In this document: piece by piece, positions 1 through 64,000 of the stretch
Layout of the letters: every line of letters starts with the position of its first letter
Position numbering within the stretch: position 1 is the first letter of the stretch
Assembly: GCA_028015205.1 (NCBI GenBank)
Contig: CM051511.1
Location: 37,225,204 to 37,289,203 of the forward strand
Direction of reading: 5' to 3'
From: Mytilisepta virgata
Lineage: Eukaryota; Mollusca; Bivalvia; Mytilida; Mytilidae
DNA length: 64,000 nucleotides
Program-made: the position numbers and the translations under genes
Notes under the pieces: generated by a model
What the model was told of the DNA's origin: nothing
Databases searched by the model: none
The model's input: the letters and a program-made list of their open reading frames with translations, nothing else

Positions 1-98
1 TTGACATGTTTTATACGCTTTATCATATATTTGAATAGTGGTGAAGAATTTTTTTCTGGTCTCGTGAACAACATCAGTTTAAGGGGTATGATAAAGGG

Positions 99-120
99 GT
101 GATGATATCGATATCATCAC
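99..120. repeat. 22-bp perfect palindrome centred on ATCGAT
   Basis: GTGATGATATC is followed directly by its own reverse complement. The same palindrome is preserved in duplication copy 2 near 49640-49661. No function is inferred. Confidence 0.8.
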
Positions 121-1125
121 GGTAGAAAATACAGCTGACAATGTTCTTTCAGTATCGTATATGCAATTTTCCTTTATTTAGTACTAAATATATGATATTT
201 ACTTAAATATTTTGAATAAATTCCATGATAATATTTTTTAAAAGTAGCATTGATAATCTAGTTGTATCATGACACACACACACGTCATAAAATATTTATC
301 GTTCTGGTGATGGATGGCATCTTGTACATGACTAAAACAGTGTATTGTGCGTGAAGATTAATAAATAGTTTTTGTATACATATATATGTATTGCATGCCA
401 TGTCAGTTCAAAAGCTATATTTACATGATTTTGCTTACGTTATATATTGTTTATAACTTACCGAAAGTAGCTAAAGCTCCTGATTTTATAATTGAGAAAC
501 TTGAAACTTGAACCTTTTAATAAACTAAAGGCCCCACATGGGGCATGATACATGTAGTATTGTTACATGAGTTTATATACATCGAATAACAGGCAATGCA
601 TATAAAATTATCAAACATATAAAGCAAATGGAAGGAAATTTCAATTTAGTAATTATTTTAACTACTTAAATATAGTTTTGAATTAGGGACGAGATCGAAA
701 GTTCAATGTAGGATAAAAAACTTAATTCAAATAGTTTGGGAGTGGGGGGTAAAGATTGCTGCAAGTTTTGTTATCCGACATCGATTTTTGGATTGAAAAA
801 TACGGATTCAAGTTCGGCGCTAACATATGTTTTGACTTTTAAAGCAAATAAAAGCCATCATACATGCATTGTTGAGGAAAAACAGGACCCATGATACAAA
901 AAGTATACTCTTAAAGCATATGCCCATATTGGTAAATCAATTTTTCCCAAATTAAGTTTAGAGGGGGGAGGGTCAGTGAAAAAACTATGTGAATTAAGTT
1001 TTTTTATCCTACATCATTGTACATTGAACTTTTGATCTCGTCCCTTAAGGAGATCAGGTATGAATATTGACACTAAGTCAAGTTAATGATTTGAGAATGA
1101 ATGCATATAATGTAATTTTATTCTT

Positions 1126-1355
1126 TTATTCACAATATATATATATATATATGGTTTTTGGCTCTGATTCTGACCAATGCTTATATACTAATATATATTT
1201 ACATGTACTTTGTGACTTTTATTGTTGTAATTACTAATTATGTCAATCAATTGTATCTGATTTTATGCCCTTTATGGGCCCTGTAATTTGGGAAACAAAA
1301 ATATTCTATTCTATTCTATTCTATTCTAAAAATATTCTATTCTATTCTATTCTAT
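1126..1355 (+). repeat. AT microsatellite and LINE-like 3' tail with (TTCTA)n
   Basis: A short (AT)n run at 1134-1152 is followed by a segment ending in a small GC hairpin (gccc...gggc around 1266-1281) and then TATTC/TTCTA pentamer runs at about 1302-1352. A hairpin followed by a short tandem tail is the usual 3' end of CR1/jockey-like non-LTR elements. The second copy (51160-51312) has the same design. Assignment to a LINE is by structure only. Confidence 0.55.
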
Positions 1356-1562
1356 AGACATTACAAAGCAATTGGAAGGAAATATCAATTTAGTAATTAT
1401 TTTATCTACTTAAATATAGACATTACAATTCTAGAGTATTTTGATAAGCCTATGAGTATATATTTTTGTCACTATTCATTAATTCACTAGAACTAATTAC
1501 ATTTGGAATATGAAATAGCGATGCAGGGAGAATTTTTTTCTTTCATCTTTAAAAAAAGTACA

Positions 1563-1733
1563 TGTAATTCATCACCTAGTTCTCCCTTATTACATAGTCA
1601 CAAATTCGTTCAATTTTGTCAAATCTAAAAAATCTACTATGACTACCACATCTAAATTTACCCAAGTTATACATTAAGTCAGATGGTAACATAGTTAAGT
1701 ATTTTTTATGACCAAATTCAGATTTATACATTC
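1563..1733 (-). pseudogene. LINE ORF2 C-terminal remnant
   Basis: Read on the minus strand this matches the distal part of the longer LINE frame at 51490-52455, including the region with residues LCKFRCGSHSR. That region resembles the post-RT domain of LINE ORF2, which often carries a C-K-F-R...H-like motif. It stops abruptly at 1733, where promoter-motif repeats begin. Compared with copy 2, about 1 kb is missing: the LINE 3' half, the terminal repeat of the foldback element and one or two of its monomers. Confidence 0.6.
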
Positions 1734-2988
1734 TTACTAACCGGAAGTAATGTGTTTTCCCGCAATTTGTTTACAGAAGTAACGTCATTCATTAGCTGAT
1801 GTGCCGACCGCGCATGCGTGACCGGAACCGGAAGTGGTTTGCGCGCATGCGCAAACGAAACTAGTGTTTTCCCGCCATTTTCCCATTATTTGTTTACGAA
1901 GTGACGTCAGTCACATGCTGGGACGAACAGCAACAAGCAGCAGCAGCAGCAACAGCAGCGAAAACAGCGACAAGTAGCTCCGAAAAACTGAAATGAGCAG
2001 GTGAGTATAGTCATGAGTAGCGATGAACAGCAAAGAGCAAGAGAAAAATAGCGATGAGCAAGAGAAGAGCAGCGACGACGAACAGCAAGCAGCAGGGGCA
2101 GCAGCAGCAGCGAAAACAGCGACAAGTAGCACTAAAAAATCGAAATGAGCACGTGAGTATAGTCATGATTACCGGTGAACAGCAAAGAGTAAGATAAAAA
2201 CATCGATGAGCAAGAGAACAGCAGCTATGACGAACAGCAACAAGCAGCAGGAGCAGCAGTAGCAGCGAAAACAGCGAGAAGTAGCCCCAGAAAAACTGAA
2301 ATGAGCACGTGAGTATAGGCAGGAGTAGCGATGAACAGCAAAAAGCAAGAGAAAAACAGCGATGAGCAAGAGAAGAGCAGCGATGACGAACAGCAACAAG
2401 CAGCAGGAGCAGCAGCAGCAGCGAAAACAGCGACAAGTAGCACCAAAAACCGAAATGAGCACGTGAGTATAGTCATGAGTAGCGATAAACAGCGACGAGC
2501 AGCGAAGAGCAAGAGAAGAGAAACGAAGTGCATCATAGAGCAATGAAATGGACGGCGGTTGCTAAGGACACACTCCATTGACCTAATGGTGACAGCATCA
2601 GCTGGAGATAAGGGGACATAATCCAATCCTACCTTTGGGCCTTTCTTGAACGAAGGAAAAACATTACCCGTGATGAAAAGTCCGGGAAAGGGGAGATAAT
2701 CCAATCTGAATTCCGGTCAGGCATGGCACATCTGGAAAAATGGGAAAATGGCGGAAAAGCACACTACTCCGGTTGCGCATGTGCACAAACCACTTTCGGT
2801 TGTGCATGCACGTCATTTCCGTTAACAAATGGCGGGGAAACGCACTACCTCCGGTTGCGCATGCACGCAAACCACTTCCGGTCACTTCCAGTTCCGGTGT
2901 CGTCGATTCCTCTTCCGGTGACGTCATATCCGGCACCTCCACATCACCTCCACCACAAATACTAACTGAACTGTGCTCATATACTACT
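1734..2988. mobile_element. Foldback-type element with promoter-motif termini and CAG-rich core (copy 1, one end deleted)
   Basis: Both flanks of this segment (1740-1920 forward, 2720-2950 inverted) are built from the same monomer, which contains CCGGAAGT (ETS-like), GCGCATGCGC (NRF1-like), TGACGTCA (CRE-like) and CCCGCCATTTT (YY1/E2F-like). The core (1920-2530) is about four units of a 151-157-bp CAG/GCT-rich repeat, most with a CACGTG or CACGTGAG-type site. The right end is an inverted GCTCATATACTACT at 2975-2988 that abuts LINE reverse transcriptase sequence. The left end is lost. The long open frames through the core arise from the trinucleotide repeats and change frame between copies, so no protein is claimed. 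Confidence 0.7.
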
Positions 2989-3400
2989 CACCTCGTCATC
3001 AGTATATAATAGTAAGTATAATTTGTAGTATACTTCAATATCGTCATTATCAAATACTAAGTGTGAGATATTGCATACACTAAGTGTAAGATATTGCATA
3101 CATCATTATGACCAGTATAAGCATGCGACATAAATTCAGTTAAATGATTTAAAAACACTGACAACAGCAGGAGTGACAAGTTCTCTCCCTGCCGTACTCT
3201 AATATTAGATTTAAAAAAATCTGAACAATAAGAACCATCTCTAACGAATGATTTCGCATTTTTATACAGATGTTGTATTACAATCAAAATTTTACCATCA
3301 ATGCTAGTGCGTGATAGTTTTTGCCATAACAATATTCTATCTACTGAATCAAAGGCTTTACGATCACAATACAATTTTTTTCGAGTACAGTTAATTATTA
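2989..3400 (-). pseudogene. LINE reverse transcriptase fragment, 5' half
   Basis: The minus-strand translation shows CDRKAFDSVDR (RT motif with the first catalytic Asp region), then RVRQGEN and LSVFLNHLTEFM, in the order expected of non-LTR reverse transcriptases. The last residues before the foldback element read LLYTDD, where the right-arm copy keeps LLYADD, so the catalytic box is altered here. No ORF1, endonuclease or 3' half follows, because the foldback element interrupts the frame. The inverted counterpart is at 22945-23304. Confidence 0.75.
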
Positions 3401-3599
3401 CCGTACAAAAATTAAGTTATCTCCCTTTGACCATAGTATAAGATTAGCTTTTTAACATCACAAAATTAAAGAAAATGTCACAGACTAAAAAAAAAGGATA
3501 TATATAAGAGAAACATTATAAATAAAATTACAACTATTTTTCCACAAAAAAATTAATAACTTTGGAATATATAAAAAAAACACATCAATAAAAAAGATA

Positions 3600-5404
3600 A
3601 ATCTGATATCATTCCGGAACTTGACTTGACATTTTGCAGAACATTTCAGAAATCAAGGAAATCCAGACGTAGTCAATAAGAAGTTTTGAAAGTAATATAT
3701 TAAATGAATTATAAAAAAGAGAAGATAATCTGACTTTAAAAGAGTCTGTTAAACATATAACAATATCCGAAATAAAATCGCAGATTGAAAAACTGAAAAA
3801 TGGTAAAAGTAATGGTCCAGACCTTATTTGTTATGAAGTTATTAAACACAGCAGTCCTGTTTTACTCACATCATTGGCTAAATTTGTCAGCCTTATATTA
3901 AACTCTTCAAATACCCAGATAAGTGGAATAAATCATTTATTATTCCTATTTTAAAAAATGGAGATAACTCAAATCCCTCCAATTACAGGGGGGTTCTCAC
4001 AAACTGTCCAAGCAAACCTTTCAATTCTATTATTAATAACAGATTGTTAAGTATATTTGAAAACCTTGTCAGTAGGTCTCAATTTGGCTTTTAAAAGACA
4101 GTCGAACTACAGACAGTATTTTTATTGTTACGACTCTCATTAATAAATACATTAACCAGAAAAAGAAAAAGATGTTTAGATGCTTCATAGACCTGAAGAA
4201 GCCATTTGATTCAGTATGGAGAACTGGCCTTCTCTTTAAACTTATAAAAAATCCGGATATTGCCTCAAATTTACATAATATTATTAAAAATATGTGTCAA
4301 ATACTGAAGCCAAAGTAAAGTCAAATGATTACTTGTCTGACCCAGTACTAATAGAAAGAGGGGTTAAACAAGGGGGTTATTTAAGTTCTTTATTATTTAA
4401 TATATATATCAATGATATCCTTGATATGTTTAATGACAAATGCTTTCCAGTTATGCTTGAAAAACTATTTTAAATTGTCTAATGTTTGCAGATAATATTT
4501 TATTATTATCAGAAACACCTGAAGGACTTCAGAACTGTTTAAATAAATTTAGTGAGTACTGTAAGAATTTGCAACTTTCTATAAATGTTGAAGAATCAAA
4601 ATAATGATATTCCAACATAGAAATATATTGGATAATAAATATGATTTCTTCCTGAACGAAACAAAACTAGAAAAAGTATTAAAATATAAATATCTTGGAA
4701 ATGTGATTGAAACATTTTGGATGTTCCATTCCACACATATAGAATTATCTACCGATAAAAAAACAAATAAATTAACGTTTTCCATGTCTAAATATCTCAC
4801 TCAACTTGATAATATAAATATTAATGTTCATAAAAAAAAACTATTTTAATCCTTAATAAAACCTATTTTGATGTATAATTCAGAAATTTTGTATATGGAT
4901 TTTTATCATTAAATAATAAAAGCATAAAAAAGGTAATGATAACTCCAAATTTGATATTATATCTTTGATAGACAGTAGCCACCTTGAGAATACTAACTTA
5001 AAATTTTGTAAATATACCCTTGGTATAAGTAAACAATCCGTAAACATAGCAGCCAGAGCTGAATTAGCACAATACCCCATTGATACATACATTAAATGTC
5101 ATTTCCTGAAATACTTATGTAGATGTGTAAATGGAAACAATAATCCTTTACTACATGATGCATTCTTATTATCTAAGTCCCTTCACTCCCCTGGTACTTA
5201 CTCCTGGTTTTCATTTGTTGATAATATATGCACTTCTAATAACATTTATCAAAACCAATTGAAAGTAATAAACTACCAAAATAGAAATTTAATTTAACCT
5301 AAACTTAAACTTTGAAACAGAAACGTAGAGATAATTATGAAGTGTGTTCTTTAAAAAATTACAAACAGTGAAAGAAGATAGTAAAATATACTTATATAGT
5401 AAAA
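3600..5404 (+). pseudogene. Decayed LINE ORF2 (second LINE, plus strand)
   Basis: Across several frames the plus strand reads KLKNGKSNGPDLI, NYRGVLTN, a DLKKPFDSVWR box (canonical KAFD), GVKQGGYLSSLLFNIYIND, then FADNILLLS in place of the YADD box, followed by the thumb region with YKYLGN. A further piece (4965-5297) reads KFCKYTLGISKQSVN, typical of the post-RT domain. Frameshifts and stops occur throughout and both catalytic boxes are damaged, so the copy is dead. The right-arm counterpart (minus strand) lacks the ~1.1 kb equivalent to 3420-4510. Confidence 0.8.
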
Positions 5405-7074
5405 CAAGAGTGGACACACAAAAATGTCTCGCCTGTCGTGTATTTCTAATGAAAGTAAATGCTATCAGACACATTGCATACAGTACTCGAAAAACAGACC
5501 AAAACACAAAAACTTAACTATAAACACTGAACCATGAAAATGTGGTTAAGGTCAGATGACACCTGCCAGTTGGACATGTACACCTTACAATTCTTTCATT
5601 CTTTCACCAATATAGTAGACCTATTGCATACAGTATTCGAAAAACAGGCCAAAACACAAAAACTTAACTATAACCACTGAACCATGAAAATGAGGCCAAG
5701 GTCAGATGACACCTGCCAGTTGGACATGTACACCATACAATCCTTCCATACACCAAATATAGTAGACCTATTGCATACAGTATTCGAAAAACAGGTCAAA
5801 ACACAAAAACTTAACTATAACCAATGAACCATGAAAATGAGGTCAAGGTCAGATGACACCTGCCAGTTGGACATGTACACCTTACAATCCTTCCATACAC
5901 CAAATATAGTAGACCTATTGCATACAGTATTCGAAAAACAGGCCAAAACACAAAAACTTAACTATAACCACTGAACCATGAAAATGAGGTCAAGGTCAGC
6001 TGACACCTGCCAGTTGGACATGTACACCTTACAATCCTTCCATACACCAAATATAGTAGACCTATTGCATACAGTATTCAAAAAACAGGCCAAAACACAA
6101 AAACTAACTATAACCACTGAACCATGAAAATGAGATCAAGGTCAGATGACACTGCCAGTTGGGCATGTACACCTTACAATCCTTCCATACACCAAATATA
6201 GTAGACCTATTGCATACAGTATTCAAAAAACAGGCCAAAACACAAAAACTTAACTATAACCACTGAACCATGAAAATGAGGTCAAGGTCAGATGACACCT
6301 GCCAGTTGGACATATACACCTTACAATCCTTCCATACACCAAATATAGTAGACCTATTGCATACAGTATTCGAAAAACAGGTCAAAACACAAAAACCTAA
6401 CTATAACCACTGAACCATGAAAATGAGGTCAAGGTCAGATGACACCTGCCAGTTGGACATGTACACCTTACAATCCTTCCATACACCAAATATAGTAGAC
6501 TTATTGCATAAAGTATTCGAAAAACAGGCCAAAACACAAAAACTTAACTATAACCACTGAACCATGAAAATGAGGTCAAGGTCAGATGACACCTACCAGT
6601 TGGACATGTACACCTTACAATCCTTCCATACACCAAATATACTAGACCTATTGCTTATAGTATCCCAGATATGGACTTGACCACCAAAACTTAACCTTGT
6701 TCACTGATCCTTGAAATTGGGTCGAGGTCAATTGAAAACTGTCTGATGGGGATGAGGACCTTGTAAGGTACGCACATACCAAATATAGTTATCTTATTAC
6801 TCATAATAAGAGAGAAATTAACATTACAAAAAATCTGAATTTTTTTTTCAAGTAGTCACTGAACCATGAAAATGAGGTCAAGGACAATGTACATATGACA
6901 GACGGAAACTTCGTAACATAAGGCATCTATATACAAAGTATAAAGCATCCAGGTCTTCCACCTTCTAAAGTATAAAGCTTTTAAGAAGTGAGTTAACGCC
7001 GCCGCCGCCGCCGCCGCCGCCGGATCACTATCCCTATGTCGAGCTTTCTGCGACTAAAGTCGCAGGCTCGACAA
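5405..7074. mobile_element. Pearl/Helentron-like non-autonomous element with 147-bp tandem core
   Basis: This 1.67-kb segment splits the LINE; the other two copies of the locus (around 22060 and 53900) read straight through ...tatagtaaaataaaaact..., which is the empty site. The core (about 5473-6660) is eight to nine tandem units with spacing 147, 147, 147, 145, 147, 147, 147. Then follow a (GCC)n run (6998-7022) and a terminal hairpin (7038-7072) with nested stems GTCGAGC/GCTCGAC and CTGCGACT/AGTCGCAG. No target duplication is seen and the site lies in an A/T run. Tandem core, microsatellite and subterminal hairpin, without TSD, are the hallmarks of bivalve pearl and helentron-associated elements; the family name is inference. 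No protein is encoded. Confidence 0.7.
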
Positions 7075-7440
7075 TAAAAACTCAATATGAAACTGAATTT
7101 TTTTTACTTCAAACAAACTTTGAAAATAGAAAAAAAACCTTATAAAAATGAGAGCTAGCGACCACTTTTTAGAAACTGAAAGAGAAAACAGAATATGTCA
7201 AAAATGAAATTTAAATGAGAAAGAGGATGAAATACATTTCTTCTTCAATTGTCCAAAATATGACATGGTAAGACAGGATTGTTTCAATAACATCATTGAC
7301 ATACAACCAAGTAAACATACTTATTCATCTTTTGAAAGAGTAAAACTTATTTTATCTTCTAACGATCTTATGGGGTTTGATTCTCCATTTATAAACCAGA
7401 AATCTACGATTACAAAGTTCGCCTCGTTTCCCCACTAATT
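7075..7440 (+). pseudogene. LINE ORF2 C-terminal zinc-knuckle segment
   Basis: This continues the LINE after the Helentron-like insertion. The frame reads ETERENRICQK, then a stop, then NLNEKEDEIHFFFNCPKYD. The right-arm copy (21764-21979) reads CQKC at this point, so the second zinc-binding Cys codon TGT became TGA here. C-x2-C...H-x4-C near the C-terminus is typical of LINE ORF2 proteins of the CR1/jockey kind. Confidence 0.75.
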
Positions 7441-8690
7441 TTGGTGTGTGGCTTTGTAGCTCCCCGAGTACACCCTTACAGCAAGTAATATGATTGTAGG
7501 TCGCTTGGTATCAGAGAACTAAACTCGGACGTAAAAACTTAACCTAAGGCAATAAAGCCCAATAAGTAGGTCAGATTGACCTCATTTTGGTTGGAGGCCG
7601 TGTTACTCCCTGAGATCCACCCTCACAACAAGTAATATGACTGTAGGTCGCTTGGTATCGGAGAGCTGAACTCGGACGTAAAAATTAACTTAAGTCAATG
7701 AAGCACGATACGTAGATCAGACTGACCTAATTTTGGTAGGAGGTTATGTTACCTCCTTAGATGCATCTTCACACCAAGTAATATAATTGCAGGTCGCTTG
7801 ATATCAGAGAACTGAACTCGGACGTAAAACTTAACCTAAGTTAATGAAGCGCAATAAATAGGTCAGAGTGACCCAATTCTAGTGGGAGGCTGTGTTACTC
7901 CCAAGATGCACCATGAAACATAGTTATATGATTATAGGTTCCATGATATCGGAGAACTAAACTCGGACGTAAACTTAACTTAAGTCAATGAAGCGCGATA
8001 TGCAGGTCAGAGTGACATTATTTTGGTTGGAGGCTGTGTTACTCCCTGAGATGCATCCTCACACCAAGTAATATGACTGTAGGTCCCATGGTATCAGAGA
8101 AACGAACTCGGACGTAAAACTTAACCTAAGTCAATGAAGAGCGGTAAGTAGGTCAGAATGAGCTGATTTTGCTTGGAGGCTATGTTACTCTCCGAGAGGC
8201 ACCCTCATACCAAGTAATATGATTGTAGGTCGCTTGGTATCGGAGATCTGAACTCGGACGTAAAACTTAACATAAGTCAATAAAGTGCAATAAGTAGGTC
8301 AGAGTGACCTAATTTTAGTGAGAGGCTGTGTTACTCTCCAAGATGCACCCTCACACCAAGTAATATGACTATAGGTCCCTTGGTATCAGAGAACTGAATT
8401 CGGGCGTAAAACTTAACCTAAGTCAATGAAGAGAGGTAAGTAGGTCAGAGAGGCCTTATTTTGGTGAGAGGCTATGTTACTCTCAGAGATACATCCTCAC
8501 ACCAAGTAATATGATTGAAGGTCGCTTTCTATCGGAGAACTGAACTCGGACGTAAAACTTAACCTAAGTCAATGTTGTGCGATAAGTAGGTCAGAGTGAC
8601 CTAATTTTGGTTGGAGGCTGTAGTACTCCCCGAGAGGTACCCTCACACCAAGTAATAGGATTGTAAGTCACTTTGTATGTTAAAACTGAT
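7441..8690. repeat. 146-bp tandem array, about nine units
   Basis: The landmark CAAGTAATATG recurs at 7482, 7629, 7775, 7919, 8065, 8211, 8357, 8503 and 8649, so the spacing is 144-147 bases. Each unit holds GAACTCGGACGTAAAACTTA and a GTCAGAGTGACCT-like half-palindrome. The right arm carries the same array inverted (20595-21700) and the third copy has only about four units (53961-54590). The array is unrelated in sequence to the 147-bp array at 5473-6660 despite the equal period. Confidence 0.9.
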
Positions 8691-9060
8691 TTTTGACATA
8701 AAAGTAAAAAGCCAGTCATGTGACCTCCATCTTATGTCACATGGTCAGTCTCTTCAACGTGCACCTGCACACAAAAATAGATGACCCTATGTCAACTAGT
8801 AACTGTGGACGCACACGCGGACGCGGACGTGGACGCCGGGGGTACTACATTAGTCCCCCTCAACTTCGTTGGGGCGAACTAAAAAGTCCATAGTATTGAG
8901 GAAAGTGGACTCTGTAGCTGCATAATATGTGTATTTGTTTGCACATTTTTTTAAAAATTTATTTCTGTTCTACTTTGTATTTATATTATTTTAATGTTTA
9001 AATAATGCTGTCAACCCTTCGGGGTGTAAATTTGCATTTCAAATAAAGATATGTTAATAT
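8691..9060. other. Array tail and LINE-like 3' end
   Basis: After the array comes a segment with GGACG-type short repeats (8806-8840) and a small hairpin (ccccctcaacttcgttgggg, 8856-8875). Next, at about 8990-9050, a CAACCCTTCGGGGTGTAAAT hairpin is followed by AATAAAG, the common shape of a non-LTR element 3' end. No coding potential. The third copy lacks the equivalent of about 8840-9570. Confidence 0.45.
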
Positions 9061-9504
9061 TGCAACTTAATAAAGATTAATTGTAAGCTACTGAAATATG
9101 AAGATCTTTTAACTGTAAGTCATGTGTAACTATAACAGTGTTTTCTACCAATCTCACATATGTAAAATAAGGCAATGTTCTCTTTTGATTTAAAAAGAAA
9201 AATCAAGCTTAGGTTCCTGTATTTTCTCCTATGTCATATATGTAGTTAAATTTATGACTTAATACAAACGAAATATGTAGTTAAATTTATGACTTAATAC
9301 AAACGAATCGACTGGTTTTACCATCGTTTATCTATAAAAAAAACATTTAAATTCATACATTTAAAAAACACACACACACAAAAGACTGAATATAGTACAA
9401 CTATGGCTGCGCTCGCATCATTGGCCACGCCAACAGCATATTAGCTACAGAAATACACATGCTTTAACCAAAACAATGTTACGTATAAGTTTCACAATGA
9501 GTGA
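9061..9504. other. Non-coding arm sequence with a 34-bp tandem duplication
   Basis: No gene is visible. At 9239-9308 a ~34-bp unit (tatgtagttaaatttatgac...) is repeated twice in tandem. The right arm has a single copy there and instead carries a 0.3-kb hairpin insertion (19805-20106). Confidence 0.6.
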
Positions 9505-12500
9505 GAATTAGATATCGCATGATATCAACTCGAGTTATTTAATGTGGATATAATAATAAACGAGCCTTTGGCGAGTTTATTATTCAATTCAAATTAAATA
9601 AGGAGAAAACGATATCTAATTTTTACTATTTGTTTAACATATTTCTCTTATGATTCCTAAGGAATTTTTGTTTGTGATTCGGGGCGTCGGAAATATTAAC
9701 GTTCATTTCTCTGTGACGTCAAATGTTGCTATGCAAAGATGAATTTCAAATATGGCGCCATTGTGTAGCTAATTTGTTGACCAATCAAAATAAAAGAATT
9801 TTTCTAAACAAACACGCGTGGACCAATCGGGCCCATGTCCATATTCCGAAATCCCATTGGTCCGAAGCCCATTGGCCCGAAAGGCCATTAGTCCGAAAAT
9901 GGTATAGCCCAAAAGTCACAAAGATTGTACGACTAAAACAGTCTGCTTCATTTCAAACTAGTGCTAGTATGTGTTATGTGTAAATTTATGTTGGTTGTAC
10001 TTTACAGTTATTTCATGGTCGGCCTACTGAGGGTAGTGGTATACAGTACGTTAATTACTTCTCGAAATAAATACATACAAGTATACATTTGTACAAACAA
10101 CGATAGATTTCTGTGCTGAAAAAAAAGCTTAAGATTGCTCTATTGCTGGCTGACTATTCCAGATAACATTTTACAGGATAAACTAGACATCAAGGAGATG
10201 GAATCCATCTCTGTGGGCCCGCCGTAAATAACATGTGGTCCAAAGTTTGTATGGATAAACTGAAGTTAAGCTTAGTAAAAAAGCACTTGAAGTAATAATC
10301 AATTCAGGTTATGTACTGACATGATTGAGAGTGTTTGACATACTTTTTGGGGGTGATTTGCATAACCATACCATGTATCATCTCTGAACTCATAACCGTT
10401 TTCAAGTTATATAGCAGACAAAATCTTTACCAAAGAACATGGGGTTCCCACATTTGACCTAGAGATTTGCACAATAATCGCTACATCCTTTTTGACATTG
10501 GTCAATAAGCATTCCAAGTATCTTCATTTAACTTCAAACCATTCTCAAGTCATAGAGCGGACACGACATGGTGTTCTCAACTTTGACCTAAGTGTTTTAC
10601 CTTGACCTTTGACCTATATAGTTGTACATAATCTGGTGCTAGTAAATATCCATGCCAAGTATAAACCATAAAGGTTCTCAAGATATAGAACGGACACGAT
10701 TTGTTACCGACAGTACAGACCGATCACTAAAGGGCCCTTATAACAATCCTTCAAGATTTATCGGGGCCTCGGTGGCTGAGTGGTCTAGGTAGTTCGTCAT
10801 GATGATCACTAGCCTGTCAACGCTGGGGTTGTGAGTTCGAATCTCACCTGTGGCGGGGTGTGTTCGACTCCGAGCTTAATTGACAAGGATTGCCAATTTT
10901 CCTACCGAAGGTCGGTGGTTCTCTCCGGATACTCCAGCTTCCTCCACCAATAAAAACTGGCCGCCGCGAAATGGCCAAAATGTGCTGAAAACGGCGTTAA
11001 ACCCCAACTAAACAAACAATCAAGATTTAGCTTAAAGTGTCAGTTTTGTTTCGAGGTACAAGATGAAAGTCAAAACGGACGTGCAGATAAGTTAAATACT
11101 AATATTTAGTATCTTCAGCCCCTTTAATTCAATCAAAAACCTTCAAACTGCACTGGGTTTTTGTTGCCTCATAAAAAAATGCAATTTTTAAATATTAAAA
11201 GATTAATACTTCGACCCCGGGGCATCAAAATTAGAAATCCGAGTCTGATATGGAATTTGGTGTATACTGAATTATGTATATGTACCGTTAAGCAAAATAT
11301 TATGAAATACCCGAATATATCGTTCTATCCAATGGTTTTTAGTAGATCAATCCCTATGATCGGAAGAAATATAAGTCATCTCCGTTTATCTAGCCTTTGG
11401 ATTGTTGTATAGGTTTTTAACATGTTATGCCTTAAGCTCTGCCTCGCCCAAGAGAAATTCATGAGTAGTTATGTCTAGTGGTATATTTCCATGTCAGAAT
11501 ATCAATAAATAAACTAAAATTAACCGAGACAAAGACATGCGTGACTATACTTTCCTCACTTGGGACCTGCGCAATAGTTTCGCTATTAAACAGATTTTTC
11601 ATTAAGAACCTTCCACTTTGTCTAAATATTTAAATTACTGGTAGTTTTTCTGCTTATGTTTGCATTTTTTAAAATTTATATAAAGCCGACTGTGTCATCT
11701 ATAATATCTACCGCAAATGCTACTTTTCCGGAAAGGCATCACGAATAGGCATGTGATAAAACTTACGCGAACATTGACAAAGAGGCATGTGATAATTAAA
11801 TGGCGGGTGTAGCTTTATCTGCCCCTTTAAAGTGCTTAGTTATTCTTACCAAAGTTTGGTCCCAACTAGGGTAGTGGTTTCAGAGGAAAAGATCTTTAAA
11901 GGAACAGACGACAGACGACTGCGTTAAACTGATAAAGTTATAGTTTTGACGATACTTCACGTAAGAAGCGTGAATATTTTTTCCCTGTACACAGCCAAGA
12001 GTAGTGTTCAGGGTTGACACAAGCTTTAAGGGAGAGGAGGGGTTCCATTGAGGTTTCTTAATCCGATTCCAAGATATTCATAATACTGAAAGTATATTTG
12101 TGGGGTAAAAATGTCATGGTGTGAAAAAAAAAAGAATTGTTACATGTATTTCTACGGGGTTCAGTGCTCATGGTGCTTGCATACATAAAATTTAAATTAA
12201 GCGTTTCTCAGACAAGGATTTCATTTTAAAATTTCATTAAATTTAAGTGGCATACACAACTTAACTTAAAGTAGGGTATCAATACTTAACTGATAATGCA
12301 TTTACACTTAAGCCATTAGCAAATTGGAAAAAATAAAATGAAAATATAAGTGGGGTTAGCTGGGAGTTTGAAAGGAAATCTTCTTTGACCCCAGCACTTT
12401 AAACCTGCATATCTGACTCTGCCTTCTTTTTCTGTCACAAGGGCGCAACTTTTTTCTCAAAATACAGTTTTATTCGATTGCAGGTGATATTAATTCCTGC

Positions 12501-12925
12501 CTTTTGTCACAACATGACTTTGTCTGTATTGTTTCTCCCGAGTTTGTAGCCTATCTTTTTAGTTTTGAAATTATTCCCCCCCCCCTTCCACACGCACACA
12601 CAAAAACAAAAAAAGTCATTTTCTTGATCTCTAGATCGTGAAAAGTCCATGCAGATAGATGCAAGATGCATTTGCAAAGAGTTCTAACCTTTTGTAATCA
12701 TAAATTCCGATATTACATCATGTTGACTTTCGGACTAAAGGACCTTGGGCCAACGATTTTTCGGACTAATGGCACTTCGGACCAATAAATTCCGGACCAG
12801 TGGGTCTTCGGACTAATGAGTCTTCGGATTATAGAAAGGACCCCGACCAATCAAATGGGAAGATTTTGGATATCACTAGATGATATCACACTGTACATTA
12901 TGTGATATCGAATTTCCCCGAGAGT
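9505..12925. mobile_element. Foldback-like element with inverted CCGAAAT minisatellite ends (copy 1)
   Basis: The left end carries GATATC-rich hairpin sequence (9511-9610), a GACCAATCA site and three units of a ~16-bp minisatellite, CCGAAATCCCATTGGT (about 9842-9900). The right end (about 12725-12860) holds the same minisatellite and CCAATCA in inverted order, then GATATC-rich sequence. A long internal part separates them, with no recognisable protein. The same structure appears inverted at 16840-19575 and direct at 54765-57930. Minisatellite-built inverted ends suggest a foldback element, but target duplications cannot be set because the boundaries are vague. Confidence 0.5.
10761..11019 (+). 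mobile_element. tRNA-derived SINE with 10-bp target duplication
   Basis: The 259-bp insert is flanked by TCAAGATTTA at 10751-10760 and 11020-11029. The head carries a Pol III A box (TGGCTGAGTGG, 10773-10783) and B box (GAGTTCGAATCTC, 10833-10845) in the arrangement of a class II (Leu/Ser-like) tRNA. The body contains GGTTCTCTCCGGATACTCC followed by CTTCCTCCACC, which resembles the deeply conserved central domains shared by many invertebrate SINEs. The tail is short and A-rich (aaacaaacaa). The right arm (about 17370-17395) shows the uninterrupted site with one TCAAGATTTA. It is nested in the foldback-like element. Confidence 0.88.
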
Positions 12926-14340
12926 TAACAGTACATACTAAACTTTCACCTTATTCATCACATATTATATTCATTTCAGTGATATAACGTACAACATTGC
13001 AATCAATCGGGTAATCGGGCACCACCCTATCCAATACTTATTTACTTCTTTAATAAGAAAATTATTAGTACTGTTAGGCTTATTGGAGTAGTAACAAAGT
13101 ATACTGTATGTACTGTACAGTATGATAAAGTATGCTGTTAGCTAGTTCAAACAGTAACAATAATATGCTGTTAATAGTCTAAATAGATACAAACATCCAG
13201 TGCACTGAGATGACCATGCTGCATGATCTCCTGCATGCTTGCAACAGCCATCTTTGATCAGGTCAGCACAAGAAAAGCTATTGTATAAATTTATAAATAA
13301 GCGTCTACCTCCTACTGTTGCTAGTACCAATAGGATTACTTGTCAATAATCAGATTATTTAGGTGTGTATTTGTGCATTTGGGGACGATGCCGGTTGTTA
13401 AGAAAATAGGCCAGCCAAAATCAGGCTGGACTCCCTCTCTCTTGTCTTGCCAGTCTTGGTAGAATCTCGGGATCCAGTGTTCAAAATTATGTAGGTCCGA
13501 ACTTGATCCCCTCTCTCTCTTAGTAGAACCTCCTGAAGGGACCCCCTTTCAAAAATTGCTCATTCCATGTAAAGACTTTTCAATTTGTTTAATGGTTGGC
13601 CATGAGATGCAACTAGCTTAGTCTTAAAACAACAGAAGTTACATGATTTGGTTCACACATGCAGTGCAGATATTAAACAAAATTATTTTGCCTATGGGAA
13701 CTAATTCACCCTTTGCTTTGGATGTTGTTCCCAAATGACCCTATTTTTGTTCCTCAATGACAATGACCTTTGACGTCATGCAACAATCCAATTGCAATCT
13801 GTAACGTCAGTTTTGAACTTTGTGACGTCAAAAAGTACAGGAACCTGTTGTCATTTTCTGTAATGGTGGACGAAAGTGTAAATATGCCTATGGAAAAGGG
13901 AGATAATTCTCTTGGTGGGATTTTCTTATATTAGACATAACACCCCTGTATTGCACAAAATATAAAAAAAACTTAATAATTGAAACTATCTAAAATAATA
14001 ATTTTACAAATTTTAAAAGAAGTTTGAGATAGATGTTTTGTTTAGGAAATTTTCAGTTTTTCAAGTGCATTTATTTTTCTCTGGAAAATTGCCCATTCAA
14101 AATATTTTTTGCAGTCTGGAAATATAACTTTTTTTACAATGGTAATTTTTTTATGTTCATTATTCCAGCAGTTAGTCTTTTTAAACTGCAAAAAAACCAT
14201 TACTGGAGTTGCGATTTATAGACTAATTATGGTGCCCTTCCCTTGAATTTGCCCCTGGTCTTATTCTTGACATTTTTACCGAAATTTAGATCCTGTCCAT
14301 TCGCACGTCCTGAAAGTAGTTTCCTTTCTATAACTTCAGT
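12926..14340. other. Inner palindrome arm, no gene recognised
   Basis: The sequence is mirrored with high similarity at 15430-16830. It holds pyrimidine-rich runs (about 13430-13540) and several TGACGTCA-like sites (about 13770-13830), but no frame with recognisable homology. The same 62-residue frame at 13142-13330 in both arms is not persuasive. Confidence 0.5.
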
Positions 14341-14870
14341 TTGGCGGAACTAAATGTTATGAAACAATGCTTAATATCAGAAAACACAGATCCAATTCGA
14401 ATTAGGGCACCATCACTTACTGTTCTTGAGTTATGCCCCTTTTAACTGGAAAAATTGCAATGTTGTCGCTTCTGTTCTCTAACTTAAGTTTGCCTCAACC
14501 AAATGTTATGAAACTTATACAAAATGCTTATTACCACAAAACACAGATCGAATTCGAATTTGGGTACCGTCACTTCATCTGTTTTGAGCTATGCCCCTTT
14601 TTAACTGAAAAAAATCACAAATTTTGTCGTTTCCAAATGTTGTGAAACTTATAGACAATGCTTATTACTACAAAACACAGATTGAGTTTGAATCTATATA
14701 CTATCACTTTACCGTTATTGAGTGAATGCTCATTTTTATCTGGAAAAAACACAAATTTAATTGTTCCTGTTTCTCTAACAACTTTAGTTTGCCATAACCA
14801 TATGTTACAAAACTTATACACAATGATAATGACAGCTGCTAGCAGTTGTGAATAAAAACATAGTTTTTTT
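14341..14870. repeat. Degenerate ~140-190-bp tandem repeat next to the palindrome centre
   Basis: Three diverged units share a start like 'gttatgaaac(t)tatacaaaatgcttattaccacaaaacacagat' spread over about 14355, 14508 and 14640, then a 'gttttgagctatgcccctttttaactg' segment. The right arm keeps only the first two units (15127-15420). The third unit lies in the unpaired centre. Open frames across it are a by-product of the repeat. Confidence 0.7.
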
Positions 14871-15120
14871 GTCCATTTTCCGCAAATCAATCGATTGAAG
14901 CTACAGGTTTATGTACATGTAAGTTTCACATCGAATCTTTTAGTCATAAAATGTTCTAGGGCTAAAATTCGGGTCATATAGGAAGCAGAAATATAATGAT
15001 ATATATATATTTTTACTGTAAACATTTTTTATTAATCATTTCATGAGATCATACAACACAATTCATAAGTAGTATATAAACATATGTAAGAATTAAAGGG
15101 ATTCAAAAACAAAGTTATAT
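14652..15120. other. Palindrome spacer
   Basis: This 469-bp unpaired centre contains one extra diverged tandem unit (to about 14860) and AT-rich sequence with an (AT)n run near 15000. No gene or RNA structure is recognised. Confidence 0.7.
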
Positions 15121-16839
15121 TAAGTTTCACAACATTTGGAAACGACAAAAGTTGTGATTTTTTTCAGTTAAAAAGGGGCATAGCTCAAAACAGATGAAGT
15201 GACGGTACCCAAATTTGAATTCGATCTGTGTTTTGTGGTAATAAGCATTTTGTATAAGTTTCATAACATTTGGTTGAGGCAAACTTAAGTTAGAGAACAG
15301 AAGCGACAACATTGCAATTTTTCCAGTTAAAAGGGGCATAACTCAAGAACAGTAAGTGATGGTACCCAAATTCGAATTGGATCTGTGTTTTCTGGTATTA
15401 AGCATTGTTATGAGTTTCATAACATTTAGTTCCGCCAAACTGATGTTATAGAAAGGAAACTACTTTCAGGACGTACGAATGGACAGGATCTAAATTTCCG
15501 TAAAATTGTCAAGAATAAGACCAGGGGCAAATTCAAGGGAAGGGCACCATAATTAGTCTATAAATCGCAACTCCAGTAATGGTTTTTTGCAGTTTAAAAA
15601 GACTAACTGCTGGAATAATGAACATAAAAAAATTACCATTGTAAAAAAAAGTTATATTTCCAGACTGCAAAAAATATTTTGAATGGGCAATTTTCCATAG
15701 AAAAATAAATGCACTTGAAAAACTGAAAATTTCCTATACAAAATATCTATCTCAAACTTCTTTTAAAATTTGTATTTTAGATAATTTCAATTAAGTTTTT
15801 TTTGATATTTTGTGCAATACAGGGGTGTTATGTCTAATATAAGAAAATCCCACCAAGAGAATTATCTCCCTTTTCCATAGGCGTATTTACACTTTCGTCC
15901 ACCATTACAGAAAATGACAACAGGTTCCTGTACTTTTTGACGTCACAAAGTTCAAAACTGACGATACAGATTGCAATTGGATTGTTGCATGACGTCAAAG
16001 GTCATTGTCATTGAGGAACAAAAATAGGGTCATTTGGGAACAACATCCAAAGCAAAGGGTGAATTAGTTCCCATAGGCAAAATAATTTTGTTTAATATCT
16101 GCACTGCATGTGTGAACCAAATCATGTAACTTCTGTTGTTTAAAGACTAAGCTAGTTGCATCTCATGGCCAACCATTACACAAATTGAAAAGCCTTTACA
16201 TGGAATGAGCAATTTTTGAAAGGGGGTCCCTTCAGGAGGTTCTACTAAGAGAGAGAGGGGATCAAGTTCGGACCTACATAATTTTGAACACTGGATCCCG
16301 AGATTCTACCAAGACTGGCAAGACAAGAGAGAGGGAGTACAGCCTGATTTTGGCTGGCCTATTTTCTTAACAACCGGCATCGTCCCCAAATGCACAAATA
16401 CACACCTAAATAATCTGATTATTGACAAGTAATCCTATTGGTACTAGCAACAGTAGGAGGTAGACGCTTATTTATAAATTTATACAATAGCTTTTCTTGT
16501 GCTGACCTGATCAAAGATGGCTGTTGCAAGCATGCAGGAGATCATGCATCATGGTCATCTCAGTCCACTGGATGTTTGTATCTATTTAGACTATTAACAT
16601 CATATTATTAATACTGTTTGAACTAGCTAACAGCATACTTTATCATACTGTACAGTACATACAGTATACTTTGTTACTACTCCAATAAGCCTAACAGTAC
16701 TAATAATTTTCTTATTAAAGAAGTAAATAAGTATTGGATAGGGTGGTGGGTTTGATTACCCGATTGATTGCAATGTTGTACGTTATATCACTGAAATGAA
16801 TATAATATGTGATGAATAAGGTGAAAGTTTAGTATGTAC

Positions 16840-19575
16840 TGTTAACTCTCGGGGAAATTCGATATCACATCATGTACAGTGTGATATCAACCAGTGATAT
16901 CCAAAATCTTCCCATTTGATTGGTCGGGGTCCGTTCTATAATCCGAAGACTCATTAGTCCGAAGACCCACTGGTCCGGAAATTTATTGGCCCGAAGTGTC
17001 ATTAGTCCGAAGATCCGTTAGTCCGAAAAATCGTTGGCCCAAGGTCTTTTAGTCCGAAAGTCAACATGATGTAATATCGGAATTTATGATTACAAAAGGT
17101 AAGAACTCTTTGCAAATGCATCTTGCATCTATCTGCATGGACTTTTCACGATCTAGAGATCAAGAAAATGACTTTTTTTTTGTTTTTGTGTGTGTGTGGG
17201 GGGGAATAATTTCAAACCTAAAAAGATAGACTACCAACTCGGGAGAAACAATACAGTTTGAAGGTTTTTAATTGAATTAAAGGGGCTGAAAGATACTAAA
17301 TACTAGTATTTAACTTATCTGCACGTCCGTTTTGACTTTCACCTTGTACCTCGAAACAAAACTAACACTTTAAGCTAAATCTTGAAGGATTGTTTTAAGG
17401 GCCAAGATTCTTGTGGCGATCGCCCTTTAGCACCAGATTATGTACAACTATGTAGGTCAAAGGTCAAGGTAAAACACTTAGGTCAAAGTTGAGAACACCA
17501 TGTCGTGTCCGCTCTATAACTTGAGCTCGGTTTGAAGTTAAGTGAAGATACTTGGCATGCTTATTGACCAATGTCAAAAAGAATGTCGCGATTATTGTGC
17601 AAATCTCTAGGTCAAATGTGGGAACCCCATGTTCTTTGGTAAAGATTTGTATATATTATCTGCATTTTGACAGCTAGATATCGTAAAATATCATCCCGTG
17701 AGCCAGAATATGAAGTTTGGGACGAGTGAGCGTAGCGAACGAGACCCAAGTCTTCATATTCTGTCGAGCGGGATGATATTTTACGATATCTAGCTTTCAA
17801 AATGCAAATAATATTTTTATCATCTTAATTACTTATCTGAAAGGTAAATATTTGTAAACGTTCTAAATTCTTCCAAATTATCGCGGGAAAAGTATGGATT
17901 CTTCATCGCAACGACAACAAGTTTACTGTTACACACGTACGTTGTTTACCATACCAATAAGTATATATATATATATGTCCTGAATGTTCATGTAAAATAC
18001 ATTAGGGTGTATTTTAATTTTTTTAAAAGAAAATCAGTCTGGAAATCTTTGTTCTTGATTTTCCGGGAAACTAAAGCATCCACTTTCAAACTTGCAACCT
18101 CGTGACGTCATAGTCCGTCTCCATTCGCGAAACAACTTCTGACTAAAATATGCGCAACATAAAATAATCTCCCAACTTTAACCAAGGAGACGACATATTT
18201 AAACATCATTTAGTTGTATTAGTACTAATTCAGGCGAAAATATGGACATAAAAATATAAAGCGTACATTTAATAAATTGTTTTAATCGCAAATAATGAAA
18301 TGCAATGGAAAGAGCGGAAAGAAGTCCCAGCAGACATTATCAGCATCGAGGAAAGACACATTTTGTTGATGTCACTTTTATAAAATTCTTCAAGATTCAT
18401 TTAAATAAAACGCCATAATATAAAAAAAGGAACACCAGATCTTGATATATTTATTAATATTTTGCAATTTTGAAAGTTATTTAATAAGTTCTAAGCTGCC
18501 AAACGTTGGGAGAATTTGTTGATAATGCCTGCTGACTGTTGATAACTCCTGCTCAGCGCACTCGCTTCTTGATACGAATTTTACGGAGCTGCTCAACAAG
18601 CTGATAGAAGCGCAGGGAAGGATGATAATGTCTGCTATATAACTTGAAAACGGTTATGAGTTCAGAGATGATACATGGCATGGTTATGCAATCACCATCA
18701 AAAGACACTCTCAATCATGTCAGTACATAACCGGAATTGATTATTACTTCAAGTGCTTTATTACTAAGCTTAACTTCAGTTTATCCATACAAACTTTGGA
18801 CCACAAGTTATTTACGGCGGGCCACAGAGATGGATTCCATCTCCTTGATGTCTAGTTTATCCTGTAAAATGTTATCTGGAATAGTCAGCCAGCAATAGAG
18901 CAATCTTAAGCTGTTTTTTTTTCAGCACAGAAATCTATCGTTGTTTGTACAAATGTATACTTGTATGTATTTATTTCGAGAAGTAATCAACTTACTGTAT
19001 ACCACTATCCTCAGTAGGCCGACCATGAAATAACGGCAAAGTACCATCAACATAAATTTACACATAACACATACTAGTACTAGTTTGAAATGAAACAGTC
19101 TGTTTTACAATCTTTGTGACTTTTGGGCTATACCATTTTCGGACTAATGGCCTTTCCTACCAATGGGCTTCGGATCAGTGGGATTTCGGACGTTTGGGGT
19201 TTCGGACCAATTGGATTTCGGAATATAGACATGGGCCCGATTGGTCCACGCGTGTTTGTGTAGAAAAATTCTTTTATTTTGATTGGTCAACAAGTTAGCT
19301 ACACAATGGCGCCATATTTGAAATTCATCTTTGCATAGCAACATTTGACCTCACAGAGAAATGAACGTAAATATTTCCGACGGCCCGGACGCCGAATCAC
19401 CAACAAAAATTCCTTAGGAATCATAAGAGAAAAAGGTTAAACAAATAGTAAAAATTAGATATCGTTTGATATCAACTCTCCTTATTTAATTTGAATTGAA
19501 TAATAAACTCGCTCGTTTATTATTATATCCAAATTAAATATACAGTGTGAATATCATTCGATATCTAATTCTCAC
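16840..19575. mobile_element. Foldback-like CCGAAAT element (copy 2, inverted)
   Basis: The CCGAAAT minisatellite occurs at about 16935-17060 and, in opposite orientation, at about 19135-19220, where five units are present against three in copy 1. The equivalent of 11152-12528 is absent: ...cttcaaactg joins directly to tattgtttctccc around 17250. A 980-bp insertion lies inside. Confidence 0.5.
17649..18628. mobile_element. 980-bp insertion with a 52-bp-arm hairpin at one end
   Basis: Both the left arm (near 10420) and the third copy (near 55665) read through this site without it. The first 140 bases (about 17670-17810) form a near-perfect inverted repeat. The arms contain AGATATCGTAAAATATCATC and its complement, and the loop has CGAGTGAGCGTAGCGAACGAG-type self-complementary sequence. 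The remainder is AT-rich with no gene. A target duplication is not clear. Class unknown. Confidence 0.65.
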
Positions 19576-19804
19576 TCATTGTGAAACTTATACGTAACAT
19601 TGTTTTGGTTAAAGCATGTGTATTTCTGTAGCTAATATGCTGTTGGCGTGGCCAATGATGCGAGCGCAGCAATAGTGGTACTATATTCAGTCTTTTGTCT
19701 GTGTGTGTTTTTTAAATGTATGAATGTAAATGTTTTTTTATAGATAAACGATGGTAAAACCAGTCGATTCGTTTGTATTAACTCATAAACTTAACTACAT
19801 ATAT

Positions 19805-20106
19805 TATACTTTTAAGATTTGTCTCTCTATTTGTCTATATTAAAGAAACCGGTACATATAACGTTATATGGACCGATGGGCGGGACTTAATAATTATATG
19901 GACTGGTGGGCGGAGCTTAATTATTATTATAAGTTTCGGAACGTTTTCGCATTGAAATAAGTATAATATAGCTAATAGTTCATTGAACTGAAGGTCAAAT
20001 GGCAGTATATGGACCGGTAAGTCGCCCTCAAAAATTATATGGACCTCAGCTGCGCTTCGGTCCATATACTGCCATATGACCCTCAGTACAATGAACTATT
20101 TGCTAA
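19805..20106. mobile_element. ~300-bp insertion ending in a ~48-bp hairpin
   Basis: The left arm reads taactacatatatgacatagg across this site. The insert contains arms at about 19969-20016 and 20058-20106 (AATGGCAGTATATGGACCG paired with its complement) around a 41-bp loop. It also has three TATATGGACC repeats near 19866-19905. A possible ATAT duplication flanks it. Likely a MITE; family unknown. Confidence 0.6.
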
Positions 20107-20594
20107 ATATGACATAGGAGAAACTACAGGAACCCAAGCTTCACATTTCAGTAGCATACAATTAAACTTTATTCAGTTGCAATATTAACATATCTTTATT
20201 TGAAATGAAAATTTACACCCGAAGGGTTGACAGCATTATTTAAGCATTAAAATAACATAAATATAACGTAGAACAGAAATAAATTTATAAAAAATGTGGA
20301 AACAAATACACATATTATGCAGCTATAGAGCCCACTTTCCTCAGTACTATGGACTTTTTAGTTCGCCTCAACGAAGTTGGGGGGGGGACTAATGTAGTAC
20401 CCCCGGCGTCCACGTCCGCGTCCGCGCGTGCGTCCACAGTCAGTTCTCAGTTACTAGTTGACACAGGGTCATTTATTTTTGTGTGCAGATGCACGTTGAA
20501 GAGACTGACCATGTGATATAAGATGGAGGTCACATGACCCATATGGCACGGTTGACTGGCTTTTTACTTTTATGTCAAAAATCAGTTTTAACAT

Positions 20595-21700
20595 ACAAAG
20601 TGACTTACAATCCTATTACTTGGTGTGAGGGTGCCTCTCGGGGAGTACTACAGCCTCCAACCAAAATTAGGCCACTCTGACCTACTTATCGCACGACATT
20701 GACTTAGGTTAAGTTTCACGTCCGAGTTCAGTTCTCCGATAGCAAGCGACCTACAATCATATTACTTGGTGTGAGGGTGTATCTCTGAGAGTAACATAGC
20801 CTCTCACCAAAATAAGGCCACTCTGACCTACTTACCGCTCTTCATTGACTTAGGTTAAGTTTTACGTCCGAATTCAGTTCTCTGATACCAAGGGACCTAC
20901 AGTCATATTACTTTGCGTGAGGGTGCATCTTGGAGAGTAACACAGCCTCTCACCAAAATTAGGTCACTCTGACCTACTTATTGCACTTCATTGACTTAGG
21001 TTAAGTTTTACGTCAGAGTTCAGTTCTCCGATACCAAGCGACCTACAATCATATTACTTGGTATGAGGGTGCCTCTCGGAGAGTAACATAGCCTCCAACC
21101 AAAATCAGCTCACTCTGACCTACTTACCGCTCTTCATTGACTTAGGTTAAGTTTTACGTCCGAGTTTAGTTCTCCGATACCAAGGGACCTATAATCATAT
21201 AACTATGTGTCATGGTGCATCTTGGGGAGTAACACAGCCTCCCACCAGAATTGCGTCACTCTGACCTATTTATTGCGCTTCATTAACTTAGGTTAAGTTT
21301 TACATCCGAGTTCAGTTCTCTGATACCAAGCGACCTTCAATTATATTATTTGGTGTGAAGATGCATCTAAGGAGGTAACACAACCTCCTACCAAAATTAG
21401 GTCAGTCTGATCTACGTATCGTGCTTCATTGACTTAGGTTAAGTTTTACGTCCGAGTTCAGCTCTCCGATACCAAGCGACCTACAGTCATATTACTTGTT
21501 GTGAGGGTGCATCTCAGGGAATAACACAGCCTTCCACCAAAATTAGATCACTCTGATCTACTTATCGCGCTTCATTTAGTTATGTTAAGCTTTATGTCCG
21601 AGTTCAGTTCTCCGATATCAAGCGACCTACAATCATATTACTTGCTGTAAGGGTGTACTCGAGGAGCTACAAAGCCACACACCGAAATTAGTGGGGGAAC
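20595..21700 (-). repeat. 146-bp tandem array, right-arm copy
   Basis: Inverted counterpart of 7441-8690 with about eight units, recognised by repeated CATATTACTTGG and TTACGTCCGAGTTCAGTTCTC. It has one fewer unit than the left arm and several unit-specific substitutions. Confidence 0.88.
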
Positions 21701-21754
21701 GAGGCGAACTTTGTAATCGTGGATTTCTGGTTTATAAATGGAGCATCAAACCCC

Positions 21755-21979
21755 ATAAGATCGTTAGAAGATAAAATAAGTTTTAACTTTTTCAAAAGGT
21801 GAATAAGTATGTTTACGTGGTTGTATGTCAATGATGTTATTGAAACAATCCTGTCTTAACATGTCATATTTTGGACAATTGAAGAAGAAATGTATTTCAT
21901 CCTCTTTCTCATTTAAATTACATTTTTGACATATTCTGTTTTCTCTTTCAGTTTCTAAAAAGTGGTCCCTAGCTCTCAT
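21755..21979 (-). pseudogene. LINE ORF2 C-terminal zinc-knuckle segment (right arm)
   Basis: The frame reads TERENRICQKCNLNEKED, then EIHFFFNCPKYD, with the C-x2-C...H-x4-C ligands complete, unlike the left-arm copy, which has a stop at the second Cys. It is a 3' fragment only and lies directly beside the 146-bp array. Confidence 0.75.
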
Positions 21980-22207
21980 TTTTATAAGGTTTTTTCTATT
22001 TTCAAAGTTTGTTTGAAGTAAAAAAAAAATTCAGTTTGATATTGAGTTTTTATTTTACTATATAAGTATATTTTACTATCTTCTTTCACTGTTTGTGTTT
22101 TTTTAAAGAACACACTTTCTGTTTCAAAGTTTAAGTTTAAGTTAGATTAAATTTCTATTTTGGCAGTTTATTACTTTCAATTGGTTTTGATAATTGTGCA
22201 TATATTA

Positions 22208-22900
22208 TCAACAAATGAAAAAAGAGTAAGTACCAGCGGAGTGAAGGGACTTAGATAATAAGAATGCATCATCTAGTAAAGGATTATTGTTTCCATTTAC
22301 ACATCTAAATAAGTATTTCAGGGAATGACATTTAATGTATGTATCAATGGGGTATTGTGCTAATTCAGCTCTGACTGCTATGTTTATGGATTGTTTACTT
22401 ATACCAAGGGTATATTTACAAAATTTTAAGTTAGTATTCTCAAGGTGGATACTGTCTGTCAAAGATATAATATCAAATTTGGAGTTATCGTTACCTTTTT
22501 TATGCTTTTATTATTTAATGATAAAAATCCATATACAAAATTTCTGAATTATACATCAAAATAGGTTTTATTAAAGATTAAAATAGTTTTTTATAAACAT
22601 TAATATTTTTATTATCAAGTAGGGTGAGATATTTAAACATGGAAAACATTAATTTATTTGCCTTTTTATCGGTAGATAATTCTATATGTGTGGAATGCAA
22701 CATCCCAAATGTTTCAATCACATTTCCAAGATATTTATATTTTAATACTTTTTCTAGTTTTGTTTCGTTCAGGAAGAAATCATATTGATTATCCAATATA
22801 TTTCTATGTTGGAATACCATTATTTTGATTCTTCAACATTTATAGAAAGTTGCAAATTCTTACAGTACTCACTAAATTTATTTAAACAGTTCTGAAGTCC
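22208..22900 (-). pseudogene. LINE ORF2 thumb and post-RT fragment (right arm)
   Basis: Minus-strand frames read FFLNETKLEKVLKYKYLGN and KFCKYTLGISKQSIN, matching the left arm (4604-5297) with scattered changes. Upstream, at about 22918, the sequence jumps to the complement of left-arm position 3420, so the RT palm of this LINE is deleted here. Confidence 0.75.
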
Positions 22901-22944
22901 TTCTGATGATAACTTAATTTTTGTACTGTAATAATTAACTGTAC

Positions 22945-23304
22945 TCGAAAAAAATTATATTGTGATCGTAAATCCTTTGATTCAGTAGATAGAATATTGT
23001 TGTGGCAAAAACTATTACGCACTAGCATTGATGGTAAAATTTTGTTTCTGTATAAAAATGCGAAGTCATGTGTAAGAGATGGTTCTTATCTTTCAGCTTT
23101 TTTTCATCTAATATTGGAGTACGGCAGGGAGAGAACTGGTCAGTCCTGCTGTTTTCAGAGTTTTTAAATGATTTAACTGAATTTATGTCGCATGCTTATA
23201 ATGGTCTTAATGATGTATGCAATATTTCACACGTAGTATTTGATAATGACGATATTGAAGTATACTACAAATTGTACTTACTATTATATGCTGATGACAC
23301 GGTT
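22945..23304 (+). pseudogene. LINE reverse transcriptase fragment with intact YADD box
   Basis: The translation reads CDRKSFDSVDRILLWQKL, GVRQGENWSVLLFSEFLND and LLYADDTV. YADD (23287-23298) is the RT active-site box. The frame ends immediately after Thr-Val, where the foldback element's terminus AGTAGTATATGAGC starts at 23305. The continuation of the same LINE (VIFAESAAELQL) is found at the other boundary, at 52455 on the minus strand. Small frameshifts are present upstream, so it is not functional. Confidence 0.8.
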
Positions 23305-24290
23305 AGTAGTATATGAGCAAACTTCAGTTAGTATTTGTAGTGGAGGTGCCGGATATGAAGTCACCGGAAGCAGAAATGACGTAACCGGAAGTGACGTGAC
23401 TGGAACCGGGAGTGGTTTGTGTCCATGTGCAACCGGAAGTAGTGTATTCTCCCGCCATTTGTTTACGGAAGTGACGTTAGTCCCATGTGTGGCTGAAACT
23501 GGAAGTACCGGAAGTAGTGTGTTTTCCCGCCATTTTCCCATTGTTTGTTTACGGAAGTGACGTCAGTCACATGCTGGGACCCGGATGTGCCATGTCTCAC
23601 CGGAATTGTATAGGGTAAGGGTCTCGCATCGAGTGTCGAGGGACTGATACTCTCATATTACGTCCGAGAGTATACGAAGTACAGAGGTACTGTTGGATTA
23701 TCTCCCACCTTTCCTGTGCTTTTCATCGCGGGTGATGTTTTCCCTTCGTTAAGGGGAGGCCCAAAGGTAGGATTGGATTATGTTCCCTTACCTCCAGCTG
23801 ATGCTGTCACCATTAGGTCAATGGAAGGTGTCCTTAGCAACCGCCGCCCATTTCATTGCTCTATGATGCACTTCGTTTCTCTTCTTTTGCTCGTCGCTGT
23901 TCATCGCTACTCATGACTATACTGACGTGCTCATTTCGTTTTTTGGTGCTACTTGTCGCCGTTTTCGCTGCTGCTGCTGCTGCTCCTGCTGCTTGTTGCT
24001 GTTCGTCATCGCTGCTCTTCTCTTGCTCATCGCTGTTTTTCTCTTGCTCTTTGCTGTTCATCGCTACTCATGACTATACTCACGTGCTCATTTAAGTTTT
24101 TTGGGGGCTACTTGTCGCTGTTTTAGCTGCTGCTGCTCCTGCTGCTTGTTGCTGTTCTTCATCGCTGCTGTTTTCTTGCTCATCGCTGTTTTTTCTCTTG
24201 CTCGTTGCTGTTCATCGCTACTCATGACTATACCCACGTGCTCATTTCGGTTTTTTTTTGTGCTACTTGTCGCTGTTTAAGCTGCTGCTG
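23305..24290. mobile_element. Promoter-motif foldback element (copy 2, left end plus core)
   Basis: It begins AGTAGTATATGAGC directly after ACGGTT (23299-23304). Monomers at 23350-23600 carry CCGGAAGT repeatedly, TGACGTTA/TGACGTCA sites, CCCGCCATTT and CCCGCCATTTTCCCATT. Then come a segment shared by both ends (tatagggtaagggtctcgc, about 23610) and a unique core segment (about 23790-23880). Last is the CAG/GCT array of 153-157-bp units, each with CACGTG or GACGTG. It ends at 24290, where unrelated sequence starts; the far terminus is missing. Confidence 0.72.
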
Positions 24291-24581
24291 CTAGTGGTGG
24301 TCGATTGTCGTTAGTCAACGATTGGATCTGTGCGAGAGCACCCTTACATCCGGGTCATTTGAAAGTCCAATCTGCATTTATCCAGGCTTATGACTGGTTA
24401 TCATAAGATAGGTTGCATTAGCCCTCCTCATTTTTTTCAAGGCCGCTCTGCATTTTTGTCCAGGCTTGTGACTGGCTATATACATGTATATGTATAAACA
24501 TATATAGACTGCATTACCCCTCCTTCCCTTTTTATTTTTTTGTATTTTTTGTATTTTTTATATTTTTTCTGTTTTTCTTTG
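24291..24581. other. Gene-free stretch outside the palindrome
   Basis: It contains two loosely similar ~110-bp units around 'ccaggctt(a/g)tgactgg' (24384 and 24462) and a T-rich run (24525-24580). Nothing coding is seen. Confidence 0.5.
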
Positions 24582-24975
24582 TAATATGTTAATGTTTGTT
24601 CCAGTTCCTCCGTCACATAGGGTCATTGCTGTCTTCAGCTGGTGGTACATGTAGGTCGTAGTCATTCAATACACGGTTAAATATATATGTCGTTTTTCTA
24701 CGGCATATTCCCATGATTCTTTTGATTCGCAGTCTTCCTCTTCTCTCAAGCGTTTAGCCGTTTTCTTGATCTTTCTATGTACAGGGTCTTTATTCATGTC
24801 ATGATGCCAGGAAATCAGTCCGAGGTAATGCTTTCTTTGTAATATGTTATTGTTTGTTCCAGTTCCTCCGTCACATAGGGTCATTGCTGTCTTCAGCTGG
24901 TGGTAATGTAGGTCGTAGTCATTCAATACACGGTTAAGCATATATTTCGTTTTTCTACGGCATATTCCCATCCCG
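24582..24975 (-). repeat. ~130-bp direct duplication inside the zinc-finger reading frame
   Basis: 24582-24712 and 24832-24970 are almost identical (both hold TGTTCCAGTTCCTCCGTCAC). The duplication is about 249 bases apart and joins in a different frame, giving the upstream protein a foreign C-terminal tail. Confidence 0.8.
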
Positions 24976-25262
24976 GCTTCGACTAGTTCGTTTACTGTCT
25001 GTGAGTATTCCGATTGATGTACTTGAAATGTCCTATTCAAAATGACATCCCATGGAGACTGTCCGCATTGCTCTTCGGAGTCTTCTTTGTATACATGGTC
25101 ACTACTTTGTTCCGATTCCTCGTTATCGGCTTCTGTGGTGGTGTCTGAGACTGAATCACTATAGTCTGTTGAATCCTCTTCCATACCGTGTGCATTCTTT
25201 TTTTGTCGCTCTAGGTTGAAGTTGCGCTTGGACTGGTATCCACATATGTCACAGGTATACAT
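24666..25262 (-). CDS. C2H2-like protein, probably decayed, C-terminal part
   Basis: The 198-residue frame starts MYTCDICGYQSKRNFNLER, a C2H2 zinc finger at residues 4-25. The first zinc-binding His is replaced by Gln (CAA codon), giving C-x2-C-x12-Q-x4-H, so this finger is probably broken. An acidic Ser/Asp/Glu-rich stretch (about residues 29-65) follows, then a conserved-looking region with VNELVEAGMGICRR and AMTLCDGGTGTNN, and a basic segment. The last ~15 residues come from a frame-shifted duplicate of its own coding sequence. The frame begins directly after the stop codon of the upstream frame and in phase with it (TAA ATG). The two may therefore be one ~311-residue protein split by a nonsense change. 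I do not recognise the family; a mobile-element or virus-derived gene is possible but not shown. Confidence 0.45.
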   Translation of the reverse strand: MYTCDICGYQSKRNFNLERQKKNAHGMEEDSTDYSDSVSDTTTEADNEESEQSSDHVYKEDSEEQCGQSPWDVILNRTFQVHQSEYSQTVNELVEAGMGICRRKTKYMLNRVLNDYDLHYHQLKTAMTLCDGGTGTNNNILQRKHYLGLISWHHDMNKDPVHRKIKKTAKRLREEEDCESKESWEYAVEKRHIYLTVY

Positions 25263-25601
25263 TTAAGACGTCGTTCTTTCCAGGGATTCGATAGTAGAAT
25301 GAGCTCCGGTCGTCCTGTAAGTGCTTATATTAGTTACAGGTCGCTCAATGGCTTGTTGATTCATACACAAACGTTTGGCAAAGTGTTCGTTTCGAGATTG
25401 CAGTTCAGATTTCACTTTTCTGATAATGTCTCTATTAAGTCTTATCCACTCGTTGTCAATCCGTCTACACTCCTTGCAAATATTCATGTTTTTGTAGAAT
25501 TCAGCAAAGCTCTTGTTCATTTGACACTTTTTACATTTCTTGTTTTTATCCACTTTGCTGGGTCCTCCACTTGTGTTTTCCAGCCGTTTGGTTCTCGTCA
25601 C
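25263..25601 (-). CDS. Zinc-ribbon protein fragment, N-terminal part
   Basis: The 112-residue basic frame contains KKCKKCQMNKSFAEFYKN, then CKECRR. This is a C-x2-C-x17-C-x2-C zinc ribbon (about residues 23-47) of the kind seen at the N-terminus of endonuclease VII/HNH-like and other DNA-binding proteins. The catalytic HNH motif is not visible. The frame ends TTS-stop and continues in phase as the C2H2 frame. Upstream (25602-25640) no obvious splice site or promoter was found. No paralogue is seen elsewhere in the window. The name is structural only. Confidence 0.45.
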   Translation of the reverse strand: MTRTKRLENTSGGPSKVDKNKKCKKCQMNKSFAEFYKNMNICKECRRIDNEWIRLNRDIIRKVKSELQSRNEHFAKRLCMNQQAIERPVTNISTYRTTGAHSTIESLERTTS

Positions 25602-25639
25602 TTTGGTTGGAAGTAATTTCCTTTTCCTTTCTGGTTTTG

Positions 25640-26094
25640 TTTTGGGTTTAGAATGAAAGATCCACAGGTATTAAATATCTAGCAGGAACCAATAAATCAA
25701 CGAGATGTGTTTTCGATTCCATTGATACTTGTGTGTTGTTTGACGCTCTTCTACTTTCCTTGACTGTCTGTAAACCTCAGTTGATGGTATACATTTTAGG
25801 TCGCAAGGCAACCCCTAGCTCTTTTGCTCTCTTTGTATGTAAGCCTATATATTGATTTGATGTTGGCTTATAAAATTACTAAGTTAGATTTAACTTGACT
25901 ACTTTCCAAGTGTAATTTTTTATCTAATGTAACAATAAACCTAAATCCTGTTTGACCTCATGTGCAGGTGAAGTATGCACACTGTATCCACTTATGGGGG
26001 CATAGCTTTAGAAATAAGAGGGGGTAATTATTGTTAAATTGGAGCTTTTTGCCCATTTGCCTTGGATCTTTTAATTGCTGATTAGTATTGGCGA
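25640..26094. other. Upstream part of block C, no gene
   Basis: From about 25755 the sequence matches the complement of 47200-47590. It contains no frame of interest. The stretch 25640-25755 is unique in this window. Confidence 0.5.
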
Positions 26095-26752
26095 TGTTAT
26101 GATATCATTGTGTGATTATTATATTTATTTATCTTGGCCTAATTTGTTTTGTGTGGACTTATAACATGTATAATATGCTTACATAATACTTATAGTTGTT
26201 TACCAAATAATGGTATAACTGTGCTGTTTAGAAATCACTGGAACAATCATAGATACTGATGGAATGATTAAAACTTTCTATTTGACTTACATAATAATTC
26301 TGGAATGATCATAATATACGATGTGTAATTCAAACTCCTACCGTATTCTAGAAGTTTCCGTTCTACAGTTTCTACGAGTTTCCCTTCTACAGCCTTCTAG
26401 AGATTTCCGTGACATCTATATATATACGGACACCAAAGTTAAACTTTCAGATTAGACATTAACATTCTTTTGTTCTCAGATGTTGGATTGACACATTTAT
26501 TTACGTGAACTACATCATACTAGATCGTGACTTATTTGTCATAATATTCTGTTTGGATTCCCACAACAATGACGAGAAGATTTCCGGATAAAGAAAAGTC
26601 AAAAGGATCGGACATATATTTCAACAGTCAAGTTGACATTTCAATTTGTATAATATTTCTTGTAAACTTGTGTATAATAAATCTTGTTAAATTTTATTAT
26701 TGATTTGTGTCTTTTGTTGGCTACAATTTAAAGGTGATTTCTGGCCGTAACA
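26095..26752 (+). mobile_element. Solo LTR (658 bp)
   Basis: The insert starts TGTTATGATATC and ends CCGTAACA, so it has TG...CA ends and a 5-bp terminal inverted repeat TGTTA/TAACA. It is flanked by GCGA (26091-26094) and GCGG (26753-26756), a probable 4-bp target duplication with one change. Block C copy 2 (47178-47195) shows the empty site attggcggtgacac. A TATA-like run (tctatatatatacgg, about 26415-26429) and AATAAA (about 26678) fit a plus-strand promoter and polyadenylation signal. No internal domain, gag or pol is present, so recombination between two LTRs is the simplest explanation. Superfamily unknown; a 4-bp duplication would suit Gypsy-like elements. Confidence 0.72.
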
Positions 26753-27152
26753 GCGGTGACACCTTCTGCAAACAGTGCAAACAGAGGAACTTAAAATAAA
26801 TATTTACGACATATTGAAAAGTCAGATTTAAAAAGTATGATGGTTTGGATATAAAACCTGCACAGGTAATTCTACTGGTTTGGCTATAAAGAGTGGATCG
26901 GTATAAAGAGTGGGTATTAAAAGTACTGAAGTGAAGTTTTGGAGAAAATTCAGGTGAAAATGGAAATTAGAATAAATACGTTTGAGTCATTAAAGGGTCC
27001 AAGAAGGTTTTTTTAGTCAGAAAATTTCCTCGTTGAACTATTCCAATAATAACATTATAAATGCTGTGTTTATTTTTTCCAGATTTTGACAGAAGCAATG
27101 TAGCAGACAGTTGGTAACAAATTATTAGTCGATTCCATAATCATTGTTACAG

Positions 27153-28755
27153 ATGAAAAGGGTAAAAGTGTTCCTTTTATGGCTAACAGTAGTAGTGGTG
27201 CTAATCTATTTCATACAGAGCAATAGGTTGTGGAATAGCAATGATATTACACAGACTTCACAATATGTTGCTAGAAACACAAACTTCGGAAGTCAGAGAA
27301 TCTCAGGACACCGTGCCACGTCTCATTCATCACATATCAAACCTGCATTGCCAAACATACACACAACAAAGCTTATGGACCCAGAAGCTCAGGAGGAACA
27401 CGACTTACAGGTTATACTGGAAACAGCAAAGAAGATTTCCGAGAAACCAGTCCTAGTCACACTTATAAACGACGGTTATCTCTCTTTAGCACAGAACTGG
27501 TTTTGTAATACTAAACACATGGGAATACATAAACAGGTGTGTCAATAACGTTAAGCTTAAAGTGTTTTTAGAATGAACAAAAATGTGTGGTATAATAATT
27601 CTTTCAGTGATGATTTTAAAAACTTGCAAGCGAATGAAATTTGGCATTAATGATAAAAAATATTACAAATTTGATATGCTTTCTTAGACCTATCCTTAAA
27701 CCTATAAAACCATAATTTCCAAATATTTGTGCTGTAATTTGTGTATATTTGATGCAAACATGATTGATAAATTCAGTTCACAGCAGCAACACATTTCTGA
27801 TTTGTCAAGTTTTGAAAAATATACTTTTCTGAAAATGTTTGACAAAGTGAAGGCATTACTACATATATACATCATTATATGATTTTGAGGTCATTATGAT
27901 CAGTTTTGATTAGATATATATAGAAGTTTCAGCTGAGTGACACAGGCTCCCAGGGGCCCCTGGTAATTATTATTTTGTATGGACAATAACGACATCATGA
28001 GCTTGATGTTCGGTTTAGAATCGGAACTTATCGTTGTTTTACGTTTACAGGTCTTAATAATTACAACAAATGAAGCTGCCAAAGAGACTCTGCAGTCAAT
28101 ATCACCGGAAGTAAACGTTGTCGTTATGACGGTGGAAAGTTACTTACAGAAAGATCAAGATTATAGTCACGTGGGATACCTTCGCCTTATACTACGGAGA
28201 ACCCGGATATTGCATACACTTCTGCAAAATGACATAGAGACGTTTTTATTTGAATGTGATTTTTTATGGATTAGAAATCCTATACCTGTGTTTAGATCTC
28301 ATGAAGGGAAAAATGACATAGTTTTTGTACATAATTCAGTAAACGTCAATTCTATCAATGGAGGATTTTTCTACATGTTCCCTACTTCCGTTACAAAACA
28401 AGTATTTCAGGAACTTTATAATATGATGCTCAAACTGGCAACGAAAATAAAAAATATGCCGCCAAATAAGGCGGTCTCTGAGGGAGAAAACGATCAGGTT
28501 TATTTATCAGCTCTAGTAAACAAACGGTACGCTGGGTTAAAGAGTACCATGTTACCCTTGTCTGATTTTCCGGACGGGAAATGGTATTCTTGGCCGGAAT
28601 CAAAACGAAAGCAATTTAATCCATACATCATTCACAATAACTGGGTGATTGGAAACAAAAAGAAAGTTTCCCGTGCCAAAAAATGGGGACATTGGTTTCT
28701 TAAAGATGACAATACCTGTGACTTTAATAGAGTAGATAACGTTACGAGGACGTGA
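27153..28755 (+). CDS. Golgi-type nucleotide-sugar glycosyltransferase, PF03407-like, two exons (copy 1)
   Basis: Exon 1 is 27153-27536 (donor CAG|GTGTGT) and exon 2 is 28051-28755 (acceptor TTTACAG|GTC), both phase 0, encoding 362 residues. Residues 5-21 are one hydrophobic segment after a short basic N-terminus, so this is a type II membrane protein. A variable stem follows to about residue 90. The catalytic part has LVTLINDGYLSLAQNW, ECDFLWIRNP (196-205, acidic DxD-like sugar-nucleotide/metal motif), NGGFFY (231-236), ENDQVYL (274-280) and HNNWVIG (323-329). These are hallmarks of the PF03407 nucleotide-diphospho-sugar transferase family (plant RGXT-like, animal homologues). Donor and acceptor are unknown. 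The ATG at 27153 follows an in-frame stop and a possible 3' splice site (GTTACAG), so a 5'-UTR exon is likely; another acceptor is at about 27081. An inverted second copy lies at 45178-46770. Confidence 0.85.
27900..27965. other. TE 3'-end-like hairpin in the glycosyltransferase intron
   Basis: The intron contains ggctcccagg...cctggtaatt at about 27941-27966, preceded by GAGTGACACA. This resembles the ends GGTGAG...GATTCAGGCTC...GAGCCTCTTG at 32626-32665 and 35386-35422. The same relic is in copy 2 (about 45970-46003), so the insertion predates the duplication. Confidence 0.4.
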
Positions 28756-29040
28756 TGGTAATTTTGACCAGTGACCATATCATTTATTGTCTTGTCAGCA
28801 TGTTTATTCCGGTATACTTTTATCTGTAAACAAGTATGGGTGGTATATGTTTATGTTTTAAGTGGCATCATTGTTTGATATCTTATTCTTTTTTTGTACT
28901 GATTTTAAAAAAGTAAAAAAATATGCACTTAGCAGACAAATGCCTACATTAGCCTACAAATGTGGAAGAAACTATAAGAATAGAATGCATTTCTTCAGGT
29001 TTTACGATAGTGCATGTTTCATGTTTTGGGATGGAATAGA

Positions 29041-30783
29041 GGGCGGGCCTGAGGTAAGGGAGATAACTCCTATTGACTTTTAATAATCGTCGATGCGTTT
29101 GTAAGCAAGCATCTTGATTACACGGATTATTTACATTGGATTCTATGAGGATAAACGGCACTCGAATCCGTATACGTAGTTACCAGGGATACTTTGCATC
29201 CAGTAATGCGTGTTTTGTATTTGTTGTTCCTCGTTGTTTGGTGCGATTTTTGCTCTACTGTGTGTCTTTTTCAAACTGTAAGTGGTTTTTCGGGAATATC
29301 TCAAAAGTTTCTTTAAAATGAAAGTAAAAAGTTTTGTTTTCAATAGTCATAACGAATTGTTGCCTTTTCCGCTGTTGAAATGTCCCAAATATTTAACGAC
29401 AGCTGTTTTTCCGATATTATTGTGCATTTCATCATATATGATAAATTTGACGTTGCAGAATATGTTCAAGTTACGTCTCCGAAAGTTTGAGCCATGTTGA
29501 CCATTAAGACATAAAAAATGTTATATTAAAAATAAAAAATAATAGTGAGGTCTGGAGCATTTCATGTAGAATTCAGTTGCCGAAGTATATGAGACACACA
29601 GTCATGACAGTAGTCTGGGATTAGGATCTAGTTATTATGCTCCCAGCACTTTTTTTGTTAGAACTGATTCGTTCAATTATCAAAGTTCAAGCATTATTCC
29701 AGTATAAAAGTCTTGACAGGAATGGAGATATTTGCATGGTACCATATCAATTCGACCCGACATTTGATTAAGATGTTGAAAAAGTCGTTTGAAATGAACA
29801 AAATGCTGAGTCAATATTTGCAATAATTTCATAAATCCTTAATAGAATTTTCTACTCGTCCCGTAAATTCGTAATATAAAATCTTGAATTAGCCACCCCC
29901 TCCTAAGGATTGTGTATTTATCACGTCCTCATCTCAGTGTGTGGTTGCTTATATCACATTATCCTGTTAGTCTTATACCGTAGCAGTGATAGTTCACCAC
30001 ACATAAAATGTCACACTCCTGAAATTTTCAGGATTATTTTAAATAGCATTTATTTGATGAATCGAATGTTTTTGAGATATTTTCTGCCTTATATCATATA
30101 CTTGTAACCATGATCTGTTGTATAGCATATATAAACTACATATAATGAATGATAATGCTGCTTCAAATAATATATAATAAAAGTATAATGGGACAATCTT
30201 TATTTTTTTCCCAATGTCTTAATATCAAAATTGATCAAGTATTTTGTGAAAACTTGTGGTTAAAATTTCATAGTATTTTGTCATATAACACAAATATATA
30301 TGATATTTGTTTTAACAGTTATTTGTAAGAATTAAACGACAGATTTTTTTTTACAGCACTGTTTGAATATTTAATGAGGCAACTGAAAATGAACGAAATT
30401 CCTAACATGTCTCGTAATTTGCATGTAAAGAATGAATTCTACCATTTTTCTCATTTTTTATTAAGACTATATCCTTGTTCTTCAGTTCAACAATTATAAC
30501 TATTTTTAATCAAACATATGTGTTATGAGACGTAGCAATATTCATTAACTTGTGTCATCTCCCGAAATGAAGGGATCCTCTTAAATGTCCATTTTAAATG
30601 AACCCTGTGAAGGAAACGCGTGGTTGAATTTCAATAAATTTTTCTTAAGTGGTGTATTGAGACATAAATAATGCATTACGAAAATATGAAAAAAATTAAA
30701 CGAGTGGAAAATTTTGGCCTAACCTAGGCCTACCCCCTTAATAAAGTAGACAACGTGATGGTGATTTTGACTAGTGACCATAT
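29041..30783. other. Gene-free, AT-rich stretch
   Basis: Short frames here have no recognisable features. It forms the start of the 15.9-kb spacer between the two inverted C copies. Confidence 0.5.
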
Positions 30784-31442
30784 TTAGGCCACACCAAACT
30801 GATTTTTAGTTCTTTGGATTTTTGGACGGCAAAATAGATGCGAGCGAGCAAAATTTTAATTTTAATTTTTTTTTCTTGAGGACTAGTTTTTGTCGCGCGA
30901 AGATAAAATTTACATGCGGTACACATTTTTCAAACTAAAATATTGCAAAAATTGGGAAAAACCCATTTTTTACAAAATTTTATTAGGGGGAGAACAATTT
31001 TTATTTTTAATTTCTTGGAAACTTAAATGTAGATGTGTAAAATGTTTGTAGAAAAAAATATTAGCCATTTTAAACTTCATCATGATTAAAAAATTCATTT
31101 TATTGATGAGAATATTATTTCCAAGTATTAGATTATGAAATAATCAGATGTTTAGGCCACACCATATTGATTTTTAGTTTTTTTTTTTAGCTTTGATGGC
31201 AACTGTTTTTTTCAGGCAAAGATCAAATTTACATGCGGCACGGAACTTAAATATTGCAAAAAAAGTTTTATGAGCAGGCGAACACTTTTTATTTCTCCAA
31301 AAATGAAGAATTTGGGGAGAATTTCCAGCATTTTTGTAAAATTAAGCGGCAAAATTTTTTTTCTTAAATTTACAACGCGTACAAAGTCCAAAAATCGGAG
31401 CGGCGAAATCCAAAGAACTAAAAATCAAGTTGGTGTTGCCTT
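30784..31442. mobile_element. Foldback/MITE-like element with ~40-bp inverted ends
   Basis: AGGCCACACCAAACTGATTT...AGTTCTTTGGATTT at the left (30786-30822) is matched by its complement at the right (about 31400-31440, ...atccaaagaactaaaaatcaa...ggtgttgcc). A third partial copy of the end sits inside at about 31152. The interior is AT-rich with no protein. A duplication could not be confirmed. Confidence 0.6.
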
Positions 31443-32665
31443 ACAAGGAAACGATAGAGTTTATAATGTGAGACTTTACACACTTGGCTTATATCTCAAA
31501 AACTAAAGCATTTACAGCAAAACTGTTATTGGGTAAAAATGTTCAACAGGGTAAGATCTACCAGCCATGACATTTTCAGATGAATCGGACAACCCTTTGT
31601 TGAGTCACTGCCCCTGAATGGTTAATTTTAAGGAAATTTTGTAGTTTTAGGTTGTTATCTTGAATATAATAATAGATAAAGACAATCTGTAAACAACAAA
31701 AATGTTCAGCAATGTAAGATCTACAAATAAGTCAACATGACCAAAATCGTCAATTGACCCCTTATAGTAGTTTTTGCCCTTGAAATATTATTTACATGTA
31801 AACAGAAAATAATGGTCTGACATTGTCACAGATGTTTAGGGCGTTACTTGAAATAAATTAAATGGTAGCAGTACAAGTAAAATGGGGCGTCAAGTGTCAA
31901 GGTCATTGAACAATTCCATAGCAACCGATTAAAAAGTCACTACCAACCATATATATTTGGATTAGGGACCTTATAATTTACCTGTGCAAGTCAAAAAGAA
32001 AGGTCAAGGGTCAAGGTCATGGTAAAGTTCCATAGCAACCGATAAAAAAGTCCCTAGCAACCATATATATTTAGGTTCAGGACCCTACAATTTATCTGTT
32101 CAAGTCAAAATGGAAGGCCAGAAATCAATGCCATTGAAAAAGTCCATAGCAACCGATGAAAAAGTCCCTACCAACCATATATATATTTGGGTTCAGGACC
32201 CTACAATTTATCTGTTCAAGTCAAAATGGAAGGTCAGGAGTCAATGCCATTGAAAAAGTCCATAACAACCGATGAAAAAGTCCCTAGCAACCATAAATAT
32301 TTAGGTTAAGGACTTTATAAATTACCTGTACAAGTCAGAAAGAAAGGTCAAGGGTCAAGGTCATTGAAAAAGTCCATAGCAACCATATATATTTCGGTTC
32401 AGGACCCTACAATTTACCTGTTCAAGTCAAAATTGAAGGTCAAGAGTCAATGCCATTAAAAAAGTCCATAGCAACCGATGAAAAAGTCCCTAGCAACCAT
32501 ATTATTTTAGTTCAGGATTCTATATTTTAGCTGTACAGGTCAATATTAAGGAGAAAATTGTGACGGTATACAGTAAATAGCAAAAATAATCATCGATGCA
32601 AGATCTACTGGTACACAAAAGATAACAGGTGAGCGATTCAGGCTCTGGGGAGCCTCTTGTTTAGT
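31443..32665. mobile_element. Helentron/pearl-like element with ~114-bp tandem core
   Basis: CCATAGCAAC recurs at 31917, 32030, 32144, 32260, 32374 and 32467, so most units are 113-116 bases. The end is AGGTGAGCGATTCAGGCTC and GAGCCTCTTGTTT (32628-32664), a short GC hairpin. The upstream part (about 31690-31780) matches 34975-35060 of the next element, showing one family. Confidence 0.6.
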
Positions 32666-33947
32666 ATTCCTTTTGACCACTGCCTTGGAGTTCGGTAATT
32701 TGGTTATTACCTTTAATTGCAAAGGTGTTTTTATCCTGGCTACAACCACAAGGCCACTCTGGGAAAATCCATAAATCAGTGCCAACAAGGTTTCATTAAA
32801 CTTTTCAAACTGAGATTTTATTCAAACCGCAAAGTTTTTTCCTCATTTGGAATTTCCAGCAATTTTTTTAAAGCAAAGAACTTCATCAAATTTGAGAGGG
32901 TTGAATGTCAGTTAAAACTTTGTCATTCCATTTGTATCCACATCTTATCAACAAATTGCACCACGTTGACAACTATTTTCAAGACCAGACAACATAAACC
33001 TACATATACCATTTCTACTTGATAAACAAAAGCTATCTCTGTTCATGCACCATATCAGATAATCCGAAAACTGAAATTAAGAGTAAAACTTAGAAAACAG
33101 AGCTGCTTGGAAAATCTTTATTCTATTCCTGGACAAAAATCTGCATATTTTGCCTCGTTTCCGATCGGATCTTTTTTGTGTCTGACGACGATCAAACCAA
33201 TTTTTACATCCTAAAAAATCAAGCTAATGAGAAACATATGAAAGTCAGTTGTCTCCCTTTTGTAACTTGATCAAGGGGGGTAACCTCTTTTAATCCTGAG
33301 TTCCAAAGGGAGACAAATTCATTTATCTCCATTTGTTAACTTGGTTAAGGGATATTACTACCCAATTTATCTTAAACAAACGTGTATTGTTTAAAAAATA
33401 TATATATACTTTTTAATTATGTATTTATACTTTAATGACAGGAATGGTAAATATGTATCATCATGTATCATTCAAATAAATGTACATGAAAAAAACTTTA
33501 CATATATTATGCATTTAAGGAGATCTTAGTATTAATGTCATTCTGTTATTGGTAACCTTTTCATTGTACTTTAAATACACACAAACTATTATTCTGTTCT
33601 AGTAGGATATTTTCCCAGTTTTAACAGCTTTTCGATGTGGTCATTAACACATGTGAAATTATCTAAAAATGTTTTGCTGCCTTGGCAGTCATTTAAAATA
33701 AAAAGTTGCATTTTGATACCTACTTATGTTTATCAAATCTATATGTGTGTTGAAATTAATTTTACAGGTTTGTTGAGAAATTCATATAGATATCTTTTGT
33801 CATTTTTAATTATGAAAGACAGAAAGCTAAATATATACATGTTTACATGTATGTGTAATCCAGTAGGAAAAGGTATGTACCAGTTGGAAATTATGTCAAC
33901 ACATTTCACGTTTTATTGTTAAAGATATGCAAATATAATATACATTT
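32666..33947. other. Gene-free stretch
   Basis: No recognisable gene. It contains two 'gtctcccttttgtaacttgatcaagggg'-like pieces (about 33250 and 33325) and AT-rich sequence. Confidence 0.5.
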
Positions 33948-35424
33948 TTAGCTCACCTGGCCAAAGGCCATGTGAGCTTTTGCCATCACTTGGCGTCCGT
34001 CGTCCGTCGTCCGTAAACTTTCACATATTGATCATTTCCTCGAAAATCAATGAAGCAAATTTAAACAAACTTTACAGGAATGATGTATGGAAGGTCCTTT
34101 ACTAAGATTGCAGAAATTTTTCCGATCTGCCAAAAAACATGGCCACCAGAGCAGGACATAGTTTAACATTGGACCCTATGGGAAAACATGTTAAAGTTCA
34201 TCTCCTTTGAAACTACTTCAGCAAATTTAACCAAACTTTACTATCAAGGTGGACTTATGTTCTATTAAATATAAGGCCAATGGAAAAATAGTTACGCTTC
34301 CTCATACCTTAACAACCATCAGCATTTTGAGGAAAGTTATTTACTTGAAAAATGATCTACATTGAGTTATTTTTCATGTTTTTTTTGCTCTTTCAAATTG
34401 TTATTTTCATTTTCGGAAAAAATTGTCGACATGAGTTTCCATTTTACAATTTTATAAGATTGTTGGTGAATCAAGGTTATCATATATAATCTGTGTCCAT
34501 GACCATGATGTCCATGAATTGAAACAATGTTGATTTAATTGAAGGAAATGAAATATTGTTTGTCCAAGTAACCCCTTTTTGGGGGGTGAGAAAGGATGGT
34601 GTAAGAGGGAATATTACATATTTTTCATTTTAGGCCTTATTCTTTAATTTCTCTACAAATGCATTTTTGATGACTAGTTCATTGAAAGTTTTTTTAATAT
34701 TTAATGTATAAACAAACAACAATTATATTTTGCAGGTTCAAGTCAAGTCAAGTCAAGTAAAATTTATTTAAAGTCGGTAAAATGTATTACAGACAACATA
34801 ATAGGGCCAACACCCTAAATTGTAAATTGTATTTCAAGTCTGATTTCGACAAACTTTTTAAAAAGTTTTTGTCTTGATCAATACAAACAGGTAATACCAA
34901 TTAATTTTACCTATTGGCCACCAGTTTTGTAGAAAAAAAATAAATTTGCAGTTTTAGGTTATTATTACAGATACAGACAAACTGTAAACAGAAAAATTGT
35001 TCAACAAAGTAAGATCTACAAATAAGTCAACATGACTAAAATTGTCAATTAACCCCTTATAGAAAAGTCACTACTAACCAGATATGATTTGTTCAGGTCC
35101 CTACAATTTACCTGTTCAAGTCAAAATGGAAGGTCAAGAGTCAATGCCATCGACAAAGTCCATAGCAACTGATGAAAAAGTCCACCTTAACCATATATAT
35201 TTGGGTTAAGGACCCTATAATTTAACTGTACAAGTCCAAATGTTAGTCCAGAGTCAATGCCATTGAAGAGGTCCCTAGTAACCATATATATTTGGGTTCA
35301 GGATTCAACATTTAGGCAAAAAATGCAACAGTATATATTAAATAGCATAAACAGTCATTGATGCAAGATCTACACAAAAAGTAACAGGTGAGAGATTCAG
35401 GCACTTGGGAGCCTCTTGTTTATT
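33948..35424. mobile_element. Helentron/pearl-like element, complete-looking
   Basis: It starts TTTAGCTCACCTGGCC with a hairpin (GCTCAC...GTGAGC, 33950-33976) and a (CGTCCGT)n run (33991-34012). It ends GGTGAGAGATTCAGGCACTT and GGGAGCCTCTTGTTTA (35387-35422). The interior has two to three diverged ~114-bp units (35090-35330) and no protein. The combination of 5' hairpin, short CGTCC repeat and 3' hairpin is very common in bivalve repeats; the class is inferred. Confidence 0.6.
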
Positions 35425-36020
35425 TTAGAAAGTCATATGAATATCAATGGCTTGTCAAACTTTATTTCTTGTCTTTGTTTATATATTTAATAATAAACAG
35501 ATAGAATTTTTAAGAGTTGATTTTTACACAGAGGTGGTAGACACTTGATGAGTTGTCTTAATTTGGTATGTATATCCAGTAATACCACTGTTGTCTCCTC
35601 ATGGGCAAATTTCCTTTTTAAGCACATAAAACAAATTGGTAATGTAACAGTGTAACAAAAAATGATAAATTGGACTCTGCTTATCATTTTGATTACCCAT
35701 GAATCTAGAGAAAACACTATAGACAAATAGATACAAATGGATGTGTAACATTGAATCCATGATATAAACTACATGAAAATTTAATACTTTGTAAATAAAA
35801 TCATCAGATTCATGTCATCTGATACAATTCTGAATGTGGTGAAGGGTAGAAGGTCAAGTAGCAAAGATATTTTTTAACTCCTAGATCTGAAACAATTTCC
35901 TTGTACCAGAGTTCCACCTTCTATCGTACTGTTTTTTCAACTTATGTAGAAATGGATTGTACACCTGTAACATTTTGGTCATATTTCAATGAAGGTAAGT
36001 TCAACAAAACATTGTTTTAA
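35425..36020. other. Gene-free stretch before MITE
   Basis: Only short random frames are present. Nothing recognised. Confidence 0.5.
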
Positions 36021-36293
36021 GGTGGTACACAACACTTTCACTAAAATTAATTTGGCTCGTTTAATTTTCATAAAATTTTGACAAAGTATTTACTTTGACC
36101 CATTGACAATAATTTTAAAATTTCAAAACATTTGAACCAACCAATTCATCAGAAAAATTACACTGATTGTATAGCAGTTTGACAAACACTAATATTGATC
36201 ATTGAAAAGCTTAATATTCCCTTAACAACACAACGTTATTAAAACGTTTAGCTGATTTTACAGAGTTATCTCCCTGTAGTGTTAGGTACCACC
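36021..36293. mobile_element. TTAA-flanked MITE (273 bp)
   Basis: The TTAA sites at 36017-36020 and 36294-36297 flank inverted ends GGTGGTACACAACACT and, read from the other side, GGTGGTACCTAACACT. A TTAA duplication with short inverted ends is the signature of piggyBac-type non-autonomous elements. The sequence type is common in mussel DNA. Confidence 0.75.
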
Positions 36294-36439
36294 TTAAATG
36301 TCAATAACCATAATGTAATGTCTATCGGGACTTCTATGACCAATTTTCTTCAAATTTTCATTTTGTGCACTATAAAATGCAAAAAGAATGCCAACATCAA
36401 CACAATACAATGGGGAAAAAAAGATTACAATGACTGAAA

Positions 36440-37260
36440 AAATATACTACTGTACAGTTTGTAAAAGCTATGCCCGTGTTTTATCCATGGTTTTCAGATG
36501 TTATGCCCGAACAATGTCGATGGTTTGTAGATGTTACGCCCGTCTTTTATCCATAGGCTGTAGAAGGTATGCCCGTGTATTTTACGTGATTTGTTGAAGT
36601 ATTGTCCGTGGTTTATAAATGTTATGCATGTGTTTGGCCATGGATTGTAGATGTTACGCCCATGTATAATCCATAGAAGTTATGACACCGTTTTATACAT
36701 GGGTTACAGATGTTACGGCCGTGTTTTATCAATGGTTTGTCCAAGGTTTGTAGATGATATGCTTGTGTATTGTTCGTGATTTGTAAACATTATGCCCGTG
36801 TATTGTCCATGGTTTGTAGATGTTGAGCCCATGTTTTATCCGTTGTCTATAGATGTTACGCCCGTGTTTTATCCATAGTTTTTAGAAGTAATGCACGTGT
36901 TTTATCCATAGTTATGCCCGTTTTTATTCATGGTTTATAGATGTTAAGCCCCTTTATTGTCCATGGTTTGAAGATGTTATGCCTGTGTAACGTCGGTGGT
37001 GTGTAGACGTTATGCCCATGTATTAACCATGGTTTGCAGAAGTTCAGTCCTGTATTGTCATAGTTTGTAGAAGTTATGCCCGTGTTTCTCCCATCATTTG
37101 TAGATGTTGCGCCCATGTTCTATCCTCTATTAGCAAAAGTTATGCCCTTGTATTGTCCATGACTTGTCGATGCCTGTGTATTTTCCGTGGTTTGTAAAAG
37201 TTATGCCCATGAATTGTTCATGGTTTGTAGATGTTCAACCCATGTTTTATCCACAGTTTG
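36440..37260. repeat. 33-bp minisatellite, block 1
   Basis: Diverged units of about 33 bases follow the theme TTATGCCCGTGTTTTATCCA plus TGGTTTGTAGATG. Because 33 is a multiple of three, open frames with an 11-residue period (YARVLSMVCRC-like) appear. They are not regarded as genes. Confidence 0.85.
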
Positions 37261-38575
37261 TTAGGGTTAGGGTTAGGGTTAGGGTTAGGTTACGGTTAGG
37301 GTTATGGTTAGGGTTAGGTTAGGGTTAGGTTAGGGTTAGGTTAGGGTTAGGGTTAGGGTTAGGTTAGGGTTAGGGTTAGGGTTAGGGTTAGGGTTAGGGT
37401 TAGGTTAGGGTTAGGTTAGGGTTAGGGTTAGGGTTGTGTTATTTTTAGGTTAAGTTAGGTTAGGTCAGGGTTAGGGTTAGGGTTAGGGTTAGGATTAGGA
37501 TTAGGGTTAGGGTTAGGTTAGGGTTAGGTTAGGGTTAGGGTTAGGGTTAGGGTTAGGGTTAGGATTAGGGTTAGGGTTAGGTTAGGGTTAGGGTTAAGTT
37601 AGGGTTAGGGTTAGGGTTAAGTTTAGGTTAGGTTAGGTTAGGTTAGGGTTAGGTTAGGGTTAGGGTTAGGGTTAAGTTTAGGTTAGGTTAGGTTAGGTTA
37701 GGGTTAGGTTAGGGTTAGGGTTAGGGTTAGGGTTAGGGTTAGGGTTAGGGTTAAGTTTAGGTTAGGTTAGGTTAGGTTAGGGTTAGGTTAGGGTTAGGGT
37801 TAGGGTTATGGTTAGGGTTATGGTTAGGGTTAGGTTAGGTTAGGGTTAGGGTTAGGGTTAGGGTTAGGATTAGATTAGGCTAGGGTTAGGTTAGGGTTAG
37901 GGTTAGGGTTAGGGTTAGGGTTAGGGTTAGGGTTAGGGTTAGGGTTAGGGTTAGGGTTAGGTTAGGGTTAGGGTTAAGTTAGGGTTAGGGTTAGGTTAGG
38001 TTAGGTTAGGTTAGGGTTATGTTAAGGTTAGGGTTAGGGTTAGGTTAGGGTTAGGGTTAGGGTTAGGGTTAGGGTTAGGGTTAGGGTTAGGGTTAGGGTT
38101 AGGGTTAGGTTAGGGTTAGGGTTAAGTTAGGGTTAAGTTAGGGTTAGGGTTAGGTTAGGTTAGGTAAGGTTAGGGTTAGGTTAAGGTTATGGTTAGGGTT
38201 AGGTTAGGGTTAGGTTAGGGTTAGGGTTAGGGTTAGGGTTAGGGTTAGTTTTAGGGTTAGGTTAGGGTTAGGGTTAAGTTAGGGTTAGGTTAGGTTAGGT
38301 TAGGTTAGGGTTAGGTTAGGGTTAGGGTTAGGGTTATGGTTAGGGTTAGGTTAGGTTAGGTTAGGGTTAGGGTTAGGGTTAGGGTTAGGGTTAGGATTAA
38401 GTTAGGCTAGGGTTAGGTTAGGGTTAGGGTTAGGGTTAGGGTTAGGGTTAGGTTAGGGTTAGGGTTAGGGTTAGGTTAGGGTTAGGTTAGGGTTAGGCTA
38501 GGTTAGGGTTAGGGTTAGGGTTAGGGTTAGGGTTAGGGTTAGGGTTAGGTTAGGGTTAGGTTATGGTTAGGGTTA
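37261..38575 (+). repeat. Interstitial telomeric array, (TTAGGG)n, 1.3 kb
   Basis: The array consists of TTAGGG mixed with TTAGG and single variants (TTATGG, TTAAG, TTAGGA). The G-rich strand runs 5'-3' to the right. It starts abruptly after CACAGTTTG and ends in TTAAGGAAATGGTTATTATCC. The 5-mer units could be real variants or homopolymer errors of long reads. Confidence 0.97.
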
Positions 38576-38576
38576 A

Positions 38577-39501
38577 GGAAATGGTTATTATCCATGGTTT
38601 GTAGATGTTATGCCTGTGTTTTATTCATAGTTTGTAAAGGTTATGCCTGTGTATTGTCCGTGGTTTTTGTACACCTTACGCCCAGTAATGTCATAATTTG
38701 TAAAAGTTATGCCCGTGTTTTATCCATGGTTTGTGGTTACATCCATGTTACATCCATGGTTTATGGTTACGTACGTGTATTATCCATGGTTTGTAGATAT
38801 AACCCCCCTGTATTGTCCATGGTCGGTAGACGTTACGTCTCCGTGTTTTTGTACACGTTACGCCCTGTATGTCATAATTTGTAAAAGTTATTTGATTTAT
38901 CCATGGTTTGTAGATATTAAGCCATTGTATTGTCAATAGTTTATAGTTGTTACGTGCGTGTTTTATCCATGGTTTCTGGTTACATCCGTGCTTTATGGTT
39001 ACGTCCGCGTATTATCCATTGTTTATATGTATTATTGTCCATGGTTCGTATATGTTAAACCCCTGTGTTATCAATGGTTGTAGAAGTTCTTCCCGTGTTT
39101 TATCGGTTGTTTGTAGTTGTTATGCCTCTGTATTGTCCATAGTTTATAGATTTTACTTCCGTGTTTTATCCATGGTTTTCAGATATTATGCGCCTGTATT
39201 TCCATGGTTGATAGATGTTACGCCCGTGATGTATCCATGGTGTGTAGATGTTATGCCCAGTATTGTCCATAGTTTTTAGATATTACGCCCGTGTTTTATC
39301 CTTAATTTGTAGGTGTATCGTCCGTATTTTATCCATACTTTATGTATTATCCATGGTTTGTAGAAGTTATGCCAGTGTTTTATCGATGGTTTGTACACGT
39401 CAAGACCGTGATTTATCCGTTTTGTTCATGGTTTGTAAAAGTTATGCCCATGAATTGTTCATGGTTTGTAGATGTTCAACCCATGTTTTATCCATAGTTT
39501 G
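38577..39501. repeat. 33-bp minisatellite, block 2
   Basis: Same theme as 36440-37260. Positions 38577-39430 are almost identical to 39771-40625, differing by only a few bases, so they were duplicated recently. Confidence 0.9.
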
Positions 39502-39770
39502 TTAGGGTTAGGGTTAGGGTTATGGCTATGGTTAGGGTTAGGGTAAGGGTTAGGGTTAGGGTTAGGGTTAGGGTTAGGGTTAGGTTAGGGTTAGGGTTAG
39601 GGTTTAGGTTATGGTTAGGTTAGGGTTAGGGTTAGGGTTAGGGTTAGGGTTAGGGTTAGGGTTAGGGTTACGTTAGGGTTAGGGTTAGGGTTAGGGTTAG
39701 GGTTAGGGTTAGGTTAGGGTTAGGGTTAGGGTTAGGGTTAGGTTAGGGTTAGGTTATGGTTAGGGTTAAG
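39502..39770 (+). repeat. Interstitial telomeric array, second, 0.27 kb
   Basis: A shorter (TTAGGG)n tract with the same left border (ATAGTTTG) and right border (TTAAGGAAATGG) as the first array, as expected if array plus minisatellite was duplicated as one unit. Confidence 0.95.
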
Positions 39771-40740
39771 GAAATGGTTATTATCCATGGTTTGTAGATG
39801 TTATGCCTGTGTTTTATTCATAGTTTGTAAAGGTTATGCGTGTGTATTGTCCGTGGTTTTTGTACACCTTACGCCCAGTAATGTCATAATTTGTAAAAGT
39901 TATGCCCGTGTTTTATCCATGGTTTGTGGTTACATCCATGTTACATCCATGGTTTATGGTTACGTACGTGTATTATCCATGGTTTGTAGATATAACCCCC
40001 TGTATTGTCCATGGTCGGTAGACGTTACGTCTCCGTGTTTTTGTACACGTTACGCCCTGTATGTCATAATTTGTAAAAGTTATTTGATTTATCCATGGTT
40101 TGTAGATATTAAGCCATTGTATTGTCAATAGTTTATAGTTGTTACGTGCGTGTTTTATCCATGGTTTCTGGTTACATCCGTGCTTTATGGTTACGTCCGC
40201 GTATTATCCATTGTTTATATGTATTATTGTCCATGGTTCGTATATGTTAAACCCCTGTGTTATCAATGGTTGTAGAAGTTCTTCCCGTGTTTTATCGGTT
40301 GTTTGTAGTTGTTATGCCTCTGTATTGTTCATAGTTTATAGATTTTACTTCCGTGTTTTATCCATGGTTTTCAGATATTATGCGCCTGTATTTTCATGGT
40401 TGATAGATGTTACGCCCGTGATGTATCCATGGTGTGTAGATGTTATGCCCAGTATTGTCCATAGTTTTTAGATATTACGCCCGTGTTTTATCCTTAATTT
40501 GTAGGTGTATCGTCCGTATTTTATCCATACTTTATGTATTATCCATGGTTTGTAGAAGTTATGCCAGTGTTTTATCGATGGTTTGTACACGTCAAGACCA
40601 TGATTTATCCGTTTTGTTCATGGATTTTAGAAGTTATGCCCGTGTATTGTTCATTGTTTGTAGAAGTTATGTCCATGGTTTGTAGAAATTATGGCCACGT
40701 ATTACCAATGCATGGTTTGTAGAGGCTATGCCCGTGTTTT
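39771..40740. repeat. 33-bp minisatellite, block 3
   Basis: Near-identical copy of block 2 until about 40625, then further diverged units to 40740, where TTTAGCTCACCTG begins. Confidence 0.9.
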
Positions 40741-41052
40741 AGCTCACCTGCGTTAACCTTTTGCATTTTAATCATAGTCGACAGCACCTGGCCTTTTGTT
40801 GCCAAACAGGTCATAAACGGCCCCCTTTCAAAGTGGTATATCCGATGACCCAGCCCGCCATTGCTTATAATAGAAAATTCGGCCAAAAAAATCCTTGGGT
40901 ATGTTTGTAAATTTTATCCCAAAATATGGCACAGTCTGTACATCTTTTACTCATATATTTTCTCTAGGATCTCTATAATATATATGTATTTAGCCAGTGT
41001 TTTGATTGTTGGGTGTTTGTATTATGTCCATTGGTTATATTAAAGGAATAAA
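40741..41052. other. Short region with truncated TE 5' end
   Basis: It begins TTTAGCTCACCTGCG, like the start of the element at 33948, but does not continue like it. No gene. Confidence 0.4.
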
Positions 41053-43233
41053 AGCTGTTGGGTACAGGTTGGTCTATTGAAATTATGTATATGTGTGTAA
41101 TAAACTCGTTATTTCTTGATTTTACAACATATGATACCATAACACGCAGGACCGACCTAATTTTTAGTCATTTTAACATGTTTGATACACCCCCTTGTCT
41201 GTGTAGCTATGTGGAAATAGATTAAACTTTGTACATTATCATATTGGTCAATCCCGTGTGTATAAATTTTTCATGTTAATAATATCAAATCCATCACAAA
41301 GAAAAAACAGTTTTTCTAGATAAAATAACTATCTTACCATAAGATATCCGTAAGGCATGTCCAACTGTGCCATTTTTAATCGTCTGGAATGATGTAGCGT
41401 TCAAAATATCTCATTGTAATATGATACAAGTAATAGCTTTTCTAAAAAGCTAACCGCCCCTTAGCTTTTTATTAATAAAGAGTATTATTTTTTATGTATT
41501 ATTTACTGTACATAATATTGTTTTATTCTGTCATGTTTGTCTATATACCCATGTTGCCTTGTTTAATCTGTACGTGTATTGCATTGTGTTTGTTAAATTG
41601 TGTATTTTTCATTGATCCGTATGGGTGTAATTTGCAAATCTATAATACTAAATTTACGAATTAGCCGAAAAGGCGGCAAAACGCGTGGTTCAAAATAAAC
41701 GATGTATGGTTCAAATTATAAAGGTTATTATCGGATTTGACAATCTGCATTTATGAATTTAAACTGCAATTTTGTTTATGTGCAAATAGAATTTGTATGC
41801 ACTTTTCAGATATGAATTCTCCCAACATATCCCTTAGAAAGTTCTCGAACGCATCATTTTGACACATTGATTTAAATAAACAAGTATGCACATATTTCAA
41901 ATGTATTTCTGTTTGAAATTACGGAAGAATAATAAAACAAATTAAAAACATTCTCCTTCGAGTGGGATGTTTCCGCCTCATGTATTCAGGATTGGTTTTC
42001 TACAATAACGCAATTTCTCCTAACTGTAAAGGTTATAAACTTTGAAGATTATGAAGAAGTAAGGTAAAATTCAGGGGAATAACTAACTTAGTTGTTTTTT
42101 GGAGAAAGCACAAAGTGATGAAACCAACCATTATCTATTTTTACATTTGTCATGTACCTGTCTAAATATATATCTACCATAGAATTCCTTGCAAGCCCAA
42201 GATAAAAATATTTTTAACAAATGGTCATCTTTATCATTAATCTCGGACAACTTTGATAAATATAAACGTGGACAGCACACGCAGCCACACACTAAAATGC
42301 TTTTATCGTCTCATTATTGGATATATTTGTGAAATTAAGCATCGCTTGCCCTGCCCATGATGATAATGGAACAATTGGAACAATTATTTTCCAAAAATAT
42401 GCTCTACCTAACTCACGACATTTTTTGAAAAATTCCTCCGTCACTAAGGAAATGTTTACATCTACAATTTCATTTTCAAATTTATTCTGGAGGAAAAAGG
42501 TAATGCATTATGAAATGTGTATTTAATAAAAGCTTTTCATCAAGTTCCATTTCAGAATTAATTGTAACAACAAAAATATTGACAATTTATGTGGTTGTTT
42601 TCGTCATAGATTTTGACTGGTCCATTTTGGTAATTCTACATGGCATACAGTCTAATTCATCAGTGGATACACATATGACAATTGGGTCACGTTGACCTAC
42701 ATGTCATGCTTCACTGACTTTGGTTAAAGTTTGCATTAACATCCATTACTGGAATACTACAGCATATATAGACATGAAACTATCAGTTGATACCAACTAC
42801 TTAACAGGAAAGTTTATATGAAGTCTGCAACAACATCCATGATGAGTTCCTGTTCCATGAATGACATGGCCGCAACAACTTTTTATAGTCAATATGGCCA
42901 CCACAAAAAAATGCTTATTTTCCCTCGCTCGCGTGGGTTAAATGTCTAGTAAATAAATAAATTACTGTAATTTGGGAAATTATTGCGATGTTTTTATTAT
43001 TGCGAAAAATGCGACAAGGTTGTAATCGCAATAATTTAAACTCGCAGCTTGGGAATTTTTTATATGAATGAAGCGGGATTTTTCTCAATATCGCAAAAAT
43101 TAAAATTGTATTTTGGTCTAAAATGATACAATCGCAATATTAAATTCACGCAATAATTTCTGAATTTACAGTAATTAAATGTTCGTAATGTGATCACATT
43201 AAACTTTCCCTTATTATAGGTATTATTATTACC

Positions 43234-43586
43234 AATATAATTTAAAACCGATCTCTCATCGCTCCCGTTTTCTGATATGTCGCGTGGGAGATCTAACGAA
43301 ATCCGCTTTGAGGTCACATGTGAGTGAACTGGAACTTATGAATTTATAATGACATGCAAATGAGTTGACTTCCTATCAATAAGCCAATCAAAAAAGTTTA
43401 TGAATTCTGGGGACTGACGATTTCTTCGTAATCAACTTACAAGATCGCGTAAGCCGCAATTTCATTGGTCGAACAGGACACACCTACGAGGTCACTCACA
43501 TGTGACCTCAAAGCGGGTTTCGTTAGATCTCCCACGCGACATATCAGAAAACGGGAGCGATGAGAAATCGGTTTTTAATTAGATTG
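43234..43586. mobile_element. Long-TIR MITE (353 bp) with 10-bp target duplication
   Basis: TATTATTACC occurs at 43224-43233 and 43587-43596. Inside, arms of about 88 bases are near-perfect complements (AAAACCGATCTCTCATCGCT ... GAGATCTAACG ... GAGGTCACATGTGA). The corresponding place in copy 2 (about 62620) is empty. Long TIRs with a 9-10-bp duplication suggest a Mutator-like family. No protein. Confidence 0.85.
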
Positions 43587-43639
43587 TATTATTACCTTTC
43601 AAAAGATATATTACTACATAGTTTTTTTTTAAGTCTGTG

Positions 43640-44510
43640 TTTTGATGGCCTGGCCTCAAAATTGGCTTGGCTTCAAAATTGGCTTAGCCTCAAAATAAGC
43701 CTGGTCTCAAAATTGGCTTAGCCTCAAAATTATCCTGGTCTCAAAATTAGCTTAGCCTCAAAATTAGCCTGGTCTCAAAATTGGCTTTGCCTCAAAATTA
43801 ACCTGGCTTCAAATTCGTGATTTTGACCTTAGATTTGTCTTGGCTTTTAACGGACTTTTAATCTTCTCTTACAATGTTATTCCATCGTCCAGATTCAGTT
43901 GGTAATTTATGATTTGACCTTCTAATTTTACATAAAACTGAAATAAATCTGTCATCTAAAATATCGAAAGTTTTCAAATTAAAATTTATCTTTAAAAATT
44001 CTGTAATTCACGGCCTTTAGAGAATTTTGGACAGTACTGTATACTGTTAAAACTAGCAATCAATATATAAAGAAATATAAGAATAAAAAGAAATACGAAG
44101 AAAAAATCCAAAATTTAGATACAAATAGTATTTTATTTAAATCTAACCACAGATATAATTTACAATATAACTTGGGTAATTTTAATTTTGAGTATAGAAA
44201 GTTTGATTTTAAATTTAGAATTAGCCACCACTCATTAGAAATATATACTGAATCCAAAGATATGACAGGTTCATTGTTTTACTTGAAATGTTATTTCTAA
44301 CAGAGAACTGCATCAGGTTTTATTTGACCTTACACAGTTTTATCTACACCATCAATCAACAGTTATAACAAGAGGATATCTGATACACTATTTTAAAAAA
44401 GATATTTTGAAATTTGTAAGATGAGTTAAAAGCCAAGACAAATCTGAAGCCAAGCCAATTTTTAGGCCAAGCCAATTTTGAGGCCAGGCTACATTTTAGA
44501 GTATGCCACT
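43640..44510. mobile_element. Foldback-like element with inverted CCTCAAAATTGGCT minisatellite ends
   Basis: 43645-43830 holds about ten units of an 18-19-bp repeat, CCTCAAAATTGGCTTGG. The complement (GGCCAAGCCAATTTTGAGG) occurs in two to three units at about 44445-44505. The interior is AT-rich without gene. The second copy is at 62680-63895. Confidence 0.65.
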
Positions 44511-44891
44511 TACAAGGTGTTGATGTTTAAAAAACAAACAGCAGTTTCAAGAATAGTTCTGTCTACCATCATGGCGCCCACGGGTTTCTTATCATTAATT
44601 CAAGTATACAACCAATCAAAACCAACAATTCGATGTATTTAAACGTGCAGAAATTGTGAAGGAAGAAAAAAAAATTCCGTATATAATTTTAGGTTTTATC
44701 AACGGACGATTCATAAACAAAAAATGTAATCACAAATAAATTAAATGGATTATACTTTAAAAGTACCGGTATGTGCAGTATCAGATTTATACGAAAACAA
44801 TTTCGCGCTTTACAATTCTTTAAAATTTTCACACATTTGCATAATTTCCAGGCCGGTTTGAATATTAAGAAAATATAAAAATTATTCACTC

Positions 44892-47590
44892 CCCTATACC
44901 ACCCCAAAACATGAAACATGCACTATCGTAAAACCTGAAGAAATGCATTCTATTCTTATAGTTTCTTCCACATTTGTAGGCTAATGTAGGCATTTGTCTG
45001 CTAAGAGCATATTTTCTTACATTTTTAAAATCAGTACAAAAAAAGAATAAGATATCAAACAATGATGCCACTTTAAACATAAATATATACCACCCATACT
45101 TGTTTACAGATAAAAGTATACCGGAATGAACATGCTGACAAGACAATAAATGATATGGTCACTAGTCAAAATTACCATCACGTCCTCGTAATGTTATCTA
45201 CTCTATTAAAGTCACAGGTATTGTCATCTTTAAGAAACCAATGTCCCCATTTTTTGGCACGGGAAACTTTCTTTTTGTTTCCAATCACCCAGTTATTGTG
45301 AATGATGTATGGATTAAATTGCTTTCGTTTTGATTTCGGCCAAGAATACCATTTCCCGTCCGGAAAATCAGACAAGGGTAATATAGTACTCTTTAACCCA
45401 GCGTAACGTTTGTTTACTAGAGCTGATAAATAAACCTGATCGTTTTCTCCCTCAGAGACCGCCTTATTTGGCGGCATATTTTTTATTTTCGTTGCCAGTT
45501 TGAGCATCATATTATAAAGTTCCTGAAATACTTGTTTTGTAACGGAAGTGGGGAACATATAGAAAAATCCTCCATTGATAGAATTGGCGTTTCCTGAATT
45601 ATGTACAAAAACTATGTCATATTTCCCTTCATGAGACCTAAAAACAGGTATAGGATTTCTTATCCATAAAAAATCACATTCAAATAAAAACGTCTCTATA
45701 TCATTTTTCAGAAGTGTATGCAATATCCGGGTTCTCCGTAGTATAAGGCGAAGGTATCCTACGTGACCAAAATCTTGATCTTTCTGTAAGTAGCTTTCCA
45801 CCGTCATAACGACAACGTTTACTTCCGGTGATATTGACTGCAGAGTCTCTTTGGCAGCTTCATTTGTTGTAATTATTAAGACCTGTAAACGTAAAACAAC
45901 GATAAGTTCCGATTCTAAACCGAACATCAAGCTCATGATGTCGTTATTGTCCATACAAAATAATAATTACCAGGGGCTCCTGGGAGCCTGTGTCACTCAC
46001 CTGAAACTTCTATATATATCTAATCAAAACTGATCATAATGACCACAAAATCATATAATGATGTATATATGTAGTAATGCCTTCACTTTGTCAAACATTT
46101 TCAGAAAAGTATATTTTTCAAAACTTGACAAATCAGAAATCTGTTCCTGCTGTGAACTGAATTTATCAATCATGTTTGCATCAAATATACACAAATTACA
46201 GCACAAATATTTGAAAATAATGTTATTATAGGTTTAAGGATAGGTCTAAGAAAGCATATCAAATTTGTAATATTTTTTATCTTTAATTCCATATTTAATT
46301 TGCTTGCAAGTTTTTAAAATTATCACCGAAAGAATTATTATACCACACAATTTTGTTCATTCCAAAAAAAAAACTTTAAGGTTCACCTGTTTATGTATTC
46401 CCATGTGTTTAGTATTACAAAACCAGTTCTGTGCTAAAGAGAGATAACCGTCGTTTATAAGTGTGACTAGGACTGGTTTCTCGGAAATCTTCTTTGCTGT
46501 TTCCAGTATAACCTTTAAGTCGTGTTCCTCCTGAGCTTCTGGGTCCATAAGCTTCGTTGTGTGTATGTTTGGCAATGAAGGTTTGATATATGATGAATAA
46601 GACGTGCCACGGTGTCCTGAGATTCTCTCACTTTCGAAGTTTGTGTTGTTAGCAACATATTGTGAAGTCTGTGTAATGTCATTGCTATTCCACAACCTTT
46701 TGCTCTGTGTGAAATAGATTAGCACCACTACTACTGTTAGCCATAAAAGGAACAACTTTACCCTTCCCATCTGTAACAATGATTATGGAATTGACTAATA
46801 ACTAACTGATATAAGTTTGTTGCCAACTGTCTGCTACATTGCTTCTGTCAAAATCTGGAAAAAAAAATAAACACAGCATTTATAATGTTATTATTGGAAT
46901 AGTTCAACGAGGAAATTTTCTGACTAAAAAAAGACCCTTTTTGGATCCTTTAATGGCTCAAACGTATTTATTTTAATTTCCATTTCATCTTAATTTTCAC
47001 CAAAGCCTCACTTCAGTACTTTTAATACCCATCCACTCTTTATACCCAAACCAGCAGAATTACCTGCGCAGTTTTTATATCCAAACCAGCAGAATTTTTA
47101 AATCTGTTTTTACAGTGTACCGTTGGACATTTCAATATGTCGTAAATATATATTTTAAGTTCCTCTGTTTGCAGATGGTGTGTCACCGCCAATGCTAATC
47201 AGCAATTAAAGGATCCAAGACAAATTGGCAAAAGAGCTCTTACCAATTTAACAATAATTACCTCCCCTGATTTCTAAAGTTATGCCCTCGTAATTGGATA
47301 CAGTGTGCATACTTAACGTGCAAATGAGGTCAAACAGGATTAAGGTTTATTGTTACATTAGTTAGAAACAAGGGGAGATAACAAATGTTACACTTGGAAA
47401 GTGGTCAATTTGTGAGCAGTTAAAAACTGGTGAAGTTAAATATGACTTAGTGATTTTATAAGGCAAATTCAAATCAATATATAGGCTAACATGCAAATAG
47501 AGTAAAATAGCTAGGGGTTGCCTTGTGACCTAAAATGCATACCATGAACTGAGGTTTACAGACAGTCAAGGAAATCAGTTTGGGTAAAAT
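44892..47590 (-). repeat. Inverted duplication C, copy 2
   Basis: Complement of 25755-29040 without the solo LTR. 44511-44891 to its left is gene-free. Ends at about 47590, where a different repeat begins. Confidence 0.92.
45178..46770 (-). CDS. Golgi-type nucleotide-sugar glycosyltransferase, PF03407-like, two exons (copy 2)
   Basis: Exon 1 is 46770-46387 (donor CAG|GTGAAC) and exon 2 is 45882-45178 (acceptor TTTACAG|GTC); 362 residues, same exon phases as copy 1. The motifs ECDFLWIRNP, NGGFFY, ENDQVYL and HNNWVIG are unchanged, as is the single N-terminal membrane segment. I count 12 amino-acid differences in the 128 residues of exon 1 (stem) against 9 in the 234 of exon 2 (catalytic). That pattern suggests constraint on the enzyme domain rather than a dead copy. 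No stop, frameshift or lost splice site was seen. It could also be the other haplotype of the same gene if the assembly kept both alleles. Confidence 0.85.
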
Positions 47591-47654
47591 GCCTCTTGTC
47601 CTCAGTTCTAGCGATTCTTTAAGGAACCTAAGGATTTCACTTGTTTAGTAGTAG

Positions 47655-47900
47655 TAGGATTTAAGTAAAGTCAAGAAATACCAAAGGGACATTCGAAGGA
47701 GGGGAAAACAACTGACAAACCCAGAGAACAACAAAGACAAAACGAAAACAATACAAGCACTGCAATTAAAAACTAAAAACATATGAACAACATGGACCCC
47801 ACCAAAAAAACCGGGGGTAGACTCCGGTGCTCCGGAAGAGTAAGCAGTCTGTAGGACAACCGCCATGCTGCCCATGTCAAATCCGGTATGAGGAAGGGAC
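47655..47900. repeat. Dispersed repeat of a type common in mussel DNA
   Basis: It contains AAGAAATACCAAAGGGACAT, AACAACATGGACCCCACC and GGTGCTCCGGAAGAGTAAGC in an order I recognise from many mussel sequences. Its class is unknown to me. The remembered similarity cannot be checked here. Confidence 0.5.
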
Positions 47901-47989
47901 AATATCAATGGAACAGGATTTAAGATATGTTTAATTTTGTATTCATCAGAATATTTAAAGCTGTCAAGCCAAGCCTCTCTAAAATGTTT

Positions 47990-48232
47990 GTTAACGTGCT
48001 AGCTCACGAGGTAACAGTCGAAATGAAGATATCTAACCCCACCAGAACACATTATATTGACTCCGAGCCGACCAGTCATGTGCTCATACTCCTAGATGCC
48101 GCGTGTCCGACGGAAAAGCAACACATACCAAAATTTTAATGTCTTTGGTTGGTCCCGGCAGGTGATCGAACCCGCAACCTTCCCCATTCCGAGGCGAGCA
48201 CACTGGCAAGAGTCCACCGAGTCGGTCTCGTT
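47990..48232 (-). mobile_element. tRNA-derived SINE, minus strand
   Basis: The minus-strand head (48232-48152) ends in a B box GGTTCGATCACC (48161-48178 region), preceded by a weaker A-box-like TGGACTCTTGCCAGTG (48201-48216). The body (47990-48150) has AGCAACACATACCAAAATTTT at the junction. The layout matches a SINE type frequent in bivalves. No clear target duplication. Confidence 0.6.
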
Positions 48233-48544
48233 TCTCATTAGGTCTCTGTTCTATATGGAAGTTCCATAACTATTGAAATATACATCTATCTACATGTAAA
48301 ATTTTATGTTGATAACACTACTATTCATCACATAAACCTACCTAATACTAAAGCCCCTGTCACACCTTATCGGATAATGAGAACGGAAAGCAAAATTTTC
48401 AACCCGTTCTTCTCCGTTAACATACGTTTGTCGTCCCTTCCTTAATCAGCGAATGCGTTACATGTCCGTGGAATTTCGGTGGAGTCCGTTCAGTCCGGTG
48501 GAAAAATTTGAACATGTTCAAAACTTGGAACGGACCATCACCGA
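48233..48544. other. Gene-free stretch
   Basis: Nothing recognised except a CCGT-rich segment (48400-48510) of repeat-like look. Confidence 0.45.
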
Positions 48545-48832
48545 ATAGAGTGACCTTTAAACCATGTCAAATTATAGAGCGGACACGGTCTTTACAATTG
48601 GACATGGGGTTCTCAAGTTTGACCTAAATTTTTGACCTTGACCTTTGACCTACAGAGCTGTACATACATTAGGACACACCATCTGGTGCTAGTGAATATC
48701 CATGCCAAGTATAAACTTTGAAATCGTAAAGGTTCTCAAGATATATAGAGCGGACACGATTTGTTACGGACGGATGGACGGACAGACTGATCACTATAGG
48801 GCGACTGCCACCAAGTGGCGGGGCCCTAATTA
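48545..48832 (+). mobile_element. Pearl-like element end (ACGG microsatellite plus hairpin)
   Basis: Segments such as GACCTTGACCTTTGACCTAC and GGTGCTAGTGAATATCCATG, then TTACGGACGGATGGACGGAC, then a hairpin GCCACCAAGTGGC and GGGGCCCTAAT. Related pieces sit inside the CCGAAAT foldback copies (10500-10740, 17400-17530, 55790-56015), where the microsatellite is worn. An ACGG run followed by a hairpin is typical of pearl elements. Confidence 0.55.
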
Positions 48833-49541
48833 TATAAGTAAAGTTCAAACAAATATTAATAACTTCCATGCGCGTTTCATCACAGAATGGTGTTGGCTGT
48901 GCTGTAAGTCTGTCTTAAAATAAATGTGAATTACAACAATACGAATGAGTTAAGAAACATGCCCGTCTCAAATGTAATATATTTAGTCTCTGCATCTTCA
49001 GAACTGAGGGGATCTCATATTTAGTCCAAAGTAGACGGTAAATATCATTTCTTTTTAAAAATTTAAAAAATCTCCAAGTTAAGAGAACATTTATTTCAGG
49101 ACTGTCAACAGTATCATGAAGATTTTCAAAGGCTTGATGATAACAAAAAAATTAATATTCTTTTAACAGACCAAGAACTAATGCACTGTGTTGGTTCCTT
49201 TCTTAAAAGGTCTTAATTACCGAGGAGAGCGGACTTAGAAGCTGCATAAGGTGATTATGTCTGTTTCAGTTTGTTTACCATGTCATTTTTTTTGTCCTTT
49301 ATTGTGTATTAGTTGTGTAAAACTTGTGTTTAAAGCCTTCAATCCATCTTGTGTATCAAACATCTTGACATATAACCCCATTCTAGATAGTCAGATATTA
49401 CCCCTTTGTAGAAAAGAGAAAAACTTATACCCCTTTACAGTCGTTTTGCGAAGAAAAACTGGCCCCTTTTGTCATATAGTAAGTGCCCCCCCCCCCCGTG
49501 TAACCCCGAGGAATAATATTGATTGAGGGGTGATACGGATT
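48833..49541. other. Gene-free stretch before duplication A copy 2
   Basis: Short frames without similarity, and a poly-C run (49485-49498). This may be the left continuation of block A, which lies outside the window for copy 1. Confidence 0.45.
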
Positions 49542-50098
49542 TTGACATGTTTTATACGCTTTATCATATATTTGAATAGTGGTGAAGAATTTTTTTCTGG
49601 TCTCGTGACCAACATCAGTTTAAGGGGTATGATAAAGGGGTGATGATATCGATATCATCACGGTAGAAAATACAGCTGACAATGTTCTTTCAGTATCGTA
49701 TATGCAATTTTCCTTTATTTAGTACTACATATATGATATTTACTTAAATATTTTGAATAAATTCCATGATAATATTTTTTAAAAGTACCATCCATAATCT
49801 AGTTGTATCATGACACACACACACACGTCATAAAATATTTATCGTTCTGGTGATGGATGGCATCTTGTACATGACTAAAACAGTGTATTGTGTGTGAAGA
49901 TTTATATACATATATATGTATTGCATGCCATTTCGGTTCAAAAGCTATATTTACATGATTTTGCTTACGTTATATATTGTTTATAACTTACCGATAGTAG
50001 CCAAAGCTCCTGATTTTATAATTGAGAAACTTGAAACTTGAAACCTTTAATAAACTAAAGGCCCCACATGGAGCATGATACATGTAGTATTGTTACAT

Positions 50099-50480
50099 AT
50101 AGATTCTCCTTCAGGTACGAGTGGGTTATAGAATTTCTCCACCCGAGATAGTTAAATTTTCGATTTTCAACACGCGAGCCTTTAGCGAGCGTGTTAAAAT
50201 CCAAAATTTAACTATAGAGGGTGGAGAAATTCCATAACTCACGAGTAAATTGAAGGAGAATCTGTTTCTCCTAAGATTTTCGACAAAAACCTCAAGAAAA
50301 TGTCGTTGCTATGAAGTTTGTTTACATAGACGTCATTTCGGGACTTCTCTAGTTTATCGCTCTAATAACTGTAGAAAAAAGGGCGGTAATTCCCACATAG
50401 AAATTTAATCACCGGCAAGTGGTTAAAGATATTTATGTATTCTTATCCAACCGATTAAACACGTCAGGAATAGGAGAAAC
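50099..50480. mobile_element. 382-bp hairpin MITE
   Basis: Copy 1 reads gttacatgagtttat across the site (563-577). The insert begins with a ~170-bp hairpin (50102-50270) whose arms pair GATTCTCCTTCA and TTTCTCCACCC with their complements; the loop contains CACGCGAGCC...GCGAGCGTG. The right end GGAGAAAC complements the left TTCTCC, so short TIRs are likely. TSD not clear. Confidence 0.75.
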
Positions 50481-51025
50481 GAGTTTATATACATCGAATA
50501 ACAGGCAATGCATATAAAATTATCAAACATATAAAGCAAATGGAAGGAAATTTCAATTTAGTAATTATTTTAACTACTTAAATATAGTTTTGAATTAGGG
50601 ACGAGATCGAAAGTTGAATGTAGGATAAAAAAACTTAATTCAAATAGTTTGGGAGTGGGGGGTAAAAATTTCTGCAAGTTTTGTTATCCGACATCGATTT
50701 TTGGATTGAAAAATACGGATTCAAGTTCGGCGCTAACATATGTTTTGACTTTTAAAGCAAATAAAAGCTATTATACATGCATTGTTGAGGAAAAACAGGA
50801 CCCATGATACAAAAAGTATACTCTCAAAGCATATGCCCATATTGGTCAATCAATTTTTCCCAAATTAAGTTAAGAGGGGGGGGGGGAGGGTCAGTGAATT
50901 AAGTTTTTTATCCTATATTGAACTTTTGATCTCGTCCCTTAAGGAGATCAGGTATGAATATTGACACTAAGTCAAGTTAATGATTTGAGAATGAATGCAT
51001 ATAATGTAATTTTATTCTTTTATTC

Positions 51026-51027
<2 letters not shown>

Positions 51028-51104
<77 letters not shown>
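51028..51104. repeat. (AT)n microsatellite, ~38 units
   Basis: The equivalent run at 1134-1152 has only about nine units. Confidence 0.95.
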
Positions 51105-51106
<2 letters not shown>

Positions 51107-51489
51107 TTTTTGGCTCTGATTCTGACCAATGCTAATATACTAAATATATATTTACATGTACTTTGTGACTTTTATTGTTGTAATTACCAATTATGTCAAT
51201 CAATTTTTTTGTATCTGATTATATGCCCTTTATGGGCCCTGTAATTTTGGAAATAAAAATATTCTATATTCTATTCTATTCTAAAAATATTCTATTCTAT
51301 TCTATTCTATTCAGTGTAGTAATTATTTTAACTACTTACAATTCTAAAGTATTTTGATAAGCCTATGAGTACATATTTTTCGTCACTACTCGTTAATCCA
51401 CTAGAACTAATTACATTTGGAACATCAAATAGCGATGCAGGGAGAATTTTTTTCTTTCATCTTTAAAAAAAGTACATGTAATTCATCAC

Positions 51490-52455
51490 CTAGTTCTCCC
51501 TTATTACATAATCACAAATTCGTTCAATTTTGTCAAATCTAAAAAATCTACTATGACTACCACATCTAAATTTACACAAGTTATACATTAAGTCAGATGG
51601 TAACATAGTTGAGTATTTTTCATGACCAAATTCAGATTTATACATTCTATAATTAGTACATTTAGGTGCATCAAAAATTTGCAATTTCCAAGATTCTATA
51701 AAAGAATCACAAAAATATTGCTCACTTTCTTTGTTAAAGTAAAATTTTTAGTGACAAATTGATCATCACAACAATTTGTATAACCACATTTTAACAATAT
51801 ATATTTTACACAATTTAACCATTTAGAGTGATACACATCAGCAAGGTCTAACTGATACAATATTTCACATAATGTTCTTGATATTTTCTCTTTTTTACCC
51901 GTTACAATACGTTCCCAAAAACCAATCATCCTTGCATTTATATTAACAGACATAGGTACTCTACCAAGTTCACCATATACACTATATTTTGGTGTACATT
52001 TTTTAACTTTCATAATATAATTATTTACAAAATTCTAAATATAATATTTCTATAATTTCATTATTTTCATAACCACAGAATTCAGCACCATATAACAAGA
52101 CAGGAGCAACCATTGCATCAAATAATTGTAACAATATATCTGTTGATAAACATAGTTTTCTTGCTTTTCTCAATACATAATACATATAGCTTTTCTACCC
52201 CGCTGTACAATTCGAGCCTTATTTTTATTAAAAGTACCATTTTTAGAAAAAAATAGTACCAAGATACTGAAATTCATTTACAACTGTTAAACTTTCATTG
52301 TCATACATAAAATTGATATTTTCACATTGTCTGCTCTTAGAAAAAATAACGATTGTTTTAGCAGCGTTTACCTTTAATTTCCATGTTTCACAATACAAGT
52401 ACATAGCATTCAGAGCCAGTTGTAATTCAGCTGCAGATTCAGCAAATATAACCGT
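51490..52455 (-). pseudogene. LINE ORF2 3' half, downstream of the YADD box
   Basis: Minus-strand frames read TVIFAESAAELQLALNAM and CETWKLKVNAAKTIVIFSK (palm/thumb just after YADD), VVNEFQYLGTIF, then ELGRVPMSVNINARMIGFW and the C-terminal LCKFRCGSHSRFF. These follow on directly from LLYADD-TV of the fragment at 22945-23304. Frameshifts divide the frames. The frame begins at ACGGTT (52450-52455), next to the foldback terminus at 52456. Confidence 0.82.
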
Positions 52456-53365
52456 AGTAGTATATGAGCACAGTTCAGTTAGTATTTGTGGTGGACGTGG
52501 CGAACATGACGTGACTGGAACCGGAAGTACCCGGAAGTGGTGTGCGCGCATGCGCAACCAGAAGTAGTGGGTTTTCCCGCAATTTTTTAACGGAAGTGAT
52601 GTAACTCACGCGCCAGGGCCCGGATGTGCCGACCGTGCATGCGTAACCGGAACCTAAAGTAACCGGAAGTAGTGTGTTTTCCCGCCATTTGTTTACAGAA
52701 GTAACGTCATTCACTAGCTGGGCCCGGATGTGCCGATCGCGCATGCGTGACCGGAACCGGAAGTACCCGGAAGTGGTTTGCGCGCATGCGCAACCGGAAG
52801 TAGTGTGTTTTCCCGCCATTTTCCCATTATTCGTTTACGGAAGTGACGTCATGCCTAAATTGAATTTAGATTAGATTACCTCCCCCTTTCCCGGGCTTCT
52901 CGGTCGTCTATCGGTCTTTCATCGGTCTGTATAGGGTAAGGGTCCCGCATCGAGTGTAGAGGGACTGATACTCTCACTATTATGTAGACGTCCGAGAGTA
53001 TACGAAGTAGAGAGGTACTGTTGGGTTATCTCCAGCTGATGCTGTCACCACTACGTCAATGGAGTGTGTCCTTAGCATTCGCCGTCAATTTCATTGCTCT
53101 ATGATGCACTTCGTTTCTCTTTTCTTGCTCTTCGCTGCTCGTCGCTGTTTATCGCTACTCATGACTATACTCTCGTGCGGGAAAAGTGGGAGATAATCCA
53201 ACAGTACCTCTGTTCTTCGTATACTCACGGACTTAATAGTAAGAGTATCAGTCCCTCGACACTCGAGGCGAGACCCTTACCCTATACAAGACCGATGAAA
53301 GACCAAGAGACGACCGAGAAGTCCGGGAAAGGGGGAGATAATCCAATCTAAATTCCGGTCAGGAA
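52456..53365. mobile_element. Promoter-motif foldback element (copy 3)
   Basis: Terminus AGTAGTATATGAGC at 52456-52469. Three monomers follow, each ~105-131 bp. CCGGAAGT lies at 52521, 52531, 52757, 52767 and 52794; GCGCATGCGC at 52546-52555 and about 52781-52790; CCCGCCATTT at 52681 and 52812; and a full TGACGTCA at 52844-52851. The segment 52920-53030 (agggtaagggtcccgcatcg...) is repeated inverted at about 53180-53300, showing the foldback plan. The CAG core is almost entirely lost and the second terminus is missing, replaced at about 53365 by LINE sequence. Confidence 0.72.
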
Positions 53366-53960
53366 TTATCTACCGATAAAAAGGCAAATAAATTAATGTT
53401 TTTTTAATTTTGGATTTTTATCATTAAATAATAAAAGCATAAAAAAGGTAATGATAACTCCAAATTTGATATTATATCTTTGATAGACAGTAGCCACCTT
53501 GAGAAAACTAACTCAAAATTTTGTAAATATACCCTTGGTATAAGTAAACAATCCGTAAACATAGCAGCCAGAGCTGAATTAGCACAATACCCCATTGATA
53601 CATACATTAAATGTCAATCCCTAAAATACTTATGTAGATGTGTAAATGGAAACAATAATCCTTTACTAAATGATGCATTCTTATTATCTAAGTCCCTTCA
53701 CTCCGCTGGTACTTACTCCTGGTTTTCATTTGTTGATAATATATGCACTTCTAATAACATTTATCAAAACCAATTGAAAGTAATAAACTACCATAGAAAT
53801 TTAATTTAACTTAAACTTACACTTTGAAACAGAATATAAAAGTGTGTTCTTTAAAAATTTACAAACAGTGAAAGAAGATAGTAAAATATACTTATATAGT
53901 AAAATAAAAACTCAATATCAAACTGATTTTTTTTTTACTTCAAACAAACTTTGAAAATAG
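53366..53960 (+). pseudogene. LINE ORF2 fragment (third copy)
   Basis: Joins pieces equivalent to 4743-4780 and 4900-5400 of the left arm. The frame at 53480-53809 reads KFCKYTLGISKQSVN as in the other copies. The site of the Helentron-like insertion is empty here (about 53898). Confidence 0.75.
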
Positions 53961-54590
53961 AAAAAGTTATATGATTATAGGTCCCTTGGTATTGGAGAAC
54001 TAAACTCGACGTAAAACTTAACCTAAGTCAATGAAGAGCGGTAAGTAGGTCAGAGTGAGCTGATTTTGGTTGGAAGCTATGTTCCTCTCCGAGAGCCAAC
54101 CTCATACCAAGTAATATGATTGTAGGTCGCTTGGTATCGGAGAACTCAACTCGGACGTAAAACTTAACCTAAGTCAATGAAGTGCAATAAGTAGGTCAGA
54201 GTGACCTAATTTTGGTGAGAGGCTGGGTTACTCTCCAAGATGCACCCTCATACCAAGTAATATGACTGTAGGTCCCTTGGTATCAGAGAACTGAATTCGG
54301 ACGTAAAACTTAACCTAACTCAATGAAGAGCCGTAAGTAGGTCAGAGTGGCCTTATTTTGGTGAGGGGCTATGTTACTCTCAGAGATACACCCTCACACC
54401 ATGTAATATGATTGTAGGTCGCTTGCTATTGGAGAACTGAACTCGGACATAAAACTTAACCTAAGTCAATGTCGTGCGATAAGTAGGTCAGAGTGACCTA
54501 ACTTTGGTTAGAGGCTGTAGTACTCCGCGAGAGGCGCCCTCACACCAAGTAATAGGATTGTAAGTTACTTTGTATGTTAAAACTGATTTT
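53961..54590 (+). repeat. 146-bp tandem array, short (about four units)
   Basis: Same unit as 7441-8690. Fewer copies than in either palindrome arm. 54591-54764 continues as left-arm 8690-8840, then skips to the equivalent of 9570. Confidence 0.88.
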
Positions 54591-54764
54591 TGACATAAAA
54601 GTAACAAGCCAGTCAACCGTGTCATATGGGTCATGCGACCTCCATCTTATGTCACATGGTCAGTCTCTTCAACGTGCACCTGCACACAAAAACAGATGAC
54701 TCTATGTCAACTAGTAACTGAGAACTGGCTGTGGACGCACATGCGGACACGGACGTGGACGCCT

Positions 54765-57700
54765 TTGGCGAGTTTATTATTCAATTCAAATTAAATAAGG
54801 AGAGTTGAAATCAAACGAACTCTAATTTTTACTATTTGTTTAACCTATTTCTCTTATGATTCCTAAGGAATTTTTGTTTGTGATTCGGCGTCCGGGCCGT
54901 CGGAAATATTAACGTTCATTTCTCTGTGACGTCAAATGTTCCTATGCAAAGATGAATTTCAAATATGGCGCCATTGTGTAGCTAACTTGTTGACCAATCA
55001 AAATAAAAGATTTTTTCTACACAAACACGCGTGGACCAATCGGGTCCATATCTATATTCCGAAATCCCATTGGTCCGAAATCCCAATAGTCCGAAATCCC
55101 ACTGGTCCGAAGCCCATTGGTCCGAAAGGCCATTAGTCCGAAAATGGTATAGCCTAAAAGTCACAAAGATTGTACGACTAAAACAGACTGCTTCATTTCA
55201 AACTAGGGTTAGCATGTGTTATGTGTAAATTTATCTTGATTGTACTTTACAGTTATTTCATGGTCGGCCTACTGAGGATAGTGGTATACAGTAAGTTAAT
55301 TACTTCTTGAAATAAATACATACAAGTATACATTTGTACAAACAACGATAGATTTCTGTGTTGAAAAAAAAAGCTTAAGATTGCTCTATTGCTGGCTGAC
55401 TATTCCAGATAACATTTTACAGGATAAACTAGACATCAAGGAGATGGAATCCATCTCTGTGGGCCCGCCGTAAATAGCTTGTGGTCGAAAGTTTGTATGG
55501 ATAAACTGAAGTTAAGCTTAGTAATAAAGCACTTTTAAGTAATAACCAATTCCTGTTATGTACTGACATGATTGAAAGTGTTTGACATACTTTTTGGTGA
55601 TGATTTGCATAACTTGCCATGTATCATCTCTGAACTCATAACCGTTTTCAAGTTGTATAGCAGACAAAATCTTTACCAAAGAACATGGGGTTCCCACATT
55701 TGACCTAGAGATTTGCACAATAATCGCGACATCCTTTTTGACATTGGTGAATAAGCATGCCAAGTATCTTCACTTAACTTCAAACCAGTCTCAAGTTACA
55801 GAGCGGACACGACATGGGGTTCTCAACTTTGACCTAAGTGTTTTACCTTGACCTTTGACCTACATAGTTGTACATAATCTGGTGCTAGTGAATATCCATG
55901 CCAAGTATAAACTTTGAAATCATAAAGGTTCTCAAGATATAGAGCGGACACGATTTGTTACCGACAGTACATACCGATCACTAAAGGGCGATCGCCACAA
56001 GATCGGGGCCCTAACAATCCTTCAAGTTTAGTTTTGTTTCGAGGTACAAGATGAAAGCCAAAACGTGCAGATAAGTTAAATACTAGTATTTAGTATTTTT
56101 CAGCCCCTTTAATTCAATTAAAAACCTTCAAACTGCACTGGGTTTTTGTTGCCTCATTAAAAAAATGCAATTTTCAAATATTAAAAGATTAAAACAGCGA
56201 CCCCGGGGCATCAAAGTTAAAAATCTGAGTCTGATATGGAATTTGGTGTATACTGAATTATGTATATGTACCGTTAAGCAAAATATTATGAAATACCCGA
56301 ATATATCGTTCTATCCAATGGTTTTTAGTAGATCATTCCCTATGATCGGAAGAAATATAAGTCATCTCCGTTTATCTAGCCTTTGGATTGTTGTATAGGT
56401 TTTCAACATGTTATGCCTTAAGCTCTGCCTCGCCCAAGAGAAATTCATGAGTAGTTATGTCTAGTGGTATATTTCCATATCAGAATATCAATAAATAAAC
56501 TAAAATTAACCGAGACAAAGACATGCGTGACTATACTTTCCTGACTTGGGACCTGCGCAATAGTTTCGCTATTAAATAGATTTTTCATTAAGAACCTTCC
56601 ACTTTGTCTAGATATTTAAATTACTGATAGTTTTTCTGCTTATGTTTGCATTTTTTATAGAATTTATATAAAACCGATTGTGTCGTCTACAATATCTACC
56701 GCAAATGCTACTTTTCCGGAAAGGCATCACGAATAGGCATGTGATAAAACTTACGCGAACATTGACAAAGAGGCATGTGATAATTAAATGGCGGATGTAG
56801 CTTTATCTGCCCGTTTAAAGTGCTTGGTTATTCTTACCAAAGTTTGGTCCCAACTAGGGTAGTGGTTTCAGAGGAGAAGATCTTTAAAGGAACAGACGAC
56901 AGACGACTGCGTTAAACTGATAAAGTTATAGTTTTGAGGATACTTCGTGTAAGAAGCGTAAATATTTTTTCCCTGTACACAGACGGAAGTAGTGTTCAAG
57001 GTTGACACAAGCTTTAAGGAAGGGGAGGGGTTCCATTGTGATTCCAAGATATTCATAACACTGAAAGTATATTTGTGGGGTATAAAATGTCATGGTGTGA
57101 AAAAAATAATTGTGTTACATGTATTTCTGTGGGGTTCAGCGCTTGCATACATAAAATTTAAATTAAGCGTTTCTCAGACTAGGATTTCATTTTAAAATTT
57201 CATTAAATTAAAGTGGCATACACAACTTAACTTAAAGTAGGGTATCCAATACTTAACTGATAATGACTTTACACTTAAGCCATTAACAAACTGGAAAAGA
57301 TAAAATGAAAATATAAGTGGGGTTAGCTGGGAGTTTGAAAGGAAATCATCTTTGACCCCAGCACTTTAAACCTGCATATCTGACTCTGCCTTCTTTTTCT
57401 ATCACAAGGGCGTAAGTTTTTTCTCAAAATACACTTTTATTCGATTGCAGGTGATATTAATTCCTACCTTTTGTCACAACATGTCTTTGTCTGTTTTGTT
57501 TCTCCAGGGTTGGTAGCCTATCTTTTTAGGTTTGAAATTATTCCCCCTGCCCCCCTACACACACACACACACACAAAAACAAAAAAAGTCATTTTCTTGA
57601 TCTCTAGATCGTGAAAAGTGCATGCAGAAAGATGCAAGATGCATTTACAAAGAGCTCTTACCTTTGTAATCATAAATTCTGATATTACATCATGTTGACT

Positions 57701-57930
57701 TTCGGACTAAAGGACCTCGGGCCAACGATTTTTCGGACTAATGGTTCTTCGGACTAATGGCACTTCGGACCAATAAATTCCGGACCAGTGGGTCTTTGGA
57801 CTAATGAGTCTTCGGATTATAGAACGGACCCCGACCAATCAAATGGGAAGATTTTGGATATCACTAGTTGATATCACACTGTATATGATGTGATATTGAA
57901 TTTCCCCGAGAGTTAATAGTACATACTTTC
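54765..57930. mobile_element. Foldback-like CCGAAAT element (copy 3)
   Basis: Direct copy of 9570-12925 with five CCGAAAT units at the left end (55062-55146) and the inverted set at about 57705-57830. It retains the internal 1.4 kb missing from the right arm and lacks the SINE and the 980-bp insertion. The block ends at about 57985 and is joined to block D through ~12 bases. Confidence 0.5.
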
Positions 57931-58676
57931 ACCTTATGCATTTCATTGATATAACGTACAACATTGCAATCAATCGGGTAATCAAACGCACAGGCGGTTG
58001 GGTACAGGTTGGTCTATTGAAATTATGTATATGGGTGTAATAAACTCGTTATTTCTTGATTTGACAACTTATGATACCATAACACACAGGACCGACCTAG
58101 TTTTTAGTCATTTTAACATGTTTGATACACCCCCTTGTCTGTGTAGCTATGTGGAAATAGATTAAACTTTGTACATTACCATACTGGTCAGTCCCGTGAT
58201 GTTAATAATATCAAATCCATGACAAAGAAAAAAACCAGTTTTTCTAGATAAAATAACTATCTTACCATAAGATATCCGTAAGGCACGTTTTGTGTTGTGC
58301 GTTCGGTGTTTCTCGGTACCAACAAGGTAGAGACTTAATTCGGGGAAACGTGTGTAATTTTCAACTACTTGGCAACAGAAATAACCTTACGGTTGTTGGT
58401 TGCTGGCTGTAAAATACAATTAAAACTTAAATAAGTTTAATACTTTATTTGGTCCGGCTACAAGCATCAAGTCAACAATAACAATAAAAAATTTACACAT
58501 ATATATGTTTGATCAATAATGGCAACAATGGCATAATGGAGATTTTCTAATGACACATAAATAACTGCATACCGACTGAATTATAAAGTCATAATTGAAA
58601 TTATATAACTAGCGATGCATGAATATATGTATCTTGACTGAATAATATTGTACATTGTAGTCAATTCAACTATTAA

Positions 58677-59067
58677 GGATGCTCGCTGGTCATGTTTTGG
58701 TCTTTCTGTCAGATTTTCGGAATCCTCGGGTTTAATCCATTTCTTACGCATGAAATATTTTGCCCATGAACCCCCACTTTTTCTTTTATAATTCAATCAT
58801 ATATACCTTAAAATGGTATTTAACAAAATTTTATGAAATCATTTTTATTTTTTCATACATCTTTGAGAGACTGAAGTTGTCAATGCAAAGACAATGAAAA
58901 ATCCGGAGAAAAACCATTTCCTGCAAATTTTCAAGGCCTTATAGCTCTAAAATGAGCACATGAACCTATATTTTTTTCCTGTTTATTTGTTTACTATTCA
59001 TATGTTCTCTCAAACTAAAACACCTATTTAAAATCCTATTTATTTCCTATTAGACCAGCGATCATCC
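58677..59067. mobile_element. TTAA-flanked MITE (391 bp)
   Basis: TTAA at 58673-58676 and 59068-59071. Inverted ends GGATGCTCGCTGGTC and GGATGATCGCTGGTC, one mismatch in 15. A minus-strand frame inside (58581-58796 region) is not recognised. Confidence 0.7.
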
Positions 59068-59913
59068 TTAAAATAAGATTTCGTATGAGTCATTTATGAC
59101 CATGATGAGGCCTAAATAATTGTATATTGACTGAATTATAAAATAACATAGACATGAATGCAATAAATTATAATTAAAGTGAATGACGATATATAGAAGA
59201 GTTTTACATAGTGTGTAATTCAATTATTTATTATTTTTGTGACTTAAACTTTATAAACAAAACTTGTTGCCTATGCATCACATAAAATATACACTTTACA
59301 AAATGACAATGTATGAATTTTTACTTAAAATTAAATAATACTTCAAAGACATGTTAGAAAAACATTATTTAAATTAAATCAATTAACATTAAGCCAATCT
59401 GCATTATAATAAAATGTGCGTTTCAAATTAAATATACATTATCCCTTTTAGTGAAAAGGTCCAAAAGAATGACATTCGCTGTGAACTTAAATATTAGCAA
59501 AGTTAATGTAATTTATGAATAAATAAAACATACACATAATGAATAACTTACTAAAAATAGTTTAAACCAATTTGGAATATTAAATATGGCTTTGTTTTAG
59601 ACATTTTGTCAGAAATACTTAGCGCACATTCAAAACTTTTTGCAGTTACAAATTATCTCCCTTTTCGCGATTTACATAAATCCTAGTACTCAATATCCGC
59701 ACATATGAGAACCCTATTTAAAATTTTATGAATGCACATAACCATATCAGAGTTTAATGGAAGTGAATAAACAATTTATTTACACAATTTAATTAAACAA
59801 AACTAAGACGGAACGTTATAAGAATGATTTAAAATGTCTTAAACTTAACTGAAATCAATTTTACGAAATAGAAATTTTTAAGTAATTCTTGCATTAAAAT
59901 AAATTGTACTTAA

Positions 59914-60174
59914 GGTATCCGGACCATAATAGACCATGATCGAAAATTGTATCTCTTTTTGACCATGAATAACTGAACCAAACAATTTAAAGCTGGGATT
60001 TTGTATATATATATTTTTCTCAAGTTGAAACACACTTTGTTAGTCTGTAAAAATAAGTTAGTTATATTGGCATTTCCGAAGATTGCCGATAATTACCGAG
60101 GTCATTTCAATTGCGTTGTATGGAACATCCGGGAACTTTTGAATAATCACGTGGTCATTTATGGTCCGGATACC
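59914..60174. mobile_element. TTAA-flanked MITE (261 bp)
   Basis: TTAA at 59910-59913 and 60175-60178, with perfect 15-bp inverted ends GGTATCCGGACCATA. Different family from the other two TTAA MITEs. Confidence 0.8.
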
Positions 60175-63122
60175 TTAAAATAAAATAATATAAAAGACTA
60201 ACCTGTAAAATACAATTAAAACTTAAATAAGTTTAATACTTTATTTGGTCCGGCTACAAGCATCAAGTGCCTGTAACCGGCCAAACGTAGCTTAAATACC
60301 AAATTTTTGCCAATAAGCACGATAAATTTTTAACCAATCAAAATTAGAAAATTTGTAAAATTACTCAAGGTAAGAGTGGACAATTCCAAAATATAATTTT
60401 TGATTGGTGTAATTTAGTGGACTTGACTAAGTGTCTTGTCACCTTTGACACGGAAGAAAAGTTTCTGTGAGAACTAATTGCCCTGCCAAAAATACCTTCG
60501 GCTTAATGATGTAATTTATCGCACTTTTTATACTTTATGATAAAAAGACTGAATGATGAATGGACACTAATGCCTTAAGCTCAAATAAGAAAAATTGAGA
60601 ACAAATACTTAAAAATATATCAAAGAATTATGAAATTAAAATTACAAGAATGTTTTCCTAAAAGCTAAATTATGAAACTAAATATATACAACGTTAACAG
60701 GCACAATTTCTAACAAGAAATTGTGCATATTATTACAGAAAATACTTTTAATAAAATTTGTATATTTTCCCCATATAACACACGTCCAACTGAGCCTTTT
60801 TAATCGTCTGGAATGAGGTAGAGTTCAAAATATCTCATTGTAATATGATACAAGCAATAGCTTTTCTAAAAAGCTAACCGCCCCTTAGCTTTTTATTAAT
60901 AAAGAGTATTATTTTTTATGCATTATTTACTGTACATAAAATTGTTTTATTCTGTCACGTTTGTCTATATACCCATGTTGTCTTGTTTAATCTGTACATG
61001 TATTGCATTGTGTTTGTTAAATTGTGTATTTTTCATTGACCCGTATGGGTGTAATTTGCAAATCTATAATACTAAATTTACGAATTAGCCGAATAGGCGG
61101 CAAAACGCGTGGTTCAGATTATAAAGGTTATTATCGGATTTGACAATCTGCATTTATGAATTTAAACTGCAGTTTTGTTTATGTGCAAATAGAATTTGTA
61201 TGCACTTTTCAGATATGAATTCTTCCAACATATCCCTTAGAAGGTTCTCGAACGCATCATTTTGACACATTGATTTAAATAAACAAGTATGCACATATTT
61301 TAAATGTATTTCTGTTTGAAATTACGGAAGAATAAAACAAATTAAAAACATTTTTTTCGAGTGGGATATTTCCGCCTCATGTATTCAGGATTGGTTTTCT
61401 ACAATAACGCAATTTCTCCTAACTGTAAAGGTTATGAACTTTGAAGATTATGAAGAAGGTAAAGTTCAGGGGAATAACTAACTTAGTTGTTTTTTGGACA
61501 AAGCACAGTGATAAAACCAACCATTATCTATTTTTACATTTGTCATGTACCTCTCTAAATATATCTCTACCATACAATTCCCTGCAATCCCTAGATAAAA
61601 ATATTTTTAACAAATGGTCATCTTTATCATTAATCTCGGACAACTTTGATAAATATAAACGTGGACAGCACACGCAGCCCAGACTAAAATGCTTTTATCG
61701 TCTCATTATTGGATATATTTGTGAAATTAAGCCTCGCTTGTCCTGCCCATGGTGATAATGGAACAATTGGAACAATTATTTCCAAAAATATGCTCTACCT
61801 AACTCACGACATTTTTGGAAAAATTCCTCCGTCACTAAGGAAATGTTTACGTCTACAATTTCATTTTCATATTTATTCTGAAGGGAAAAGGTAATACATT
61901 ATGAAATGTGTATTTAATGAAAGCATTTCATCAAGTTCCATTTCAGAATTAATTGTAACAATAAAAATTGTGTTTTCATCATAGATTTTGACTGGTCCAT
62001 TTTGGTAATTCCACGTGGCATACAGTCTACTTCATCAGTGGATACATCTTCGGTAGTAACGAACAGCCATATGACAATTGGGTCACGTTGAGCTACATTT
62101 CATGATTCATTGACTTTGGTTAAAGTTTGCATTAACATCCATTACTGGAATACTACAGCATATATAGACATGAAACTATCAGTTGATACCAACTACTTAA
62201 CAGGAAAGTTTATATGAAGTCTGCAACAACATCCATGATGAGTTCCTGTTCCATGAATGACATGGCCGCAACAACTTTTTATAGTCAATATGGCCATCAC
62301 AAAAAATGCTTATTTTCCCTCGCTCGCGTGGGTTAAATGTCTAGTAAATAAATAAATTACTGTAATTTGGGAAATTATTGCGATGTTTTTATTATTGCGA
62401 AAAATGCGACAAGGTTGTAATCGCAATAATTTAAACTCGCAGCTTGGGAATTTTTTATATGAATGAAGCGGGATTTTTCTCAATATCGCAAAAATTAAAA
62501 TTGTATTTTGGTCTAAAATGATACAAATCGCAATATTAAATTCACGCAATAATTTCTGAATTTACAGTAATTAAATGTTAGTAATGTGATCACATTAAAC
62601 TTTCCTTTATTATAGGTATTATTACTACCTTTCAAAAGATATATTACTACATAGTTTTTTTTTTAAGTCTGTGTTTTGATGGCCTGGCCTCAAAATTGGC
62701 TTGGCCTCAAAATTGGCCGCCTTAGCCTCAAAATAAGCCTGGTCTCAAAATTGGCTTAGCCTCAAAATTATCCTGGTCTCAAAATTAGCTTAGCCTCAAA
62801 ATTAGCCTGGTCTCAAATTGGCTTTGCCTCAAAATTAACCTGGCTTCAAATTCGTGATTTTGACATCAGATTTGTCCTGGCTTTTAACCGACTTTTAATC
62901 TTCTCTTACAATGTTATTCCACCGTCCACATTCAGTTGGTAATTTATGATTTGACGTTCTAATTTTACATAAAACTGAAATAGATCTGTCATCTAAAATA
63001 TTGGAAGTTTTCAAATTAAAATTTATCTTTAAAGATTATGTAATTCAGGGCCTTTAGAGAATTATGGACAGTACTGTATACTGTTGTAACAGTAGAGCAT
63101 GATCTGTCTCCCAAAATTACTA

Positions 63123-63196
63123 CCGCACCAACCGGGGATCGAACCCGGAACCTTTGGTTCGGTAGTCCACCGCTCTACCAACTGAGCTAAAGGAGT
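63123..63196 (-). other. tRNA-like sequence in LTR (downstream copy)
   Basis: On the minus strand: A box TAGCTCAGTTGG (63178-63189), B box GGTTCGATCCC (63135-63145), perfect D stem GCTC/GAGC and T stem CCGGG/CCCGG, and TTTT (63113-63116) six bases after the tRNA-like end. The acceptor stem pairs poorly and the anticodon stem is weak (loop would read CTACCGA, anticodon ACC). It therefore looks like a tRNA-derived Pol III promoter rather than a working tRNA. Confidence 0.7.
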
Positions 63197-63409
63197 GTTC
63201 CACTAGCGCAGCTAATGGAGGGTGGTTATAAACCTGTTACGGTTCTATAACTTCTATATTAATCAAGGGAAGCCCGTTACACTTCCCCCACCTCAAGAGT
63301 CATCGTCCTACGATGACGATATCCAACTTCAACCTTTTTGCCAACTAGCTCTTTTTGACAATCGTGGGTTTTTTAACAGTAGAGCATGATCTGTCTCCCA
63401 AAATTACTA

Positions 63410-63483
63410 CCGCACCAACCGGGGATCGAACCCGGAACCTTTGGTTCGGTAGTCCACCGCTCTACCAACTGAGCTAAAGGAGT
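63410..63483 (-). other. tRNA-like sequence in LTR (upstream copy)
   Basis: Identical to the other copy over the A box, B box and stems, with TTTT at 63400-63403. Differences between the LTRs lie mostly outside it. Confidence 0.7.
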
Positions 63484-64000
63484 ACTCCACTAGCGCAGCT
63501 AATGGAGAGTGGTTATAAACCTGTTACGTATAACTTCTATATTAATCAAGGGAAGCCCGTTACACTGTTAAAACTAGCAATCAATATACAAAGAAATATA
63601 AGAATAAAAAGAAATACGAAGAAAAAATCCAAAATTTAGATACAAATGTTAAACTTATTTTATTTAAATCTATCCAATCTAACAACACATATAATTTACA
63701 ATATTACTTGTGTAATTTTAATTTTGAGTATAGAAAGTTTGATTTTAAATTTAGAATAATACTATTGTTAAAAAAGATATTTTGAAATTTGTAAGATAAG
63801 TTAAAAGCCAAGAAACATCTGAGGCCAGGCCAATTTTTAGACCAGGCTAATTCTGAGGCCAAGCCAATTTTGAGTCCAGGCTACATTTTACAGTATGCCA
63901 CTTACAAGGTGTTGATGTTTAAAAAACAAACAGCAGTTTCAAGAATAGTTCAGTCTACCATCATGGCGCCCACGGGTTTCTTATCATTAATTCAAGTATA

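Follow-up and report, generated by a model that had tools for sequence, protein, structure and literature searches.

The window, by which we mean the whole stretch of 64,000 nucleotides of Mytilisepta virgata DNA analysed here, contains a short LTR-interior-LTR element of 480 bp, which lies with its sense on the minus strand and ends in TGTAAC...GTTACA. The first-pass annotation had described two LTRs of about 195 bp with these ends, a 90-bp interior, a 4-bp target site duplication (TSD) and a purine tract adjoining an LTR. On measurement these proposals hold, the LTRs being 197 and 191 nt long and the interior 92 nt, with an exact CTGT on both sides and a tract that reads CTTCCCCCACC on the plus strand (Table 1). 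The alignment of the two LTRs of this copy shows identity in 188 of 197 columns. The first-pass annotation had also claimed that the paralogous block has an empty site, and this is indeed present about 19 kb upstream of the element, where a single CTGT is found and the insert is absent. The insertion recurs in a third block, 20.25 kb downstream (L002, L042), where both its flanks and its primer-site deletion are those of the window copy. Compared with other copies, the window copy lacks the final 2 bases of the 5' LTR and the initial 14 of the interior, so that 16 nt are missing at the LTR/interior border and no primer-binding site is left. Given this loss, we take the window copy to be a remnant that is dead as a template.

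Several other features were observed in the window. The paralogous blocks (41577-44608 and 61001-64000) match each other in four main pieces with 88-95% identity, and a 17-base minisatellite flanks the element on both sides in opposite orientations (62700-62850 and 63818-63903). Near-identical open frames occur as an inverted pair at 27141-28755 (plus strand) and 45178-46782 (minus strand), relatives of the former having a nucleotide-diphospho-sugar transferase domain (PF03407), as direct copies about 1.2 kb apart at 38549-39279 and 39742-40471, and as widely separated frames of 125 and 124 aa at 4920-5297 and 53435-53809. For a frame of 198 aa at 24666-25262 the protein search returned four relatives only, all of them nameless, and for one window protein the nearest relative comes from Mytilus edulis (61% identity), a similarity that makes a pteriomorph bivalve likely as host, Pteriomorphia being the known range of Helenus among molluscs.

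Table 1. Features of the element, its surroundings and its empty site, in window coordinates
Feature	Position	Strand	Remarks
Whole TRIM copy	63085..63564	-	Helenus-type by structure; primer-binding site deleted
5' LTR	63374..63564	-	191 nt; losses of 4 nt and 2 nt against other copies
Interior	63282..63373	-	92 nt (106 nt in 21/31 pairs)
3' LTR	63085..63281	-	197 nt
Polypurine tract	63282..63292	-	GGTGGGGGAAG, abutting the 3' LTR on its upstream side
Target site duplication, left	63081..63084		CTGT
Target site duplication, right	63565..63568		CTGT
Empty site in paralogous block	44040..44053	+	TATACTGTTAAAAC
tRNA-like segment, 5' LTR	63411..63483	-	Rfam RF00005, 41.1 bits
tRNA-like segment, 3' LTR	63124..63196	-	Rfam RF00005, 41.1 bits
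A box, 5' LTR	63465..63476	-	TAGCTCAGTTGG; second copy 63178-63189; converted from element coordinates
B box, 5' LTR	63422..63432	-	GGTTCGATCCC; second copy 63135-63145; converted from element coordinates
Candidate Pol III terminator, 5' LTR	63400..63403	-	TTTT; second copy 63113-63116; converted coordinates
TATAA	63513..63517	-	Second copy 63226-63230; converted coordinates
Palindrome	63479..63488	-	GGAGTACTCC; in the window copy confined to the 5' LTR

The genome search for paired LTRs that the first-pass annotation had suggested speaks for a family. In 1.03 Gb on 109 contigs 48 matches were obtained, and scoring covered the best 40 of 2099 first-look candidates, so that the sample represents the most similar copies. 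The analysis took in 40 distinct loci, L001-L041 without L022, a duplicate of L021 that was excluded from the LTR alignment and the pair counts; L001 is the window copy. They include 31 LTR pairs, 26 of which have exact 4-bp TSDs (25 of 30 insertions, since L001 and L002 go back to a single insertion that was duplicated together with its block). The LTRs are identical over 198 bases in 14 of the 31 pairs, the interior is 106 nt long in 21, and the element measures 501-504 nt in 18 of the 23 pairs for which its length was taken. The interior begins with TTGGCGCCCAAC in 28 pairs, this start being lost in L001 and L002, which represent the one insertion of the window, and altered by one base in L039; it ends with GGTGGGGGAAG in 28 pairs and with a one-base variant in the other three. 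A solo LTR with a TSD (L013, CTAT/CTAT) was also found, together with two single LTRs for which no matching TSD was found (L003, L031) and a 5' LTR truncated at base 87 and fused to other DNA, without a TSD (L029).

The primer site is extended to TGGCGCCCAACGTGGG(GC) in L008/L058, L021 and L047, and its length is 18 nt in L058 and 18 or 19 nt in L047. Reverse transcriptase normally copies 18 nt of its primer tRNA, and the site in L058 looks as if a tRNA 3' end had been copied. The primer of this TRIM family (TRIM denoting a non-autonomous LTR retroelement of this kind) is most likely tRNA-Lys-CTT. tRNA-Lys is among the primers of the bivalve Helenus elements (Kojima 2024, PMC10886601). As an observation apart, L069 2795-3835, which overlaps L047 1538-2578, contains the R-U5 end of the TRIM with its 18 or 19 nt primer-tRNA copy, followed by an open frame and a purine tract. 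The frame, which we assume to resemble the C-terminus of a Gypsy integrase, has no Pfam match and is not used here as evidence for a partner; the join may represent a chimera of TRIM and Gypsy formed within one particle, or else a repair event, to which an inverted repeat in the left flank would point.

As had been proposed, each LTR of the window copy carries a tRNA-like segment in the sense of the element, the Rfam cut-off for tRNA being 29 bits. Another tRNA-like match, at window 10766-10855, is barely over this cut-off (29.5 bits), and ARAGORN, run on the window with the bacterial code, found no tRNA. The A and B boxes, which had been called intact, are recovered by a self-made A-box..B-box pattern, the only matches of which in the window are the two LTR sites (none in 20 base shuffles). 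The run of four T downstream of the tRNA-like part is likewise present once in each LTR, in the sense of the element, at 7 bases and not at the six first given. Neither AATAAA nor ATTAAA is present in the window copy.

These features are not peculiar to one copy. The Rfam tRNA match covers LTR 86-158 in the window copy and in 6 further loci scanned, L007 has it in both LTRs, and all 55 full-length LTRs aligned span the tRNA-like part. A single T-run in sense is present in every one of 76 LTRs, as T4 in 75 of them and as T5 in the remaining one, and no TTTT occurs in any of the 31 interiors. The tRNA-like part shows 0.8% changes against 0.7% and 0.95% in the rest of the LTR, a comparison that is uninformative on conservation because the sampled copies are too young.

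On examination of the 40 loci, three (L005, L008, L016) proved to be composites of cDNAs in head-to-head arrangement. Searching with a pattern of two outward-pointing tRNA-like starts, and hence one centred on the tRNA-like start, yielded 26 head-to-head junctions against none with the reversed control pattern, 16 of the 26 having the exact centre GGAGTACTCC in common. From these matches L051 and L067 were removed as not belonging to this family, and L047 and L063 for a missing U5 end on one side, no TSD having been found in either; L053 and L054 are one locus. The 21 loci kept, among which L045 coincides with L005 and L058 with L008, and L016 from the genome search make up 22 composites. In all 22 a U5 end is kept on either side and the composite as a whole is enclosed by an exact 4-bp TSD, and therefore the joins were made before integration; the flanks have no mutual similarity. 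Both arms consist of R-U5 (strong-stop) only in 15 composites, including L055 with foreign filler between its arms, whereas one arm is full in four and both arms are full in two; in L016 the join lies at the polypurine tract. The R-U5-only palindromes are 211-358 bp long in 14 cases and 572 bp, with foreign filler, in one.

The composites were decomposed by a jump-allowing alignment that took no account of segments of less than 15 bases; for L055, the left arm and the filler were omitted from the input. Among the 44 junctions obtained, 24 are minus-to-plus, 2 plus-to-minus and 18 same-sense, the latter comprising 15 restarts, where the R unit begins again, and three forward skips (L058, L060, L066) that were scored as deletions. 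The minus-to-plus joins are those selected by the search pattern, and inverted joins at this place might be promoted by GGAGTACTCC in itself; same-sense restarts, which fall outside the pattern and for which the palindrome is not needed, are therefore the cleaner measure. With ambiguity allowed, the R unit starts at LTR 82-88 in 14 of the 15 restarts, exact base 84 being compatible with 8 of them, and the exception is L064 at base 75. None of 20000 random sets was equally tight in any 7-base window. Two of the 24 minus-to-plus joins (L016 and one of the two in L058) lie away from the R start, at base 92 at least on both sides. Base 84, which by our own conversion corresponds to window 63485, is 9 bases upstream of the A box (93) and 2 bases upstream of the Rfam tRNA start (86), and the junctions seem to record the 5' end of the family RNA at about this base. 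Restarts from minus to minus were observed in L043, L045, L048, L058 and L068, all five at LTR 113-118, possibly a hot spot of template jumping.

Such a reading presupposes that the palindromes arose from cDNA. If they were later genome rearrangements, that is, inverted duplications of ordinary copies, they would be uninformative on the RNA. The inverted repeat in the left flank of L047, a dropped case without a TSD, would suit an origin of this type; however, the TSD counts (22/22), on which it was rejected, the absence of the interior from 15 composites and the unrelated flanks leave it very improbable. Autointegration was also considered as a source of the dimers and rejected, since LTR termini take no part in the R-R joins. 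A SINE inserted into one LTR of the window copy and carried to the other by gene conversion is, moreover, a scarcely credible source of the tRNA-like segment. Although insertion of a SINE has been proposed by Kojima as the ancestral origin (PMC10886601), paired copies on many contigs have the segment in both LTRs, in one sense and at one place, and a local event was rejected for the window copy on this ground. The first-pass annotation had named a local SINE, or a lack of further paired copies with TSDs, as grounds against its own reading, and neither is what the genome contains.

The polymerase is a separate question. In a rival reading, Pol II would transcribe this TRIM from its TATA box, and the tRNA-like part would be what a SINE insertion left behind without harm. 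TATAA stands at LTR base 52, that is at -32 from base 84, and a Pol II start therefore fits the mapped RNA end as well, and the tRNA-like part is conserved no better than the rest of the LTR. TBP, however, also serves Pol III. Against Pol II stand the lack of AATAAA and ATTAAA in the window copy, the intact A and B boxes, the position of the sole sense T-run of at least four per LTR just past the tRNA-like part, with none in 31 of 31 interiors, and an apparent RNA 5' end 2 bases upstream of the tRNA-like start, and on this evidence we regard transcription by Pol II as unlikely. The same features, namely the boxes, the start position, the single T-run and the TTTT-free interiors along with the missing AATAAA and ATTAAA, support Pol III, and transcription by Pol III rather than Pol II appears quite probable from the sequence. 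The TTTT of the 5' LTR counts against it, as many Pol III transcripts would stop early there. What the first-pass annotation had proposed, an animal TRIM that uses a tRNA-type promoter, thus stands as regards the promoter sequence in the LTRs, while its use by Pol III is probable and is supported by the start that the palindromes seem to record.

The best explanation, to which we assign a probability of about 0.7, is a non-autonomous LTR retroelement of the Helenus kind that is driven by Pol III and whose strong-stop dimers were integrated. As to the narrower proposition that the strong-stop palindromes preserve the RNA 5' end in the genome and place it at a Pol III start in the tRNA-like LTR, we lean towards it with some reserve. 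In the mechanism we propose, Pol III would bind the A and B boxes of the 5' LTR and initiate at about LTR base 84; a share of the transcripts would read past the single TTTT of this LTR and end at that of the 3' LTR. Priming would be by a host tRNA, most likely Lys-CTT, with reverse transcriptase and integrase supplied in trans, probably by a Gypsy-type element. Minus-strand strong-stop DNA would then run off the RNA 5' end, and its 3' end could either jump to an inner site of another R, giving a restart, or pair through GGAGTACTCC with a second cDNA, so that mutual extension would produce a duplex. Such an inverted dimer duplex, whose two ends are both U5 ends, could be inserted by integrase.

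If this is true, it would provide in vivo evidence, obtained without RNA, for a Pol III-driven Helenus element, and start sites of LTR-element RNA could be read directly from assemblies by means of integrated strong-stop palindromes, which can be searched for in the Helenus elements of oyster and zebrafish as well as in Cassandra and TRIMs of the ordinary Pol II type. Some MITE-like insertions with inverted ends and a 4-bp TSD would then be by-products of reverse transcription. With respect to the literature searched, the new element of this work is the 22 integrated head-to-head cDNA insertions, which we did not find in print, the kind of element itself being already known. Among the matches listed, in a search that most subscription journals lay outside, no report of integrated strong-stop dimers was found, including the available parts of PMC3185662 and PMC12789967. 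The main text of Kojima 2024 (PMC10886601) has no wording on palindromes, inverted, strong-stop or transcription start; the word Helenus occurs, among the matches listed, in that paper only, and among the papers with the term TRIMp3 it is the only one on this subject.

The first-pass annotation knew of no bivalve family of this type, a statement that is overtaken by the description of Helenus in 2024, bivalves included (Kojima, PMC10886601). Helenus elements are TRIMs of 311-1263 bp with tRNA-derived A/B-box sequence in both LTRs, a primer-binding site complementary to the 3' end of a tRNA and a polypurine tract; in animals their TSDs are of 4 bp, Gypsy elements are their likely partners, pteriomorph bivalves have 51 families, and whether they have a functional Pol III promoter was left open (PMC10886601). 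By its structural features the present element is of this kind, as far as it can be set beside the 51 bivalve families by description only. It is a short LTR element without coding capacity (480 nt here, the interior of about 100 nt being too small for a gene), with tRNA-derived A and B boxes in both LTRs (by Rfam in the window copy and L007), a primer-binding site after the 5' LTR in the family (28/31 interiors) and not in the window copy, a polypurine tract upstream of the 3' LTR (GGTGGGGGAAG in 28/31, a one-base variant in 3) and the 4-bp TSD seen in animals, exact in 26/31 pairs.

According to the available parts of PMC10853983 and PMC7215508, Cassandra is likewise a TRIM with an internal Pol III promoter sequence in its LTR; however, it is a plant element and its sequence derives from 5S rRNA, whereas that of the present element derives from tRNA. 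Membership in Cassandra was rejected, since tRNA is the sole match in the window at Rfam cut-offs and 5S rRNA has none there. The biv-TRIM elements, as described in the available part of PMC6934838, are bivalve TRIMs of similar size (about 500 bp by our own sum) that differ in their repeats of 202-218 bp, a polypurine tract of mostly GGGGAGA, a core TGATCCCAAAGGAC and the lack of a clear primer-binding site. The family here, in contrast, has 198-bp LTRs, a different polypurine tract, no TGATCCCAAAGGAC core and a clear primer-binding site, and membership in biv-TRIM was rejected as the interior of L007 has neither the GGGGAGA tract nor the core. Retroviral strong-stop DNA can prime itself or switch templates when reverse transcriptase runs off the RNA 5' end and jumps or folds back. 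The proposed origin of the composites resembles this run-off with its subsequent jump or fold-back, whereas here the products have entered the genome and form a class of insertions with TSDs.
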